Under the pieces are notes generated by a model. The model made no database searches. It worked only from the letters and a program-made list of their open reading frames with translations, and had not been told where the DNA came from. A stretch of 64,000 nucleotides of DNA, from the NCBI RefSeq assembly GCF_000269605.1, contig NZ_AKCI01000001.1:186001-250000 (forward strand). Reading direction: 5' to 3'. Origin of the DNA: Scardovia wiggsiae F0424 (lineage in GTDB: Bacteria; Actinomycetota; Actinomycetes; Actinomycetales; Bifidobacteriaceae). The translations under genes were made by a program, and so were the position numbers. Positions 1 to 64,000 of the stretch are shown piece after piece; the first letter of the stretch is position 1, and each line of letters opens with the position of its first letter.

Positions 1-416
1 AATTCTGCCTGCCAGCTTTGCGCTACTGTTGAACAGGAGACCGCCGAGCTGATATCGCAGGAAAGCTGCTGATGGGGATGCCGTGCAAGCTGGAGGGTTT
101 CTGCGCTTAAAGCGAAAGAGACAATAAGGGCAGCCAGTGACGACAGCAGCATGATCAGATATGTCCACGCTGCGGTATGCCTCCAGCCCCTGACAGGAGC
201 TGTGCCGGGAGTTGCGGATATCCCGGCGGGCGCCTCTGCGGGTACCCTGGAATTCTCTGATGCATTGGGAGTCCTGGGCTTACCGGATGCACCGGGTGTT
301 CCGGAAGTTCCAAGTATTCCGGGTTTCCCAGGTGCTTTGGGGGATCCCGGCACAGTGTGCCGGCTTCCCGTTGTGGCGTCAGGCGTTGACGCAGCCTTAT
401 TATGTGTCGTGCTCAT
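1..416 (-). CDS. VKOR-family disulfide-forming membrane protein, N-terminal part, cut by window edge
   Basis: Read on the minus strand this frame is open from an ATG at 416 to the left edge. The preceding GGAG, six bases upstream, decides the start over an in-frame ATG at 464. Residues from about 1 to 75 are Pro/Gly/Ser/Thr-rich and include a collagen-like Gly-X-Y run (positions 276-347). A hydrophobic segment follows (YLIMLLSSLAALIVSFALS), then LSCDISSAVSCSTVAQSW, the paired-cysteine loop typical of bacterial vitamin K epoxide reductase homologues. The family reoxidises a DsbA-like partner, coupling disulfide formation in exported proteins to quinone. The remaining helices and the CxxC motif lie outside the window. 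Family call is confident; the function of the linker is unknown. Confidence 0.82.
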   Translation of the reverse strand, partial: MSTTHNKAASTPDATTGSRHTVPGSPKAPGKPGILGTSGTPGASGKPRTPNASENSRVPAEAPAGISATPGTAPVRGWRHTAAWTYLIMLLSSLAALIVSFALSAETLQLARHPHQQLSCDISSAVSCSTVAQSWQAE

Positions 417-629
417 AGCTGTCTCCGTTTTATGGCGGCCGGGTGATATGCCGGACAAAGCCATATCAACTATAGCAGGAGACCGCAGCAGGGATGGCCA
501 GGACAGGAGTTCTCTGCTGCTAGTGCCGGTGGCAGTAATGAGGCAGCTGTTATATGCCCATCATAAGTCTGCTATATGCCTGCGCTGATACATACCTGCA
601 AATTCCCAGTAGCGGCTTAGAATAAGTGT

Positions 630-1487
630 ATGACGCGCAATGAATGGGATATGCATTGCCATACTGTGTATTCTGACGGGACTTATTCACCCGAAGAGCT
701 GATTATCCAAGCGAAGGAAAAAGGCCTTGCAGGGGTTGCAATCACAGACCACGACACCACAGCAAGCTGGCAGGATGCTAAAGCTGCGTCGCTCGCATTC
801 GGTTATCCCCTTATCCGGGGGACAGAGATTACCGCAGAATCAGGAAAAACAAGTGTCCACGTACTGGCATACCTGTTCGACTGCGAAGATGAAGCTGCCC
901 TGGGCCTTTTTGCGCAGACGCGCCGGGCACGACAGGAGCGCATCAGGACGATGGTTGACAGGATTGCGCGCGATTATCCGATAACGTGGGAGAGTGTCAG
1001 GGCGCAGATCAGGAACGGTGAGGATACTACCGTCGGGCGTCCCCATATTGCGGATGCCCTTGTTGAGGCAGGAGTCTATCCGGACCGTTCTGCGGCGTTT
1101 GCAGGGATCATCAATACGCACAGTCCATATTATGTTCCTGTGTTCTCGCCTGATGTAGAGACAGTGGTGTCCACTATGAAACAGGCGGGCGGCGTTGTCG
1201 TTATTGCGCATCCCGGGGCTGTTTCGCGCAACCGTTTCCTGCTTTCGGACGGGGAGATCGGGCGCCTCGCGCGCCTTGGGCTTGACGGGCTTGAGGTATA
1301 CCACCGCGATAATCCCCCTGAGCAGGCCCGCCGCCTCAGTGCCCTCGCAGATCGTTTCGGCCTTCTTGCGACCGGCGGGTCGGACTGGCATGGCAAAGGC
1401 AAGCCTAATGAGTTGGGCGAGAACACTACCGGCATTGAAACTGTCGATGAGATCATTTCCCGCAGCGCAATCCGTGTTTTACCCTGA
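630..1487 (+). CDS. PHP-domain metal-dependent phosphoesterase
   Basis: A 285-residue protein. The PHP metal-site motifs are visible: HCH (residues 9-11), ITDHDT (H41, D42), GTEITAE (E66), RPHIAD (H139), VIAHPGA (H194), VYH and the C-terminal GGSDWHG. This fits the YciV/RNase AM-like group, which hydrolyses 3',5'-nucleoside bisphosphates or 5' ends of short RNA; the exact substrate cannot be read from sequence. There is no Shine-Dalgarno. TAGAAT at 618-623 lies six bases before the ATG, which suggests a leaderless transcript. It is divergent from the VKOR gene and stands outside the ribose operon. Confidence 0.85.
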   Translation: MTRNEWDMHCHTVYSDGTYSPEELIIQAKEKGLAGVAITDHDTTASWQDAKAASLAFGYPLIRGTEITAESGKTSVHVLAYLFDCEDEAALGLFAQTRRARQERIRTMVDRIARDYPITWESVRAQIRNGEDTTVGRPHIADALVEAGVYPDRSAAFAGIINTHSPYYVPVFSPDVETVVSTMKQAGGVVVIAHPGAVSRNRFLLSDGEIGRLARLGLDGLEVYHRDNPPEQARRLSALADRFGLLATGGSDWHGKGKPNELGENTTGIETVDEIISRSAIRVLP

Positions 1488-1532
1488 GCCCCTGCAGGGC
1501 ACTCCGGCTATTGCGGCCTATATCCATCTGAT

Positions 1533-1560
1533 TTGACATCAATACTTCCCTTGTTATACT
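1533..1560 (+). promoter_or_regulatory. Promoter of the ribose regulator/operon
   Basis: TTGACA at 1533-1538 and TATACT at 1555-1560 with a 16-bp spacer make a near-consensus housekeeping promoter reading toward the LacI-type gene. The leader to the regulator's ATG is about 335 bases. I saw no convincing gene in 1581-1901; the short open frames there lack ribosome sites. Confidence 0.75.
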
Positions 1561-1562
1561 AT

Positions 1563-1580
1563 TGCGGTAACGTTTTCGCA
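1563..1580. promoter_or_regulatory. LacI-family operator palindrome
   Basis: TGCGGTAACGTTTTCGCA is an inverted repeat of form TGCG-N2-AACGTT-N2-CGCA, with the central CG typical of LacI-family operators. It begins three bases after the -10 hexamer and so covers the expected transcription start, ideal for repression. The likely ligand is the LacI-type protein encoded downstream at 1902; that link is inference. Confidence 0.65.
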
Positions 1581-1901
1581 TTGATATTACGAAAAAAATA
1601 ATAAAAATGCGGGTACGTTTGCATAAAGCGGATGCATATACAGGCAGGATCAGGGATGATCATGGAAAGCATATGCAGCCCGGCACGGCGGCAATTTCCA
1701 ATACGGTTATTGTTTCGGTGTAATGCACTACAGCATGGCTGCTGAGGGTGTGCTTGGCAGTCAGGATAGCGGATAAAAGGACAGCATAAAAGGGCAGCAC
1801 AGCAGCAGGATCCGGCAGCGCGTAAAGCGCGGGTTTGGTCCGGATAAGGCCTCAAAGCCGTAGACCCCCTGTTATGCTACTTTAGTTCGAAGGGAGGTGC
1901 G

Positions 1902-2903
1902 ATGGCATACGTTACTATCCGTGATGTTGCTCAGCGCTCCGGGACCTCTGTTTCCACAGTGTCCCGCGCATTGAACAACAGAGGTAGGATTTCCCGGGAG
2001 ACAAAAGCCCTTGTTGAAAAAACTGCCCATGAACTTGGGTATATACCGGATTCCAGGGCTCAGGCAATGCGGTCAACCAGGACCCGGCTTGTCGGGCTGC
2101 TTGTCCCCGATATCCGCAACCCATATTTTGCGGATCTGGCGTATGCGATTCAGGATACTTTATTTGATGCGGGCTATTGCACATCAATCGGAACGTCTTC
2201 AGAAGACAGCGTAAAGCAGGATGCCTATATCATGAATATGCTTTCACAGCATATCGATGGGGCAATAATCGTCCCCCGCGGCGGCAAAAGCAAGGCGCTC
2301 AAAGCCCTTGTCGATATCAGCGTACCAATGGTTTTCGTTGACCGTCATGTGAACGATATGCCCGAGGTCCCTGTTGTAGATTCTGATCCGTCCGAGGGGC
2401 TGCTTAAGGCGCTTACGGACCTGCATTCACGGGGTTTCAGGAAGGTTGGGTATATTTCAGGCCCTATTCTCGATTCCCCGACTTTGCAGGAAAGGGAATA
2501 TGCCTTCCGTTCGGCAGGCCGCGCCCTGTTCGGTGAAGACAATCTTTTTGTGGAATCGACGAGCTTCGGCCATGTTTCATGCCTTTCGGTGATCAGGAAA
2601 ATGCGCGGTTCCGGTGTCAATGCTTTTATCTTCGGATATTCGCAGGATGCGGTACAGGCAATTTCTGCGCTGGGGTATCAGGGGCTGGCAATAGGCAAAG
2701 ATATTTCTTTGATCTCTTTCGACGATCTGGAAATGTTCCGTCTTATGACGCCGAATATTTCAGTCATATCCCAGCAGGTGCATGTTATCGGTTCCCTTGG
2801 GGCACAGCTGTTCCTGGACATTGTTGAACGCGGCAGGAAGGCCGGTTCCCAAAGGGTGGAAACAGTTTATATCCCCCGGGGTTCCGTTGGAGAAGCACGC
2901 TGA
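1902..2903 (+). CDS. rbsR: LacI-family transcriptional regulator, probably ribose repressor
   Basis: A 333-residue LacI/GalR protein. The N-terminal helix-turn-helix reads VTIRDVAQRSGTSVSTVSRA, followed by the hinge and LVGLLVPDIRNPYFADLA, the start of the periplasmic-binding-protein-like effector domain. ISLISFDDLEMFRLMTP is the usual C-subdomain motif. GGGAGGTGCG immediately precedes the ATG. It sits directly before rbsACB-D-K, so ribose or a ribose phosphate is the probable effector. It probably controls its own promoter through the palindrome at 1563-1580. The gene symbol rests on context. Confidence 0.85.
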   Translation: MAYVTIRDVAQRSGTSVSTVSRALNNRGRISRETKALVEKTAHELGYIPDSRAQAMRSTRTRLVGLLVPDIRNPYFADLAYAIQDTLFDAGYCTSIGTSSEDSVKQDAYIMNMLSQHIDGAIIVPRGGKSKALKALVDISVPMVFVDRHVNDMPEVPVVDSDPSEGLLKALTDLHSRGFRKVGYISGPILDSPTLQEREYAFRSAGRALFGEDNLFVESTSFGHVSCLSVIRKMRGSGVNAFIFGYSQDAVQAISALGYQGLAIGKDISLISFDDLEMFRLMTPNISVISQQVHVIGSLGAQLFLDIVERGRKAGSQRVETVYIPRGSVGEAR

Positions 2904-3189
2904 CCGGTATTAACCGGTATTGAGCTGTACCGGCGTACAGGCCGGCCATTGCTGCCGGTTACCGGCAGGCCTCTTGGAGGGGCCGGTAATGCAACGCTGC
3001 ACAGCTGGAAGCCCCGGCTGACAGAAATACAGCCTTGATGTGATACAGATATCATCTTTCAAAACAATAGCCCTGCCATTATGAGGATCAGCGTATCGAA
3101 GTACTTTAGCGGTGTAATACCGGGGTACCGGCATACGCAAGGCGTGAAAGTGGGTAAGACGATGACTGTCTTCCAAGAAAGTAGCAAAA
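2904..3189 (+). other. rbsR-rbsA intergenic spacer with CCGGTA-rich hairpins
   Basis: This 286-bp gap repeats the word CCGGT(A/T) several times and contains a tight hairpin CTGCCGG-TTA-CCGGCAG at 2952-2968, without a U tract. No ORF looks genuine. It could separate regulator from transporter expression by attenuation or mRNA processing, or hold a second promoter. I could not find a clear -35/-10 pair. Confidence 0.35.
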
Positions 3190-4719
3190 ATGACTCAAAT
3201 ATCCCTTAAAGGGGTTTCCAAAATATTCGGGAACACCACAGTGGTAGATGATGTCTCCCTTACCGTTGAACCGGGTAAAGTACATGTCCTCCTTGGTGAA
3301 AATGGTGCTGGAAAATCAACGCTTATCAAAATGATGAGCGGCATTTACCAGCCTGATAAAGGCCATATCGAGGTAGACGGCAAAACTGTCAGGATCCCGG
3401 ATGTGAACGCGGCCCGTAACCTTGGGATTGCTGTGATCCATCAGGAGCTCAATCTTGTCCCTGAGCTGTCGATCATGGAAAACCTGTTCCTGGGGCATAT
3501 CCCGGCGACTGCGGGCTTTATCAGCATGGCTCAGATGCGCAGAAAGGCGCGCGCAGCAGTAGAGCGTATAGGGCTGAGTGAGGATATTTCTACCCCGATG
3601 GGCGAACTGGGTGTTGCCCGGCAGCAAATGGTCGAAATTGCCAAGGCGCTTATGCAGAATGCCTCAGTACTTATTCTGGATGAGCCTACCGCTGCTTTGA
3701 CACGCAGGGAATGCGAACAGCTTTTTACGATTATGGAAGAGCTGAAAAAGCAGGACGTGGCCATGGTCTTTATCTCGCACCATCTGGATGAGATAAAACG
3801 TATCGGCGATGTTGTTACTGTCCTTCGTGACGGCAAATATATTGATACCGTAAAAGCCGATACCCCTGAAAAAGAGCTTGTCCGCCTTATGGTCGGCAGG
3901 AACATCGATAACCAGTTCCCCCATACCGGATATCCGCAGGGGGAAGTCCTGCTGAAAGTCGACGGGTTGACAAGGCAGGGGGCTATAGACAATGTTTCTT
4001 TTGAACTCCATGCAGGCGAGGTAGTAGGGCTCGCGGGCCTGGTTGGTGCGGGGAGGACGGAAGTCATCCGGGCAATTTTTGGAGCTGATCGCTACGACTC
4101 AGGCTCTGTTTATGTGGAGGGCAGGAAACTGCGTAAAGGGAATATCTCCCGGAGCATTGCCGCGCATGTAGGGCTGATCCCTGAAGACAGGAAGGTACAG
4201 GGGCTTATCCTCGAAGCATCTGTAGCGGATAATCTTGGGCTTGTCACTATGCGGCCCTCTTCCAGGCTGGGGTTTGTTGACCAGCGCGGGCAGCGCAAAC
4301 GTGAGAAAGCAGTCGCCGAACAGCTGCGTATCCGCATGGCGAATATCGACCAGCCGGCGGAATCGCTGTCTGGCGGAAACCAGCAGAAAATCGTATTCGG
4401 CAAGTGGACCACCGCGCACGTGAAAATACTCCTGCTCGACGAACCGACCCGAGGGGTCGACGTGGGCGCACGGGTTGAAATATACGAGCTTATCGACGAG
4501 ATCGTATCGCGCGGAGGCGCAGTGCTTATGGCATCTTCAGACCTCCCCGAGGTCCTCGGCATGTCGGACAGGATCCTTGTTATGAGCAACGGGAAACTCA
4601 GCGGGCAGCTGTCCGCCAGTGAGGCCACACAGGAGAAGATCATGGCCCTTGCAGTCTCCCATATGGATAACGGTACCGGCAATTCACATGATAATGATGA
4701 CACAGAAAAGGAAAATTAA
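3190..4719 (+). CDS. rbsA: Ribose ABC transporter, double ATP-binding subunit
   Basis: A 509-residue protein with two ABC ATPase halves, as usual for RbsA/MglA-type sugar importers. Half 1 has Walker A GENGAGKST (36-44), a family-typical variant signature (VARQQMVEIAKAL) and LILDEPTAALT. Half 2 has the degenerate P-loop GLVGAGRTE and the strong signature LSGGNQQKIVFGKW, then LLLDEPTRGVD. It energises ribose uptake with RbsC and RbsB. The ribosome site is weak (AAGAAAG). One base separates its stop from rbsC. Confidence 0.93.
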   Translation: MTQISLKGVSKIFGNTTVVDDVSLTVEPGKVHVLLGENGAGKSTLIKMMSGIYQPDKGHIEVDGKTVRIPDVNAARNLGIAVIHQELNLVPELSIMENLFLGHIPATAGFISMAQMRRKARAAVERIGLSEDISTPMGELGVARQQMVEIAKALMQNASVLILDEPTAALTRRECEQLFTIMEELKKQDVAMVFISHHLDEIKRIGDVVTVLRDGKYIDTVKADTPEKELVRLMVGRNIDNQFPHTGYPQGEVLLKVDGLTRQGAIDNVSFELHAGEVVGLAGLVGAGRTEVIRAIFGADRYDSGSVYVEGRKLRKGNISRSIAAHVGLIPEDRKVQGLILEASVADNLGLVTMRPSSRLGFVDQRGQRKREKAVAEQLRIRMANIDQPAESLSGGNQQKIVFGKWTTAHVKILLLDEPTRGVDVGARVEIYELIDEIVSRGGAVLMASSDLPEVLGMSDRILVMSNGKLSGQLSASEATQEKIMALAVSHMDNGTGNSHDNDDTEKEN

Positions 4720-4720
4720 A

Positions 4721-5713
4721 ATGTCTTCTTCCCAAACAGATACGGCACGCACAGGTGGAAGCAATGCCGTCAATGCAGTAAAGCGTTTTGTCGGACGCAA
4801 CGGTGCCCTTGTCGGGCTGCTGCTTCTGGGTATTGTCCTGAGCTTTATCGCCCCTTCATTTTTAACTGCTACCAACCTGCTCAATGTAGGTATCCAGGCA
4901 TCAACGATAGCGATACTGGCCTTTGGCGAGACTTTCGTTATTATTGCTGCCGGCATTGACCTGTCGGTCGGCGCTGTTGCAGCGTTCTCAAGTATGATCG
5001 CCGCCTACACCGGCGCAATGATGGGTGTGCCTGCATGGCTTACGGTTATTATAGGGATCGTAGTCGGCGGGCTGTTCGGTGCGCTCTCCGGAATTGCAAA
5101 TGCTTTCCTCAGGCTTCCGTCGTTCATTGCGACCCTGGCAGCAATGTCTGTTGCTAGAGGGCTTACCCTGGTCGTTTCGGACGGGCGTCCGGTATCCACC
5201 AGCAGGAATGCCGTGATCAATTTCTTCGGCGCTACATACTGGGGGATCCCTGTGCCTATCGTCATGATGGTCATTATGGGGCTTATCGCATCAATCATCC
5301 TGAATTATATGAGTGCCGGACGCTCCGTTTACGCTGTAGGCGGCAATATGGAAGCTTCGCGGCTGTCTGGTATCAAGATCCACGGGACGCAGATCATGGT
5401 ATTTGTCCTTTCAGGTGTTTTCGCTGCTGTTGCGGGCCTGGTCATTGCAGGAAGGCTCCATTCTGCACAGCCTCAGGCGGCACAGGGATATGAAATGGAT
5501 GCTATTGCTGCCGTTGTGATTGGCGGCGCATCGCTTTCCGGCGGCAAAGGCAAGATATCGGGGACTTTCGTCGGTGCGATCCTTCTGGCGCTGATCCGCA
5601 ACGGCCTTAATATCCTCAACGTATCGTCGTTCTGGCAGCAGGTTGTTATCGGCCTTGTCATTGCGCTTGCGGTGAGTATCGATACCTTGCGGCGCAAGCA
5701 GGATACCCACTGA
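4721..5713 (+). CDS. rbsC: Ribose ABC transporter permease
   Basis: A 330-residue BPD_transp_2-family permease with about ten hydrophobic helices. It contains the conserved FGETFVIIAAGIDLSVGAV segment and the later VIGGASLSGGKGKISGT loop that contacts the ATPase. The start is the ATG at 4721, preceded by AGGA; an upstream in-frame ATG inside rbsA is rejected because it would read through the rbsA terminus. It forms the membrane channel for ribose. Confidence 0.93.
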   Translation: MSSSQTDTARTGGSNAVNAVKRFVGRNGALVGLLLLGIVLSFIAPSFLTATNLLNVGIQASTIAILAFGETFVIIAAGIDLSVGAVAAFSSMIAAYTGAMMGVPAWLTVIIGIVVGGLFGALSGIANAFLRLPSFIATLAAMSVARGLTLVVSDGRPVSTSRNAVINFFGATYWGIPVPIVMMVIMGLIASIILNYMSAGRSVYAVGGNMEASRLSGIKIHGTQIMVFVLSGVFAAVAGLVIAGRLHSAQPQAAQGYEMDAIAAVVIGGASLSGGKGKISGTFVGAILLALIRNGLNILNVSSFWQQVVIGLVIALAVSIDTLRRKQDTH

Positions 5714-5800
5714 CAGGGTAGCCTGGAGGCGAAAAACAATCCATACTTCATACCATACGTCATTAATATGCCGTTAATCGCATATAGGAAAGGAAAAACA

Positions 5801-6745
5801 ATGATTAACAAGCACATTAAGAAAATAGCTACTGCTGCGCTGGCAGTTGCATGCACAGCAGGCCTCATGTTCGGCCTTTCGGGGTGCTCGCAGGGGTCTT
5901 CCGGAGGGAAGGACAAAGTCACGCTTCTCGTTTCTACGCTGAACAATCCGTTCTTCGTTGATTTGAGGGACGGCGCGCAGGAAGAAGCGAAAAAGCTGGG
6001 GGTTGACCTGCAGGTCTCCGATGCGCAGAACGATTCTGCAACACAGCAGAACCAGGCGCAGAACGCCCAGTCGCAGGGTGTCAGGGCGGTGATCATCAAT
6101 CCTGTTGATTCTGATGCCGCTGCCCCTGCCGTGGCTACGCTCCGCGGTTCCAGTATCCCGGTTGTCAGTGTGGACCGTTCGGTCACCGGTGAGGAAGTCA
6201 ACGCCCATATCGCATCGGACAATGTTGCGGGCGGCGCACAGGCAGCACGGAAACTTGCTGAAGGTATGGGTAAGAAAGGCAAGGTCATCATCCTCCAGGG
6301 CACGCCGGGGGCAGCCTCGACCCGTGACCGCGGCAAGGGGTTCAAGGACGAGATCAGGAAGTATCCTGATATTAAAGTCGTTGCGGAGCAGACCGCAAAC
6401 TTTGACCGTACAGAAGCCTTGAATGTTACTTCTAACCTCATGCAGTCAAACCCCGACGCTACAGCGGTTTACGCTGAAAATGACGAGATGGCGCTGGGCG
6501 CCATCCAGGCTCTGGGTTCCAAAGCCGGGAAGGATGTGCAGGTCTTTGGCTTCGACGGGACTGCTGACGGCCTGAAGGCTGTTGAAAGCGGTACCATGCT
6601 GGGGACTATTGCACAGCAGCCGAAAGAGCTGGGAAGGAAAGCCGTGCGTGCTGCATATGACCTTATCCGGAATAAGAAAGTTGAAAAGATACAGTCAATA
6701 GCAGTGAAAACAGTAACAAAAGAGAACGTGGCTGATTTCAAATAA
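5801..6745 (+). CDS. rbsB: Ribose-binding lipoprotein of the ABC importer
   Basis: A 314-residue substrate-binding protein. A basic N-terminus and hydrophobic core lead to the lipobox LSGC with C29 as the predicted lipidated cysteine, so it is anchored outside the membrane. VTLLVSTLNNPFFVDLRDGA is the classic RbsB opening, and VSVDRSV and VFGFDGTADG are further binding-protein motifs. AGGAAAGGA before ATG 5801 decides the start over the ATG at 5768. It is third in the rbsACB order. A large inverted repeat follows the gene. Confidence 0.93.
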   Translation: MINKHIKKIATAALAVACTAGLMFGLSGCSQGSSGGKDKVTLLVSTLNNPFFVDLRDGAQEEAKKLGVDLQVSDAQNDSATQQNQAQNAQSQGVRAVIINPVDSDAAAPAVATLRGSSIPVVSVDRSVTGEEVNAHIASDNVAGGAQAARKLAEGMGKKGKVIILQGTPGAASTRDRGKGFKDEIRKYPDIKVVAEQTANFDRTEALNVTSNLMQSNPDATAVYAENDEMALGAIQALGSKAGKDVQVFGFDGTADGLKAVESGTMLGTIAQQPKELGRKAVRAAYDLIRNKKVEKIQSIAVKTVTKENVADFK

Positions 6746-6791
6746 AAACAGCTGCGGCCAGCGCATACTGCGCCGGCTGAAGCGGGGCGGA

Positions 6792-6861
6792 GGCAGCCCC
6801 CAAGGTGGTATTTCTCTCTGATACCGGTACCGGTGCGTCCTGAAAGCCGCCCGGGGCTGCC
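6792..6861 (+). repeat. Long-range inverted repeat after rbsB
   Basis: GGCAGCCCC at 6792-6800 is perfectly complementary to GGGGCTGCC at 6853-6861; flanking GCGGA and TCCGT extend the pairing with a bulge. No U tract follows. Such a stem after a binding-protein gene could protect the upstream mRNA 3' end and let rbsB be made in excess over rbsD and rbsK. That role is inference. Confidence 0.5.
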
Positions 6862-6938
6862 TGTGCCCTCCGTCGAAGCTGTGTAACAGCAGTAACTTAA
6901 CTATTGAATAAGTATATTGGCCAGTAAGGGGGAAATAT

Positions 6939-7334
6939 ATGCTGAAAAAAGGGATTTTGAATGCCCGGCTTGCTGAGGCGCTGGCGGGGCTCCGGCACAA
7001 GGACCGTTTTGTGGTCAGCGACTGCGGCCTGCCCGTGCAGCAGGGGATAGAAGTCATTGATCTTGCGGTGGTTTTTGGTGTCCCGCGTTTTGAACAGGTC
7101 CTTGACGCGCTTAAAAGCCAGCTGGTGCTTGAAAACGCTGTTATAGCGCAGGAGGCCAGGGATGGGCTGCCTGAAAAATGGATCAGGGAGCGTTTTGACA
7201 TCCCTGTATCGTATATCCCGCATAATGGGGCGGCAGGGTTCAAAGACAGCCTCAGGGATGCCAGGTTTGTTATCAGGACCGGTGAAACGACATCGTTTGC
7301 AAATGTTATATTTCAATGTGGAGTACCTTTTTAA
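6939..7334 (+). CDS. rbsD: D-ribose pyranase
   Basis: A 131-residue RbsD/FucU-family protein: MLKKGILNARLAEALAGLRH, VSDCGLPVQ and DLAVVFGVP are characteristic. It converts beta-pyranose to beta-furanose ribose, the form ribokinase accepts, and is a cytoplasmic ring-shaped oligomer in known examples. GGGGG lies seven bases before the ATG. It stands just before ribokinase, although in E. coli rbsD opens the operon. Confidence 0.92.
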   Translation: MLKKGILNARLAEALAGLRHKDRFVVSDCGLPVQQGIEVIDLAVVFGVPRFEQVLDALKSQLVLENAVIAQEARDGLPEKWIRERFDIPVSYIPHNGAAGFKDSLRDARFVIRTGETTSFANVIFQCGVPF

Positions 7335-7350
7335 AGATAAGGATCATCAT

Positions 7351-8358
7351 ATGGTTTCACAACAGGATGTTGACAGGCTGAAAGCTTTGTTTGCCCGCAT
7401 TGAAGAGGGCAGTGCAGGCGTATGCGTTATGGGGTCTGCGAATGTGGACTATACCGTTGAGACTGAACGGCTTCCCAAACCCGGGGAAACGGTCAGCGCC
7501 GGCCCCCTGCGGATACTTCCCGGCGGCAAGTCTGCCAACCAGGCTGCCTCAGCGGGCAAGGCCGGTGCTGCAGTAACGATGCTGGGCATGGTCGGTACCG
7601 ACGATAATGGCAGTTTCCTGCTGTCGCAGTTAAGCGATGCCCATGTTGATGTAAGCAAGGTGGAACGGTTCGACGGGCCGAGCGGCTCAACGGTGATTAC
7701 CGTAGACGCTAAGGGCGAGAATACTATTGTGTATTCTTCAGGATCCAATGCCCACGTATCAGCGGATTATGTGGAAAAGAACCGGGACGCCCTGGATAAT
7801 ACCGCTGTTTTGGGCCTGTGCCTGGAAAGCCCTATAGATGCGGTGATCCGCAGCGCACAGATATGCCATGGGAACGGGGTGCCTGTCCTTCTTAACGATT
7901 CGCCTTTCGTTGCAGAGCTTCCCCAGGAACTGGTTGATAATACGGATATCCTTCTGGTTAATGAGCATGAGATGGCTCAGCTCCTCGGGCTTGACATTAA
8001 CGAGGACGACCTTTCCCCGCAGAGCCCTTACTGGCGGTCTGTTGCTGCAGCCCTGGAAAAGTTCGGCTATACCAGGGCCATCGTTACGCTTGGAAGCCAT
8101 GGGGCGATAGCTTTTGAGCCGGGAAAGGCAGAATATATCCCCGCTGTAAAGGTTTCTGCGGTCGATACTACCGGCTGCGGGGATTCATTTATGGGAACTA
8201 TACTTGCCGGGCTGTCCGCCCGGCTCACCCTTGCCGACAGCGCGTGGCTGGCTTCCTATGTTGCGGCTTACGCGGCAACGGGGCTTGGTGCGCAGGCATC
8301 TTACGGTACAGCTGCCCAAATAACAGAATTCTTTGCAGCAATGGCCAGGCAGGGATAG
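7351..8358 (+). CDS. rbsK: Ribokinase (PfkB family)
   Basis: A 335-residue PfkB-family sugar kinase. MGSANVDYTVETERLPKPGE and PGGKSANQAASAGKAGA are the two N-terminal sugar-site motifs. DTTGCGDSF is the anion-hole/catalytic-base motif, with Cys where Ala is commoner. AAGGA precedes ATG 7351; the longer upstream frame overlaps rbsD and is rejected. It phosphorylates ribose to ribose 5-phosphate, the substrate of RpiA encoded at 52562-53263. It is the last gene before a strong terminator. Confidence 0.9.
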   Translation: MVSQQDVDRLKALFARIEEGSAGVCVMGSANVDYTVETERLPKPGETVSAGPLRILPGGKSANQAASAGKAGAAVTMLGMVGTDDNGSFLLSQLSDAHVDVSKVERFDGPSGSTVITVDAKGENTIVYSSGSNAHVSADYVEKNRDALDNTAVLGLCLESPIDAVIRSAQICHGNGVPVLLNDSPFVAELPQELVDNTDILLVNEHEMAQLLGLDINEDDLSPQSPYWRSVAAALEKFGYTRAIVTLGSHGAIAFEPGKAEYIPAVKVSAVDTTGCGDSFMGTILAGLSARLTLADSAWLASYVAAYAATGLGAQASYGTAAQITEFFAAMARQG

Positions 8359-8367
8359 GCTATACCA

Positions 8368-8416
8368 AAAGAAGGCCGGCAGCCTGATATGATCAGTGCA
8401 TTTGCCGGCCTTCTTT
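8368..8416. terminator. Rho-independent terminator, probably bidirectional
   Basis: A perfect 14-bp stem (AAAGAAGGCCGGCA at 8368-8381 with its complement at 8403-8416) ends in TTCTTT. The A-rich start of the stem gives a U-rich end on the minus strand too. It closes the ribose operon and can also stop transcription from the convergent DUF3107 gene. Confidence 0.85.
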
Positions 8417-8467
8417 ATCCTCTCCTGATCTTCTTTATCCTCCCTGTCTGTGCAGTCATAAAGGGTT

Positions 8468-8695
8468 TTAGCTGAGTGCCCCGAACCCTACCGGATGGAT
8501 TGTTTCCGAACCGATAATAACGTAGCCGATCGAGTGGGCAGGGATGATTATTGTGCGGCCTTTTGAGTCCTCAAGCTCAACCATCCCGCCGTGGATGTTG
8601 GTTGCGGTGATTTTCTTTGATACATCCTCTGCACTTGCATCGGTATCGAAGGATACCGGACGGTCTACATTCATAATGCCGATTTCAACGTTCAT
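8468..8695 (-). CDS. DUF3107 family protein
   Basis: A 75-residue acidic protein starting MNVEIGIMNVDRPVSF, the usual opening of actinobacterial DUF3107 proteins. AAGGAG four bases before the ATG at 8695 decides this start over an upstream Met. Function unknown. The family is often encoded near UvrD-type helicase genes, and a helicase gene lies 2 kb away here. The 235-bp gap to the next minus-strand gene shows no clear promoter. Confidence 0.8.
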   Translation of the reverse strand: MNVEIGIMNVDRPVSFDTDASAEDVSKKITATNIHGGMVELEDSKGRTIIIPAHSIGYVIIGSETIHPVGFGALS

Positions 8696-8930
8696 GATTC
8701 TCCTTAGCTGTTTTACGGGATATACTGCACGCACAGCGGATCCCGTGTGTATACGTATTATGATGTGTTACTTTACTATATACTAGCTGCATGCAGCGAA
8801 TGGGACAGCTTTCATAGGGGACTTCATCTGGAAGAAAAATCTGCGGCCCTTGCATCAGGTGTTCTTCGGGTATTCCCCTCCGCAGGATTGTTCCCCATGA
8901 TAGAGTTTCCTTCGCGGGTACCCCTCCCGT

Positions 8931-10841
8931 TCAGCGGCTCATCCCGTCTTCAGCAGAGCGCTTCCCCTGACGGGTATCCTCACCGTCTGCCGGGCTCTCC
9001 TGCATATGCTGGGCGATAAAGGTTTCTGTGGCAATGCCGTCAGGGCTGTCATCTATCTGGAAAATGCCGCCGCTACTGTCGGCGGTATTGCTGTTACCGG
9101 TATCGTCGTTGCCGGCAACGGTACTGCTGTCGCCAGTAGCTTTGATAGCATCGTTAGCGGTATCAGGCTCTTGTACGGAAGCTTCCTGCAGAAGCCGTGC
9201 ATTAAAGATCTCCTGTTCCCCGGTGTCGTCAGGGTCCCGCGGCGCACTATGATTTTCAAGGCCTTCCTGGATCTTGCCAATATGCGGTATAGCTGCTGTT
9301 TCTTCATCATCTGCTGAGGAGGAAAACAGCTGTTCCACGTGGCCATTCCCGCCGTCGGCTGCAGGCGTATCATCCGACGTGGTGAAACGGAAGCCCTGTG
9401 AATCTTCAGGTATCGAATTCCACGCAACCTGGTGGTGCTGCAGGCCTTTAGGCGCAGGAGGCTGCCCGTTTCTATTCCCATCTCTGCCCAAAGTGATTGA
9501 GCTGTGCGGAGTGCCGCGTGAAGGTGAAGCGGACAGCCCTGCTGCTGTGCTGTCGCTGCTGTCATCGGCGAGAGGGCTTTCGGAGCCCCTGCCGCCATCC
9601 CCGGGATCAAAGCTGCTGCCGGCGGGGGTGCGTATCCCTGAATCTGCAACAAAGCGGGAGTATCCGTGCCGGCTGGAAGCCTCCGGAAGAGGGCTTTCCT
9701 TGCCAAGGCGGGTATCTTCCTGCATGGGCGCACTGCCGCGGTCAGGGCTGGATCCCTTGTCTGAAGGACCGTGCGGGGCTCCTGGATTGGTACGGTGAGG
9801 CTGGCTGCGTGCCCCTGCTTTCACTCCTGACGAGCTGAGCAGGTCGCCTACGGTGAGGGTAGAAGGGTCTGCGGATGGGGAAGAACCTGAAGGGTTGAGC
9901 AGGGATATCTCATGCGCCAGAGATTCCACCTGGGACTTGAAGCGCATGATTTTCTGGGTATCTGCGCGTTCCAGGGCCCTGATAAAATCGCCTACCTGGG
10001 ACATCTGTACCCACAGTCCGGCACGCAGCATGATCATATCATCCATACGCTTGCCCATGATGCGCGCGTATGCTGCGATTACGGAATTGCGGCGCGTGGG
10101 GTCAAGCTCAGTAAATATCCATGCCAGATCCCGTGCGGGATCGTTGATCTGCATATCCTCCCAGTGGCGGATGCCTGAAACGCCTGTACTGGTAAAAAGG
10201 ATATCCCCGTCGCTGAAACCCCCGTGGACCGGGCAGGAGCGGAAATTCCACAGGTTCTCATTGGAAATGATCGAAGTCCAGTTTTTAAGGATCTCCCCGG
10301 GGATATGCCCTGCTGCCTTCAGGCTGGTGATCCACTGTTCGAGCTGCTGATGTATCTGCGCAGAGGCATGGGCAGGGTAGTGGGCATTAACAATAAATTT
10401 CCCGCGCAGGCGGTGTATTGCGCCAATTGAAGTGCCGGCTGCCGCGCACTGGGCCTCAGTCAGGCCTGACAGCTGAAAAGCATCACCGTTGATATGCGGT
10501 GTAATAAGGACGGCTGTATTCCCGGTGGCATCGGTAGGGTCGTCCCCCGGAACGAAGACTTTCAGCTGGTCAAGCTGGAAGCCGAGCGCTGACGGTTCGT
10601 GGGTATTGTCAAGCACATAAGCAGCCCGTGCCCGGGCTTTGAGGCGCTCTTTGCCGTCAGCTGTGTCGCAGATGCTGGCGTCATACTCCTCGCCTGCCGT
10701 ATCGGCCACAACAGCAGTTGTAATATCGTCTTTATCGCCGCTTAAGACGAACTGTTCTGAGCGGCGTGTTGTTGCCACAGTCAATGTGGGCATAGCAGCG
10801 GATGCAAGTGCTGCAATTTCGAAGCTGGAACGTTGGCTCAC
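8931..10841 (-). CDS. APH-like (aminoglycoside/macrolide phosphotransferase-fold) protein with long disordered tail
   Basis: A 636-residue protein. Residues about 20-320 resemble the phosphotransferase (APH) kinase-like fold: VHGGFSDGDILF (205-216) occupies the catalytic-loop position and NDPARDLAWIF (233-243) resembles the following metal/acceptor segment. The expected HGD reads HGG, so the catalytic Asp is missing and activity is doubtful. From about residue 320 the sequence is Ser/Asp/Gly/Pro-rich and probably disordered. It is divergent from the UvrD-like helicase gene. In actinobacteria similar proteins neighbour UvrD2, but their role is unknown. A resistance function should not be inferred. 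Confidence 0.65.
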   Translation of the reverse strand: MSQRSSFEIAALASAAMPTLTVATTRRSEQFVLSGDKDDITTAVVADTAGEEYDASICDTADGKERLKARARAAYVLDNTHEPSALGFQLDQLKVFVPGDDPTDATGNTAVLITPHINGDAFQLSGLTEAQCAAAGTSIGAIHRLRGKFIVNAHYPAHASAQIHQQLEQWITSLKAAGHIPGEILKNWTSIISNENLWNFRSCPVHGGFSDGDILFTSTGVSGIRHWEDMQINDPARDLAWIFTELDPTRRNSVIAAYARIMGKRMDDMIMLRAGLWVQMSQVGDFIRALERADTQKIMRFKSQVESLAHEISLLNPSGSSPSADPSTLTVGDLLSSSGVKAGARSQPHRTNPGAPHGPSDKGSSPDRGSAPMQEDTRLGKESPLPEASSRHGYSRFVADSGIRTPAGSSFDPGDGGRGSESPLADDSSDSTAAGLSASPSRGTPHSSITLGRDGNRNGQPPAPKGLQHHQVAWNSIPEDSQGFRFTTSDDTPAADGGNGHVEQLFSSSADDEETAAIPHIGKIQEGLENHSAPRDPDDTGEQEIFNARLLQEASVQEPDTANDAIKATGDSSTVAGNDDTGNSNTADSSGGIFQIDDSPDGIATETFIAQHMQESPADGEDTRQGKRSAEDGMSR

Positions 10842-10950
10842 ACTTTAACCTTAATACATGGGGGATACTCGGATGAAGTTACCTGAATGTGGATCACTGT
10901 GGATAACATACCCCATTTTATTACGTCCTTATGTCTGTCACAATGGAACT

Positions 10951-12441
10951 ATGAAAAACGATATCCTGGCTGGCCTTGATGAGATGCAGAGGTCTGCTGC
11001 GCTCGCGTCCGAGGGGCCGGTGCGTATCATAGCCGGTGCCGGGGCGGGGAAAACGCGCACGATCATGCGCCGCATAGCGTATGCATGCGAAAGCAGCCGG
11101 GGAAGCATGCAGTGGGATCCCAAGAAAGTGCTTGCTGTTACGTTTTCCACAAAAGCTGCCCAGGAAATGCAGGGAAGGCTGGCACAGCTTGGGGTGCAGG
11201 GGGTGCATGCTGCTACTTTCCATTCGGCTGCTTTGCGGCAGCTGCGAAGTGTGTGGCACAGCCTGAGCGATTCCCCCTTCCCGCAGGTCTGTGAGAATAC
11301 CAAGGACCTTGTGTTCAGGGCGCTTGCCCGTGCCACCGGCACTGATGTTTACCAGGATATAGAGGTCAGTGACGCTCAGGCGGAAATAGACTGGGCAAAG
11401 GTAAGTATGGTTGCGCCGTCTGATTACGGTTCGGCATGCCAGGTATCAGGCCGGACTCCGCCACTGGGGCTGGATCCGCCTGTTATGAAACGGGTTATGG
11501 AGTGCTACGAAGAGGAGAAGGCTTTCCGCAATGAGATCGATTTTAACGATATCCTGCTTATGCTGTGCCATATCCTCGATGAAGATGCTGAGCAGGCGCG
11601 CACAGTACGCGGCGGTATCGGGTGGCTGACAGTCGATGAATACCAGGACGTTTCGCCTCTGCAGCATCGGCTGACGGAGCTGTGGCTTGGTGATAACCGT
11701 AATATCTGTGTGGTGGGGGACCCGGCACAGACGATCTATTCGTTTGCCGGCGCAACCAGTTACTATCTTACGGGTTTCGCCCGGGAATTCGGCGGCCTGG
11801 CCGCTGACATCGAACTTGCCACAGACTACAGGTCTACTCAGAATATTGTAAAAGAGGCCAATAAGATACTTAAGCATTCTCCAATGCGTGATACTTACCT
11901 GCAGCTGGCTTCTGCGCGGGAAACAGGCAAGCGTGTTTCCCGGCGTGTGTATGGGGACGACCGCGATGAAGCCCGCGGGATCGTCAGCAAGATCAAGGAC
12001 CGGATAAGCCATGGGGTGCGGGCAGAAGATATTGCCGTGCTTATGCGTATCAACAGCCAGGGAATCCTGCTTGCGCGCCTCCTTAACGAGGAAAAGATAG
12101 CGTACCGTGTGCGTACAGAATCCGGATGGACAAGCAATGCTTCCCATGACTCCCTTATGAACTCTGACGGCACAGTAGGGCAGGTGAGCCTGTCGACCAT
12201 CCATGCTGCCAAAGGGCTTGAGTGGAAACATGTGTTTATTATGGGATGCAGCGAAGGGCTGATCCCTTTTTCGTCAAACCAGGAAGATGGGAACCTTGAA
12301 GAAGAACGCCGGCTCCTCTATGTGGGCATTACCCGTGCAGAAGATGAGCTGGAAATATCTTATGCACGTGCTGTCCATAAAGATGATGTTGCTGCGTCAC
12401 GGTACAGCGCTGAGCGGCGGCCCAGCCGGTTCCTGACGTGA
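10951..12441 (+). CDS. UvrD/PcrA-type SF1 DNA helicase, UvrD2-like, short form
   Basis: A 496-residue superfamily 1A helicase. Motifs in order: IAGAGAGKT (Walker A), VTFSTKAAQEM (Ia), DEYQDVSPLQ (Walker B/II), GDPAQTIYSFAGA (III), LMRINSQG (IV), LSTIHAAKGLEWKHVF (V) and LLYVGITRAEDEL (VI). It ends soon after motif VI, so the C-terminal HRDC-type extension of mycobacterial UvrD2 is absent. I chose ATG 10951 because conserved sequence begins there; an in-frame ATG at 10858 adds an unconvincing 31 residues. Likely role is 3'-5' unwinding in repair. Confidence 0.85.
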   Translation: MKNDILAGLDEMQRSAALASEGPVRIIAGAGAGKTRTIMRRIAYACESSRGSMQWDPKKVLAVTFSTKAAQEMQGRLAQLGVQGVHAATFHSAALRQLRSVWHSLSDSPFPQVCENTKDLVFRALARATGTDVYQDIEVSDAQAEIDWAKVSMVAPSDYGSACQVSGRTPPLGLDPPVMKRVMECYEEEKAFRNEIDFNDILLMLCHILDEDAEQARTVRGGIGWLTVDEYQDVSPLQHRLTELWLGDNRNICVVGDPAQTIYSFAGATSYYLTGFAREFGGLAADIELATDYRSTQNIVKEANKILKHSPMRDTYLQLASARETGKRVSRRVYGDDRDEARGIVSKIKDRISHGVRAEDIAVLMRINSQGILLARLLNEEKIAYRVRTESGWTSNASHDSLMNSDGTVGQVSLSTIHAAKGLEWKHVFIMGCSEGLIPFSSNQEDGNLEEERRLLYVGITRAEDELEISYARAVHKDDVAASRYSAERRPSRFLT

Positions 12442-12449
12442 ATGGGCCT

Positions 12450-12495
12450 GCACAGGCACACGAACAGGTATGAAATGGTCCCTCCTGGCCTGTGC
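12450..12495. terminator. Possible terminator stem between convergent genes
   Basis: GCACAGGC (12450-12457) pairs with GCCTGTGC (12488-12495) between the convergent helicase and Zincin_2 genes. There is no good U tract, so this is only a candidate. Confidence 0.3.
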
Positions 12496-12524
12496 CGGCT
12501 GTTCCGATGGGAGGCTATCCCTTC

Positions 12525-14513
12525 TTACCCCTGTGTACTGTCAGGACTGGAGGCGGGACCCTGTGTTCCAGATCCGTGAGGATTGCCGGGATCAGTAGAG
12601 CTGCCAGGGCCGCTGGAACCGCTGGGATCATCAGGGCCATTAGGGTCGTCAGGCTCACCGGAATTGTCAAGATCGCCGGAACCACCGGAACTGCTGGAAC
12701 CATCAGGCCCATCCTTTTCAGAGCCGCTGCCTTCACTGTCAAGAAGCTGTTCAAGCTCCTTATCCCAGTCGATCGGCCCGTTCAGATCTATCTGCCCCAG
12801 GCCTTTATCCCCTGGACCTTTATCCTTCGGGCCTTCATTCCCCAGACCCCCATCCGGGTATTCCGTGTATGGGATACCATTATCCCCTTCTTTATCCGGC
12901 AGAGCTATCCCTTCCTGAGAAGCAGGGGGATCCTGGCTGTCCCGTGCCGGGCTGGATGTATTCGGTGAACCGGGACTATCAGGCTCAGGCGCTGCAGAGT
13001 TGCTATCCGGGGAAGGGCGGCCGGCGCCCCTGCCGGACCCTGTATCAGCATCATCTGCGGTGCCGGCAGTGTTATCCTGCGCATCCAATGTGTTCGATGT
13101 ATCCGGCGTGTCAGAAGGGCTGCTGTCCAAAAGTTCCATAAGGTCATCATTGAATTTCTTCGAATCTGCCGATGACTTCTCAGATAAAGCTGCAAGGGCG
13201 TCGTCAGGCATCGTCGGCAGCATATCCGGATGCGACCAGTGCCTGTCCCTTCCTGATGCCTCTTCTGCCAGCGTGATGGTTTCCCAGAGCTCTGCGGCCT
13301 CGCGCATCTTTTTAGGCCGCAGCTCAAGCCCCAGCAGGGTCTCAAACGTTTCCTGGGACGGCCCTCCGGCGGCGCGTTCGCGGCGCTGCATTTCGCGCAG
13401 CTGGTCAATATGGGGGATATGCGCCATTCCTGCACGCCAGACGATGCAATCCACCCACCCTTCAACAAATGCGAGGAGATTCTCAAGGCTATGCAGGGCC
13501 TCGCGCTGTTCGGGAGTATCGCTCATGCCAACTTTGCTCAGATCCACTGCGCCTGCGATAGAATCAGGGTTGACCTCCTGTACCTCACGCAGCTGCTCTT
13601 CCATAGCATCCAGATCAATGGTGATACCGCGTGCATACTTGTCGATCAGTGCATCGAACTGCGGCATCAGCCATGGGACGTTGGCGAACAGGCGGGCGTG
13701 GGCTTCTTCAACAAGCGCAAGGTAGGCCAGGACTTCGTTATAGCTGAGCTTAAGTTCGTCAGCGTATCTCTCAATATTTTCAGGAATGAGGGTCCCGGCA
13801 GGATTATCGAGGAGCGCGATCCCCTGGTCGAAGCCTCCGCAGATATTGCGCGCCAGCCGTCCGCCTGCCTGCCCTATCTGCATTGCATATGATGTATTGC
13901 CTAAAATAGTAATCAGCTTGCCCGGATCTTTGAGGTCATCAGGAAGCGGCATAGGGACAGGTCCGGCGAAAACCCCTGCGATCTGCCCGTCTATCTCGCC
14001 ACCCAGCCGTTCGGAAAATACTGCAGCCATAGCCTTATTCATAGATTCGGCAACAGGGGCGGCAAAGTGAGTCCATTTAGGCATGGCTTTGCCTACCCAT
14101 TCATCGCATGTGAGGACATCCAGGGTGCCCTCAGGCGGGTCAAAATCCGTGACAGAATCCAGCCACAGGTTTGCTTCCGACGCCGCAGACCTTACCTGCT
14201 GGCCGGAAACCGCACTGATCACATGGATTTTTTCGTTTTCCCGGGCGGTATTGTGCGCAATAGATGTCGCCAGTTTAATGTTGATCGGACCGCTGTTGAG
14301 CAGCTGGTTTATATCCTGCGCGGATCCCAGGCCGCTCGTACTGAACGCATCCATAAGGGAATGGACCTCCTTGGGATCGGGCAGGCCTCCAGGGGTATTG
14401 ATGATCTGCTCGCGGATCTCAGGGGGCAGCTGGGAAAGCTGCTGCCACGCCATCTCGCCCTGATAGGGGCCGAAGGAGTCGATCATCCATTGGTGCAGTT
14501 CATCTTCTGACAT
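12525..14513 (-). CDS. Zincin_2 (DUF2342) family protein, zinc-ligand motif altered
   Basis: A 662-residue protein. The N-terminal 450 residues match the actinobacterial DUF2342/Zincin_2 family (annotated as zinc-dependent metalloprotease or F420-biosynthesis-associated). At the expected HExxH site it reads VEEAH (268-272), losing the first histidine. EGW (351-353), which usually supplies the third ligand, is kept. Residues from about 450 are a Gly/Pro/Asp/Ser-rich low-complexity tail of 200 residues. AAGGAA precedes the ATG. It is adjacent to the helicase and Lon-like genes, as in other actinobacteria. Whether it is an active peptidase is open. Confidence 0.75.
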   Translation of the reverse strand: MSEDELHQWMIDSFGPYQGEMAWQQLSQLPPEIREQIINTPGGLPDPKEVHSLMDAFSTSGLGSAQDINQLLNSGPINIKLATSIAHNTARENEKIHVISAVSGQQVRSAASEANLWLDSVTDFDPPEGTLDVLTCDEWVGKAMPKWTHFAAPVAESMNKAMAAVFSERLGGEIDGQIAGVFAGPVPMPLPDDLKDPGKLITILGNTSYAMQIGQAGGRLARNICGGFDQGIALLDNPAGTLIPENIERYADELKLSYNEVLAYLALVEEAHARLFANVPWLMPQFDALIDKYARGITIDLDAMEEQLREVQEVNPDSIAGAVDLSKVGMSDTPEQREALHSLENLLAFVEGWVDCIVWRAGMAHIPHIDQLREMQRRERAAGGPSQETFETLLGLELRPKKMREAAELWETITLAEEASGRDRHWSHPDMLPTMPDDALAALSEKSSADSKKFNDDLMELLDSSPSDTPDTSNTLDAQDNTAGTADDADTGSGRGAGRPSPDSNSAAPEPDSPGSPNTSSPARDSQDPPASQEGIALPDKEGDNGIPYTEYPDGGLGNEGPKDKGPGDKGLGQIDLNGPIDWDKELEQLLDSEGSGSEKDGPDGSSSSGGSGDLDNSGEPDDPNGPDDPSGSSGPGSSTDPGNPHGSGTQGPASSPDSTQG

Positions 14514-14780
14514 GACATCCGTTCCTTAGCTAGTGTTATTCCGTTGCCGTTATCTCCGTAGGATCAGGGTCTTTGAGCGTCCGCAATATCTGTAAAGCTG
14601 CCTGCCGGACAGATATTACCGGACCTGTACCATTTGGCATCTGTGTATCAGACCGCCACTTTACCCTATTATCCTAAATCTTGAGTCTAAGTGTATCAAC
14701 TTTTAAGAATATTTTTTATTCCTGAGAATAATCTGGACAATCCAGCCAATATAGCTGTTTCAGCTTTCGGGATATCCGGA

Positions 14781-14786
14781 TATACT
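14781..14786 (+). promoter_or_regulatory. Possible -10 element for the Lon-like gene
   Basis: TATACT lies nine bases before ATG 14796 and abuts an alternative ATG at 14787. No clear -35 is seen and no proper Shine-Dalgarno fits either start, so a leaderless transcript is plausible. Confidence 0.35.
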
Positions 14787-14795
14787 ATGGGGGAT

Positions 14796-15677
14796 ATGAC
14801 AGATCAAACAGAAACAGACAGATCCCGGGCACCGCAGGCCCATCCTGCCGTTCCGCACGCGCCTCGTCATTTTGCTCCCCGATGGCGTTACTATATCGGC
14901 ATGGTCACAGTGCTGGCCTGTATGGCTCTCCTGTTCCTGCCCTGTTCTGCTTACACCATTGAATTCCCGGGACCGACAGGCAATGTCCTTGGGAAAGTAT
15001 CCAAGGCTAAAAATGCTAAAGATATGATTTCCATATCAGGCGGCAAAACCTACCGGAGCAAAGGGAAACTCCTCCTGACAACGGTCAGTGCTACAGGCGT
15101 CCCGGGGTATCCGGCAACGAATGCGCAGGTCTTGTGGGCGTGGTTCTCCAGGCATACTATCGTTGTCCCGCAGGAAGTTGAGTATCCTGCCAATCAGACG
15201 CCGGAAGAGTATCGGAAAGAATCCAGCGAGCAGATGGATCAGGCTCAGGATTCCGCCCAGAATCAGGCCCTATCTTTCCTGAGAAAAAGAGGTGTGGACG
15301 TTTCAGGCCTGAAGGTCACAATGAATGTTGATAATATTGGCGGCCCTTCGGCCGGGATGATGTATACGCTCGGCGCCATTTCGAAGCTGACCCCCGAAGA
15401 TGAGACTGGCGGCAAGGTCATTGCCGGTACGGGGACTATGGAAAAGGACGGCACGATAGGCGCTATTGGCGGGATACAGCTGAAAATGGTCGGCGCCTTG
15501 CGCGATGGTGCTGCATGGTTTATAGCCCCCAAAAGCAATTGCCGGCAGGTTGTCGGCAATGTCCCCCAAGGGCTGAGAGTGGTCGCGGTCTCTAACCTTG
15601 AAGAAGCGTACAAGGCGCTTGTGGCTATTGGTTCAGGCAAAGGCGGTTCGCTTGAGACGTGCCAGGCGGCAAAGTGA
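14796..15677 (+). CDS. YlbL-like membrane-anchored Lon-type serine protease lacking an obvious PDZ
   Basis: About 293 residues. After a short cytoplasmic part comes one transmembrane helix (WRYYIGMVTVLACMALLFL) and an extracellular region, then the C-terminal S16 (Lon) domain. The catalytic serine is in NIGGPSAGMMYTLG and the lysine in IGGIQLKMVGA. In YlbL proteins a PDZ domain precedes the Lon domain; here the chain passes straight from an Ala/Gln-rich helix to the protease domain, so PDZ appears absent. Starts at 14691, 14787 and 14796 are all possible. Actinobacterial relatives sit beside the Zincin_2 gene, as here. Confidence 0.8.
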   Translation: MTDQTETDRSRAPQAHPAVPHAPRHFAPRWRYYIGMVTVLACMALLFLPCSAYTIEFPGPTGNVLGKVSKAKNAKDMISISGGKTYRSKGKLLLTTVSATGVPGYPATNAQVLWAWFSRHTIVVPQEVEYPANQTPEEYRKESSEQMDQAQDSAQNQALSFLRKRGVDVSGLKVTMNVDNIGGPSAGMMYTLGAISKLTPEDETGGKVIAGTGTMEKDGTIGAIGGIQLKMVGALRDGAAWFIAPKSNCRQVVGNVPQGLRVVAVSNLEEAYKALVAIGSGKGGSLETCQAAK

Positions 15678-15741
15678 CGGAAGGGGCGGGATATATGCCC
15701 GTCCTCAGGCCATTTTCCATTATTTCTGATATGCTGAGCCT

Positions 15742-16164
15742 GTGTCCAATACAACTAACACCGATAACGCTGCAAGTGAATTAGGATTCCAGCCGGGGGA
15801 TATTGTCCAGGAATGGCTGTGGGATGATGATGTTGACGGCCATATCCGTGATTCTATTGAGGCTCTGACAGGAGAAGACCTCGTTGATGAGGAGTATGAT
15901 TCGGCCGTTGACGGCGTCATCGTGTGGTGGCGTGACGGTGATGAAGAGGACGAGCTCTCCGATACGATCATGGATGCGGGCGGGCTGATTGCTGGTGACG
16001 GGCTATTTTGGATCATCACACCTAAGCCGGGACGTGAGGGTGCTACCAGCGCTAATACAGTCCAGAACGCAGCCAAGACTGCCGGGATGAATGCGGGGAC
16101 ACCAGTCACGCTGAGCCCTGACTGGAACGGTATCCAGCTTCGGGCATTTGGCCGAGGGCGGTAG
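15742..16164 (+). CDS. DUF3052 family protein
   Basis: A 140-residue acidic protein starting at a GTG. LGFQPGDIVQEWLWDDDVD and VDGVIVWWRDGDEEDELSD are typical of actinobacterial DUF3052; function unknown. TATGCT at 15730-15735 ends six bases before the GTG and there is no Shine-Dalgarno, so the mRNA is probably leaderless. It marks the last gene before the 2-kb gap. Confidence 0.8.
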   Translation: MSNTTNTDNAASELGFQPGDIVQEWLWDDDVDGHIRDSIEALTGEDLVDEEYDSAVDGVIVWWRDGDEEDELSDTIMDAGGLIAGDGLFWIITPKPGREGATSANTVQNAAKTAGMNAGTPVTLSPDWNGIQLRAFGRGR

Positions 16165-16218
16165 GCATCTTAGCCGGTGGCCGGCAGGTACCTTCGTGTT
16201 CTGTCCCTGTACTTCGTT

Positions 16219-16628
16219 TCTTTTGATCCGTTGGCCCCTCAGCTATTTGGTTTCAGTTCTTTGATCTGTTGATCTTCTAACCCTTTAACTTTTTCATCCT
16301 TCAACCTTTAAAGCTTTTGGTCATTTTGGTTCTTTGATTCTTTAGCCTTTAATCTGTCAACTTTTTGATCTGTTGATCTTCTAATCTTCCACCAGCGCTA
16401 GCATTCTAAGCATCCGCGCTAGCCTTCTAATCCATTAGCCCTTTGCTTCCTTCCCCTGTCAGCTCTCTGATTTTCCAGTCCCCTTAATTTAGCCCTTTGA
16501 TCTGTTGGTCCATTGACCCGTTGATCCATGTAATCGTTTAATCCATCAATCTCTAATCTGTGTTGGTCCATTAACCGTTTAATCCATTGATCCCATTAAC
16601 TTTCTAATTCGTTAACCCTGTTAACCCT
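16219..16628 (+). repeat. Degenerate octamer-periodic array, pyrimidine-rich, consensus about CYNTTRAY
   Basis: The stretch parses into some 40 or more units of mostly 8 bases, such as CTTTTGAT, CCGTTGGC, CTGTTGAT, CCTTTAAC, CCATTGAC, CCGTTGAT, CGTTTAAT, CCATTAAC and CCATTGAT, with occasional 7- or 9-base units. One exact 21-base word occurs at 16260-16280 and 16364-16384. Frequent TAA/TGA words stop most reading frames. It is not a CRISPR: no constant repeat/spacer structure. Role unknown. Confidence 0.6.
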
Positions 16629-16773
16629 GGGGATTTCTTCCCTCTTGTTCACTACCTGACAAAACTGGGGGCGGGGTGCGAGGGAGGGCTGTGTTATGGC
16701 GGATTACGTATGTTGCGCGTGTTGTATCGCGTGTTGTATGCAGCGCGTCTGGCTGCCCTCTATGTGCGGGCCG

Positions 16774-16853
16774 GCTCACCCAACACGAAAATACGAATAC
16801 GGCTTCAGCCTGTATACTCATTTTTCGGAAACATAACTTCAAGTTGGGTGAGC
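16774..16853. repeat. Inverted-repeat element, copy 1
   Basis: GCTCACCCAAC (16774-16784) is perfectly complementary to GTTGGGTGAGC (16843-16853), enclosing 58 bases. The same arm sequence recurs at 17343-17422, but the enclosed sequences differ. No transposase or terminal duplication is evident. It may be a small RNA gene, a protein-binding pair or a mobile-element remnant. Confidence 0.55.
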
Positions 16854-17077
16854 TTCGGCCGTTGACCGCGCAAAACTGTTAAATTGGCATTGCTGTTAAG
16901 GGATTTCGACTATTAAAACATAAACCCGTCAACTAGACACATCGCTAAGGGATCGCGGATTTTAACGGATTGGCAGTAATGTGGATCGTCTACGAGATGA
17001 TTCTCCATAGTACAAGTGGTCCGTATGTTCTCCTCCCTCCAGCAGGGCCGACCCTGAGATTTCCTGAACTCAATCCT

Positions 17078-17128
17078 TCTGATTTGTAATCAGCAGGTCG
17101 ACGGTTCGAATCCGCCGCGGAGCTCCGC
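17078..17128 (+). pseudogene. tRNA 3'-half remnant, anticodon TGT (threonine-like)
   Basis: An anticodon arm TCTGA-TTTGTAA-TCAGC gives anticodon TGT. It is followed by a variable region and a T arm GACGG-TTCGAAT-CCGCC and an acceptor-like GCGGAGC. Nothing upstream supplies a D arm or a 5' acceptor strand to pair with it, so this is not an intact tRNA. Half-tRNA copies commonly mark attachment sites of integrated elements; no integrase gene remains here. Confidence 0.55.
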
Positions 17129-17342
17129 TAATACAACCCAATGTTTTCAGGCGTTGGAGGCGGGTTCGGTCGCCCGACCGATCGGTGGCCGGATTGTTTG
17201 TGCGCTCCAAGTGTGCCCCAAAACAGGTAAATCCCCCACCACAACCGGCTGCTTCGGATAATTGTGGTTCAGCAGGTCGCGCATTTAGATCGTACAGTTG
17301 GCTCACTAGTGTATCCAGCATTGTGCACCCGGCCGGGATACG

Positions 17343-17422
17343 GCTCACCCAACTCAGCGATATGAAATGGTATTTGGCATTGTTCACAGGAAGAGGTATT
17401 TGCTTCTTCGAGTTGGGTGAGC
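17343..17422. repeat. Inverted-repeat element, copy 2
   Basis: GCTCACCCAACTC (17343-17355) pairs perfectly over 13 bp with GAGTTGGGTGAGC (17410-17422), with a 54-base loop. The 11-bp core equals that of copy 1, 570 bp upstream. A partial arm (GGCTCACT) also occurs near 17299. It is followed by a purine-rich tract, not a U tract, so it is not a simple terminator. Confidence 0.55.
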
Positions 17423-17515
17423 AGGATGAGGAGGGGATGAGCGGGATGGGGGGGGGGAGGAGGGGAGAGAAGAAGGAAGGGGTGAGGGAGGATTCGATAA
17501 GTGAGCTGTTTTTCA
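17423..17515 (+). other. Purine-rich tract with a run of ten G
   Basis: The top strand is almost all G and A here, with ten consecutive G at 17448-17457. A second purine-rich stretch spans about 17758-17920. The upstream octamer array is the opposite, pyrimidine-rich. No coding signal. Confidence 0.5.
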
Positions 17516-17608
17516 TATTTGGACGGAAGCGCAGAAAAATCAGGGAATAGGGAGTGGAGAATAAAACGGGTCAAAAGAAAAAGATGAAGATAAAAGATCT
17601 AGAAGAAC

Positions 17609-17683
<75 letters not shown>

Positions 17684-17693
17684 GACTCAGGAA

Positions 17694-17722
17694 AGTCTAT
17701 CGCACTACACAGACGATGTCCA
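17694..17722 (-). promoter_or_regulatory. Promoter of tRNA-Val
   Basis: On the minus strand TGGACA (17717-17722) and TAGACT (17694-17699) are separated by exactly 17 bp. The -10 lies ten bases before the mature tRNA 5' end, as expected for a short leader. Confidence 0.7.
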
Positions 17723-18196
17723 TATGCGACACGCTTTGTGCAGGTTGAGGAGACGAATGAGATATTAAGAGGACAGAAGAAACGGAAGAAGCGGATTGGT
17801 GAGAAGGAGGGAGAAGGATGATATGGGGGCGGTAGAGCAAATGAAGGCGACGGGAGAAATGGGTGAGGAGGGCGGAGATATAGGAGATATAAAAGACGGA
17901 TGTGACGATGAAATGGAGGGGACAAGTGTGACGGTGACGGTGACGATGTGATAGGCAGGGCAGACGGCTGGCCGGTAGTTAATGACGGCGGACAGGAAGC
18001 TGGACAGGTCTCAGGTATTGAGAGGTAATGGCACCAGCAGGCTCCCCGACAAGCCTCCCGGCGGGGTTTCGTGGTTGTTCCGTGTATAAATTGAGGAATC
18101 CCGGTGCGGTTCCTGAAAAATTTGTAGGCTAAGTATCGGATATTCTTATTTAGAATGCGTAACTCTGTTTATTGTTTATCGGGTCGGGAGGCTTGA

Positions 18197-19411
18197 ATGA
18201 CTGGTGAGGAACAGGCGAGAGGGAATCGGCTTCCATTAGCCGACAGGAATAAGTGGGGCTATGACATTGATCAGGTTGACGAGTTTTTGGATCGGGCGCA
18301 TCAGCTGTATGATGCGGCCCAGCCGCAGCTTAATCAGGAAGATATTCAGAATGTCCTTTTTACCCTGGTCCGCGGCGGGTATGATATTGAGGCAGTAGAC
18401 CGTGCTCTTCTGCGCCTTGAACAGGCGGCTGTGGATAAGCAGACGTCATATGAGATTTCCAGTGAAGGCCGTGTTGCCTGGCGGACGAAAACAGTCCAGC
18501 TTGCTCAGACCCTGATGCCGCGTGCGAATGCTGGTAATGGGTACCGTTTCGCTGACGGGCACGGCAAAGAACCGTCCTATGACCGTAAACAGGTTGACAG
18601 CTTTGTGGTCAATGCTGTCACGCGCATTTGTGATGAGCTTGGCATTGAGTACCCGCAGGCGGTCAGTTCCAGTAATTTTGATTCGGACGAGGATTTTACC
18701 CCGCGTTATGTGTCTACGATCCTGTTTACGCAGCGCAAAGGGGACAGAGGCTATGATGAAGGCCAGGTTGATATGTATGTTAACCGCATTTCCCAGGTGG
18801 TTTCGCGTATCGTGTCTTTCCGCAATTTTGAAGGTGTTGATGTTAAGGAGGCGCTGGGCGGCAGTGCAGCTGACGGGGATGCCCTCCGTCCGTATGAAGC
18901 CCGCGGGCAGAATGCCCAGTATGAAGATGTCGCTTCTTTGGAAGAATCAGTTTTTGCTGCGCACCAGGCGCAGGGACAGGCGGAGGTTTCCGGCAGCACT
19001 ACAGATTCAGGTCATTCGGCAGACAGCCCCGCTCCAGCAGTTTCCGACGGCGCCGCCCCTGAAACACTGCATCCGTATGAGGGCGCGATGCCGGTATCTT
19101 TTGCCCCCTCGAGCAGCCCGCAGAGAGGTACCGATACACAGCATAAGGCGGGTCCAGGCGAAGAAACGGAGCTGATCACCGATCTTCCGCTTTCGGATGG
19201 TTCGGGCGCGGGCCATCCTGAGGGCAATACCGAAGAGGATAATGGAAACGGGGGCAATGCCGGGGAAGCTGATACAGGTGAGGACACTCAGTCCCAGGCG
19301 TCGTCCCAGGCAAACGATACCGGTACTTTCGCTCCGCAGGTCCTGCCTTTCCTTTCCGTATCGAATTCCCTCAATACAGCTCCGGACAGTTCCGGGGATA
19401 GGGAACAGTAG
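18197..19411 (+). CDS. Protein with four DivIVA-type modules and a disordered tail
   Basis: A 404-residue protein. Four copies of the short actinobacterial DivIVA-like module are visible: GYDIDQVDEFLDRA (21-34), GYDIEAVDRALLRL (61-74), SYDRKQVDSFVVNA (127-140) and GYDEGQVDMYVNRI (186-198). Residues about 215-404 are acidic Ser/Gly/Pro-rich and probably disordered. GGGAGG, six bases before the ATG, supports the start. The family (TIGR03543/TIGR03544-like) is linked to cell-pole and envelope organisation by its resemblance to DivIVA; the specific role is unknown. recO and uppS follow. Confidence 0.8.
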   Translation: MTGEEQARGNRLPLADRNKWGYDIDQVDEFLDRAHQLYDAAQPQLNQEDIQNVLFTLVRGGYDIEAVDRALLRLEQAAVDKQTSYEISSEGRVAWRTKTVQLAQTLMPRANAGNGYRFADGHGKEPSYDRKQVDSFVVNAVTRICDELGIEYPQAVSSSNFDSDEDFTPRYVSTILFTQRKGDRGYDEGQVDMYVNRISQVVSRIVSFRNFEGVDVKEALGGSAADGDALRPYEARGQNAQYEDVASLEESVFAAHQAQGQAEVSGSTTDSGHSADSPAPAVSDGAAPETLHPYEGAMPVSFAPSSSPQRGTDTQHKAGPGEETELITDLPLSDGSGAGHPEGNTEEDNGNGGNAGEADTGEDTQSQASSQANDTGTFAPQVLPFLSVSNSLNTAPDSSGDREQ

Positions 19412-19606
19412 GGAAAAGCCCGGACAGGCAGAGACAGGATGAGGATTCTGCTTCCCTGCGAGGAAGGGTGATATCCCGTCTGAAGTGTTATAGCATAATG
19501 CGGCAGGGAAAGCCGGCATACATAGGTATTCTGCGGCATACTTGATATTGTGCAGCGTGAGGTACCGGTAAGGATAAGACTGCGAGCTTGAAAAAAGGGG
19601 GTGCGT

Positions 19607-20443
19607 ATGCCTGCATACAGGGATCAGGGTATTGTCCTGCGCACTATCAAGCTCGGCGAGGCAGACCGAATCGTTACTATCCTTACGGCCAGCCATGGCA
19701 AGATCCGCGCAGTAGCCCGCGGCGTCAGACGTACAAAATCTCGTTTCGGTTCAAGGCTTGAACCATTTATGCGCGATGACCTGCTTATCGCCCAGGGCCG
19801 CCGCGAGCTTGATACAGTTTCGCAGGCAGTAGTCATTAGTGCGTATGCTCCTGAAATCATCTCGGATTATGACACTTACCTGTCGGCGAATGTTATTGTT
19901 GAGACTGCAGACAAGGCAGTTTCTGATCTGCGCGAAACCAGTATTTCCCATACGATGCAGTATCGGCTGCTTGCGGGTGCCCTTGCATCGCTTGCTGCAC
20001 GGAAGCATAAGCCTGAATTCATAGAAGCCTCATATGTCCTCAGGGCACTCAGCCTTGCGGGGTGGACGCCGCGTCTGGATGCATGTGTGGTCTGCGGCAG
20101 GCAGACGGATCTGCGTTATTTTTCGGTTGAATCCGGGGGTGTTATGTGCCCAACGGACCGCATACCTAAAGCCAGGAAGATTTCGCGTGATGCCCTGGAT
20201 CAGCTGAAAGCGTTGGCTGCAGGCGACTGGAAGGCTTTGGAGGAGCCATCCGCGGAAGGGCCCGCAGAGCATGGCCAATATGTGCATGATGTATCTTCTG
20301 TCCGGCACAGCCATGGTAACCGGGATAATGATGCCTGCGGCGAAAGCAGCCCCCCTGATGCACAGGTGAGGTCAATAGTGGAGGAATGGTCGCAATATTA
20401 TCTTGAACGTCCCATCCGCTCCATGCGCCTGATACATTCATAA
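19607..20443 (+). CDS. recO: DNA repair protein RecO
   Basis: A 278-residue RecO. The N-terminal OB fold (YRDQGIVLRTIKLGEADRIV, then ARGVRRTKSRFGSRLEPF) is clear. The zinc-binding region reads CVVCG (160-164) and GGVMCP (C181); the usual fourth cysteine is replaced. AGGGGG before ATG 19607 selects this over a GTG six bases earlier. RecO loads RecA on SSB-coated DNA and anneals strands in the RecF pathway. Only two bases separate it from uppS, so the two are probably co-translated. Confidence 0.92.
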   Translation: MPAYRDQGIVLRTIKLGEADRIVTILTASHGKIRAVARGVRRTKSRFGSRLEPFMRDDLLIAQGRRELDTVSQAVVISAYAPEIISDYDTYLSANVIVETADKAVSDLRETSISHTMQYRLLAGALASLAARKHKPEFIEASYVLRALSLAGWTPRLDACVVCGRQTDLRYFSVESGGVMCPTDRIPKARKISRDALDQLKALAAGDWKALEEPSAEGPAEHGQYVHDVSSVRHSHGNRDNDACGESSPPDAQVRSIVEEWSQYYLERPIRSMRLIHS

Positions 20444-20445
20444 AT

Positions 20446-21261
20446 ATGAGTTTTGGGGATGTTGATTACACATCGCTGAGTATTCCGGATGCGCCGTTTT
20501 CCAACCCTTCGCGGATACCGGACTTTGCCCGTGAGCATACCAGAGTACCGCGCCACGTAGGCGTGATCATGGACGGCAATGGACGCTGGGCGCAGCAGCG
20601 CGGGCTTGCCCGTACTGAAGGCCATAAAGCAGCCGAACCAGTCGTATTTGATACCATTGCCGGTGCGATAGAGGCTGGTGTCCGGTATCTGAGCCTGTAC
20701 ACATTCTCGACAGAAAACTGGAAACGCTCGCCTGCCGAGGTCCGCTTCCTTATGGGTTTTTCGCGCGATATTATCCATCGCCGGGTGGCGCAGATGGATG
20801 ATTGGGGGGTGCGTGTCCGCTGGTCAGGCAGGCGCCCGAAATTGTGGAAATCTGTTATCGATGAGCTTGAGGCCGCTATGGAGCGTACGCAAGATAACAC
20901 GGTTATTGATGTAGTATTCTGCATCAATTACGGAGGGCGTGCGGAGATCGCTGATGCTGCCGCCGAACTGACGCGTCTCGCAGCTGAGGGGAAAATCAAA
21001 GGCGGACGTATCACAGAGAAGATGGTTGCTGAGCACCTGTATAACCCTGACATCCCTGACTGCGATCTGGTGATCAGGACTTCGGGCGAGCAGCGTACAA
21101 GCAATTTCCTTCCGTGGGAGGCCGCTTACGCTGAACTGGATTTTGTCCCGGAGCTGTGGCCGGAATGCGGCCGCGAGGTGTTATGGCGTTCGATTGAACG
21201 GTATGCCAGCAGGGACAGGCGTTTTGGAGGAGTAAAAGACAGCAGGGGGAAGGCCCGGTGA
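20446..21261 (+). CDS. uppS: Isoprenyl transferase (undecaprenyl diphosphate synthase family)
   Basis: A 271-residue cis-prenyltransferase. VGVIMDGNGRWAQQRGL carries the catalytic D43; YTFSTENWKRS and RTSGEQRTSNFLPW are the other conserved blocks. It builds the polyprenyl diphosphate that carries cell-wall precursors. No clear ribosome site; translation is probably coupled to recO. The recO-uppS pairing is common in actinobacteria. Confidence 0.93.
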   Translation: MSFGDVDYTSLSIPDAPFSNPSRIPDFAREHTRVPRHVGVIMDGNGRWAQQRGLARTEGHKAAEPVVFDTIAGAIEAGVRYLSLYTFSTENWKRSPAEVRFLMGFSRDIIHRRVAQMDDWGVRVRWSGRRPKLWKSVIDELEAAMERTQDNTVIDVVFCINYGGRAEIADAAAELTRLAAEGKIKGGRITEKMVAEHLYNPDIPDCDLVIRTSGEQRTSNFLPWEAAYAELDFVPELWPECGREVLWRSIERYASRDRRFGGVKDSRGKAR

Positions 21262-21401
21262 GCGCCCCGTTATCTGGCCGGACAGCACACCTGATCGCCG
21301 GCAGGCCGGGGGCCTGAAAATATCTAAAATTTGAAAATTAAAGAGTACATACTCATAAAATACATACTCGTAAATAGTGGAATACTGATAAGGAGAAAAT
21401 G

Positions 21402-22151
21402 ATGTCTGCAATTTCCGCACAGCATCTCGTCAAGGATTACGGTGAGGGCAGCAGTGCTGTCCATGCCCTTCGCGATGTCACTATTGATATTGAGGGCGGC
21501 AAGTTTACCGTGATCATGGGGCCTTCAGGCTCCGGGAAATCAACCATGCTTCATACGCTTGCCGGCCTGGACAGTGTGACTTCCGGCCGGGTCTGCCTTA
21601 ACGGCAATGAGATCACGGCAATGAATGATAAGCAGCTTACCCTTCTGCGCCGCAACAAGATAGGTTTCATTTTCCAGAGTTTCAATCTGCTGCCCATGTT
21701 CACAGCAGAAAATAATATCCTTATGCCGTTGACGCTTGCAGGCAGGAAAGCTGATAAAGAATGGTTCACTACGCTGGTAAGGACTTTAGGGCTGGAAGGC
21801 CGGCTGGGCCACAGGCCTTCGGAGCTTTCCGGCGGGCAGCAGCAGCGTGTGGCTATTGCCCGTGCGCTGATCACGAAGCCGGAAGTTGTGTTTGCTGATG
21901 AGCCTACAGGAAACCTTGATACGGTATCCAGCGCGGAAGTGCTTGGTTTCCTGCGCAAGTCTGTTAGTGACCTTGGCCAGACCATCGTCATGGTGACCCA
22001 TGATGCTGTGGCTGCCTCCTATGCGGATAGGGCAATAGTCTTTGCTGACGGACAGATCGTCGCCGATGTGGCTGATCCGAATGCCGAAATGATGAATGCA
22101 CTCCTGGTACGCGAGCAGGAGAAAGCAGCTGCTGCACGCCTGGCGCAGTAG
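21402..22151 (+). CDS. ABC transporter ATPase, LolD/MacB type
   Basis: A 249-residue ABC ATPase with GPSGSGKST, LSGGQQQRVAIARAL and VVFADEPTGNLD, the last typical of the LolD/MacB/FtsE group that powers FtsX-like permeases. AGGAG is six bases before ATG 21402; an adjacent ATG at 21399 is only three bases away and less likely. It pairs with the 890-residue permease downstream. Substrate unknown; in Gram-positives such pairs often expel antimicrobial peptides or handle envelope lipids and proteins. Confidence 0.88.
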   Translation: MSAISAQHLVKDYGEGSSAVHALRDVTIDIEGGKFTVIMGPSGSGKSTMLHTLAGLDSVTSGRVCLNGNEITAMNDKQLTLLRRNKIGFIFQSFNLLPMFTAENNILMPLTLAGRKADKEWFTTLVRTLGLEGRLGHRPSELSGGQQQRVAIARALITKPEVVFADEPTGNLDTVSSAEVLGFLRKSVSDLGQTIVMVTHDAVAASYADRAIVFADGQIVADVADPNAEMMNALLVREQEKAAAARLAQ

Positions 22152-22248
22152 CCTGACCGGCAAAGCGGTACGGCAATGGCCTGTTCGGAGCTGGGCGGGG
22201 CTGCGGAAGATGTAAAGGAACAACTGTAAAACTGTAAAGGGAACTATT

Positions 22249-24921
22249 ATGTGGTCACTAACATTCCAATTGATGAAGAAAAGCATGAAAATGCTTATCC
22301 CGGCAGGTATCGCCATTATGATTGGGACGGCGTTCATAGCCAGTACATTCCTTTTTGGCAATTCGCTTCAGGATGCCGTTGTCCGGCATGATACGGCGGG
22401 TTTTGGGAACAGTAACTATTCTGTTGACTATTCTTCTACTGAGGTGGCAAAGTCCCCTAAATACACGATGTCAGATATCCATCTGGATGAGATCAGGAAA
22501 ATGGAGGGGGTCACGGGCGTTGCTACCATTGTAGGCGGTTCTGCAGCAGTATCCCATAACGGGAAAACAGGTACAGTTGTATTCCTGCAGAACCCATGGG
22601 GCACAGCGCGCCAGCCGTTGGACATTATCCGGGGGAAAGCGCCTGACGGCAATAACCAGACCGCCCTTCCCGCGAACCTTGCATCGCGCCTGAATGTGAA
22701 GATCGGTGATACAGTGACGCTGAAGTCTGGCGGTGCTTCCGGCAGGGAAAGCAGCCCTTCTGTAGCGGAAGGTACGGCCGATGGGTATACCGTTACCGTG
22801 ACGGGCCTCACAGATGACCCTGAGCATTTATTCTCCCAGATGGGCGGCTGCGCGCTGCTCTCCGCCAATACCGTCATGCAGATGGATGGGAATACCAGTC
22901 TGGATGAGCAGCAGTTCAGCGGTGTTTTTCTCAATATCAGCCCGGACAGGGAACAGGAAACTGTTGAAAAGATCAGCAGGCTCCTGCCTAAATATGTCAG
23001 CATAAAATCCCGTGCCCAGGCAGAAAAGGAATCGCTGAACAATAATTCTGTGTCATCGAAGATCATCACTACGTTTCTTCTGGTGTTTGGTGTGCTCGCC
23101 ATGTTCGTCGCAGCGCTTGTTATTGCCAATACGTTCCAGGTCCTTGTTGCGCAGCGGCGGCGCACTCTGGCTATATTGCGGACAGTTGGCGCGCGCAGAG
23201 GCCAGCTGTACCGGTCGGTGATTGCAGAAGCCTTTATCCTGGGGCTGCTGGCATCCTGCTGCGGTGTCCTGCTGAGTATCGCTGTTATGGGCGGGCTGAG
23301 CACATCCGGGGCTTTGCGGGGGATGTCAGCAGGAAGCCCGGTCCGCTTCATTTTCAGTTGGACAGCTGCAGCGGTGCCGGTTATTTTTGGTGCAATTATA
23401 ACAGTATTCGCTGCACTGGGGTCAGCCTATTCCGCAACGCGGGTAACCCCGCTTGAAGCCCTCAGGCCGATAGATACACTTAAAACTAAGAAATCCAGCG
23501 CAGTGCGTGCCGTACTCGGCATCCTTATGGTTCTTGGCGGCATAGCAGTATCAGCTATAGCTGCCGTAATAAAGCAGCGGGTCGATTCTTCAGGCGCTTC
23601 AGGAAGCGAGACAGCGCAGTATATGATCCTTGCCGCTATGGCCGGCTGCATGCTCGTTTTTGTCGGACTGATCATTACTGCAGTATTCTGGCTTCCCGCA
23701 GTGATGAAAGGTGCGGGATACCTGGTGTCGCTAATGGGCCCCTCAGGTGCTGTTGCCCATGGGAATATCCAGAAGAATCCCAGGCGCGTTGCGGCTACAG
23801 GCACAGCCCTCCTTATAGGGATCACGCTTGTGGCGACTATCTCCACCGGCGCGGCAAGCGCCAAGGCTACGCTGGGCAACAGCCTCGAGGACAGGTACAG
23901 CATTGATATGACGGTTTCCGGCAATGGGATCGATAAAGGGACAGTAAAAAAGATCGCATCCGTCAAGGGTGTGAAGAAAGCAGTCCTTGCGCCTACAGTT
24001 ACCGGTACGGTACGTGACAGTGCCGGACATAAGGCGTATATCCAGCTTATCGGGGTCAACGGCACGCAGGAGCTGAGGTCTGTTATGCGTGCAGACCTTC
24101 CCGACAATGCTGTCACTAAAAAGACTATGCTCCTGCCCAGCAGCCTGACGGATAAAGGGTGGAAAACTGATACAGTGCAGTTTACCCAGGAAAATGATAC
24201 GGACGGAGGCTCAGAAGGTTCTGCTGGCAGCCCTGCTGCGTCTGCAAAGGGGAATACTGTAACGCTGTCGGCAACCAGTACGCGATTTCAGCGGGTCAAT
24301 CCGATGTATGCAGCGGTCGGTTTCGTGGATATCAGCTATTTCACAGGCGGCGCGCTGAAAGCAGATGCAGGCGGATACATGGTCCTTGCTTCCCTTGATA
24401 CTGCTCACGGTGATGCTTCGGAAACTATCAGCAGCGTTAAGGATATCCTGAGCGATACCGGTATGGTCAATGTTATGGGGACTGCTGCCAAACGGCAGGA
24501 CTGGGAGAGGCGCATCAACCAGCTGATGCTCCTTCTTGTCGGGCTGCTGGCAGTTGCCGTGCTTATTGCGCTGATTGGCGTAGCAAATACCCTGAGCCTG
24601 TCGGTTATTGAACGTACGCGGGAATCAGCAACGCTGAGGGCAATCGGCATGACCCGCGGGCAGCTGCGGGCATCCCTTGCCTTTGAGGCGCTTCTGCTGG
24701 CGCTGGTCGGAGGGCTCCTCGGCATCGTCCTGGGGACGCTTTTCGGATGGCTGGGATCCTATATGGTGTTCAGCGGCATAGGAAGGATGGAGTATCCTGT
24801 CAGCTGGGGCATGGATGCTCTCGTCCTTGTGATATCAGCTGCTGCAGCACTCCTTGCGAGTGTACTTCCGGCCCGCAGGGCAGTATCAACGCCGCCTGTG
24901 GAGGCGCTGGCTGAGGCCTAG
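22249..24921 (+). CDS. FtsX-like ABC permease, two-repeat form
   Basis: An 890-residue membrane protein. One N-terminal helix, a large extracellular MacB-type domain (about 40-270), three helices of FtsX repeat 1 (from LLVFGVLAMFVAALVIANTF), a further helix pair, a second extracellular domain (about 540-730), and C-terminal FtsX repeat 2 (LIALIGVANTLSLSVIERTR onward). GGGAA precedes the ATG. It forms the membrane part of the transporter whose ATPase is encoded at 21402-22151. Confidence 0.88.
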   Translation: MWSLTFQLMKKSMKMLIPAGIAIMIGTAFIASTFLFGNSLQDAVVRHDTAGFGNSNYSVDYSSTEVAKSPKYTMSDIHLDEIRKMEGVTGVATIVGGSAAVSHNGKTGTVVFLQNPWGTARQPLDIIRGKAPDGNNQTALPANLASRLNVKIGDTVTLKSGGASGRESSPSVAEGTADGYTVTVTGLTDDPEHLFSQMGGCALLSANTVMQMDGNTSLDEQQFSGVFLNISPDREQETVEKISRLLPKYVSIKSRAQAEKESLNNNSVSSKIITTFLLVFGVLAMFVAALVIANTFQVLVAQRRRTLAILRTVGARRGQLYRSVIAEAFILGLLASCCGVLLSIAVMGGLSTSGALRGMSAGSPVRFIFSWTAAAVPVIFGAIITVFAALGSAYSATRVTPLEALRPIDTLKTKKSSAVRAVLGILMVLGGIAVSAIAAVIKQRVDSSGASGSETAQYMILAAMAGCMLVFVGLIITAVFWLPAVMKGAGYLVSLMGPSGAVAHGNIQKNPRRVAATGTALLIGITLVATISTGAASAKATLGNSLEDRYSIDMTVSGNGIDKGTVKKIASVKGVKKAVLAPTVTGTVRDSAGHKAYIQLIGVNGTQELRSVMRADLPDNAVTKKTMLLPSSLTDKGWKTDTVQFTQENDTDGGSEGSAGSPAASAKGNTVTLSATSTRFQRVNPMYAAVGFVDISYFTGGALKADAGGYMVLASLDTAHGDASETISSVKDILSDTGMVNVMGTAAKRQDWERRINQLMLLLVGLLAVAVLIALIGVANTLSLSVIERTRESATLRAIGMTRGQLRASLAFEALLLALVGGLLGIVLGTLFGWLGSYMVFSGIGRMEYPVSWGMDALVLVISAAAALLASVLPARRAVSTPPVEALAEA

Positions 24922-24948
24922 TGCCGGCTATATCCTTCTTCTGTCAGG

Positions 24949-24984
24949 ACGCCCGCTCTGTGCGTAACGCTTTGCGGGCGTTTT
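24949..24984 (+). terminator. Rho-independent terminator after the FtsX permease
   Basis: ACGCCCGC (24949-24956) pairs with GCGGGCGT (24974-24981) and is followed by TTT. It lies 27 bases after the permease stop. Confidence 0.75.
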
Positions 24985-25108
24985 GCTGTGGTTATAGTCA
25001 TGTGCTATGGCTAGTTGCCGTACGCCCGGCACCAATCAATTCCGCCGGCACCCGCGCCCTTCAGCGGGTTTCGCTGCAGCCCTCCGGCAGGACTTACGGC
25101 TTCCCGGG

Positions 25109-25114
25109 TAGAAT
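25109..25114 (+). promoter_or_regulatory. -10 element of a probable leaderless promoter (DUF2130 gene)
   Basis: TAGAAT ends seven bases before ATG 25122, so transcription should begin at or near the start codon. No Shine-Dalgarno is present. No good -35 seen. Confidence 0.5.
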
Positions 25115-25121
25115 AAAAGCT

Positions 25122-26795
25122 ATGGCAGCGATTACAGAAGAAAAAGGCCCCAACCGCAATAAGGATGCTGCGGCAGATAGCATGCATGAGATCACATGCC
25201 CCCACTGCGGGCATGCATTTACTGTCAATGAAGATGAGTACCAGAAGCTTCTTGCACAGATACGCGGCAAAGAATTCGACAGGGAGCTCAGTGCAAGCCT
25301 CCAGCGGGAAATTGGCAGGCTGGAGACTGAGCACAGGCTTGACCTGGAGAAAAAGCTCCACACGAAACAGTCCGATTTTGATAAGCAGATCTCAGAGCGC
25401 GACAGGGAACTGTCAGGGCTCCAGGCCAGGTTAGATAAATCGGAATCTGAACGGGATGCAGCTTTATCAGAGGTGCGGAATGAAAAAGATAAGCAGATCG
25501 AGTCGTTGAAGTCACAGCTTGATAAACTTTCTATTGAGAAAGATTCAGAGCGTGACAGGCAGCTGTCTGCGCTGCAGTCGGAGCTGGATAAAAAGGTTAT
25601 GGCGCTGCAGGCCAGCCTGGACAAAGCGGAGTCTGTAAAAGATGCAGCGCTGGCTGAAGCCCGCAGCGAGAAAGACCGGGAGATCGAATCTCTCAAGTCG
25701 CAGCTTGAAAAGATATCCCTTGAAAAAGACAGTGAAAAGGACAAAGAGCTGCTGCAGCTGAGGCAGAAGCTGACTGAGGAATCAGCCAAATCTGAACGGC
25801 AGTTCTCCGAAACGAAATCGCAGCTGGAAAAACAGCTTTTCCAGGCCCAGTCAGACCTGCAAGTGGAAAAGCAGAAGCAGGAAGCCGAACTGGCAAAACA
25901 GCATTCAGCCCTGACAGAGCAGAGGTCCCAGTATGAAGCGCAGCTCAAAGCGGCGCAGGAGCAGGTGGAATTCTATAAGGATTTCAAGGCATCCCAGTCT
26001 ACGAAAGCTGTTGGTGAAGACCTGGAGCAGTACTGCTATAACGAATTCAATAAACTGCGGGGCGCTGCTTTCAAGGATGTCTATTTTGAGAAGGACAATG
26101 CTGTTTCTTCAACAGGGTCGAAAGGCGACTTTATCTACCGCGAGAAAGATGCTGACGGCAATGAAGTGCTGTCCATCATGTTTGAGATGAAAAATGAGAT
26201 GGATGCAACGGCAAAATCCCAGAAGCATAAAAATTCCGATTTCTTCAAGGAGCTTGATAAAGACAGGTGCGAGAAGGGGTGCGAGTATGCTGTACTGGTA
26301 ACTATGCTGGAAGCTGACAACGAATTCTATAATGCCGGCATAGTTGATGTGAGCTATATGAAACCGTCATATACCAAAATGTATGCTGTGCGCCCCCAGT
26401 TCTTCATAACGGTCATAGGGCTCCTGAGGGATGCTGCGTACAGTTCGGCGGGCCTCAGGCGGCAGCTGGAAGAGGCAAGAAACCAGAATATCGATATCAC
26501 TAATTTTGAAGAAGAGCTCGATAACTTCAAAGACGCTTTCGGCAAGAATTACCGGTCGTATAAACGGAACTATGACGAGGCGATAAAGCAGATAGATAAT
26601 GCTATCAAACGCATGGAAGCTGTCAAAAGCGCCCTGACGACCAGCGAGAACCAGCTGCGCCTGGCAAACAATAAACTGGATGATGTCGAAGTGAAGAAGC
26701 TTATCAAGGATAACCCTACGATGCAGGCCAGGTTTGCTGAACTTGAGGATAAGGGGGATAGGGGAGGCAGGCCTCCCAGACAGATCAGCGGATAA
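25122..26795 (+). CDS. DUF2130 protein with zinc-ribbon start and long coiled coil
   Basis: A 557-residue protein. MHEITCPHCGHAFTV (21-35) looks like a half zinc ribbon. Residues about 60-330 form an extended charged coiled coil. It includes a near-tandem duplication with 63-residue period (DKSESERDAAL at 105, DKAESVKDAAL at 168). The C-terminal region (GEDLEQYCYNEFNKLRG, EKDNAVSSTGSKGDF, FEMKNEMD) is the DUF2130 domain, which resembles restriction-nuclease-like folds; catalytic activity is unproven. Start chosen at 25122 because earlier in-frame codons overlap the terminator of the preceding gene. Function unknown. Confidence 0.8.
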   Translation: MAAITEEKGPNRNKDAAADSMHEITCPHCGHAFTVNEDEYQKLLAQIRGKEFDRELSASLQREIGRLETEHRLDLEKKLHTKQSDFDKQISERDRELSGLQARLDKSESERDAALSEVRNEKDKQIESLKSQLDKLSIEKDSERDRQLSALQSELDKKVMALQASLDKAESVKDAALAEARSEKDREIESLKSQLEKISLEKDSEKDKELLQLRQKLTEESAKSERQFSETKSQLEKQLFQAQSDLQVEKQKQEAELAKQHSALTEQRSQYEAQLKAAQEQVEFYKDFKASQSTKAVGEDLEQYCYNEFNKLRGAAFKDVYFEKDNAVSSTGSKGDFIYREKDADGNEVLSIMFEMKNEMDATAKSQKHKNSDFFKELDKDRCEKGCEYAVLVTMLEADNEFYNAGIVDVSYMKPSYTKMYAVRPQFFITVIGLLRDAAYSSAGLRRQLEEARNQNIDITNFEEELDNFKDAFGKNYRSYKRNYDEAIKQIDNAIKRMEAVKSALTTSENQLRLANNKLDDVEVKKLIKDNPTMQARFAELEDKGDRGGRPPRQISG

Positions 26796-26920
26796 CAGCC
26801 TGCCTGCCGGCGGACGGCATTTATCCACAGCATGCGCAGCAATTTGTACATTCATATTTGTCATGAGTATAGTAGGAAAACAGACAGAACTGACAGAACT
26901 GATAGAACAGGAGAGTCGAT

Positions 26921-29900
26921 ATGATAAGCATGGTTCCCCCATATGCCTGGCCGAGATCAATAGCAGATTTAAGGGACAGCAGCCTTAACCCGGATTCCTT
27001 CACGCCGGTTGATGGAACGGGGTATACCCCGACAGGCCTGGATATGGGCGACCCTCGGATGGCCGGCGTCTTTGAGCTGGGGCTGCGCATTGCAGATACG
27101 ATGGAAAAGCGTGTGGCTGTGATGGAAGCGATCCGGCAATCGGTGTACGGTTTCCGTGGCATCCCGGCAGCGTATGCCTGGCCGCAGTCCGCGGAGCAGC
27201 TCCGTTCCCGCGGGCTTTACCCTGATACCTTTACCCCTATATCCGATATGTGGCGGACACCTTCAGGCCTTGATCTGGCAGATCCCCGTGCAGCAGAAGT
27301 ATTAAGGCTTTCCGAAGAGGCTGCTGCGCTGTTCGACCAGCGGGCGGCGCTTATGGAACAGATACGTGGAAGCAGTGCAACAGCTGCCGCGGTTCCTGTA
27401 TATGGCGAACAGCCGTACAGGCAGTTTTCTGAGGCTGCGCCGGCCGGGAAGGGCGCGGCATCATCTGTGCCTCGGGAGGCAGATACGGATGTTGCAGGTG
27501 CAGATGGCGCAGGTACAGATATTGCTTCTCAGGCTTCACATGCTGCTGTACCTTTATCATTGGATATCCACGGACAGGCTGCCTCTGTCCATGAAGCTGG
27601 ACCTGTGCGGCCTGTGCAGAATGGGAATGATCAGGAAGCCCCTGCCCCTTCACCGGCTGCCTCCGGTCCGGTGCCTTATGGGCAGCCTGTCCAGGGCGGC
27701 ACGCCTGTGCAGGATATGCCTGTCCAAACCCTCCCTGCGCAGCTCGCCGCTGTATCCGTACCGGATGGGCGCTTTGGGCAGATGCGGCCGCAGAATGAAG
27801 CTGCCAGCCCTCAGCGCAGGATCCAGATACTCCTGCTGTCGCTCGGCATAGGCCTTGTTGCGCTTGCTGCCATTGTTTTTGCTGGCTTTGCATACGCTCA
27901 GATGGATAACGGTATGAGGGCTGTTGCCATCGGGGTACTTGGCATCATTTCCCTGCTGTGCTCGGTGGCACTCTCACGCAGGGTCAAGGTGACATCTGAA
28001 GGGCTTGGATACCTTGGGGCCGCCATCCTGGTGATTGATGCATTCTTTATGAACGCTGCGGGCGTCATACCTTCACCGGCACTGCTGAAGAATTATTTTG
28101 GGCTTTATCTTGTTGCAGCTGCCGCAGTATTGGGGCTGTTTGAGATACTGGCCAGGATATCCAGGAACACTGTATCAAGTATCACTATATGCATGATGGG
28201 CGTTATCACTGCCGGCCTTATATTCCTTCCAACCGGGTTCGACGTCAGGATGGAAATAGCCCTGCTTGTGCTGCAGGCCTGTGCATCTGTGCCGTCGATA
28301 GCCTTTATGGTTGCGCACCGCTACGGCTTCAAATCCAGAAGCGATTATCGGCTTATCCATTCCGCGGTCACCGTGCTGATGTTCTGCAGCATAACCTATG
28401 AAGTGCTCGTTTCCCTTCCCAGTGTATTCACGCTGTTCTTCTTCCCGCAGTCCCGCGGTTTCGGGCCATCGTATGCTGTCGATTCAGGCGGCTGGAGCCT
28501 TGCTGTAGCAGCAGCCATATTTGCTGCTGTGGCGTTTATTTCGCTCTGGTTCGTGAAACTGACGCATATTTTCCTGTTTGCTGTTACCTCCCTGATCCTC
28601 AATCTGATGGCGTTACCCGGTTCCGGTGCGTTCCTGGATATCGTCATCATGGCCGTGGCATTCCTGTGGATAGCTCTGGGAGCCAGAGCGATCAACGGAT
28701 ACAACGCATATCGGCAGATCAGGATAGCACGGCAGCGGGCAGCTGCAGGCAGCCCCGCATCGCCATCCGCTCCGACAGGGGAAGGGGCAGCAGTTACCGA
28801 TGATTCCGCGAGGGCTCTGGGACTTGTCACGCGGAATAAATTCGATTATGTATCAGTGCAGGTTTCCCGGATACTCGTCCCGATCCTGGCGGTTATCAGC
28901 ATGCTTCGGTCTGAAAATATTTTATGGGTAAAAATCATATACACAGTTATTTTCATTGCTGCTGCTGCACTGTGGCGCCTTGTCCTTGTAAGTTCAGCCG
29001 ACCGCGTTTCCCGTATCATGAGCAGCGTATCGTCCACGGTCATTGTTCTGATGGTGTGCAATACCATCCAGTACGCATCTGCAGAGGGTGTGAGGCCTCC
29101 AGCTGACTGGGGGATGTGTGTATTTGCGTGTGCGGTTGGCATTGCGTATGTGCTTCTCAGTATCCTCCGCAAGGGTGACAGGCTTGAAGCATTTGATGCT
29201 TCCATCCTCCGCCAGCTGTCCCGGCAGGCTGCCCGGCCTGGTATGCCTGCGGCATACGGATATAATGCAGCACCCAGCCCTGCCCAGGAAGCAGGCCAGG
29301 CTGCATACCGACAGTGGCTGCGTACCCGGAATCCGGGACGGACAGGGATAATAATGGATAATGTTGAGCACTGCACACTGCTGTATACGTTCGTATGCAC
29401 CCTCAGCCTTGAGATAATTTCCCACTTACCGCTGTGGGGCGGTGTAAACCTTATTGTCCTTTATGCGGTTTTTGCGGCAGTCGTCATTGTTGCTGCTGTA
29501 TCAGGGACACGGCTGGTGGACCTGCAGCCACCTGATATAGCCAGTTCTATGCTGTACTCGGCGATGATCCTGTGCGGGGCCTATTTTATTGCCAATATCA
29601 GCACTATACATTCTGCCTTTACTTTCTATGAGCTGCCTGTTATAGCGGCAGCCATACTGCTGTTTATCAGCGGCAGTGTGAAAATGGCCAGGGATGCCCG
29701 GGTCCGCAGCTGGCGTGCCCTTGGCCTTGCGAGTTTGCTGGCAGTAGTCCCTTCCATACTGATAGCCTTTTTCCGGAGTACTTCTATTACCAGATCTGTG
29801 TGCGTCCTGCTCATATGTGTAGCGCTTGTTGTTATTGGCGCCGTGAAGAAGTGGCAGGCTCCGCTGTCGGTGGGCGCGGTATGCCTCGTTATCCATGTGC

Positions 29901-30046
29901 TGACCGTGTCATGGGGTTATATCGCGGCATTCAGCCGGAATTACTGGTGGGTCTGGCTTGCGCTTGCAGGCGTGATACTTATTATCACTGCTGCACGGTT
30001 CGAGTATGTCAAGAAAGTCAAAAAAGCATATGAAATGCTGCGTTAG
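26921..30046 (+). CDS. Large multi-pass membrane protein, SCO7613 C-terminal-domain family
   Basis: A 1041-residue protein. The N-terminus has two related modules of about 70 residues, each starting YAWP (YAWPRSIADLRDSSLNPDSF and YAWPQSAEQLRSRGLYPDTF) and including a GLD motif followed by DPR. A Pro/Ala/Gly-rich linker (about 160-285) follows, then roughly twenty hydrophobic helices to the end. AGGAG, seven bases before the ATG, supports the start. The family occurs in actinobacteria; role unknown, with no transporter signature I can name. Confidence 0.7.
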   Translation: MISMVPPYAWPRSIADLRDSSLNPDSFTPVDGTGYTPTGLDMGDPRMAGVFELGLRIADTMEKRVAVMEAIRQSVYGFRGIPAAYAWPQSAEQLRSRGLYPDTFTPISDMWRTPSGLDLADPRAAEVLRLSEEAAALFDQRAALMEQIRGSSATAAAVPVYGEQPYRQFSEAAPAGKGAASSVPREADTDVAGADGAGTDIASQASHAAVPLSLDIHGQAASVHEAGPVRPVQNGNDQEAPAPSPAASGPVPYGQPVQGGTPVQDMPVQTLPAQLAAVSVPDGRFGQMRPQNEAASPQRRIQILLLSLGIGLVALAAIVFAGFAYAQMDNGMRAVAIGVLGIISLLCSVALSRRVKVTSEGLGYLGAAILVIDAFFMNAAGVIPSPALLKNYFGLYLVAAAAVLGLFEILARISRNTVSSITICMMGVITAGLIFLPTGFDVRMEIALLVLQACASVPSIAFMVAHRYGFKSRSDYRLIHSAVTVLMFCSITYEVLVSLPSVFTLFFFPQSRGFGPSYAVDSGGWSLAVAAAIFAAVAFISLWFVKLTHIFLFAVTSLILNLMALPGSGAFLDIVIMAVAFLWIALGARAINGYNAYRQIRIARQRAAAGSPASPSAPTGEGAAVTDDSARALGLVTRNKFDYVSVQVSRILVPILAVISMLRSENILWVKIIYTVIFIAAAALWRLVLVSSADRVSRIMSSVSSTVIVLMVCNTIQYASAEGVRPPADWGMCVFACAVGIAYVLLSILRKGDRLEAFDASILRQLSRQAARPGMPAAYGYNAAPSPAQEAGQAAYRQWLRTRNPGRTGIIMDNVEHCTLLYTFVCTLSLEIISHLPLWGGVNLIVLYAVFAAVVIVAAVSGTRLVDLQPPDIASSMLYSAMILCGAYFIANISTIHSAFTFYELPVIAAAILLFISGSVKMARDARVRSWRALGLASLLAVVPSILIAFFRSTSITRSVCVLLICVALVVIGAVKKWQAPLSVGAVCLVIHVLTVSWGYIAAFSRNYWWVWLALAGVILIITAARFEYVKKVKKAYEMLR

Positions 30047-30167
30047 CCGGTGACACAGGCAGCTGCTGATCCCGTAACCCATACGGGGTTCGCCTGCTCA
30101 TCAGCCAGGTACCGTTGCTGGATGAAGGCGGGAGGCACTACTGGAAGGTAGCGGCGGATACGGCTGA

Positions 30168-31667
30168 CTAAGCAGTTACCTGCTCCGCTGCGCTGCTCCC
30201 GGTATCACTGTCGAGATCTGCGGCGGGCTGGCTCCCGTCAGCGGCCAGGTTTCCCGGCCATGTTTGATTGCTTTCCTCAATGAAGCTGTCATATTCTTTG
30301 AAAGCCTCAGGCTTTGCCTTCAGCTTGTACAGATGGACTGCCAGCCCTATAACAGCGCCGGCGACTGCCGGAAGAAGCCACGACAGGCCATAATCCGCCA
30401 GCGGGAGCAAGTCCCGTATCCGTGCAATAAACAGGGCAAAGCTGCTTTTGCTGACAGTGTCCGGGAAAGAAACGACCATATCCATGAGGGCCGGGATCGC
30501 AGTAAACCCCACGACCCAGCCGTAAACCGCCCTGTCACGCTTGAAAAGCGGTGAGCAGACTGAAAGCAGTATAAGCACCATGGCGAAGGGGTACAGCAGC
30601 ATAAGCACAGGCGTTGACCAGGCTATAATAGTATCCAGGCCAAAGTTGGCGATGATGAATGACAGGATGCAGCACAGTGCAAGCCATGTATGGTAGCTGA
30701 CCCTGGGGAAGTGGTTATGGAAATCCTGGGCAAAAGCGGCAACGAGCCCTACCGCTGTAGTCAGGCATGTTACTACGATAAGCGCGGCCAGCAATGCCTG
30801 CCCTGCCTTCCCGGCATATGCCTGGACGATCTGTGAGAATACGATGCCCCCATTGGACGACATCGTGAAACGCCCAAGCGACATAGAACCCATTGCTATG
30901 AGGAGTATGTAGATCACAGCAACGGCAAACATGGCGATAGTGCCTGATTTGGCTGTAACAGAAGCAACATTCTTTTCGTGCCGCACGCCCATCAGCCGTA
31001 TCGTGGTCACGACGGTTACGCCGAACGCGAGCCCGGCAAGCACGTCCATCGTATTGTACCCTTCAAGCAGGCCGTTCGTAAAAGCACCGGAAATATAATG
31101 CGCATCCTGCGGCGATTTGCCGAAAGAGCTCCCCAGCGGGCTGATAAATGCCATAAAGAAGACTATGAAAAGGAGGATAAGGAACAGCGGGTTCAGCACT
31201 TTCCCGATATTCGACAATATGCTGTTCTCCTTATAGCTCAGGAGGAAGGCGAAGATAAAGAAGAGCGCAGAAAAAATAAGCAGAGCAGCAGTCCGGTATG
31301 ACGACGGTATAAAGGGTTCGATACCTACGGTGAAAGAGACTGTTGCTGTACGGGGTGTCCCGAAGAAGGGCCCTATAGTTGCGTGGATAAGCACCATGAA
31401 AACGATTGCAAAAGCAGGGCCCAGAGGCCTGCCGATATCGTATACGCCTTTAGAGCGGGTAACGGCTATCGCCAGTACTGACAGCAGAGGCAGGACTACA
31501 CCGGTGATCAGGAATCCCGCTCCTGCAATAGCCCAGTTTTTGCCTGCAAGCTGCCCCAGATGCAGCGGGAAGATCAGGTTCCCTGCACCGAAAAACAGGC
31601 CAAACAGCATAGATGCTACTACAAGGTAGTCAACCAGGCGCAGTTTCTTTTCATGTGTGCGGTCCAT
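30168..31667 (-). CDS. brnQ: Branched-chain amino acid transporter BrnQ (LIVCS family)
   Basis: A 499-residue membrane protein with about twelve helices. VASMLFGLFFGAGNLIFPLHL near the start and the segment FFGTPRTATVSFTVGIEPF are BrnQ hallmarks. It imports leucine, isoleucine and valine with a cation. AAGGAGAGCAT precedes the ATG. It is divergent from the isoleucyl-tRNA synthetase gene, placing isoleucine uptake beside isoleucine charging. Confidence 0.92.
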   Translation of the reverse strand: MDRTHEKKLRLVDYLVVASMLFGLFFGAGNLIFPLHLGQLAGKNWAIAGAGFLITGVVLPLLSVLAIAVTRSKGVYDIGRPLGPAFAIVFMVLIHATIGPFFGTPRTATVSFTVGIEPFIPSSYRTAALLIFSALFFIFAFLLSYKENSILSNIGKVLNPLFLILLFIVFFMAFISPLGSSFGKSPQDAHYISGAFTNGLLEGYNTMDVLAGLAFGVTVVTTIRLMGVRHEKNVASVTAKSGTIAMFAVAVIYILLIAMGSMSLGRFTMSSNGGIVFSQIVQAYAGKAGQALLAALIVVTCLTTAVGLVAAFAQDFHNHFPRVSYHTWLALCCILSFIIANFGLDTIIAWSTPVLMLLYPFAMVLILLSVCSPLFKRDRAVYGWVVGFTAIPALMDMVVSFPDTVSKSSFALFIARIRDLLPLADYGLSWLLPAVAGAVIGLAVHLYKLKAKPEAFKEYDSFIEESNQTWPGNLAADGSQPAADLDSDTGSSAAEQVTA

Positions 31668-31877
31668 ATGCTCTCCTTAAGCGAAGCGGCAGGGTGTTTG
31701 TGGTTGTTCACTATATGCAAAAGGTGTGTATAAAATGTGCGTGCGTGTTCCGGCTGTCTCGCAGTTCGAGACAGGGAAGGCGTGCGGCAGACAGAGGTAT
31801 CAATGGTCATATGCCCCTCTTCCCGGGATACCGGGGCTCTTTTATGCAGGAATAAATATCGGGAAGTATGTGTTACA

Positions 31878-32123
31878 GCTGATGCTATAGTAATAGCGTC
31901 AGCATCGATCCGTTATCAGCGGGGAGCTTTCGGAAGAACGGGACAGGCATATGCCCGCCCTCATTAGACCCGACGGGAGAGGCCCGATATAGCCCGCCAC
32001 AAGTGGACAGGCCCGAAGCGCGCAGTTCCAGGTCCTGTCAAACGAGGTGGTACCGCGGTATCGCGCATGTGAAAACCACAGCCTGCATATCGTCCTCGTA
32101 TAACACAGCAGTATTACGAGGAG
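31878..32123 (+). promoter_or_regulatory. T-box riboswitch of ileS, translational type
   Basis: The leader contains the T-box core AACGAGGTGGTACCGCG at 32041-32057. ACGAGG there can pair with CCTCGT (32094-32099) to form the anti-sequestrator. Alternatively CCTCGTA (32094-32100) pairs with TACGAGG (32115-32121), burying the Shine-Dalgarno GAGGAG (32118-32123). Upstream, an 11-bp hairpin (31878-31888 with 31893-31903, loop AGTA) and nearby ATC triplets (31904, 31908) may belong to Stem I and the isoleucine specifier. Uncharged tRNA-Ile should open the ribosome site. Five T residues after the second stem allow some termination as well. Confidence 0.85.
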
Positions 32124-32130
32124 CCTTTTT

Positions 32131-35100
32131 ATGAGTGAGCAGAACAGTGTCAGGCATGTGTATCCGAAAGCTTCTGCCGGCAGTACAGATGGCAGTGTAC
32201 AGCCGGTCACACCCAGCCCGAGTTTCCCCAAAATGGAGGAAGCAGTACTGCGTTACTGGGATGCTGACGGCACTTTCAGAAAATCAGTAGAGCAGCGCCC
32301 TTCCGGGGATAACTCTTCTAATGAATTCGTCTTTTTTGACGGCCCCCCCTTTGCTAATGGGCTGCCTCACTATGGCCATCTTCTTACCGGATATGCAAAA
32401 GATGTGATCCCGCGTTACCAGACTATGAAAGGCCGTCGGGTCAACCGTGTCTTTGGGTGGGATACCCACGGCCTTCCTGCGGAGCTTGAAGCCGAAAAAG
32501 AACTTGGCATAGAAGATAAAAGCCAGATCGATGAAATGGGACTTGCCCGGTTTAATGAGGCATGCCGCACATCTGTCCTGAAATATACGGATGAGTGGAA
32601 AGATTATGTCCACCGCCAGGCGCGCTGGGTAGACTTTGAGCACGGGTATAAGACCCTGGATACCACGTATATGGAGTCTGTGATCTGGGCTTTTAAGAAA
32701 CTGTACGATAAAGGCCTGGCATATAAGGGGTACCGTGTCCTCCCTTATTGCCCGAAGGATGAGACCCCGCTGAGCAACCATGAGCTGCGTATGGATGCTG
32801 ATGTTTACCAGGACCGTCAGGATACATCCGTTACTGTAGCAGTAAAATTCCGTGATGAAGATGCGTATGCCGTTTTCTGGACGACTACCCCGTGGACAGT
32901 CCCCGGGAATTTATCGATAGTTGTGGGGCCGGATATCGAGTACAGCGAGATTGAACCTGTTTCGGGCGAATTCGCCGGTAAAAAACTGTATTTCGCTACA
33001 GCCCTCCTCCCGCGGTATGCTAAAGAGATCGGCGACGATTACACAGTGGTCCGTACGCTGAAAGGTTCCGACCTTGAAGGCAGGCGGTACTATCCTGTTT
33101 TCCCGTATCTTGCGGACGGCTCGGCGACAAGCCAGGATGGTGCATCCGGTGAAGACCCCCATGCATTCACTATCTATACAGCGGATTATGTAGATGTTAC
33201 CGAAGGTACCGGCCTGGTCCATCAGGCTGTTTATGGCGAAGACGATATCAATACCCTTAACGCCCATCAGGTGCGTACCGTGGATTACCTTGATGATGCA
33301 TGCCGTTTCAATTCCATTGTCCCGGACTATGAAGGGATCCGTGTATTTGAGGCGAATAAGCAGATAATCCGTGATATGCGCAATAATACAGGTGCGCTGG
33401 CCGGTGTGGAGGAAGACCGCCGAGCGCTGCTGGTGCAGGAGAAATCGTATGTGCACAGTTATCCGCATTGCTGGCGATGCGGCACGCCGCTGATCTATAA
33501 ACCGGTATCAAGCTGGTTCGTAGCGGTGACGAAGTTCAAAGACCGCCTGCTCAACCATAACGAAGGGATCAACTGGATCCCCGGCAATGTCAAGGACGGG
33601 CAGTTCGGCAAATGGCTGTCGAATGCGCGCGACTGGTCCATCTCACGCAACCGGTACTGGGGTTCCCCCATCCCGGTGTGGGTCTCGGATGACCCCCGGT
33701 ACCCGCGTGTGGATGTATACGGTTCCCTGGAAGAGCTGAAACAGGATTTCGGTATGTATCCGACGGATGACAAGGGGGAAGTGAACCTGCACCGTCCATG
33801 GGTCGATGAGCTTACACGCCCCAATCCTGATGATCCGACGGGAAAATCTGTTATGCGGCGGATCCCTGATGTCCTTGACTGCTGGTTTGAATCAGGGTCC
33901 ATGCCTTTTGCCCAGTTCCACTATCCGTTTGAAAACCGTGAATATTTTGAGCAGCATTTCCCCGGGGACTATGTTGTGGAATATATCGGGCAGACCCGCG
34001 GATGGTTCTATACCCTCCACGTTATGGCAACAGCACTGTTTGACAGCGCGGCATTCAAAAATGTGATCTGCCACGGCATAGTGCTTGGCGATGACGGGCA
34101 GAAAATGAGCAAGCATCTGCGTAATTATCCGGATGTCAACGGTGTTTTCAATGAATACGGTTCTGACGCCATGCGCTGGTTCCTTATGTGCTCGCCGATC
34201 CTGCGAGGAGGCAACCTTATCGTTACGTCGGACGGCATCCGTGATACCGTCCGCCAGATCATGCTGCCGCTGTGGAGCACGTATTATTTCTTCACCCTGT
34301 ATGCGAACGCTGCCAACGGAGGGAAAGGGTTTGAAGCCCATCAGCTGGATGTGCAGGATATCGTGCACCTTCCCGAGATGGACCGGTACCTGCTTGCCCG
34401 TACGCGCAACCTTGTTGCCGATGTCCAGAAAAGCCTGGACAGTTTTGCTATTTCAGATGCATGCGACGCTGTTGCAGATTATATCGACGGGCTCACTAAC
34501 TGGTATATCCGCAACTCGCGTGACAGGTTCTGGAACGAGGATCCGCAGGCGTTCAATACGCTGTACACGGCACTCGAGGTCCTGTGCCGCGTGATCGCCC
34601 CTCTGGCCCCTATGGAAGCGGAGACAATCTGGCGCGGGCTTACAGGCGGGGAATCTGTCCATCTGACCGACTGGCCGTATCTTGACGGTACTGGCCTTGG
34701 CAGCATCCTCCGCCGGGATGACGGGCTGGTTTCAGCAATGGACAAGGTGCGTGAGATAGTTTCCGGCACTCTTTCCCTCCGTAAAGCCCGTCAGATCCGC
34801 GTCCGCCAGCCGCTTTCCACACTGAGTGTGCTCGTATCCGACGTTGATGCGGTCAGCCCGTATGCTGATCTCATCAAGTCAGAGCTTAACGTTAAGGAAG
34901 TGCGGTTCAGTACCCTGGAGGCTGCAGCCGGGAATGGGCTCCGTATTATCAGTGAGCTGAAGGTCAATGCACGCGCAGCAGGTCCGCGCCTCGGCAGGCA
35001 GGTACAGTCTGTGATCAAGGCTTCCAAATCAGGGGACTGGCATAAGGCTTCTGACGGCGGTGTGGCGGTGGATACCCCAGACGGTGAGATACCTCTGGAA

Positions 35101-35481
35101 CAGGGGGAATACGAACTGGTAAACCGTGTGGAGGAGACCGGGGGGAATGCCTCTAATCCTGCCGGCACCCCGGGGCAGGGCGAAGCTTATGCCTCGGCAG
35201 CCCTTCCCGCCGGAGGGTTCGTGATCCTTGATACCCGGCTTACCAATGACCTCGTGGCAGAAGGCTATGCCCGGGATACTATCCGGGTAGTCCAGGATGC
35301 CAGGAAAGAGGCCGGTCTGGATATTTCTGACCGTATTTCTCTGAAGCTTGCTGTCCCCGCTGCCCATGCAGGCCAGGTAAAGCAGTTTGAAAGCCTTATC
35401 TGTTCGGAGACCCTCGCGACACGTTTTGCTGTGGAAATTTCTGACAGCGAGGCTGTGGAAGCTTCTGTCAGCAAGGCATAG
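32131..35481 (+). CDS. ileS: Isoleucyl-tRNA synthetase
   Basis: An 1116-residue class I synthetase. The HIGH motif is HYGH (80-83) within PPFANGLPHYGHLLTGY, and the KMSKS loop is KMSKH (658-662) followed by LRNYPD. The editing domain and anticodon-binding domain fill the rest. HYGH plus KMSKHLRN resembles the eukaryote-like type 2 IleRS. Known bifidobacterial IleRS proteins are linked to intrinsic mupirocin insensitivity. It charges tRNA-Ile in the cytoplasm. Expression is under the T-box immediately upstream. Confidence 0.96.
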   Translation: MSEQNSVRHVYPKASAGSTDGSVQPVTPSPSFPKMEEAVLRYWDADGTFRKSVEQRPSGDNSSNEFVFFDGPPFANGLPHYGHLLTGYAKDVIPRYQTMKGRRVNRVFGWDTHGLPAELEAEKELGIEDKSQIDEMGLARFNEACRTSVLKYTDEWKDYVHRQARWVDFEHGYKTLDTTYMESVIWAFKKLYDKGLAYKGYRVLPYCPKDETPLSNHELRMDADVYQDRQDTSVTVAVKFRDEDAYAVFWTTTPWTVPGNLSIVVGPDIEYSEIEPVSGEFAGKKLYFATALLPRYAKEIGDDYTVVRTLKGSDLEGRRYYPVFPYLADGSATSQDGASGEDPHAFTIYTADYVDVTEGTGLVHQAVYGEDDINTLNAHQVRTVDYLDDACRFNSIVPDYEGIRVFEANKQIIRDMRNNTGALAGVEEDRRALLVQEKSYVHSYPHCWRCGTPLIYKPVSSWFVAVTKFKDRLLNHNEGINWIPGNVKDGQFGKWLSNARDWSISRNRYWGSPIPVWVSDDPRYPRVDVYGSLEELKQDFGMYPTDDKGEVNLHRPWVDELTRPNPDDPTGKSVMRRIPDVLDCWFESGSMPFAQFHYPFENREYFEQHFPGDYVVEYIGQTRGWFYTLHVMATALFDSAAFKNVICHGIVLGDDGQKMSKHLRNYPDVNGVFNEYGSDAMRWFLMCSPILRGGNLIVTSDGIRDTVRQIMLPLWSTYYFFTLYANAANGGKGFEAHQLDVQDIVHLPEMDRYLLARTRNLVADVQKSLDSFAISDACDAVADYIDGLTNWYIRNSRDRFWNEDPQAFNTLYTALEVLCRVIAPLAPMEAETIWRGLTGGESVHLTDWPYLDGTGLGSILRRDDGLVSAMDKVREIVSGTLSLRKARQIRVRQPLSTLSVLVSDVDAVSPYADLIKSELNVKEVRFSTLEAAAGNGLRIISELKVNARAAGPRLGRQVQSVIKASKSGDWHKASDGGVAVDTPDGEIPLEQGEYELVNRVEETGGNASNPAGTPGQGEAYASAALPAGGFVILDTRLTNDLVAEGYARDTIRVVQDARKEAGLDISDRISLKLAVPAAHAGQVKQFESLICSETLATRFAVEISDSEAVEASVSKA

Positions 35482-35491
35482 GCGGCATGGC

Positions 35492-35577
35492 GGGAGGCGT
35501 GCAGGATAAGTATTGCAAAGGTTCACTAAAGCGCCGTTGCTTAAGTGAACACTTCCATCTTAACTGACGCGCCTCCC
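35492..35577. terminator. Nested inverted repeats after ileS
   Basis: GGGAGGCG (35492-35499) pairs with CGCCTCCC (35570-35577), and inside it GTTCACT (35521-35527) pairs with AGTGAAC (35544-35550). It begins just after the ileS stop. There is no long U tract, so its terminator role is probable rather than certain. Confidence 0.45.
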
Positions 35578-35732
35578 ATCTGATAAGTACATTATTCGTT
35601 GAGTTTAATTGGAAAAACTGGGATTTGGGACAATATACAAAACGCCCGGGGGCTGCGGAAATGGGAAATCAGGGTGCCGCGGATGGTAATACTAAGGTAT
35701 GATATAAGCAGTTTTCTGTCCAGGGAGGAAAT

Positions 35733-36167
35733 ATGGTTACTGAGATAGCCCTTAAACGTGTTTATGATGATGCTGATGATGCTGACGGGTTCCGTATCCT
35801 TGTTGACAGGCTGTGGCCGCGGGGGATATCGAAGGACAAAGCCCGTGTTGATCTGTGGCTGAAAGATATAGCCCCTACCAATGAACTGAGGAAATCATGG
35901 GGGCATGACCCTGATACTTTTGATGATTTTACTGCCCGGTACCGTGCGCAGCTGGAAGCCAATACCAGTGCGGTCGGAGAGCTTATTGACACGATCAGGG
36001 AACAGTCTTCGCGTGCAGTGCCACGTATTACTTTTGTATACGGCGCGAAAAGCCCTGTGTATAATCAGGCATGTGTGCTGCGGGATTACCTGTTTGCTCC
36101 CGCATCTGCTTCATCACAGCTGAACAGGCTGGAAGCTGCCGGTATTACAGGTATCAGTGAAGCGTGA
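35733..36167 (+). CDS. DUF488 family protein
   Basis: A 144-residue YeaO-type DUF488 protein. RILVDRLWPRGISKDKARVD, KDIAPTNELRKSWGHDP and TFVYGAKSPVYNQACVLRDYL are the family's conserved blocks. GGAGGAAAT before the ATG is a good ribosome site. Biochemical role not established. It is convergent with murI, 12 bases apart. Confidence 0.85.
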   Translation: MVTEIALKRVYDDADDADGFRILVDRLWPRGISKDKARVDLWLKDIAPTNELRKSWGHDPDTFDDFTARYRAQLEANTSAVGELIDTIREQSSRAVPRITFVYGAKSPVYNQACVLRDYLFAPASASSQLNRLEAAGITGISEA

Positions 36168-36179
36168 TGCTTCCGGGGC

Positions 36180-36983
36180 TTAGCGGGGGGCGTCCCCATG
36201 GAGGAGGCTTTCCGCCAGCAGCCCCGTTGCCTTATCTTTGCAGGAATTTTCCAGGGTGACCGTGCCTGTATAGCTTTCCGGCCTGTCTGACTGTATCCCA
36301 AGCTCCCTGAGGACAGTACCGAGATGATGGGATGTCCCCGGATTACCGTCAATAACAGCCACATGCCCGGGAAGCATCTCTTCAAAGTAGCTCCGGTAAA
36401 AAACGAAATGGGTGCAGCCGAGCACTATAGAGTCAAGGGTTTCTGCATCAAATGGGGCAAGATATCCTGAGATGGCGTCCCGCACCCGTGCGCGGTCATT
36501 GAGCTGCCCCGATTCCACGATAGTGACCAGATCAGGGCAGGGCTGGGTGTGTATGGTGCTTTTCCCTTTGACCTGAGCGATAAGGTCTGCGAACTTCTGC
36601 CCTTTCAGTGTCAGTTCGGTTGCAAGGACCAGGATATTTTGAAGGCTGCCGCCGCCCCTGTCGCATGCTACTTTTACCGCAGGCTCCATGCCGATAACCG
36701 GGATATCATATGTGTGGCGCATATCGCCTGCACCGGCGCTCGTTGCGGTGTTGCAGGCAATAACTATAGCCTTAGCGCCTTTTGCGATAAGATGGTCTGC
36801 CGCCGAGAAACTGAGCTCTTCCACTTCGCCGGCAGGACGGGTGCCGTAGGGCGCGTTGGCGCTGTCCCCGAAAAAGATGATATCTTCGTTGGGCATATCC
36901 TTATGGATCTGCCGGACGACTGATATCCCTCCCATACCGGAATCGAAAACTCCTATTGGTGCGTTGCTGCCCAACTGGACCAC
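36180..36983 (-). CDS. murI: Glutamate racemase
   Basis: A 267-residue glutamate racemase. IGVFDSGMGGISVVRQI carries the first catalytic region, VIACNTATSAG the first cysteine and IVLGCTHFVFY the second. It makes D-glutamate for peptidoglycan. The frame opens with a GTG at 36983 just after AAAGGG; a TTG at 36974 with better spacing is an alternative. Confidence 0.93.
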   Translation of the reverse strand: MVQLGSNAPIGVFDSGMGGISVVRQIHKDMPNEDIIFFGDSANAPYGTRPAGEVEELSFSAADHLIAKGAKAIVIACNTATSAGAGDMRHTYDIPVIGMEPAVKVACDRGGGSLQNILVLATELTLKGQKFADLIAQVKGKSTIHTQPCPDLVTIVESGQLNDRARVRDAISGYLAPFDAETLDSIVLGCTHFVFYRSYFEEMLPGHVAVIDGNPGTSHHLGTVLRELGIQSDRPESYTGTVTLENSCKDKATGLLAESLLHGDAPR

Positions 36984-37058
36984 CCCTTTCGTTGTGTGCA
37001 GTACGGTTATTATTTATTATCAACAGCTGTATCCCGGGCGCAGGCCTGCAGCAGACAA

Positions 37059-37991
37059 TTATCCTATGAATTCCTGGATCTGTGCGATCTGTTTAAGCCC
37101 GTCATCGTACATGTCAAAAAGCCCCTGCCGTGTTTTCTTCAGGGTATCGAGCCCGTGGAGGTCGTCAGGCGCAAGGATAAGCACTTCGCCCTTTTCCTCG
37201 TACTGTTTAGCAAGGCTTATCTGGCTATTGTACAGCTTATATCTGTTGAGGACCCGTTCTGCAGCCGCAGGGTACTGGCGTTTAAGGAGCCTCCCGGGTA
37301 TCCTGTCATGCGCCGGCTCGCGGAGCACATCCTTCTGGCGGGTAAGGACAAGGACGACTTTGGTGCATCCGTCTTCAAAAGCCTTTTCCACGGGGACAGG
37401 GTCCGCGATCCCGCCGTCAAAGTAGGGGACACCATTGATTATATAGGGGGCATTTGCCGCCGGCACACAGCTGGAGGCTTTGAAAATATCATAATTATCC
37501 TGGCTGATATCGTCTTTGGTGAAGTAATGCGGTTCGCCCGTGTTTGCATTGCATGCGACTACAGTAAGCGTGGCGGGGTTATCCCTCAGCGCTTCATAGT
37601 CAAGGGGATATTCCCCGTCATGGTTTGAAAGTCCGCTGTAAATATAGTCAAGGTTGATAAAATCGCGCTGGCTGAGCATATTGTGGAAGCTGGCATACTG
37701 GCTTCGGAAGGAATACTCGGTGTAGAACCGGAGATTCCTGCGGTACTGGCCTGACAGATAGCTTGCCATATCTGCGCTCCCTGCAGATACGCCGTAGCAG
37801 CGGTCAAAATGGATATTATGCTCTAGGCAGGCATCGAGCACCCCAGTACCGAAGATAGAACGGAACCCTCCGCCGACATCAATCACGCCTACCGTGGCAG
37901 ACGCATCTTCTGCGGAGGGGGAGCCCTGTACCGCAGGCATACTGTCTGCACGTACCTGCCGCTGCCTGTCCATATCCATATCCGTATCCAT
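37059..37991 (-). CDS. Patatin-like phospholipase
   Basis: A 310-residue protein. The oxyanion stretch DVGGGFRSIFGTG (39-50), nucleophile elbow GVSAGS (S69) and DGG (191-193) make the Ser-Asp dyad of bacterial patatin/YjjU-type hydrolases. No signal peptide, so cytoplasmic. I start at ATG 37991; a longer frame runs into the preceding PBP gene. Thirty-seven bases separate it from that gene on the same strand. Substrate unknown. Confidence 0.82.
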   Translation of the reverse strand: MDTDMDMDRQRQVRADSMPAVQGSPSAEDASATVGVIDVGGGFRSIFGTGVLDACLEHNIHFDRCYGVSAGSADMASYLSGQYRRNLRFYTEYSFRSQYASFHNMLSQRDFINLDYIYSGLSNHDGEYPLDYEALRDNPATLTVVACNANTGEPHYFTKDDISQDNYDIFKASSCVPAANAPYIINGVPYFDGGIADPVPVEKAFEDGCTKVVLVLTRQKDVLREPAHDRIPGRLLKRQYPAAAERVLNRYKLYNSQISLAKQYEEKGEVLILAPDDLHGLDTLKKTRQGLFDMYDDGLKQIAQIQEFIG

Positions 37992-38028
37992 CAAATAAAT
38001 AAGCCTGCCGTTTCTCTTTCCGCAGGCC

Positions 38029-40131
38029 TCAGCCCATAAGGCTGGGGTCAGGCTGCCCGTAATTGGGGTCATCAGGGATATTGGCGGCTTTGACGTAATC
38101 GTTCATGAAACTGGTCAGTATAGGCAGAGTATACGCGCCATACCATGTATCGTATGTACGGCCGCCAACCGTCCTTCTGGTGAACGAGACCGGCCTTTCC
38201 ATATTTCCCATAGTGGTATAGGCGGCAACGCCATTGGTGAAGATAACCGAATCCATATACTTGTCTTCTGCTGTCCCTGTTTTTGCAAAAGTCTTGCGTC
38301 CGCCGGCCAGCTGGGCATCCTTCGCAACTCCCTGAGTGACATCCTTATTGAGGATATAGGCGGTCGTCTGGGCAACTTCCTTGGAAATAGCCTGCTTGCA
38401 GCCTGCACTCGGGACCGCAAGCTCGCGGCCGTTCTTGGTGACCTTCGTTATGGCGATAGGGTCGCAGCGCACGCCATTCGCAGCTATGGTTGCATAGACG
38501 TTAGCCATGGTCAGCGGGGAGGCGTTGAGTGCGCCGATGATCATAGGGACCTGCATCTGCTTTTCAAGGTCGCTTTCGTTGATTGCAGAATTATGGTAGC
38601 CAAGGGTCTGTGCTGTCTTTGTGATAGCGCACAGGCCGATCTTCTGGGCCATTGCTGCCTGTGTGGTGTTATGCGACATGATCAGGCCATTATATGGCGT
38701 TTCAGGGTTGACTGTCCCGCCCCCTGAATTCTGGACGCTCCATACACCCGATTTTACCGGGGCACATGGGAACGTCTTCAGGGGATAAGCGGTAGAAGTG
38801 CGCAGGGATTCCATAGCTTTATGCCCGTTGGACAGCCAGGAAACCATGTTGATAGGTTTGAAAGTGGAGCCGGTCTGTACACCTATGCCTCCGCCGTCTA
38901 TCTGGTCAACAGCATAGTTGATGGCGGTACTTGTACCCCCGGCATTAGTCTCAACACTATATGTACGGTTTTGCGCTATGGCAAGGACTTTTCCGGTACC
39001 CGGCTGGACAGCTGCCATAACAGCCTCGAACCCTGACTTGTCGTCTTCGGGCACTACTTTGCGCACGGCCGCATTCGCCGCATCCTCGGCATTGACATCC
39101 ATAGTGGTGACGATATTCAGCCCTCCTGCGTACAGGAGCCTGCGCCGTTCTGTACGTGTTTTCCCAAAGGCAGGGGAGTTCAGTATGCGGTGGACCACAT
39201 AGTCACAGAAGTATGCTGCACCGCCTGCGGCCTGGCAGCCGACGCGGATATCTTTGATTTTAAGGACGCTCTGAAGGGGGACAGCTTTGTATTTTGCAGC
39301 CTCCTGCTGTGAGATGAAACGGCTGCGCACCATGAGGTCCAGCACGATATTACGCTGTTCCTGGGCATTCTGGACATTAACGGTAGGATCGTATTTCGTA
39401 GGGTTTTTGGTGATGGACGCTATTGTTGCCGCTTCGCCGGCATCAAGGTCAGCGGCGCTTTTGGAAAAGTAATGCTGTGCTGCCGTTTCCACGCCAAATG
39501 TATTGACCCCGAACTGGGCTATATTCAGATAGCCCTGGAGGATGTCTGCTTTGGAATATTTTTTCTCGATCTGGAGGGCCAGGAGCATTTCCCGTATTTT
39601 ACGGGCGATGGTATCTTCCTGGGCATGGTACGCTTCAATAGGGTCATTATCTGCCTGGGCCTGGGCTATAAGCATATTTTTGACGTACTGCTGTGTCAGA
39701 GTGGATCCGCCCTGGGTCCCGCCGCCCTTATGCACATAGGTCTGCAGGAAGGCCCTTAAAATACCTGTAGGGTCGACCCCGGAATGTTCGAAGAACCGGC
39801 GGTCTTCGCGCGCTACCACTGCCTGCTGCATGACCTTGGATACTTTGCTCAGGGGGACGTTGATACGGTTCTGGTCGTAGAACGTAGCGATCAGGGTCGT
39901 GCCGTCCGAAGCATACATGCGTGACTGCTGAGGCAGGTCAGACAGGCTGAACGTAACATTATCCGTGGTAGAGAGTGTGGGTGTCAGCTTTTTGACTGTA
40001 TCCGAAGCCATAAGGGCTCCGGGCAGCAGGAAACCAGAAGCGATGATTCCGCCTGCGACGCAGAAAATGATATAGGCCAAAATAAGCGTAGTGATACGTT
40101 TAAAATCTTTTTTGGGTTTTTCGGCTGGCAT
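38029..40131 (-). CDS. Class A penicillin-binding protein (glycosyltransferase/transpeptidase)
   Basis: A 700-residue bifunctional PBP. After a cytoplasmic stretch and one helix (about 13-37), the GT51 domain shows EDRRFFEHSGVDP (catalytic E109) and GGSTLTQQYVKN. The transpeptidase domain has SxxK as STFK (422-425), SHN (486-488) and KTGT (617-620). It polymerises and cross-links peptidoglycan. The promoter ends six bases before the ATG, so it is probably leaderless. Patatin and murI genes lie downstream on the same strand. Confidence 0.92.
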   Translation of the reverse strand: MPAEKPKKDFKRITTLILAYIIFCVAGGIIASGFLLPGALMASDTVKKLTPTLSTTDNVTFSLSDLPQQSRMYASDGTTLIATFYDQNRINVPLSKVSKVMQQAVVAREDRRFFEHSGVDPTGILRAFLQTYVHKGGGTQGGSTLTQQYVKNMLIAQAQADNDPIEAYHAQEDTIARKIREMLLALQIEKKYSKADILQGYLNIAQFGVNTFGVETAAQHYFSKSAADLDAGEAATIASITKNPTKYDPTVNVQNAQEQRNIVLDLMVRSRFISQQEAAKYKAVPLQSVLKIKDIRVGCQAAGGAAYFCDYVVHRILNSPAFGKTRTERRRLLYAGGLNIVTTMDVNAEDAANAAVRKVVPEDDKSGFEAVMAAVQPGTGKVLAIAQNRTYSVETNAGGTSTAINYAVDQIDGGGIGVQTGSTFKPINMVSWLSNGHKAMESLRTSTAYPLKTFPCAPVKSGVWSVQNSGGGTVNPETPYNGLIMSHNTTQAAMAQKIGLCAITKTAQTLGYHNSAINESDLEKQMQVPMIIGALNASPLTMANVYATIAANGVRCDPIAITKVTKNGRELAVPSAGCKQAISKEVAQTTAYILNKDVTQGVAKDAQLAGGRKTFAKTGTAEDKYMDSVIFTNGVAAYTTMGNMERPVSFTRRTVGGRTYDTWYGAYTLPILTSFMNDYVKAANIPDDPNYGQPDPSLMG

Positions 40132-40137
40132 ACTTCT

Positions 40138-40166
40138 ATTCTAAGGATAAGTATCTACCAGGGCAA
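40138..40166 (-). promoter_or_regulatory. Promoter of the class A PBP gene
   Basis: On the minus strand TTGCCC (40161-40166), a 17-bp spacer and TAGAAT (40138-40143) precede ATG 40131 by six bases. Start of transcription should fall at the ATG. Confidence 0.7.
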
Positions 40167-40228
40167 GGCGGTTCGCAGGCCATTCACACGGTCCGCATAA
40201 GCAGGGTCCGGCTGTGCTGGGCTGGGGA

Positions 40229-40957
40229 TCAGTGCTGGGAACGCAATATCAGCTTCCCCGGGCTGTAGATGATGATAGCCCGTCCGTCGCGTGCGATCCA
40301 GCCGCGGTTCGTAAAATCCATAAGGGCTTTGTTGACTGTTTCGCGGGATGTGCCTACAAGCTGTGCAAGTTCTCCCTGGGTAAGGTCATGGGGGACCAGG
40401 AGCCCTTTTTCCGTAGGCTCGCCGAAACGGCGGGCAAGGTCTATAAGCGTTTTTGCCAGGCGTGCGGGGACGTCCATGAAAACGAAGTCGCTTATACGCT
40501 CATTGTTGCGGCGCATGCGGCGCGCCAGCACCTGCAGCATGCTGACTGCCACACCGGGATGGTCATTGAGCCATTTCAGGAGGGATTCATGCGAGAGCGA
40601 GACGCCGGCCGTACTGTCCTGCATTGCCACAGCAGAAGCGGTACGCGGCCCTCCCAGGGGATCGAAAACGGGGATTTCGCCGAGTACTTCCCCCGGGCCG
40701 TGGATGCTCAGGAGCTGTATCCGTCCGTCATGCGATTCGCGGATCAGCTTGACGCGGCCACTTTCAAGGATGAACATACGGTTGTCGGTAGCACCTTCGC
40801 GGAAAATGAAATCGCCTTTGTTGAAAACCCACTGATGCAGATGCGGGATCAGCTGGTCTACTTCTGAAGGCTTGACGTGTTTGAAAAGGGCAGTGTGGAG
40901 CAGGATTATTTCAGGATCGATATTGGTGTGAGCCCTGTGCAGCTCTGGAGTATCCAT
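40229..40957 (-). CDS. Crp/Fnr-family transcriptional regulator, GlxR-like
   Basis: A 242-residue regulator. Residues about 20-135 are the cyclic-nucleotide-binding barrel (GEVLGEIPVFDPLGGPRTASA resembles the cAMP-binding phosphate cassette). The C-terminal winged helix has LTQGELAQLVGTSRETVNKA, typical of actinobacterial Crp. AGGA six bases before ATG 40957 decides the start over an upstream Met. Probably a global regulator; whether cAMP is the ligand is uncertain. It is divergent from the glycosyltransferase gene. Confidence 0.88.
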   Translation of the reverse strand: MDTPELHRAHTNIDPEIILLHTALFKHVKPSEVDQLIPHLHQWVFNKGDFIFREGATDNRMFILESGRVKLIRESHDGRIQLLSIHGPGEVLGEIPVFDPLGGPRTASAVAMQDSTAGVSLSHESLLKWLNDHPGVAVSMLQVLARRMRRNNERISDFVFMDVPARLAKTLIDLARRFGEPTEKGLLVPHDLTQGELAQLVGTSRETVNKALMDFTNRGWIARDGRAIIIYSPGKLILRSQH

Positions 40958-41038
40958 CTGAATTCCTGTTCTACGTGCCGCCATTGCGCATATCTGCAAG
41001 CTGACACCACTATACTATGCATATGCGATGACCGGCCC

Positions 41039-41044
41039 TATAAT
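41039..41044 (+). promoter_or_regulatory. -10 element of the glycosyltransferase gene
   Basis: A perfect TATAAT ends eight bases before ATG 41053. No Shine-Dalgarno is present, consistent with a leaderless mRNA. The -35 is not obvious. Confidence 0.55.
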
Positions 41045-41052
41045 GGGTGGTG

Positions 41053-41838
41053 ATGGATCGTACTACTGATATTAGTGATTCTTATAGGCCGCGGACGGTT
41101 ATCGTTATGCCTACATATAACGAAAAGGATAACCTCCCGCATACTCTTGAGGGTATATTCCGGTATTGCCCGTATGCCCATATCCTTGTGGTGGATGATT
41201 CGTCCCCGGATGGTACAGGGCAGCTGGCAGAAAAAATGGCGCAGCAGGACAGGCGCATCTTCGTTATCCACAGATCCATCAAGCGCGGGCTGGGGCCGGC
41301 ATATATCGCGGGTTTTGAATGGGCGCTCCTGCACGATTACGAGATCGTCTGTGAAATGGATATGGACGGCTCTCACCGCCCTGAAGACCTTAAGCGCGTG
41401 CTTAACGGGCTCAGCTCCCATCCTGAGGCTGACCTGTGCATAGGCTCGCGCAGGGTGCCGGGCGGCGGTACTGAGAACTGGCCGTGGTACCGCGACGCTA
41501 TTTCCAGATGCGGCTCTGCATATGCCCGCATTGCGCTGGGGCTCTCTACCCGGGATGCTACTGCCGGTTTCAGGGCATACCGCGCTGCTGCCCTGCAGCG
41601 CCTGCACCTTGATAAGATACAGGCGAACGGGTATGTTTTCCAGGTAGATATGACCCGGCGTGTGGAGTACTCCGGAGGGAAGGTCGTTGAAATCCCGATC
41701 CTGTTTGTTGAGCGTACCCGGGGCAGGTCAAAGATGGATACAGGTATAGTTATTGAGGCCATGTGGCGTGTTACTGCGTGGGGGATATCCAGGCTTTTTG
41801 GTGTGCGCCGCATACCCGGCAGCAACCGTCTCCGGTAA
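41053..41838 (+). CDS. Polyprenol monophosphomannose synthase-like GT2 glycosyltransferase
   Basis: A 261-residue GT2 enzyme. TVIVMPTYNEKDNLP, ILVVDDSSPDGTG, the DXD-type EMDMDGSH and RHLR-less but typical GSRRVPGG match dolichol-phosphate-mannose synthases such as actinobacterial Ppm1 domain 2. It lacks membrane helices and the acyltransferase half. It should transfer mannose from GDP-mannose to polyprenyl phosphate for envelope glycans. Two GTG codons in frame at 41047 and 41050 are alternative starts. Confidence 0.82.
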   Translation: MDRTTDISDSYRPRTVIVMPTYNEKDNLPHTLEGIFRYCPYAHILVVDDSSPDGTGQLAEKMAQQDRRIFVIHRSIKRGLGPAYIAGFEWALLHDYEIVCEMDMDGSHRPEDLKRVLNGLSSHPEADLCIGSRRVPGGGTENWPWYRDAISRCGSAYARIALGLSTRDATAGFRAYRAAALQRLHLDKIQANGYVFQVDMTRRVEYSGGKVVEIPILFVERTRGRSKMDTGIVIEAMWRVTAWGISRLFGVRRIPGSNRLR

Positions 41839-41915
41839 CCCTTTGCTCCCATATCCCTGCATCTTTTATGTGCGTATGATTCGGTATTCTTTCGTTTTTG
41901 TGCGATAATGTCCGT

Positions 41916-42692
41916 ATGATCCCGACACAGCGCCAGCAGTCCATACTTTCTGAACTCCATGAGAAGGGCGCTGTGCGCGTCAGTGAACTGTCCATACAGC
42001 TTGGCGTGTCTCCCATGACTGTCCGGAGGGATATAGAAGACCTTGCCGGGAAAGGGCTGCTGAAGCGTGTGCATGGAGGGGCTGTGTCTGCCAGCACCCT
42101 TCTGGCCGAGCCGCTGTTTTCTGTAAAATCACGCATGGAAACAGCTGTCAAACAGGCGATAGCGGCAAAGGCTGTGGAGTATGTGGCGCCTGGTGATGTT
42201 ATTGCTGTCGGGGGAGGGAGCACGACTTATGCTTTTGCGCAATGCCTTCTGGAAAGCAAACGCTGCGAAGGGGTGACTATCCTGACGAATTCCATACCTG
42301 TTGCGCAGCTTGCCCATTCTGCCGATGCGTCCGGCTCTGTTGAAGTGATCATGACAGGCGGGGCCGTTACCCGGTCCAATTCGCTGGTCGGCCCTATTGC
42401 CGATAAAGTTATCCGGGGCTTGAGGGTAAATACCCTGTTTACAGGTGCCCACTCGGTTTCGCTTCCCCGCGGGTTCCTTACCCCCAATTCGCTGGAAGCT
42501 GCTACCAACTCTGCTTTGATATCTATTGCTGACCTGTGCATCGCCCTGGTGGACCACACAAAGTGGGACAGTACGTCGCTGTCGCTTTTTGCTGATTTTT
42601 CACAGATAGATACTGTTATTACCGATTCGGCGCTGAGCGGGCCGCGCCGGAAGCAGACGCGCAGCCTGGTGAAGCATCTTGTGGCTGTCTGA
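41916..42692 (+). CDS. DeoR/GlpR-family transcriptional regulator
   Basis: A 258-residue regulator. The N-terminal helix-turn-helix (VRVSELSIQLGVSPMTVRRD, then LLKRVHGGA) and the DeoR sensor domain (VGGGSTTYAFAQCLL, FTGAHSVSLPRGFLTPN, VDHTKWD) are intact. GATAAT at 41904-41909 ends six bases before ATG 41916, and no Shine-Dalgarno is present. It precedes galT-galK and probably controls them through the repeats at 42739-42782. Confidence 0.87.
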   Translation: MIPTQRQQSILSELHEKGAVRVSELSIQLGVSPMTVRRDIEDLAGKGLLKRVHGGAVSASTLLAEPLFSVKSRMETAVKQAIAAKAVEYVAPGDVIAVGGGSTTYAFAQCLLESKRCEGVTILTNSIPVAQLAHSADASGSVEVIMTGGAVTRSNSLVGPIADKVIRGLRVNTLFTGAHSVSLPRGFLTPNSLEAATNSALISIADLCIALVDHTKWDSTSLSLFADFSQIDTVITDSALSGPRRKQTRSLVKHLVAV

Positions 42693-42738
42693 AATCGTCT
42701 GAACAGGGCGGCTGCATTCCGAGAAGCCGGTTATTTAT

Positions 42739-42782
42739 GTTAGAAAGTGTTCGATTCTAACAAAAACGAACAAAATCTAACA
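42739..42782. promoter_or_regulatory. Operator cluster upstream of galT
   Basis: A perfect inverted repeat GTTAGAA-N9-TTCTAAC spans 42739-42761. A second, TGTTCG-N13-CGAACA, spans 42748-42772 and interlocks with it. A third half-site ATCTAAC follows at 42775-42781. Repeated TAAC/GTTCG words are typical of DeoR-family operators. The neighbouring DeoR-type protein is the natural candidate ligand; this is inference. Confidence 0.65.
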
Positions 42783-42901
42783 TTACTGATACCATAAATC
42801 ATGAAGGCATGACATACAACAGCAGAGCAGGTAAACAGCGCCTGTAAACACTGCGGGGACAGGGCTATGAGCAGTCCTGCAGAAGCAGCAAAAGGAGCAT
42901 G

Positions 42902-44155
42902 ATGGCTACATTTATGCACTATACGCCGGGGGAATATGCACAGGGGCATATCCGCATCACCGGGACAGAGCTGTCTGACGGGCGGCAGTTCTTTTATCTG
43001 GATGATACCCCCGAGTATGTCTCAGGGGAGAAGGTGCGCGAGCTCAGAGACCCCAGGGAACTTGCCAACCGTTTCGAACCCGGCGTTGACGGCGAGGGGA
43101 ACCCCATACCGGTGCAGGCGCCTCAGATGCGCCGGGACCCGCTGACCGGGGACTGGATACCTATGGCGACTGCGCGCATGAACCGCCCGATCACGGCCGG
43201 GCCCGGGGCTACTGCCACCGGGAATCCCCTTGCTGCCCGGAATCCGGGTGACCCCTATCAGGATGGCGAGGTGCCGGATACGGATTATGACGTAGTGGTT
43301 TTTGAAAACCGTTTCCCATCAATGAACCGTATTCCGGGAGTGAAGGATGAAACGGTGTATGTGGACGGCAACCCGTTATGGCCCCAGCGACCGGCCGTAG
43401 GGCGGTGCGAAGTAGTATGCTTCGATCCGAAAGAGGACTCCCTTCCCGCTGACCTTCCTGTTTCCCGGCTTCGCACCGTAGTAGAAGCGTGGGCTTTCAG
43501 GACAGCTGAAATATCGGCGATGGAGGGTATTGAGCAGATATTCCCCTTTGAAAACCATGGGCAGGAGATCGGCGTATCGCTGGCGCATCCCCACGGGCAG
43601 ATATACTGTTTCCCGTTTGTGGCCCCGCGCCTTGAACAGGAGCTTCAGCATACGGAAGCCTACCGCAGCAGAACAGGGGGCAACCTTCTGCGCGATATCC
43701 TTAAAGGGGAAGTCGATGCGGGCGGGCGTATCGTCATGCGCAACAGCACGTGGATCGCCTATGTCCCCGCTGCTGCCCGGTGGCCTCTGGAAGTGCATGT
43801 GCAGCCAGTACGGGACGGCATATTTACCCTTGACCAGCTCAATGATAATGAACGCTGGGGGCTGGCACAGATGTATTCTGCGCTCCTTAAGCGCGGCAAC
43901 ATGTTTTTTGATACAGGCAATGGCGAAGGCATGGATCTGCCTTATATTGCCGCATGGCACCAGGCCCCTGTCCGCGACAGGCGCCGCAGCAGCTATCGCC
44001 TTAACCTACAGTTCTTCTCCTTCCGCCGTGCTGCTAATAAGATCAAGTATCTGGCCGGTTCTGAATCCGGTATGGCTGCATGGATATCTGATACGACGCC
44101 TGAAAAAATTGCTGCGCGCTTCCACGAGCTTGGTGATACGGATATTGATAAATAA
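42902..44155 (+). CDS. galT: Galactose-1-phosphate uridylyltransferase
   Basis: A 417-residue GalT. VSLAHPHGQIYCFPF holds the catalytic His-Pro-His motif, and VVFENRFPSMNR is the uridylyl-binding block. AAAGGAG just upstream fits ATG 42902; an adjacent ATG at 42899 sits only one base after it. GalT exchanges UMP between UDP-glucose and galactose 1-phosphate in the Leloir pathway. galK follows 79 bases later. Confidence 0.93.
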   Translation: MATFMHYTPGEYAQGHIRITGTELSDGRQFFYLDDTPEYVSGEKVRELRDPRELANRFEPGVDGEGNPIPVQAPQMRRDPLTGDWIPMATARMNRPITAGPGATATGNPLAARNPGDPYQDGEVPDTDYDVVVFENRFPSMNRIPGVKDETVYVDGNPLWPQRPAVGRCEVVCFDPKEDSLPADLPVSRLRTVVEAWAFRTAEISAMEGIEQIFPFENHGQEIGVSLAHPHGQIYCFPFVAPRLEQELQHTEAYRSRTGGNLLRDILKGEVDAGGRIVMRNSTWIAYVPAAARWPLEVHVQPVRDGIFTLDQLNDNERWGLAQMYSALLKRGNMFFDTGNGEGMDLPYIAAWHQAPVRDRRRSSYRLNLQFFSFRRAANKIKYLAGSESGMAAWISDTTPEKIAARFHELGDTDIDK

Positions 44156-44234
44156 CAGCCGGAAGTCAGCGGCATGCTGCGGGCAGGCTCCGGTGCAGCA
44201 GTACTGATATAGATATGGACCATGAAGGGAAATT

Positions 44235-45509
44235 ATGATAGCACAGGACAGGGATATAAGATTCATTGAGGCGATAACAGACGCCGACGGCGCGCATAAG
44301 GCGCGGGAGCTGTTCAGCCGCACGTTTGGATATGAACCGTCAGGCGTGTGGGCAGCGCCGGGACGGGTCAATCTGATCGGGGAGCATACGGATTACAATG
44401 CAGGCCTGTGCCTCCCGATTGCTTTGCCGCATCGCACTTTTATTGCGCTGGCTCCCAGACGGGATACGCGTGTGCGTACAGTGTCTGCCGTCAGGCAGGA
44501 TTCTGTAGCGGAAGCTGAACTTGAGGGGCTTAATGCCGGGGGAGTGGCAGGATGGGCTGCCTATCCGGCAGGTGTGGCATGGGCTATGCGTGAACATGGC
44601 ATGGCTGTCAGAGGTTTTGATGCGGCATTTGTATCATGTGTCCCTTTGGGGTCGGGGCTGAGCTCTTCCGCCGCTATGACATGTTCCACAGCCCTGGCGC
44701 TTGACGATGTTTATGGTCTCGGTTTTGGAAGTACGGATGAAGGCAGGGTCACTCTGATCTCTATGGCGGTCGCTTCAGAAAACGACATGGCCGGTGCCAG
44801 TACCGGAGGGCTCGATCAGAACGCCTCAATGCGCTGCCGGGCGGGCAAGGCGCTGCTCCTTGACTGCCGGCCCGGGCTGTCTGCATTGGAAAACGTGTCC
44901 CAGCAGGATTTTGACCTGGCCGCATATGGGCTTGAACTCCTTGTAGTCGATACCTGCGCCCCGCATCAGCTTAATGACGGGCAGTATGCTGCGCGCCGTA
45001 AAACATGTGAGGAAGCCGCCGCGGAACTTGGGGTGCGGAATCTCCGCCAGGCTGCTGACCAGATCGCGGATGCTTCCCGGGGTGATGCAGACAGGAAACG
45101 GGAGGGCCTGGACCGTGTGCTTGCCGCGCTTTCCGACCCTACGGAAATAAAACGTGTGCGCCACGTGATAACTGAGATATGGCGTGTGGAGGATTTCGCC
45201 GAGGCATTCGGCTCCGGAGATATCCGCACTGCCGGCAGCCTTTTCAATGCTTCACATGATTCTCTGCGCTACGACTACGAAGTGACTGCGCCGGAACTGG
45301 ATACTGCAGTGGAAGTAGCCCGCAGCAATGGAGCATATGGCGCACGCATGACCGGCGGCGGTTTCGGCGGCTCCATTATCGCGCTTGTTGATAAAGGCCA
45401 GTCCAGGCAGCTAGCGGAAAAAATAGCAGAAGCATTCTCTGCCAAAGGGTTCCGGCAGCCGCAGGCACTTACCTCAGTAGCATCTCGTGCAGCTGAACGT
45501 GTAGCTTAA
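44235..45509 (+). CDS. galK: Galactokinase
   Basis: A 424-residue GHMP kinase. APGRVNLIGEHTDYNAG is the galactokinase signature, PLGSGLSSSAAM the ATP-binding motif and ARMTGGGFGGSIIALV motif 3. GAAGGGA precedes the ATG. It phosphorylates galactose to galactose 1-phosphate for GalT. Its stop codon overlaps the stop of the convergent amidohydrolase gene by three bases. Confidence 0.94.
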   Translation: MIAQDRDIRFIEAITDADGAHKARELFSRTFGYEPSGVWAAPGRVNLIGEHTDYNAGLCLPIALPHRTFIALAPRRDTRVRTVSAVRQDSVAEAELEGLNAGGVAGWAAYPAGVAWAMREHGMAVRGFDAAFVSCVPLGSGLSSSAAMTCSTALALDDVYGLGFGSTDEGRVTLISMAVASENDMAGASTGGLDQNASMRCRAGKALLLDCRPGLSALENVSQQDFDLAAYGLELLVVDTCAPHQLNDGQYAARRKTCEEAAAELGVRNLRQAADQIADASRGDADRKREGLDRVLAALSDPTEIKRVRHVITEIWRVEDFAEAFGSGDIRTAGSLFNASHDSLRYDYEVTAPELDTAVEVARSNGAYGARMTGGGFGGSIIALVDKGQSRQLAEKIAEAFSAKGFRQPQALTSVASRAAERVA

Positions 45510-46996
45510 AGGGTATCAAGCTCCTCGTCGATTTCGGCAATATGCCTGGCGTGGGGGCGCCATACTGGGATCCCGTGTGTTACGACGAGTGAAGGGTTAT
45601 TGAGCGTACGGAGGTTTTCGAGCGGATTCCCTTCAGTAACAAGGAGGTCTGCGGACAGCCCCTCATCCAGTGACCCCGTAACATCGCTGATATTAAGGAT
45701 TTCTGCGTTTCCTGCCGTTGCGGCGTAAATTGCCTGGGCTGCGGTCATGCCCGTATAGCGCACGAGGAAATCCAGTTCACGCCAGGTATTGTACTGCGTC
45801 ACATAAGGCATTGCAGCGTCAGTCCCCACGCCTATATGAAGGTTTTTTGCCACAGCTTCGCGGTATCCGGCAAGCATATGCTCTGCGATGCGTTCCGCAT
45901 TAGCGCGCGCAGTATCATTTATGCCGATTTTATCCTGGTCAAGGGAAACCATTGCCAGAATAGTGGAAAGGGTTGGTATCAGGGCGCTGTACCCCTTCAG
46001 TGAACCCGGATTGTGCCGGAACAGGGCAACGGCTTCCTTATCGAGGTCAGAGCCGTGCTCAATAGTATCGACACCTGCCCGCAAAGCAGTTTTGACCCCC
46101 TCAAGGCTCTGGGCGTGTGCCGCAACGATGATCCCTGCTTTATGGGCTTCTGTACAGATGATCCTCATAAGGCTTTCGCTCATCTGAGGGCGCCCGGCTT
46201 CATCAGCCTCCTGCGAATCAATTACACCGCCAGTCGCAGCGATCTTAACAGCATTGGCCCCGTTGTCAAGCAATATATGCACATTGGCGAGGGCGCTCTC
46301 CTCATCGGGGCATTCCAATGCGATCAGCGGTGCGCCATGTCCGCCGGGCGCAGACAGGAGGGGCCCTGAAGCCAGGATCCTGGGGCCCATAACTGTGCCA
46401 TCCTGGATATCATCCCTCAGATCCGCTAAATCGTAAGCTATATCACCTAAAGTCCGCACTGTAGTAACGCCGGAAAGGAGCTGCTGCCGGATATTGTACC
46501 GTGTCAGCCTGCGTATCATCGCCCGCCCTAAAACCGTAGTAGTAAAATGCTTAAGGGTTTTTTGCGGGCCTTTATCCCCCATATTCGATGAGAGACGCCT
46601 GCCGCTGCCAAACACATGGACGTGCGCATTGATAAGCCCGGGCATAATGTAGCGGCCCTGTGCATCAATGGACCTGTAGCCTGCCGGGATCTTCTTCATC
46701 CTGGCAGTATCTGAGCTGGGGAAAACAGCCTTGATAGTACCGTCTTCCGATATGACGACACTCATATCATTATCAACAGACCCTTCTTTCATCCCCAGCC
46801 CGTCAATACCCTTGCGGGTGCGGATAATATTGGCATGGTGGATAGCAAAAGGGACATGTTCCGCGGAGGCCCTGCATGCGGGCTTGCACTCAGGGAACCT
46901 GGCGCGCAGGGAACCAATGATCCCTGAAGCTGTAGAGCCCAGGCCGCTGAGCATATGGGATGCAGACCGCCTGCCGGAGGTACCATTCTCTGTCAT
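45506..46996 (-). CDS. Amidohydrolase, imidazolonepropionase-like
   Basis: A 496-residue metal-dependent hydrolase. MPGLINAHVHVFG gives the HxH ligands (H125, H127), KIAATGG the bridging lysine, AAHAQS and EHGSD further histidines, and GVGTDA the catalytic Asp. About 50 residues of unrelated N-terminus precede the domain. AGGA six bases before ATG 46996 fixes the start; upstream frame overlaps trmL. Relatives include dipeptidases and prolidases, so substrate is open. The gene is convergent with galK. Confidence 0.82.
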   Translation of the reverse strand: MTENGTSGRRSASHMLSGLGSTASGIIGSLRARFPECKPACRASAEHVPFAIHHANIIRTRKGIDGLGMKEGSVDNDMSVVISEDGTIKAVFPSSDTARMKKIPAGYRSIDAQGRYIMPGLINAHVHVFGSGRRLSSNMGDKGPQKTLKHFTTTVLGRAMIRRLTRYNIRQQLLSGVTTVRTLGDIAYDLADLRDDIQDGTVMGPRILASGPLLSAPGGHGAPLIALECPDEESALANVHILLDNGANAVKIAATGGVIDSQEADEAGRPQMSESLMRIICTEAHKAGIIVAAHAQSLEGVKTALRAGVDTIEHGSDLDKEAVALFRHNPGSLKGYSALIPTLSTILAMVSLDQDKIGINDTARANAERIAEHMLAGYREAVAKNLHIGVGTDAAMPYVTQYNTWRELDFLVRYTGMTAAQAIYAATAGNAEILNISDVTGSLDEGLSADLLVTEGNPLENLRTLNNPSLVVTHGIPVWRPHARHIAEIDEELDTL

Positions 46997-47138
46997 AATA
47001 ATCCTGTGCCTTTCTGCGGCAGCTCTTTCTGCCGCGTACAAAAGATGGGATGGCTGCACCCTATTGTACAGGATCGCCTTATAGTTTGCTAACCCTTGTC
47101 CGGCTTTTATCCGGGATCCCGCCGGCTGCCGGGGCGCC

Positions 47139-47843
47139 TCATGCTTTGCTGCTTCCTTTGAACCCCAATTGCCGCCATGCTTCATACAAAGCGATAGAAG
47201 CGCAGTTGGCAAGATTGAGGCTGCGCAGGCTTGGACGCATAGGGAGCCTGACCTGCCTGTAGATGTGTTCCCCGGCCATAATATCCATAGGGTCGGGGAT
47301 ATTCCCCGGCTCAGGGCCAAAAAGCAGGATATCCGTCGGCCTGTACTCAACCTCTGTATACAGTCCATCCGCCTGTGCGGTAAACGATATAATGCGTGAT
47401 CCCGGCATAGAGCTGACAAGATTTTCAAAATCGGGATGAATAACAACGTGCGCCATATCGTGGTAGTCAAGGCCGGCCCGCCGCAGCTTCGTATCCCTGA
47501 GATTGAAACCGAGCGGTTCCACCAGATGGAGTACAGAACCGGTCACCGCACATAAACGGATCGCGGAACCGGTATTGCCCGGGATGCGGGGGGAGTAGAA
47601 ACATAAATGGGGTACAGCGGTTTCCTTAAGGCCCGCCTCATGCGGCTGCAGCATGGCATCTGTGACATTTACAGGGTTCCCGTGTGCGTCGGTAATAAGC
47701 TCATCCGGCCCGTAGGAAGGTTTACGGTACCCGTATTCAAACATTGCTGTCACACCCTGGGGGACCGGCGGCACAACTGTACCATTACCCGGTCCAGGCC
47801 CCTGTCCCGGTTCTGTGCGCTGGCGTTTCGTATTATCGCTCAT
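47139..47843 (-). CDS. trmL: tRNA (cytidine/uridine-34 2'-O)-methyltransferase, SPOUT family
   Basis: A 234-residue protein. The SPOUT core begins near residue 79: CFYSPRIPGNTGSAIRLCAV, FNLRDTKLRRAGLDYHD and LLFGPEPGNIPD, then RSLNLANCASIALYEAW, all TrmL-type. It methylates the wobble ribose of certain leucine tRNAs in E. coli. An extra N-terminus of about 75 Pro/Gly-rich residues is unusual for a family of about 155 residues. No Shine-Dalgarno; TATTGT seven bases upstream may serve a leaderless start. Confidence 0.87.
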   Translation of the reverse strand: MSDNTKRQRTEPGQGPGPGNGTVVPPVPQGVTAMFEYGYRKPSYGPDELITDAHGNPVNVTDAMLQPHEAGLKETAVPHLCFYSPRIPGNTGSAIRLCAVTGSVLHLVEPLGFNLRDTKLRRAGLDYHDMAHVVIHPDFENLVSSMPGSRIISFTAQADGLYTEVEYRPTDILLFGPEPGNIPDPMDIMAGEHIYRQVRLPMRPSLRSLNLANCASIALYEAWRQLGFKGSSKA

Positions 47844-47862
47844 ATTTGCAACAATAAAGATG

Positions 47863-48855
47863 ATGACCGACAGCGTGCATTTATCCAGTCAGCAGGGCCC
47901 CGGTACGGCAGATAGAGGGACCGCATCAGACGAAGCAGCCATCAGTGCATACCGTGCACTGGCACGGTGGTGGGGCAGCAATGCGCGAGATTTCCCCTGG
48001 CGTTTTGGGAAAACTACCCCGTGGGGGATACTTGTTTCCGAAGTCATGAGCCAGCAGACCCCTATGTCCCGTGTCCTGCCTTACTGGGAAAAGTGGATGG
48101 GGATGTGGCCGGACCCTCAGGCAGTGTCCGAAGCTTCCACTGCAGAGATCATTTCTGCCTGGGGCCATTTAGGGTATCCACGGCGTGCGCTGCGGCTGCA
48201 GGAATGTGCACGTACACTTGTCAGGGACTGCGGCGGCAGGCTCCCGGCATCATATGATGGGCTGAGGGCGCTCCCCGGGATCGGGGATTACACGGCAAGC
48301 GCAGTCCTGTCATTTGCCTTCGGGATCCGTATACCTGTTATTGATACCAATATCCGGCGTGTCCTGGTCCGCGTATTTGACGGTGCTGAATCTACGGGAG
48401 GTGCTGCGGGTGCGCATGACAGGGAGCTCGCCGCCAAGGTACTGCCGGCCGGGAGCCGTCAGTCAGTTGTGTGGAACCAGTCGGTGATGGAGCTTGGCGC
48501 TGTCGTATGTACAGCGAAAAAACCGCGCTGTGCAGTATGCCCGTTGAACAGCCTGTGCAGATTCTATGCATCCGGGCTTCCGGGGCTCGGGCAGAAGCCT
48601 ACCCGCCCGCGGCAGAAGTTCAGGGGGACGAACCGGTATGTGCGGGGGCTGGTCCTTAAAGCCCTGCGCCAGGCAGAAGCAGAAACAGGGCCCGGTACAG
48701 CCGCCGGCACACAGCGCCGGAGCCGCTCTGTCCCTTATTCTGAGCTTAATTCCTTATGGAACGATACAGTGCAGCTGGATGGATGCATCGCTTCATTGGA
48801 TGAAGATGGGCTGATAGTTATCAATAAGGACCATTCGGTGTCTCTGCCCCGGTAG
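47863..48855 (+). CDS. mutY: A/G-specific adenine glycosylase
   Basis: A 330-residue MutY. Helix-hairpin-helix LPGIGDYTASAVLSFAF leads to catalytic D161 (VIDTNIRR); E60 is in SEVMSQQTPMSRV. The iron-sulfur cluster motif C-x6-C-x2-C-x5-C (CTAKKPRCAVCPLNSLC) is complete. It removes adenine mispaired with 8-oxoguanine. The C-terminal recognition domain is short. I start at ATG 47863; 47860 is equally possible. The trmL start is only 19 bases away on the other strand. Confidence 0.92.
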   Translation: MTDSVHLSSQQGPGTADRGTASDEAAISAYRALARWWGSNARDFPWRFGKTTPWGILVSEVMSQQTPMSRVLPYWEKWMGMWPDPQAVSEASTAEIISAWGHLGYPRRALRLQECARTLVRDCGGRLPASYDGLRALPGIGDYTASAVLSFAFGIRIPVIDTNIRRVLVRVFDGAESTGGAAGAHDRELAAKVLPAGSRQSVVWNQSVMELGAVVCTAKKPRCAVCPLNSLCRFYASGLPGLGQKPTRPRQKFRGTNRYVRGLVLKALRQAEAETGPGTAAGTQRRSRSVPYSELNSLWNDTVQLDGCIASLDEDGLIVINKDHSVSLPR

Positions 48856-49012
48856 CCTGACTGTCTGCCGGTGCGCACAGGAACCCGTACTGCAATCCCT
48901 CCAATTCCGGAAGCAGGGGATATGCGGCATGCCTTTGTGCCTCCATGTGGAATGGCTGTAAGTATTCCCGCAGGATACGGTTTTCTCTGTATTTTCGCAT
49001 AAACTGGTATAT

Positions 49013-49834
49013 ATGGCGACGTGGAAAGATTCAACACATTCAGCATGGCAGAGCAGCTCGGGTCCGGGACGCACTTCAGGGGGACGTTCACGAGGCTCCG
49101 GGCGCAGGCTGTCTAAAGCTGAGATGCGCAGGGTCTATCTGCGGCGCCGGATCATAGCTGTTATTGTCCTGGCAGCGGTTATTGCCGCAGCAGTATGGGG
49201 CGGGGTGGCAATAGCACGGATACTGTCGAGGCGGCACAGTGCGGCATCAACGGTACAGGCAGCAAAACCGCGGGCTTCTTCGTCTGCTGCATCTGACGGG
49301 CAGACAGTACACCGTACAGAGAAAAGCAAGCTTTCCGGTATCCCCGACTGCACGGCATCTGATCTGGAATTAAGCCTCAGCGTGCAGCAGAGCACGGTGG
49401 AATCCGGCGGAACGGCAGTTTTCAACGTGAGTGTAGCCCACAAAGGGCAGAGGGACTGCCTTATTGATGCAGCGAACGGTTCAAGGGTCCTCGCTGTTGC
49501 ATCGGGCAATACGGTCGTGTGGCGCTCTGATATATGCGAGAGCAGCGCCAGGATGCTGCTGATGACAGATAAAGATGTGGATACCCAAAAAATAAGCTGG
49601 GGTACAAAAGCTGCCCAGTCGTCCTGCAAGCCCGACAGCGCACTGGAAAATGTGCAGCCGGGGACATATACCGCATACACATATATCAAAGATGACCCGT
49701 CAATACGGTCAGCAAAAGTCCCTGTGATTGTTACGCAGCCTGCGGCACCGGCACCTTCCTCTGAACCCGGTACGCAGGACAGCCCTGCACAGGATAATGG
49801 TACCGGCCAGGGGAATTCAGATAACCGGCAGTAA
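49013..49834 (+). CDS. Membrane-anchored exported protein with four cysteines
   Basis: A 273-residue protein of unknown function. A basic Arg-rich cytoplasmic N-terminus (about 1-46), one helix (47-69) and an extracellular domain. Four cysteines (C113, C149, C175, C205) lie in a beta-rich section resembling DUF4232-type domains and could form two disulfides. The tail is Pro/Ser/Gly/Asn-rich. No Shine-Dalgarno; TAAACT at 49000-49005 may be a -10 for a leaderless start. Confidence 0.65.
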   Translation: MATWKDSTHSAWQSSSGPGRTSGGRSRGSGRRLSKAEMRRVYLRRRIIAVIVLAAVIAAAVWGGVAIARILSRRHSAASTVQAAKPRASSSAASDGQTVHRTEKSKLSGIPDCTASDLELSLSVQQSTVESGGTAVFNVSVAHKGQRDCLIDAANGSRVLAVASGNTVVWRSDICESSARMLLMTDKDVDTQKISWGTKAAQSSCKPDSALENVQPGTYTAYTYIKDDPSIRSAKVPVIVTQPAAPAPSSEPGTQDSPAQDNGTGQGNSDNRQ

Positions 49835-49864
49835 TGGCAGTAATGGATAATACTGGGCAGGCAG

Positions 49865-51268
49865 TCAGATACCCAGCTGTGCGAGTGCCTCAGCAGCTGA
49901 CGATACTTCGATAAAGTCCATGCCGTCTACCTGTTTCCATGGCGATCCTTTCCGATGGCGCGGGATGACGGCTGTTGTGAACCCCATGCGTGCAGCTTCG
50001 CGCAGACGGTTTGCCATACGGGTAACGGGGCGTATCTGCCCGGTCAGCGATATTTCGCCTATACATACGGTAGTACGGGGAACGGGGACCCCCTTTGCCG
50101 CGCTTGCAAGGGCAGCGGCAATAGCCAGATCGCAGGCCGGTTCCCGCGCAGATCCGCCTGCAATAGTCGATACATAGATGTCATTATTCAGCAGGGATAT
50201 TTTTGCATGCCTGTGCAACACCGCTATGATCATTGCCAGGCGGTTGTAGTCGATCCCGTTCGTTGCCCTGCGCGGGGAGGGGAGGACAGAAGATGTGGCC
50301 AGTGCCTGTATCTCAATGGGAAGGCTCCTGTGTCCGTCAACAATGAATGTTACGCATGTGCCTGCCGGGGTTTCTTCCGAATCGCTCACAAACAGGCCGC
50401 TCGGGTCGGAAACTTCTTCTATCCCTTCGCCGCTCATATCGAAACAGCCTACTTCATCTGTCGGGCCGAAACGGTTTTTCAGGCTGCGCAGGAGACGCAG
50501 TGCTGTCTGGCTGTCGCCTTCAAACTGGCATACCACGTCTACAAGATGCTCAAGGGTGCGCGGGCCCGCGATAGAGCCGTCTTTGGTCACATGCCCGACC
50601 AGGAGTATGGGGATATCCAGCGTTTTTGCACATTCGATAACTGAAGCTGCCACTTCACGCACCTGGGTATTCCCTCCAAGGATGCCGTCAGTATCCGCGC
50701 TTGATATAGTCTGGACCGAATCAACGATAGCCAGTGCAGGTTTTTCCTGTTCGATGAGGGCGATAACAGTCCCCAGGTCAGTGGTAGAGGCCAGGAGGAG
50801 GTTGCTGACAACAGTCCCGATGCGCCGTGCCCGCATGCGTATCTGCCCCAGGGATTCCTCCCCGGAAATATAAAGGACCTTTTTGCCGGTACTGTACAGC
50901 GACTGTGCAATATTCCCTGCTGTTTCCAGCAGGAGCGTCGATTTGCCGATCCCTGGTTCCCCGGCCAGCAGGATCACAGCGCCGGGCACGATGCCGCCTC
51001 CAAGGACGCGGTCAAATTCGGTGAAGCCGGTGGGTATGCGGATAACATCCTCCAGGCCTGTATCCGTAACGGGGCGCAGTATGCTGCCTTTTTCGGTGTC
51101 GGTAAGCATAGGCCGTGTGCCGCTGCCTGAGCGGGGAGAGGCCTTGATTTTGGGTTCATGGAACTCTTCTATAGTGCCCCATTCGCCGCAGCTGGGGCAT
51201 CTCCCATACCATTTTGAGCCGTTCCATCCGCATTCCGAGCAGACATACTGTGGTGCAGTTTTCGCCAT
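49865..51268 (-). CDS. radA: DNA repair protein RadA
   Basis: A 467-residue RadA (Sms). The N-terminal zinc finger reads YVCSECGWNGSKWYGRCPSC. RecA-like ATPase: GEPGIGKST (Walker A), and the RadA-specific LKNRFGPTDEVG. The C-terminal Lon-like domain includes AGGSAREPACDLAIAAALAS. It drives branch migration in recombination. The start at 51268 (MAKTAPQYVC) is set by family alignment; a longer frame upstream is spurious. Confidence 0.94.
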   Translation of the reverse strand: MAKTAPQYVCSECGWNGSKWYGRCPSCGEWGTIEEFHEPKIKASPRSGSGTRPMLTDTEKGSILRPVTDTGLEDVIRIPTGFTEFDRVLGGGIVPGAVILLAGEPGIGKSTLLLETAGNIAQSLYSTGKKVLYISGEESLGQIRMRARRIGTVVSNLLLASTTDLGTVIALIEQEKPALAIVDSVQTISSADTDGILGGNTQVREVAASVIECAKTLDIPILLVGHVTKDGSIAGPRTLEHLVDVVCQFEGDSQTALRLLRSLKNRFGPTDEVGCFDMSGEGIEEVSDPSGLFVSDSEETPAGTCVTFIVDGHRSLPIEIQALATSSVLPSPRRATNGIDYNRLAMIIAVLHRHAKISLLNNDIYVSTIAGGSAREPACDLAIAAALASAAKGVPVPRTTVCIGEISLTGQIRPVTRMANRLREAARMGFTTAVIPRHRKGSPWKQVDGMDFIEVSSAAEALAQLGI

Positions 51269-51370
51269 AGTCTGCACGCTACTGATGTATAAAGACATTC
51301 CGGCGGCAATAAGGGCGGGCTGTGCAGGAACCCCGTTGCAGAGTCCCGAATGCGTGCGAAAATAAAAGGT

Positions 51371-52198
51371 ATGAGTAACGAGCAGCAAGACAGCAGCCCT
51401 TTTGAAGGCATGGCTATGCGCGGGCAGACGGCGCAGGAAGGCCATAGCCGGAATGAAGCTGCCCGGCAGGACAGCTATGATAGCCAGACAGGCTCGGGGA
51501 AGGGCTTTTCAGGGGATTCTTTAGGAAATAAGTCACAGGAAGGTTCCAGCCGCAGCACTGATGGCGACGGCGTTTCCGGCAATGATGCAGATGCCCAGTC
51601 CCGCCATGTATCCCACCGGAACAGGGTTATTGTCCTTGTTGCCGCTATAGTGATCGTTGTCCTTGCTGTACTGAGCGCATTCGTATGGCCGGGCTGGGCG
51701 CTGAAAAAAAGCGGTGTGATTGGCGGCGGCTCCAGGCCTGCTTCTTCCGCTGCTGTAACCCCTACTGTTCCGGCTAAAGCATTGCCTGACGGTTCTTCCG
51801 TGCTGGTAAAGACTGTGCTTCCCGATACTGCCGGGGCGTATGCCCGCCAGAGTGTTGAAAAAACAACGGATTGGGAGTCTTCCCAGCCGATCGAAGAATA
51901 TAAGGCAGTCTATTCGAATGGGCAGGCAGGCCAGGATATAACTGTCACAGTTGCCCAGTGGTCTACGTCCGATTATGCCCTCAAACAGTATCAGAGCCTG
52001 ACGGGCCAGCTCAAAGGCAAGCAGATTGCCCAGGGGAATGTGTCTGTCAATGGTGCCCAGACCGGCTCTTATATTGCCCGTGAGGATCAGAAAAATGCCC
52101 GGAATGCGATTGTTATTGAGCAGAACTCTTCTGTGCTGTTCCAGCTGTCGGGTCCGAAAGCCCAGATGACTGATTTCTTCGATAAGTTTGGGTACTGA
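51371..52198 (+). CDS. Single-pass membrane protein with exported C-terminal domain
   Basis: A 275-residue protein I cannot assign. Residues 1-84 are polar Ser/Gly/Asp-rich and probably disordered; 85-107 is a transmembrane helix; a short Ser/Ala/Pro linker leads to an extracellular domain of about 150 residues (VLVKTVLPDTAGAYARQSVE onward) without cysteines. It is divergent from radA. The ATG at 51371 follows AAAAGGT, a weak site. Confidence 0.65.
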   Translation: MSNEQQDSSPFEGMAMRGQTAQEGHSRNEAARQDSYDSQTGSGKGFSGDSLGNKSQEGSSRSTDGDGVSGNDADAQSRHVSHRNRVIVLVAAIVIVVLAVLSAFVWPGWALKKSGVIGGGSRPASSAAVTPTVPAKALPDGSSVLVKTVLPDTAGAYARQSVEKTTDWESSQPIEEYKAVYSNGQAGQDITVTVAQWSTSDYALKQYQSLTGQLKGKQIAQGNVSVNGAQTGSYIAREDQKNARNAIVIEQNSSVLFQLSGPKAQMTDFFDKFGY

Positions 52199-52346
52199 CG
52201 GAAAACAGTATGCAGGCAGCCCTGCCCCCATGTGGACTGCTGGAGTAGTGCGGATGGGCTCAGGCTGTGTGTTCTGCTGCAGTGCGCGTGTCCGCCAACA
52301 GGAGTAGGATACTGAAAGTTGTGTCAAATAGGAAACGGAGGCTCTG

Positions 52347-52436
52347 ATGGGTTCTGTCATCAAGAAGCGTCGCAAGCGGATGAGCAAAAAGAAGCACCGC
52401 AAAATGCTGCGTAAGACTCGTCACCAGCGTAAGTAG
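52347..52436 (+). CDS. Small ribosomal protein bS22 / AURKAIP1-COX24 domain protein
   Basis: A 29-residue, almost entirely basic protein (MGSVIKKRRKRMSKKKHRKM, then LRKTRHQRK), matching the tiny actinobacterial AURKAIP1/COX24-domain proteins seen as bS22 in the mycobacterial small subunit. GGAGG sits six bases before the ATG. It is monocistronic, closed by two hairpins. Easily missed because of its size. Confidence 0.9.
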   Translation: MGSVIKKRRKRMSKKKHRKMLRKTRHQRK

Positions 52437-52441
52437 TGTGG

Positions 52442-52459
52442 GCGCCTGAAGGCGCTTTT
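52442..52459 (+). terminator. Terminator of the bS22 gene
   Basis: GCGCC-TGAA-GGCGC stem-loop directly followed by TTTT, six bases after the stop codon. Confidence 0.75.
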
Positions 52460-52484
52460 GCCTTCTTTCAACAGACGGTTTTAT

Positions 52485-52520
52485 ATGGATGATGCCCCTC
52501 CGCAGAGGGGCATCATCCAT
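52485..52520. terminator. Strong 16-bp hairpin between convergent genes
   Basis: ATGGATGATGCCCCTC (52485-52500) is perfectly repeated in inverse at 52505-52520, with loop CGCA. It lies between the bS22 gene and the convergent rpiA. AT-rich sequence follows on both sides, so it is probably the terminator for rpiA and a backstop for bS22. Confidence 0.65.
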
Positions 52521-52561
52521 TATTTATATAACCGCTGTGCGCGCGGTACCAAGATGCGGTA

Positions 52562-53263
52562 TCAGGCTTTATCCGGATTCTGCATGACCCGCGGGCCTGC
52601 AGGATCGCCTACGATAACAGTATCCACCATATTGAGGAAAAGCCCGTGCTCTACGACGCCGACTGTAGTGATAAGGTCCCCGGCAAGCTCCTTCGGGTTC
52701 TCAATACGTCCAAGATGAAGGTCAACAATATAGTTTTTTTCATCGGTACGGACCGGCTCCCCCTGGGCATCGAGCCGGAGTACGGGCTTATATCCGCGCT
52801 TTTTGAACTGTGCAATCACGTGGCCTGCCCCGAAGGGGATAACTTCTACAGGCAGGGGGAACGCGCCTATCGTGTCAACAACTTTGGACCGGTCAACGAT
52901 CCATACGATTTTATTGGAATTGACGGCAACGATCTTTTCCCACAGGAGTGCTGCGCCGCCGCCTTTGATGCCGTTGAAATCCTTATCCACTTCATCGGCA
53001 CCGTCAATAGTGATATCGATATGGTCTGCATCATCAATATCGATGATTTTTATCCCATAGCCTTCAGCCTGCTCCTGTGTGCGGCGCGATGTCGTCACAC
53101 CGGTGAATTTAAGGCCTTCCTCCCGTGTCCGGCGGCCCAGTTCATCCACGAGGAATTTTACAGTGGAACCGGTGCCGAGGCCGGCAACCATACCGTCCCG
53201 GATCAGTTGTGCCGCCTCTATACCGGCTGCTTTCTTCAGTTTGTCCTGTGTTTCTTTATCCAT
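52562..53263 (-). CDS. rpiA: Ribose-5-phosphate isomerase A
   Basis: A 233-residue RpiA. GLGTGSTVKFLVDELG, DGADEVDKDFNGIKGGGAAL and EKIVAVNSNKIVWIVD are its conserved substrate-site blocks. It interconverts ribose 5-phosphate and ribulose 5-phosphate, using the product of the ribokinase in this window and feeding the bifid shunt and pentose pathway. AAAGGAG four bases before the ATG is a strong ribosome site. Confidence 0.95.
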   Translation of the reverse strand: MDKETQDKLKKAAGIEAAQLIRDGMVAGLGTGSTVKFLVDELGRRTREEGLKFTGVTTSRRTQEQAEGYGIKIIDIDDADHIDITIDGADEVDKDFNGIKGGGAALLWEKIVAVNSNKIVWIVDRSKVVDTIGAFPLPVEVIPFGAGHVIAQFKKRGYKPVLRLDAQGEPVRTDEKNYIVDLHLGRIENPKELAGDLITTVGVVEHGLFLNMVDTVIVGDPAGPRVMQNPDKA

Positions 53264-53402
53264 AGTGCTCCTTTGGAATCGTATTATGGTCAGTATGCGG
53301 TTACCGTCCTTATGCGGGGCTGAGTCTCGGCGAAGCCTGCTTCATATCCTGCAGCAGGCCCTGTGTTTCCCGGGGTCTCTGCGCTGTCGCGTCCTGCAGC
53401 CG

Positions 53403-54281
53403 CTAGAACAAGGTATTCTGCCTGCCATTATCCCAAGTACCGTCGTCAATGCGGCGGATAGTTTCGTCTAGTTTCGCTGCAGCGCTGTCCATACGCTCAT
53501 ATGAATCTTTGAGGCGCTCGGCAGCAGCGTTGAACTGCTGTGTTGCAGCGGCAAATGAGTCAATGATCTCTCTGACCAGTGACTCACTGTCCTCTGTACT
53601 TATAGGGGAGGCTCCTTTTATAGAAGTGCTTTCTGCAGAAGAGGTGCCGGCATTGTCAGCAGGAAAGCGGGTATCGGGTGCAGCAGATCCCGTATCTGAT
53701 ACCTGTGCAGCGTCTTCAGGCATATGTATCCCGCTGCCGTACTCAGAGCTGATCAGGGACTGCCAGCCTTCGTAGGGGAGATATCCGTCGGCGTTTCCTG
53801 TACGGCATTTTTCAGCGTAGCCGCGTGCGAGCCCGTCAACCTTCTCATTGTACGGGTTCCCTGCATGGCCTTTTACCCACTTGAATTTTACCGGCCCTCT
53901 GCGGTTTGTTATTTCGGCATCAATAGCTCTGATAAGTTCAGAATTTTTTACAGGCTCATGCCTGGAATTTTTCCAGCCGTTCTTTTTCCAGCCGGCGACC
54001 CACGTTGTTGAACAGTTGATGGCATACTGTGAATCTGTTTCGATAAGGAGGGGATACTCTCCCTGGTGTGTACGCAGGGCCTGCAGAACAGCACACAGTT
54101 CGCCTATCTGGTTTGTCCCGTTGGAAGCCCCTCCGCAGTCGCTGCTGCTGCCTGTTGAAGATGCGGGGGATGCGGAGCCGCTGCTATGCTCTGCCCATGC
54201 CCATCCCATAGGGCCGTTAGGGTTGGCCAGGGCGCTCCCATCAGTTGAAACGGTTACGGCTGCCTGTGTATCGGTTTCCAT
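53403..54281 (-). CDS. rnhA: Ribonuclease HI with C-terminal extension
   Basis: A 292-residue protein. The first 160 residues are RNase HI with D14 (STDGSA), E61 (GELCAVLQAL), D83 (ETDSQYAI) and D149 (NEKVDGLARG), so the active site is complete. A Ser/Gly-rich insertion follows the first strand. Residues about 160-292 are an added region of unknown role, ending in a charged helix. GGAAG before ATG 54281 supports this start; 54314 is an alternative. It removes RNA from RNA-DNA hybrids. Confidence 0.87.
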   Translation of the reverse strand: METDTQAAVTVSTDGSALANPNGPMGWAWAEHSSGSASPASSTGSSSDCGGASNGTNQIGELCAVLQALRTHQGEYPLLIETDSQYAINCSTTWVAGWKKNGWKNSRHEPVKNSELIRAIDAEITNRRGPVKFKWVKGHAGNPYNEKVDGLARGYAEKCRTGNADGYLPYEGWQSLISSEYGSGIHMPEDAAQVSDTGSAAPDTRFPADNAGTSSAESTSIKGASPISTEDSESLVREIIDSFAAATQQFNAAAERLKDSYERMDSAAAKLDETIRRIDDGTWDNGRQNTLF

Positions 54282-54627
54282 ATGCTGCTTCCAGTCCACG
54301 ATGCCTGCCGGCACCTGTCTATTTTCTGTTATGTGCTATTCTACCCGGCTCAGGCAACTGCGGATCAGGGGGATACCGCTGCATCAGCCTGGTGAAGGGA
54401 TAACACGCATGACAGCCTGTTCTGGATATATATGTGTTATCATCAGTTGTGATGGTCTTGTTGTGCGGAGGTGCAGCAGTGCGAAGCATACCTGTTTTCT
54501 TATATTTCATTATATGAAGATATCAGATAGCCCTTCAGGCTGATTGCCGGGTTTCAATTCATTCTTTATCAGCAGTTTAGTTGCGGTGGCCGGAAGCATA
54601 GGATAATAGCCATCGGGAGTTAGTAAT
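54282..54627. other. Intergenic region between rnhA and the ABC exporter
   Basis: 346 bp between divergent genes. A TTGCGG at 54581-54586 with GATAAT at 54602-54607 (15-bp gap) could be a weak promoter for the exporter. The remainder is AT-richer than its neighbours; I see no gene in it. Confidence 0.4.
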
Positions 54628-55713
54628 ATGCCAGAAGAGCAATATATGCATAAAGATATACAAGATATACATAGCAAAGACGGCAGGGCCCCTGTCCGGG
54701 ATTTCGGGCAGTTTCCCGGACAGGCTGTCCTGGAGCTGGATAATGTATCCCGCAGTTTTAATAAAGGCGCAGTGCAGGCTGTCCGGGATGTTTCGTTCAA
54801 GCTTCATCCCGGCGAAGTACTGGGCCTTATCGGCGTTAACGGTGCAGGAAAAACGACCACAGTTAAAATGTGTTCCACCCTGCTTGACCCCACATCAGGG
54901 CAGATACATGTTGCCGGGATAGATACCCGCACATCGCCGCGGGAAGCCCGTTCCCATATAGGCCTTATGCTTGGCGGCAGCGGCGGTTTTTACCCGCGCT
55001 CAACGCTGAAGGATAACCTGCTGTTTTTCGCGGACCTGGCCGGCGTCAGTTCACGTGAACGGCAGGCTGAAGTCCGCCGGACCCTTGAGCTTGTTTCACT
55101 CGGCGATATGGAAAACAGGAAAGCGTATGAGCTGTCCCGGGGGCAGCGCCAGCGCCTGCATATCGCGAGGGCGCTTTTAGGCAGCCCGGAGCTGCTCATG
55201 CTGGATGAGCCCACGACCGGCCTCGACCCCGATATTGCCCTGAAGATCCGCGGGCTCATACGGTCTGTAGCGGACAGCGGAGTGGGTATCCTGCTGACAT
55301 CGCATTCTATGGAGGAAGCTGAGGAGCTCGCGGACCGCTTTGTGGTGATCGACCGCGGGGCTGTCCGCGTATCCGGCTCCCTTGATGACGTGGCGCGGTA
55401 TGCGGATATATCCCGAACCACTACTTTTACCTTTACCCCGTCCGGCAGTTTCGGGCTGGATGATATCTCGCGGTTAGTGGATAACGACGGCTTTATTATG
55501 CACAGGGCAGTAGGAAGCCAGTGGCGTGTAACAGTCATGTGGCATTCTGCAGCGGCGGGAAGGGTTGCGCAGCGGTGTGGTGCAATTGCCAGCTGTACAT
55601 CTGCTGACGACCTTCTGACCCGTCCGGCGAATCTTGAGGACGCCTTTCTTGCTATCGCCGAGATGGGGCAGAGCCCGGCGGTATCGGCAGCATCTTCCGG
55701 AGAAAGGGGATAG
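54628..55713 (+). CDS. ABC-2 type exporter, ATP-binding protein
   Basis: A 361-residue DrrA/CcmA-type ATPase: GVNGAGKTT (Walker A), LSRGQRQRLHIARALLG (signature), LMLDEPTTGLDPD (Walker B), plus about 100 C-terminal residues. An N-terminal extension of about 30 residues precedes the domain. GGGAG seven bases before the ATG. It overlaps in function with two permease genes that follow at once. Confidence 0.88.
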   Translation: MPEEQYMHKDIQDIHSKDGRAPVRDFGQFPGQAVLELDNVSRSFNKGAVQAVRDVSFKLHPGEVLGLIGVNGAGKTTTVKMCSTLLDPTSGQIHVAGIDTRTSPREARSHIGLMLGGSGGFYPRSTLKDNLLFFADLAGVSSRERQAEVRRTLELVSLGDMENRKAYELSRGQRQRLHIARALLGSPELLMLDEPTTGLDPDIALKIRGLIRSVADSGVGILLTSHSMEEAEELADRFVVIDRGAVRVSGSLDDVARYADISRTTTFTFTPSGSFGLDDISRLVDNDGFIMHRAVGSQWRVTVMWHSAAAGRVAQRCGAIASCTSADDLLTRPANLEDAFLAIAEMGQSPAVSAASSGERG

Positions 55714-55717
55714 AAGC

Positions 55718-56491
55718 ATGAGGCTCCGCCGTTTTTTGCGCATTGCCGGGTTTGAACTCAGACAGTTCGCCGGCACAGGATATTTTGTGCAGACTGTAGT
55801 CGTTGCAACACTCAGTGCTTCAGTAGTCCAGCGTCTGGGTGTCATGGCATGGCACAGCAGCGCATACGAATGCTTCCTCCGTTCAGGGATGATCGGTATG
55901 TGGACTTCTTCCATATCGGCCGCGGGGATCATCGGTTTTGAACGGATGAAAGGCACCCTTGTGTACCTGGTCTCCAGTCGCCAGAATGCAGCTGTGACCC
56001 TGCTGGCGCTTGTGTCCAGTGTATCAACGTTCAGCCTGCTCGCTTTCCCAATATCATGCATAGTATGGCTTATCCCCGGGAATTCAGGGATTGCACCCAT
56101 GTTCCTTCTGCAGCATCTGCCGCAGCTCGCAGCAGGTGTTATCCTGCTATGGGCGGCTACATTGTCCATCACGCTTTTCATGGCCCTGATATCGGTGATA
56201 ACACCGCAGGCTCTGATATTTGAAGGGCTTATCCTTGTCCCGGCACTGTTCTTTTCCGGTGTATTTGCTGTAAGTTCGCCGGTATACCGGGTGCTGGGAT
56301 CCGGGGCAATTTTTATCCTGCCGACCGCATCTGCCGCAAGGTTCCTGTATTCGTACGGGGCGCCGCGTGCGATGTTTTCCGGAGGCATAACGTGTGCAGC
56401 TGTCACCGCAGTGTGGATCGCTGCAGCAGCATTCACTGCACGGTATGCGTTCAGAGCTATGCGCCGTACTGGAACAATAGAGGTGATCTGA
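55718..56491 (+). CDS. ABC-2 type permease subunit 1
   Basis: A 257-residue protein with about six hydrophobic helices and no enzymatic motif. It starts four bases after the ATPase stop. Its stop TGA shares a base with the next start codon. Probably forms a heterodimeric channel with the next gene product; substrate unknown. Confidence 0.75.
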   Translation: MRLRRFLRIAGFELRQFAGTGYFVQTVVVATLSASVVQRLGVMAWHSSAYECFLRSGMIGMWTSSISAAGIIGFERMKGTLVYLVSSRQNAAVTLLALVSSVSTFSLLAFPISCIVWLIPGNSGIAPMFLLQHLPQLAAGVILLWAATLSITLFMALISVITPQALIFEGLILVPALFFSGVFAVSSPVYRVLGSGAIFILPTASAARFLYSYGAPRAMFSGGITCAAVTAVWIAAAAFTARYAFRAMRRTGTIEVI

Positions 56492-57246
56492 TGGACAGGC
56501 TGCGTACCGTGATCCGGATAAGCCGCAGTGCTTCGGCAATATTGGCTACCAGGGCTTCTGCGGTAGTGGGCATCATTATTATCCCGCTTTTTGATATCCT
56601 CTTTTCCCTCCTGTTAGGGTCAAGCCTTAATGCCGACAACCTTGTGCGTATAGGTTATGCGAGCGCCCTGCTGGGGATAGCTATCACAACGATGTCATTT
56701 ATGGACCAGAGCATCGTTTATGCACGGGCAGCCGGCGTGCTCCAGGAAGTCATACAGCGCAGGAGGTTCGATACGGCCTACTGGGCGGGTATCTCGGCGA
56801 CAGCCTGTGCAGCGGGGCTTGCGATGGGTATTATACCTTTTATTGGGGTGTTTGCTTTTGATACGCATCATAATACGGCTGCCCTGATGCTGTCCCTCGC
56901 CGCTGTTCCGGCAGCACTGGCCGTTGGGGCAGCATTAGGCCTGTTTACGTCAGGTATTGGCCTGCTGCTTCCTGACCCGTATGCTGTATCGAATGCGGTC
57001 AGCATGCTCCTGCCTGTAACAGCGGGTACTGTAGTGCCGCTGCACTATTATCCGTGGGGAATCGGCACAGTGCTCAGATTCTTCCCGGTATCTTCCATCA
57101 TCCAGGCCGTTGCCGGCTCCGGTGCTTTTGGCCGGGCAGTGCTTATTGAGCTTATTCACACAGCGGTATGGGCTATACTGGGCGCAGCGTGTATGGGTAT
57201 AGCCCGGCGCCGGCTGCGCAGCGGGAAGATCCCGGAGATACTGTAG
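56491..57246 (+). CDS. ABC-2 type permease subunit 2
   Basis: A 251-residue protein with six or so hydrophobic helices. The start codon overlaps the stop of the preceding permease (TGATG), showing translational coupling. Weakly similar in layout to its partner. The three-gene exporter could move drugs, lipids or peptides; nothing here identifies which. Confidence 0.75.
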   Translation: MDRLRTVIRISRSASAILATRASAVVGIIIIPLFDILFSLLLGSSLNADNLVRIGYASALLGIAITTMSFMDQSIVYARAAGVLQEVIQRRRFDTAYWAGISATACAAGLAMGIIPFIGVFAFDTHHNTAALMLSLAAVPAALAVGAALGLFTSGIGLLLPDPYAVSNAVSMLLPVTAGTVVPLHYYPWGIGTVLRFFPVSSIIQAVAGSGAFGRAVLIELIHTAVWAILGAACMGIARRRLRSGKIPEIL

Positions 57247-57334
57247 TGCAATCAGGACAGGCTGGCGGGATTCTATTCCCTGCTGTCAGCCCATGTCCGT
57301 CTGTATCCCGTCGGATACCTCTGTTTTGCTGTCT

Positions 57335-58402
57335 TTATACCTGCCCGTCCTGCCCGCTTTCCCTGTTTTCAACGGCCTCTTCCTTTTCGACTGGCCCATT
57401 GTTTCCCTGCCTGCTTCCCTCCTGTCCGCTGACAAGTGCACTGTACTCTCCATACCCTTCTTCTTCCATATGGGAGAGGGGGATGAAACGCAGCGAAGCG
57501 GAATTGATGCAATACCGCACTCCGGAGAATTCCTGGGGTCCGTCATTGAATACATGCCCGAGGTGGATACCGCTGCTGACAGCAAGCACTTCGGTCCGTT
57601 CCCGCCCCGGGATCGTATAGTCAGCGCGCTCGGCAAGGGATCCCGGGCTGATCGGCCGTCCGAAAGCGGGCCATCCGCAGCCGGAATCATATTTCGCATC
57701 CGAAGTAAAAAGCGGTTCGCCGCTGACAATATCCACATAAATGCCCGGTTCAAAGGTTTCGTCGTAGGCGTTGGCAAAAGGCTGCTCAGTAGCCGCTTCC
57801 TGGGTAACGGCATACTGGAGGTCATCAAGCTCATAGATGCGGTCAATGTATTTCTGACGTTTCGATACCTGGGCGATTTTCATCGGATCAATATGGCAGT
57901 AGCCTCCGGGGTTCTTTTCAAGATAACCCTGATAATACGCTTCAGCAGGATAGAAGTTCTTCAGAGGGCTGATCTCTACCGCTGTTTTGTGCCCATGGCG
58001 TGCTCCCACCTGTGCATCCACTGCATGGAACACTGCCATATCGCTGGCGTATGAAGGGTTTACAGGGTTGGAGTACAGCCCGGTACGGTATTGCCTGCCA
58101 TGGTCATTGCCCTGCCGGTCCACGGAAAACGGATCGATAATATCATAAAAAAGCCGTGTCAGCGTTGTCAGGCTTACTATTGAGGGATCGTAAGACACTT
58201 CCACGGTTTCAACGGCATCAGGCCTGCCGGAGCATACTTCTTCATAAGAAGGGCTGTCCGTTTTCGACTGGGCGTATCCTGCCCGTACAGCTGTTACACC
58301 GCTGATGCGGCGGAAATATTCTTCAAGCCCCCAGAAGCAGCCGCCTGCAAAGTAGGCGACGGCTTCAGCGCTGTCCTGTGTGGTATCGGCAGTCTCCGTC
58401 AT
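57335..58402 (-). CDS. msrAB: Fused peptide methionine sulfoxide reductase MsrA-MsrB
   Basis: A 355-residue fusion. MsrA (about 13-165) has the catalytic AGGCFWGLEEYF (C22); MsrB (about 205-310) has DSGCGWPAF, HLGHVFNDGP and catalytic RYCINSASLRF (C298). Together they reduce both S and R forms of methionine sulfoxide. MsrB lacks the two zinc CxxC pairs. A Glu/Gln-rich tail follows. AGGAGG before the ATG. No signal peptide, so cytoplasmic. Confidence 0.95.
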   Translation of the reverse strand: MTETADTTQDSAEAVAYFAGGCFWGLEEYFRRISGVTAVRAGYAQSKTDSPSYEEVCSGRPDAVETVEVSYDPSIVSLTTLTRLFYDIIDPFSVDRQGNDHGRQYRTGLYSNPVNPSYASDMAVFHAVDAQVGARHGHKTAVEISPLKNFYPAEAYYQGYLEKNPGGYCHIDPMKIAQVSKRQKYIDRIYELDDLQYAVTQEAATEQPFANAYDETFEPGIYVDIVSGEPLFTSDAKYDSGCGWPAFGRPISPGSLAERADYTIPGRERTEVLAVSSGIHLGHVFNDGPQEFSGVRYCINSASLRFIPLSHMEEEGYGEYSALVSGQEGSRQGNNGPVEKEEAVENRESGQDGQV

Positions 58403-58644
58403 ACTGTCCCTCCTGCAGAATAAGATCTGTAAACTGTTATATTTGTGAAAAGATTACCCCGCAGAAGCGCCGGGCGCAATATGGACACGCGGGTTTTCAC
58501 CCGCTGCGGTATAAGGGATATTTGGGACAGGCTGCAATCCGGCGGGCTGCAACATGCGGCTGAAACTGGTAGCACGAAGGTTGTACTATACACCATATAA
58601 ATATATAGACAAAAGTAAATCATAAAACAACAGGAACAGAGATT

Positions 58645-59493
58645 ATGGAGCTGCGCATTATTGCGCAACGGTTGCATGAAGCAATTGTTGAAGCAGGAGA
58701 ACATGCTTTGCAGGTACAGATATCGCCGCGTACCTTCAGCACAAAGGAAAGTTTGCAGTCAGGCGCCGATCAGGGCAGCCAGCTTATAACGGCGTCAGTT
58801 GATGAGGATATCCTGACTTTTATGAGGCATAAGGTCGATTCTATCGGGCCGTTTGACGGTTACTGGGAGGAGGCCGGCAATGACCGGCATCCGGGAGGGC
58901 ACTACTGGTCTATCGGAAAAGTTGATGGGGCCATTAATTTTGCCAGGGATATGGCTGAGTGGACTTTAACGCTGTCGCTTTTTGAGATCAATGATCAGGG
59001 CGTCGCCTACCCAATCCTGGGGATAGTCCATGCCCCGGCGCTGAATATCACATATCTTGCTGCGCGGGGCGAAGGCGCTATCCGTATCCGGCGCACGCCG
59101 TCCGGCATCAAACGTGAACGTATTGTGCCAACAACGACAGCAGGTCTTAAAGGGTCTGTTGTAAGTTTCGGCATGTCATATTTTGCCCATGAATCCCGCA
59201 GGGCAATAGAAACAGTGGCCGCTATTGCCGGCATGCCTGCAGATATCAAGCGTATAGGGCCTACTTCGCTGGATCTGTGCAAAGTGGCCGACGGCACATA
59301 TGATGCTTATTTTGAGCCTTCCCTCCATCATTGGGATATCCCTGCAGTGTCGGCCGGGAGCGTCGTAGTGTGGGAGTCCGGCGCCCGCCTGCGCCAGTGG
59401 GATGATACTGAGATAAACTGGTACGCCAATAACAATATTGTTGCATCCAATGGGCTTCTTACCGCTGAGCTGCAGCCGTATCTGGAGGTGTAA
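58645..59493 (+). CDS. Inositol-monophosphatase-fold protein with altered metal motif
   Basis: A 282-residue IMPase-family protein. The motif normally WxxDPxDGTxNF reads WSIGKVDGAINF (88-99): the first Asp is Gly and the Pro is Lys, though the second Asp stays. FDGYWEEAGN keeps acidic residues at the first motif and HHWDIPAVSAG keeps the last. It may be catalytically weak or have a new substrate. Ribosome site AGGA. Two bases separate it from the GNAT gene. Confidence 0.75.
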   Translation: MELRIIAQRLHEAIVEAGEHALQVQISPRTFSTKESLQSGADQGSQLITASVDEDILTFMRHKVDSIGPFDGYWEEAGNDRHPGGHYWSIGKVDGAINFARDMAEWTLTLSLFEINDQGVAYPILGIVHAPALNITYLAARGEGAIRIRRTPSGIKRERIVPTTTAGLKGSVVSFGMSYFAHESRRAIETVAAIAGMPADIKRIGPTSLDLCKVADGTYDAYFEPSLHHWDIPAVSAGSVVVWESGARLRQWDDTEINWYANNNIVASNGLLTAELQPYLEV

Positions 59494-59495
59494 TC

Positions 59496-60155
59496 ATGGG
59501 GATGCGGACCGGCATCCATGGGTTTGAGACCTCGCGCCTGACTCTGCGGCCCTGGAAAACCGATGATGAGGCGGAGGCATCTGAACTTTTCAGGTATGCC
59601 TCAAACCCTGCTGTCGGGGAGATGTGCGGTTGGGCACCGCATAAGAGTGCGGAGGAAAGTGCGCGGATAATCCGTGATATCCTGGATAATCCGCATACTT
59701 TTGCGATTGTCCTTAAGGAAACGGGCAAGCCAATCGGGAGTATCGACTTCCACCCTGTATCGTCCGATACCCGCAGTTTCCTTGCGGAGGGTTTACGCAG
59801 CGGTGCCTCGGCAGGCGGGGAATTTGTGGAGGATATCCCTCGGGAAGGCGTATCGGCCCTGGGGGAGGTTGCAGCGCATCCGGACTGTGCGCGCGAACTC
59901 GGCTATTGGATCGGTGAGCCGTATTGGGGGAACGGCTTTGCTGCTGAAGCAGGTGAGGCTGTCAAAAGCCATTGCTTCGGCGGCTTGGGGCTGCAGGCTG
60001 TCCTGGCGCGGCATTTCGTGGGGAACCCTGCATCCGGCAGGGTTATGCAGAAGCTTGGCATGCGCAGGATCGGACGGATAAATGATGTCCTGATGCCTCT
60101 TTTGCCTGGGAATGTCCGCCGTGATGAATTTGTATATGCGGTTGTGGAAGCATAG
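59496..60155 (+). CDS. GNAT acetyltransferase, RimJ/RimL-like
   Basis: A 219-residue GNAT. TSRLTLRPWKTDDEAEASEL opens the fold; RELGYWIGEPYWGNGFAAEA is the acetyl-CoA motif of the RimJ/RimL group; VGNPASGRVMQKLGMRRIG closes it. An insertion of about 35 residues (95-130) is unusual. GGAGG of the ribosome site overlaps the end of the upstream gene, so the two are coupled. Acceptor unknown. Confidence 0.85.
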   Translation: MGMRTGIHGFETSRLTLRPWKTDDEAEASELFRYASNPAVGEMCGWAPHKSAEESARIIRDILDNPHTFAIVLKETGKPIGSIDFHPVSSDTRSFLAEGLRSGASAGGEFVEDIPREGVSALGEVAAHPDCARELGYWIGEPYWGNGFAAEAGEAVKSHCFGGLGLQAVLARHFVGNPASGRVMQKLGMRRIGRINDVLMPLLPGNVRRDEFVYAVVEA

Positions 60156-60184
60156 GCGGCTGCATAGCAACAGAAAATGCAGAA

Positions 60185-60208
60185 AGCCCCGGGCGCATGT
60201 CCGGGGCT
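60185..60208. terminator. Bidirectional terminator between GNAT and HU genes
   Basis: AGCCCCGG (60185-60192) pairs with CCGGGGCT (60201-60208). On the minus strand it is followed by TTTC, so it ends hup; on the plus strand it lies 29 bases after the acetyltransferase stop. Confidence 0.75.
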
Positions 60209-60239
60209 GTATTATAAAGATCGCAAAAGATCCGATTAC

Positions 60240-60518
60240 TTAGGCAACTGCCTTCTTGAGAAGGGAGCCGGCCTGGAGCTTTACACCATATCCTGCAGGG
60301 ATCTTGATGGTCTCGCCAGTACGAGGATTGCGGCCGGTGCGGGCTGCACGCTTTACACGGGAAGCGGAAAGGACACCGGTAAGGCGAAGGCCTTCGCCGG
60401 ACTCGAGAGATTCTACGAGGACTTCCTGGAAAGCATTGATAGCAGCCTCGGACTGTGCCTTGGTGAGGCTCGTCTTCTGGGCAATCTTTGCTACGAGATC
60501 AGACTTGTTGTATGCCAT
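60240..60518 (-). CDS. hup: DNA-binding protein HU
   Basis: A 92-residue HU. MAYNKSDLVAKIAQKTSLTK and the arm GRNPRTGETIKIPAG are standard. It bends and compacts DNA as a dimer. AAGGA lies further than usual from the ATG (13 bases), and the leader contains a hairpin at 60546-60568. Confidence 0.97.
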   Translation of the reverse strand: MAYNKSDLVAKIAQKTSLTKAQSEAAINAFQEVLVESLESGEGLRLTGVLSASRVKRAARTGRNPRTGETIKIPAGYGVKLQAGSLLKKAVA

Positions 60519-60545
60519 AATGGTTATACATCCTTTTTTATCAGG

Positions 60546-60568
60546 GAGTCAGGCAGGATGCCCGACTC
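60546..60568 (-). promoter_or_regulatory. Hairpin in the hup 5' leader
   Basis: GAGTCAGGCA (60546-60555) pairs with TGCCCGACTC (60559-60568) with one G-T/A-C mismatch and a three-base loop. It sits about 28 bases before the start codon and could stabilise or regulate this highly expressed mRNA. Confidence 0.5.
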
Positions 60569-60648
60569 AGCGGACACTTTAGATACTACCGTATTAAGTG
60601 GAAAAAAGCGACTTGAAAAGCCGAAAAACGCCTATTTTTCTTAAAATT

Positions 60649-60667
60649 AATGTGAAAATTACACATT
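60649..60667. promoter_or_regulatory. Perfect palindrome upstream of hup
   Basis: AATGTG-N7-CACATT. It resembles a Crp site (TGTG-N8-CACA) but is one base shorter. A Crp/Fnr regulator is encoded at 40229-40957. Binding is speculative. The surrounding 90 bases are very AT-rich and probably hold the hup promoter. Confidence 0.4.
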
Positions 60668-60690
60668 TGTAACTTAATATCATCTGATAA

Positions 60691-63240
60691 TTAAATCAAA
60701 TCATGCTTATTGAGCCACTGCATGGCGAGCGCACCCAGCGGTATCCGCAGCCAGTATGTCATGACCCTGAACAGCAGGGTAGCGGATAATGCGATGCTGG
60801 AGGGTACCCCGATGCCGGAAAATGCGAGGCTCAGCGCCGCCTCAATGGCTCCCAGCCCGCCGGGGGTAGGGACAGCGGAGCCGAGTGTGTTCGCGATGAG
60901 GAAAACGAATGTTGTTTCTATAGGATTGGCGGTGTATCCGAATGCGTTCAGGGCGCACCAGAATGCCAGCCCTAAGCCAATATTCTGCAGGACTGACCCT
61001 GAGGCACAAACCAGGAGCTTTTTAGGCTGCGTAATAAGCGCCGCCAGTTCATGGCCGTACGATTTGATCGTCGGGATGAATTTTGACAGGATCAGTTTCC
61101 TTAAAGGCTTGATTGCCATGACCAGGGCGATGCAAAACCCTGCGATACCCAGGATTATGGCGATCGTCCCTGTGGGGATGACCCCTGACAGAGTAGTACG
61201 TCCGGTGAAAATGCCGATAATGATGAGCAGGAGGGTCGTCGTTGTTACCTGTATTGCTACGACTGCGCTCATTATTGCGGTTGCAGGGGTATTCTTGTAT
61301 CCGGCTTTACGCAGATACTGCAGGTTGACAAAGGCCGGCCCTACCCCTGCCGGCATGGTGACCGCCGTGAACCCCTGCATGACCTGGGAAAGGAATAAAG
61401 GAGCCAGGTGCCGCTTGCCCTTATCGACAAAAACCCCCAATGACAGGGAAGTGGCTGCCCATGGGAGGACAGCGCCGAGCGCGAAGCACAGCAGTGCCAT
61501 CCATGGGTTGGCGCTGGAAACAGCCTTAGCCATTTCAGTCGGATTCAGCTGGCTGAATACCACTACAGCTGCAATAACAAGCAGGACGACGCCTACGAAA
61601 TTACGTACATTGAAACGGGCGAGCGTAATAGTCTCTGTGTTTTCTGCCTCTTCTTCAGGGATCAGGGCGTTGATCCGGGTACGCAGGTCTTTGAGGGCGG
61701 AACGGCTCCATGAGGGGTCCTGCCGTGTTTCCAGGGGGATGGCCGCCCTCTGGATGAAGGGGACGAGAGTATATACATAGTCCCTGCCCCAGGCGGCGGC
61801 GGCGCAGGAAACAGTCCGCTGTACGCCGATCTTTACGGCAAAGGCTGCTAGGAGCTGGGCCCTGTCAAGGCTCACATTCGTAGAAGCGCTTGCGAAATCC
61901 CCGTTATCCCAGCCGGCGAGGATGAGATTGCCTCCATCGTCGCGCACCAGGTTGGCAGGGGTGATCCTGCGGTGCGTATATCCGCGTGAATTGGCCTTTT
62001 CCAGATATTCCATAGAGTTGATAACATCGCTGTCGGTGACGGAGCCCCAGTCGCATTCGTGGAGCTGGGAATCTTTATAGTATACGAAGATCCCGGATTC
62101 CTGGGCATCCGTTACACCGTAGGGGAGGATAGTTGACAGCCCCGTATTGCGCAGCCCGAGGAGCATATCAAGATGATGGTGGCATGTTACCCTTACAGTG
62201 CGGTCATGCCGTGTGGCAAGATTCGACATCTGGAACCATTGGAAAAGCTGGCGCAGGTATCCGGCGGAATGGCGGCGTTCATCAAGGACTGATACGGTGT
62301 AGTGGATGCCCTGTGCATCTACAGCGTCGTATAAGCGCGAATTGAGCGTGAGATCGTCGTCCAGGCTTGCCGTCTGGCGGGATACGCGCAGCGATGTATC
62401 AGGCCGCTCCAGCGTGTATGTGCGGCTTCGCAGGGTGCGTATCTTCAGGCCGACATTTTTGAGGGCCTCAATAACGCCTTTGCCCCATACTCCAACGTTG
62501 AGGGTCCCTGCTGCAAAACGTACGAGGAGGCCGGCAGCGCGCCCTATGAGGACGGCGAAAAGCACTCCTATAAGGGAATCAGCGGAAAGCATGATAAGGA
62601 TGAGCCCGAGTGTGATAGTGAGGTTCCAGCCCCATTTGACACTCTGATGCATTTTGCGCGGGCCTGAAGCGGTAAGGAATGCAGCGAGTGCCGAGAAGAC
62701 GACGGGGATGACACCGTCAAGGGAACTGAGCTGATAAAGGAGCAGCGGGTCATGGACCAGCGTGATAATCCTGGCTGCCCCGTAAGCTGCTGCGAAGCCG
62801 AGTATCAGGGAGAAAGTGCTTACTGCGAGCTGCTGCCATTCATTTTTGAATGCCAGCTGGATAAGGACAGCGATTATTATCCCGACTGTCACCAGCTGCT
62901 GGAGAAGGGACAGGGGGACTGCATACAGCCAGTTATCTATCAGATTGCCGAAATTCCGTACATCATTTTCGACTCCACGGGCCAGCCCCTGCAGCCGCAT
63001 GGAAGCAAGGAGGACAAGCAGTGAAGCTATGATGCAGAGGATACAGTTCAGAAGGTCGTTCAGATCGTGCACCCTTTTAGGAGGGGTATCAATAATGCGG
63101 GTCTGCGGCAGGGAAACAGTATCCATGATCTCCAGGCCGCTGTTATCTGGGATGTCGCTGATGGAATCCTCAGATACACTGTCAGAGGCGTGAAACCCTG
63201 GGGACCCCGCCTTAGCGGTTTTATCTTCGCGTGATACCAT
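60691..63240 (-). CDS. Membrane protein: flippase (UPF0104/LPG_synthase TM type) fused to kinase-like domain
   Basis: An 849-residue protein. Residues about 55-265 hold about six helices; 285-520 are soluble and resemble a RIO/APH kinase fold (THRRITPANLV near 423, LAGWDNGDFAS); 545-849 are a second membrane block with PAGVGPAFVNLQYLRKAG and AVPTPGGLGAIEAALSLAF, hallmarks of the lysylphosphatidylglycerol synthase TM/UPF0104 family. The expected catalytic HGD or HxD reads HRR, so kinase activity is doubtful. AAGGA precedes the ATG. Probable role: lipid or lipid-linked sugar translocation. The N-terminal 50 residues are polar. Confidence 0.78.
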   Translation of the reverse strand: MVSREDKTAKAGSPGFHASDSVSEDSISDIPDNSGLEIMDTVSLPQTRIIDTPPKRVHDLNDLLNCILCIIASLLVLLASMRLQGLARGVENDVRNFGNLIDNWLYAVPLSLLQQLVTVGIIIAVLIQLAFKNEWQQLAVSTFSLILGFAAAYGAARIITLVHDPLLLYQLSSLDGVIPVVFSALAAFLTASGPRKMHQSVKWGWNLTITLGLILIMLSADSLIGVLFAVLIGRAAGLLVRFAAGTLNVGVWGKGVIEALKNVGLKIRTLRSRTYTLERPDTSLRVSRQTASLDDDLTLNSRLYDAVDAQGIHYTVSVLDERRHSAGYLRQLFQWFQMSNLATRHDRTVRVTCHHHLDMLLGLRNTGLSTILPYGVTDAQESGIFVYYKDSQLHECDWGSVTDSDVINSMEYLEKANSRGYTHRRITPANLVRDDGGNLILAGWDNGDFASASTNVSLDRAQLLAAFAVKIGVQRTVSCAAAAWGRDYVYTLVPFIQRAAIPLETRQDPSWSRSALKDLRTRINALIPEEEAENTETITLARFNVRNFVGVVLLVIAAVVVFSQLNPTEMAKAVSSANPWMALLCFALGAVLPWAATSLSLGVFVDKGKRHLAPLFLSQVMQGFTAVTMPAGVGPAFVNLQYLRKAGYKNTPATAIMSAVVAIQVTTTTLLLIIIGIFTGRTTLSGVIPTGTIAIILGIAGFCIALVMAIKPLRKLILSKFIPTIKSYGHELAALITQPKKLLVCASGSVLQNIGLGLAFWCALNAFGYTANPIETTFVFLIANTLGSAVPTPGGLGAIEAALSLAFSGIGVPSSIALSATLLFRVMTYWLRIPLGALAMQWLNKHDLI

Positions 63241-63306
63241 CGGAATCCTTAATATAAAAAATTGGCAATAATAACTGGTATATCCGTAATGCAGCTGTGC
63301 CGGGGA

Positions 63307-64000
63307 TCAGTCACCCGAAGGCCTGTCTGAAGGCCTGAGAGACTGCTGCTTCAGGGGGACGAGCTGCTCTGCTGCACCGAGATAAGCCGAAGGGCTGAGC
63401 CGGGAAAGCCTGCGTGCTGTTTCTTTATCGAAACCAAGCGCTGAGATGAAGCTTTCAACATCATGTTTATCTATCTTTTTCCCGCGCATAAGCTCTTTGA
63501 CGCGTTCATAAGGGTTATCCATGCCTTCAGCCCCGGTAAGCGCGCATGCGCGCATCGCAGTCTGCACAGGCTCGCCAAGGACTTCCCAGTTGCTGTTGAG
63601 CTCCTGTTCCATAGCTTCATTGTGCGGGTGGATGGAATCCAGGCCGCCGGCAAGGTTTTCCAAAGCCAGGAGGCTGTATCCAAAAGCCGAACCTATGTTG
63701 CGCTGGGTCGTGGAATCGGTCAGGTCGCGCTGCCAGCGGGTCTCAACGAGGGTAGCGCTCAGGGAGTCGAACAGGGCGCATGAGAGTTCAAAATTAGCTT
63801 CAGCGTTTTCAAAACGTATAGGGTTCACTTTATGCGGCATAGTGCTGGAGCCGGTAGCCCCCTGAACGGGGATCTGCACGAAAGTCCCGCGTGAGATATA
63901 CATCCATATATCAACTGCAAGGTTGTGAAGGATATGGTTTATATGGCTGACTGTAGAGTACAGTTCGGCCTGCCAGTCGTGGGGCTCTATCTGCGTAGTG
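63307..64000 (-). CDS. purB: Adenylosuccinate lyase, C-terminal part, cut by window edge
   Basis: The open frame enters from the right edge with TTQIEPHDWQAEL and reaches GSSTMPHKVNP, the fumarase/ASL superfamily signature with the catalytic loop serine. The last 230 or so residues, to a stop at 63307, are present. PurB acts twice in purine synthesis, releasing fumarate. The N-terminus and promoter lie outside the window. Confidence 0.95.
   Translation of the reverse strand, partial: TTQIEPHDWQAELYSTVSHINHILHNLAVDIWMYISRGTFVQIPVQGATGSSTMPHKVNPIRFENAEANFELSCALFDSLSATLVETRWQRDLTDSTTQRNIGSAFGYSLLALENLAGGLDSIHPHNEAMEQELNSNWEVLGEPVQTAMRACALTGAEGMDNPYERVKELMRGKKIDKHDVESFISALGFDKETARRLSRLSPSAYLGAAEQLVPLKQQSLRPSDRPSGD

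Follow-up and report, generated by a model that had tools for sequence, protein, structure and literature searches.

A degenerate 8-base array of purine/pyrimidine order beside a DUF3052 gene in Scardovia wiggsiae

Downstream of a DUF3052 gene in Scardovia wiggsiae F0424 lies a stretch of some 400 bases that is closed in all reading frames and visibly repetitive. What is this array, and how did it come to be there? An earlier, sequence-only reading left three options: (i) an array of protein-binding sites, (ii) a satellite grown by slippage, (iii) an element acting in chromosome structure. The window, meaning the whole 64-kb stretch analysed, covers bases 186001-250000 of a single-contig 1.55-Mb genome, and all positions below refer to it unless another contig is named.

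The array and its gap

The gap in question measures 2 kb and runs from the DUF3052 gene (15742..16164, plus strand; PF11253, E 2.1e-43) to a DivIVA-like gene on its far side (18197..19411, plus strand; PF05103, E 7.1e-6), whose protein, at 26.4 bits, narrowly misses the Pfam cut-off of 28. It contains the array, a tRNA-Val(TAC) gene convergent with DUF3052 (17609..17683, minus strand), two inverted-repeat elements and two purine-rich stretches. The region had been described as gene-free, which holds for the array itself, where no frame is open, and fails for the gap as a whole, because the tRNA-Val gene lies within it.

The array occupies 16219-16628 on the plus strand. Its identity at lag 8 is 0.458, compared with 0.295 in dinucleotide-preserving shuffles (z 7.4, reached by 0/2000 shuffles), and the autocorrelation echoes at lag 16 (z 6.0), lag 24 (z 3.5) and lag 25 (z 4.6), so that the periodicity of about 8 bases noticed by eye in the letters is borne out. 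When periods of 4, 5, 7, 8, 10, 11, 13 and 14 are scored, this stretch has the best score of the 64-kb window. A cyclic model gains 135.5 nats over composition with eight states, against 48.1 with seven and 67.7 with nine. The flanks at 16165-16218 and 16629-16760 are without lag-8 signal. Within the array, successive segments of about 100 bases give lag-8 z values of 4.4, 4.2, 1.5 and 3.9 over mononucleotide shuffles, making the third quarter (16421-16520) weak.

The array comprises about 50 head-to-tail units of about 8 bases, whose positions read Y-N-Y-Y-R-R-Y-Y and whose forms include CTTTGATC, TGTTGATC and CATTAACC. The consensus CYNTTRAY proposed earlier survives as one frequent form; the looser YNYYRRYY describes the unit better. 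The core YYRRYY occurs 42 times where 9.0 are expected (maximum 21 in 2000 mononucleotide shuffles), with 27 of the 41 intervals exactly 8 bases and a further four of 9; the spacing breaks in an irregular stretch on the same strand at 16385..16418, leaving 38 bases between the matches at 16381 and 16419. Tandem Repeats Finder returns only two short pieces of all this, 16325-16343 and 16611-16629.

The periodicity sits almost wholly in the purine/pyrimidine (R/Y) order. Recoding the array by base class gives a lag-8 z of 8.3 for R/Y, 1.6 for strong/weak and 3.0 for amino/keto, and identity at lag 8, given equal base class, is 0.59 where composition alone predicts 0.52, so letters are nearly free within their class. 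It is hardly credible that the array derives from a protein-coding repeat by decay, or that it is a structured RNA. Repetitiveness is all that speaks for either, together with a minus-strand fold slightly better than 60 mononucleotide shuffles (z -2.1). A coding repeat is contradicted by a period that is no multiple of three and by stops in each of the six frames (5 to 14 per frame), two features that the sequence-only reading had called correctly; an RNA element is made improbable by the weak folds (plus-strand z -0.9) and by Rfam, which at gathering scores finds no family except tRNA across 14000-20000.

The rest of the gap has its own peculiarities. Purine-rich simple sequence flanks the tRNA-Val gene on both sides, at 17418..17600 (plus-strand pyrimidine fraction 0.22; R/Y lag-8 z 1.4) and, between the tRNA and the DivIVA-like gene, at 17745..17990 (pyrimidine fraction 0.24; R/Y lag-8 z 0.8, lag-9 z 2.9); neither stretch has an 8-base period. 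Two such stretches in one gap suggest that the spacer is generally prone to simple-sequence growth. The 400-base windows starting at 17751 (the strongest) and 17451 show the top two G-over-C excesses of the 464 kb sampled from this genome.

Between the array and the tRNA-Val gene, a 57-base copy (17079-17135, 96%) matches the 3' part of tRNA-Thr(TGT) plus 9 bases past its end, the whole tRNA gene lying 1.1 Mb off on the contig at about 1322406-1322481; the fragment could be the attachment-site scar of a lost integrated element. A minus-strand open reading frame at 17070-17516 that ends across this fragment is probably false. The two inverted-repeat elements of the gap (16775-16852 and 17344-17421) belong to an interspersed element of 77-78 bp, consisting of CTCACCCAAC and its complement around interiors that mostly differ among copies. 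Further copies lie at 8703-9075 of L046, 1095-1172 of L072, 1021-1350 of L003 and in L190, and the element is also present in the DUF3052 gap of a sister species, G002. Arms number 21 in this genome (0 in the reversed control), 31 (2) in G002 and 3 (1) in the other sister, G001. Arm starts are 67-68 bases apart in six pairs of this genome and eight of G002; some arms have another spacing or no partner, and L190 carries three arms in one orientation followed by three in the opposite, 45-47 bases apart. In several G002 copies, judged by eye, the bases flanking the arms vary from copy to copy with complementarity kept.

Copied blocks, transitions and repair

An exact 21-base repeat 104 bp apart had been reported and is confirmed, with plus-strand copies at 16260..16280 and 16364..16384. 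The block is several units long, and shorter repeats of 11 to 13 bases are found at other distances in the array. If the pieces of the array are reordered at random, the longest repeat averages 12.6, and only 0.15% of 2000 orders reach 21; repeated 12-mers, counted with overlaps, number 14 against 2.4, a value reached by 0.15% of 2000 reordered-piece sets. Ten of those 14 fall inside the 21-mer and the other four come from shorter blocks, so the evidence for block copying leans mainly on one block. At least at the 21-mer, unit order is copied, as multi-unit slippage or unequal exchange would do.

Growth by single units is expected to leave neighbours more alike than distant units, which growth by blocks need not do. 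Neighbouring units are no closer than distant ones (mean identity 3.97 of 8, expected 4.14; 3.97 is attained in 80% of 5000 orders), and growth unit by unit is therefore not visible. Units two apart show a weak excess of likeness (z 2.1, over the 36 eight-base units only), and a 16-base founder is weakly suggested (p 0.053).

The differences between units have an unusual composition. Among 36 gapless units, seven of the eight columns keep their base class in at least 94% of units with the letters mixed, and over these seven columns transitions amount to 0.387 and transversions to 0.078 per compared site, a corrected ratio of about 11; the unit letters come from the cyclic-model parse, which may flatter column purity. 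Taken raw, without unit alignment, the lag-8 mismatches show a milder excess: 128 are transitions and 90 transversions, where composition predicts 110 and 173. How large the transition excess is thus depends on the parse. In the sample of this genome, the other gapless tandem repeats carry 68 transitions and 53 transversions (51 rows, coding and non-coding mixed and possibly overlapping), or 12 and 8 in the 20 rows whose period is not a multiple of three.

Simulations of neutral growth were compared with the array. For each setting 150 runs were kept, out of 655 to 1071 tried, by a filter on lag-8 z of 5.5 to 9. With transitions near the 68:53 of the control repeats, 1/150 kept runs matches all three R/Y measures, whichever kind of founder is used; at 75% transitions the matches rise to 7/150 with a consensus founder and 2/150 with random founders, and at 90% to 37/150 and 12/150. 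Should units be shuffled by recombination, a minimum of eight events, of which seven are transitions, might account for the high-frequency differences; at 57% transitions the chance of that outcome is about 0.08 by hand calculation.

Mismatch repair forms the background. In profile searches NucS (PF01939) is found in 3/3 genomes of the genus and MutS (PF00488) in 0/3; the same searches in 14 named control genomes are positive in 7 for NucS and 11 for MutS. According to one review (PMC8228993), NucS corrects transitions, hardly corrects transversions and does not correct indels, its loss gives a transition-biased spectrum, and most short indels are perhaps suppressed by polymerase proofreading instead. 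On that account NucS is blind to indels, and slippage loops would therefore escape its repair.

The same account lends something to the proposal that the R/Y pattern is the fossil of a period in which mutation was almost transition-only, for example because NucS failed temporarily; the simulations with 90% transitions, which come closest to the array, point the same way. That reading is nevertheless unlikely: the nucS frames of this genome and the two sisters run open for 261, 263 and 330 codons, and other tandem repeats in the sample have no such transition bias. As far as NucS goes, a present loss of mismatch repair as the source of the bias is rejected, since the gene is open over its length.

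A different and very unlikely possibility is that selection has acted over 400 bases on the R/Y order itself rather than on the letters, giving a ladder in which YYRR returns as a step every 8 bases. Its reader would be a sensor of base class, conceivably a ring that binds RNA or single strands with 8 bases per subunit; were the ladder real, short TTRAYC runs elsewhere in the family would be smaller versions of it. The transition excess may be compatible with selection on base class or with an odd mutational history, and it is a modest puzzle, partly unaccounted for by the satellite explanation favoured below.

Distribution in the genus and family

The core pattern TTRAYCNNTTRAYC has five matches in this genome, all within the array. 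Across 101 family genomes, this one included, it occurs 0-5 times on the forward strand (at most 3 in the others) and 0-4 times on the reverse, with 0-8 matches for the reversed control. A scan of the genus (464 kb of this genome and 200 kb per sister; window size 200 bases; nine periods between 4 and 16) ranks the array first under R/Y coding, at 7.84, the best other place being in G001 at 6.07. Under four-letter coding, an 11-base array of G002 equals it (6.58 vs 6.50).

It had been proposed to look for the array at the same junction in related genomes. The array is missing there in both sister species, where by eye the DUF3052 gene and tRNA-Val stand about 280 (G001) and 710 (G002) bases apart. 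It is also missing from the 400 bases after DUF3052 in 80 named loci (the best 80 of 87 found), which belong to Bifidobacterium, Alloscardovia, Pseudoscardovia and Bombiscardovia: R/Y lag-8 z is at most 2.54 in these (7.56 here) and YYRRYY occurs at most 14 times (35 here). With one genome per species as the basis, the comparison stands at the level of sister species rather than strains. Absence in sister strains was what the sequence-only reading had named as a refutation, and at the level of sister species the array is indeed absent. This speaks against a conserved function at the site and does not refute a satellite. The G002 spot has a pyrimidine fraction of 0.64 and 17 YYRRYY per 400 bases, above all 80 named loci. 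A shared ancestral array is rejected, as this spot is pyrimidine-rich yet gives no 8-base signal (z 0.27).

Elsewhere in the family, related patterns appear in miniature. Three-box runs of the form TTRAYCNNTTRAYCNNTTRAYC are found in 8/189 family genomes including this one, once in each; the seven others (7/188 genomes, one sister among them) sit at loci other than the DUF3052 site. The reversed control gives nine matches in 4/189 genomes, from which it follows that short 8-base runs are not special to the motif of the array. Four of the seven other runs were read closely: all are short, and two have a clear local 8-base signal. These two are the G001 run, with about 7 units like those of the array (best 100-base lag-8 z 5.8, compared with 5.0 here), and that of G087, with about 8 units (z 6.7); the runs of G099 and G100 have 3 to 5 units and little surrounding signal. 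The G001 run, at 1518600, is one megabase from the DUF3052 gene of that genome at 494 kb. The G087 run (contig L203, minus strand, 470-531) consists of units such as GCCTATTA and CCCATTAA and lies directly before a terminator-like hairpin, adjoining an apparent tRNA-Ser gene, both recognised by eye. That the motif is special to the family was considered and dropped, the TTRAYC runs (8/189, reversed 4/189) being too few to decide.

Short 8-base runs thus seem to arise repeatedly in the family, and small arrays recurring at unrelated loci fit recurrent slippage. Two further degenerate arrays were seen in the sisters: an 11-base one in G002 (L072, ~1240-1360; GGTTCAACAAC-like) and an 8-base one in G001 (L080, ~11260-11400; GACAGGGC-like). 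Judged by these sequence comparisons, the array occurs at this spot only, though others of its kind exist; most likely it is one large case among scattered short 8-base runs.

The same distribution bears on the idea of a binding array, in which a protein would cooperate along tandem 8-base boxes. Cooperative binding along tandem boxes is familiar from MetJ on met boxes and from the ribbon-helix-helix centromere proteins; the 8-base tandem spacing over a long stretch recalls them, and the short runs of like class at other loci (those in 7/188 genomes) could be read as further sites. Yet a base-specific box would not leave its letters nearly free within the two classes, the core pattern matches nowhere else in this genome, and the array is missing at the DUF3052 site of relatives. 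Phage and plasmid records contain no match by blastn, a weak test with the low-complexity filter on, and viral contigs contain no copy of the 21-mer. A mobile origin is rejected on the same searches, filter included. All told, a binding array is most improbable. The DNA helix repeats every 10.5 bases; a spacing of 8 is off the helix, and because the only genome match is the array itself, with no counterpart in relatives, both this option and that of a chromosome-structure element are unsupported.

More can be said for termination. The array might be a rut-like Rho-loading zone that stops the DUF3052 transcript before it reaches the convergent tRNA-Val gene: the transcript would be C-rich and G-poor, and its pyrimidine dinucleotides would recur at 8-base intervals, roughly one for each subunit of Rho. 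The transcribed strand of the array is 27% C and 13% G; when 18224 overlapping 400-base windows from the two strands of the sample of this genome are ranked by C-over-G excess, the array comes about 53rd, within the top 0.3%. The array lies 3' of a plus-strand gene facing a minus-strand gene, its pyrimidine positions tolerate C/T exchange, and the region 15600-18300 has no excess of terminator-like sites (3 vs 3.1 in shuffles). Against these points, 400 bases is longer than the usual rut site, and conservation is just as strict for the two purine columns (R 0.94 in each) as for the pyrimidines; contact with Rho would require no such purines. The array is also not the genome's usual 3' style, as the first 150 bases that follow stop codons scarcely exceed 5' flanks in pyrimidine content: 0.491 (n=104) vs 0.479 (n=130) in the sample of this genome, with standard errors of 0.006 and 0.005 on crude ORF calls. 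The sisters give 0.498 vs 0.484 (G002) and 0.489 vs 0.496 (G001). A general Rho-terminator signature is rejected, because the genome shows no clear enrichment of pyrimidines 3' of its genes. With no counterpart after DUF3052 in the 80 loci either, a Rho-loading zone is judged distinctly unlikely.

A probable cryptic satellite and its known counterparts

The probable explanation is that the array is a cryptic satellite, private to this spot, which expanded by block duplication and was then worn by point mutation. Among the three original options, slippage growth is the best supported because unit order is copied, the array is absent after DUF3052 in relatives, other arrays and runs occur in the family, and NucS is found without MutS. 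The founder may have been short and rich in pyrimidines, possibly a dimer of 16 bases resembling CTTTGATCTGTTGATC. Lying in the DUF3052/tRNA-Val spacer, where added bases would be cheap, it would have been duplicated again and again, several units at once; unequal exchange or slippage during replication is the presumed mechanism. A NucS-type repair that leaves slippage loops may have permitted this growth. Small indels and point mutations, the latter mostly transitions, would then have worn the copies. On this explanation the array appears to be without function, and positive evidence of a function was not found. If it is a satellite, it offers an example of spacer growth in a bacterium where NucS is found and MutS is not, and its transition-dominated wear may record either base-class selection or a mutation spectrum out of the ordinary.

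A literature search that included rut sites with YC dinucleotides and the heptanucleotide repeats of cyanobacteria brought up, among the papers listed, nothing closer than the systems compared here, and the array is not claimed to be unpublished. Like rut regions, it lies 3' of a gene, has C over G and carries pyrimidine dinucleotides at short regular spacing; unlike them it is longer than the usual rut site, keeps its purine pair equally well and sits in a genome without a clear general enrichment of pyrimidines 3' of genes. With the tandem operator and centromere boxes of MetJ and the ribbon-helix-helix proteins it shares the 8-base tandem spacing, but it has no fixed letters and many more units. 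Degenerate short-period repeats, namely minisatellites and cryptically simple DNA, differ from it in that its units are heavily worn and their aligned divergence is almost confined to transitions; the array resembles them in its head-to-tail units, its duplicated multi-unit block, its place in a spacer and its restriction, among the species examined, to a single locus in one.
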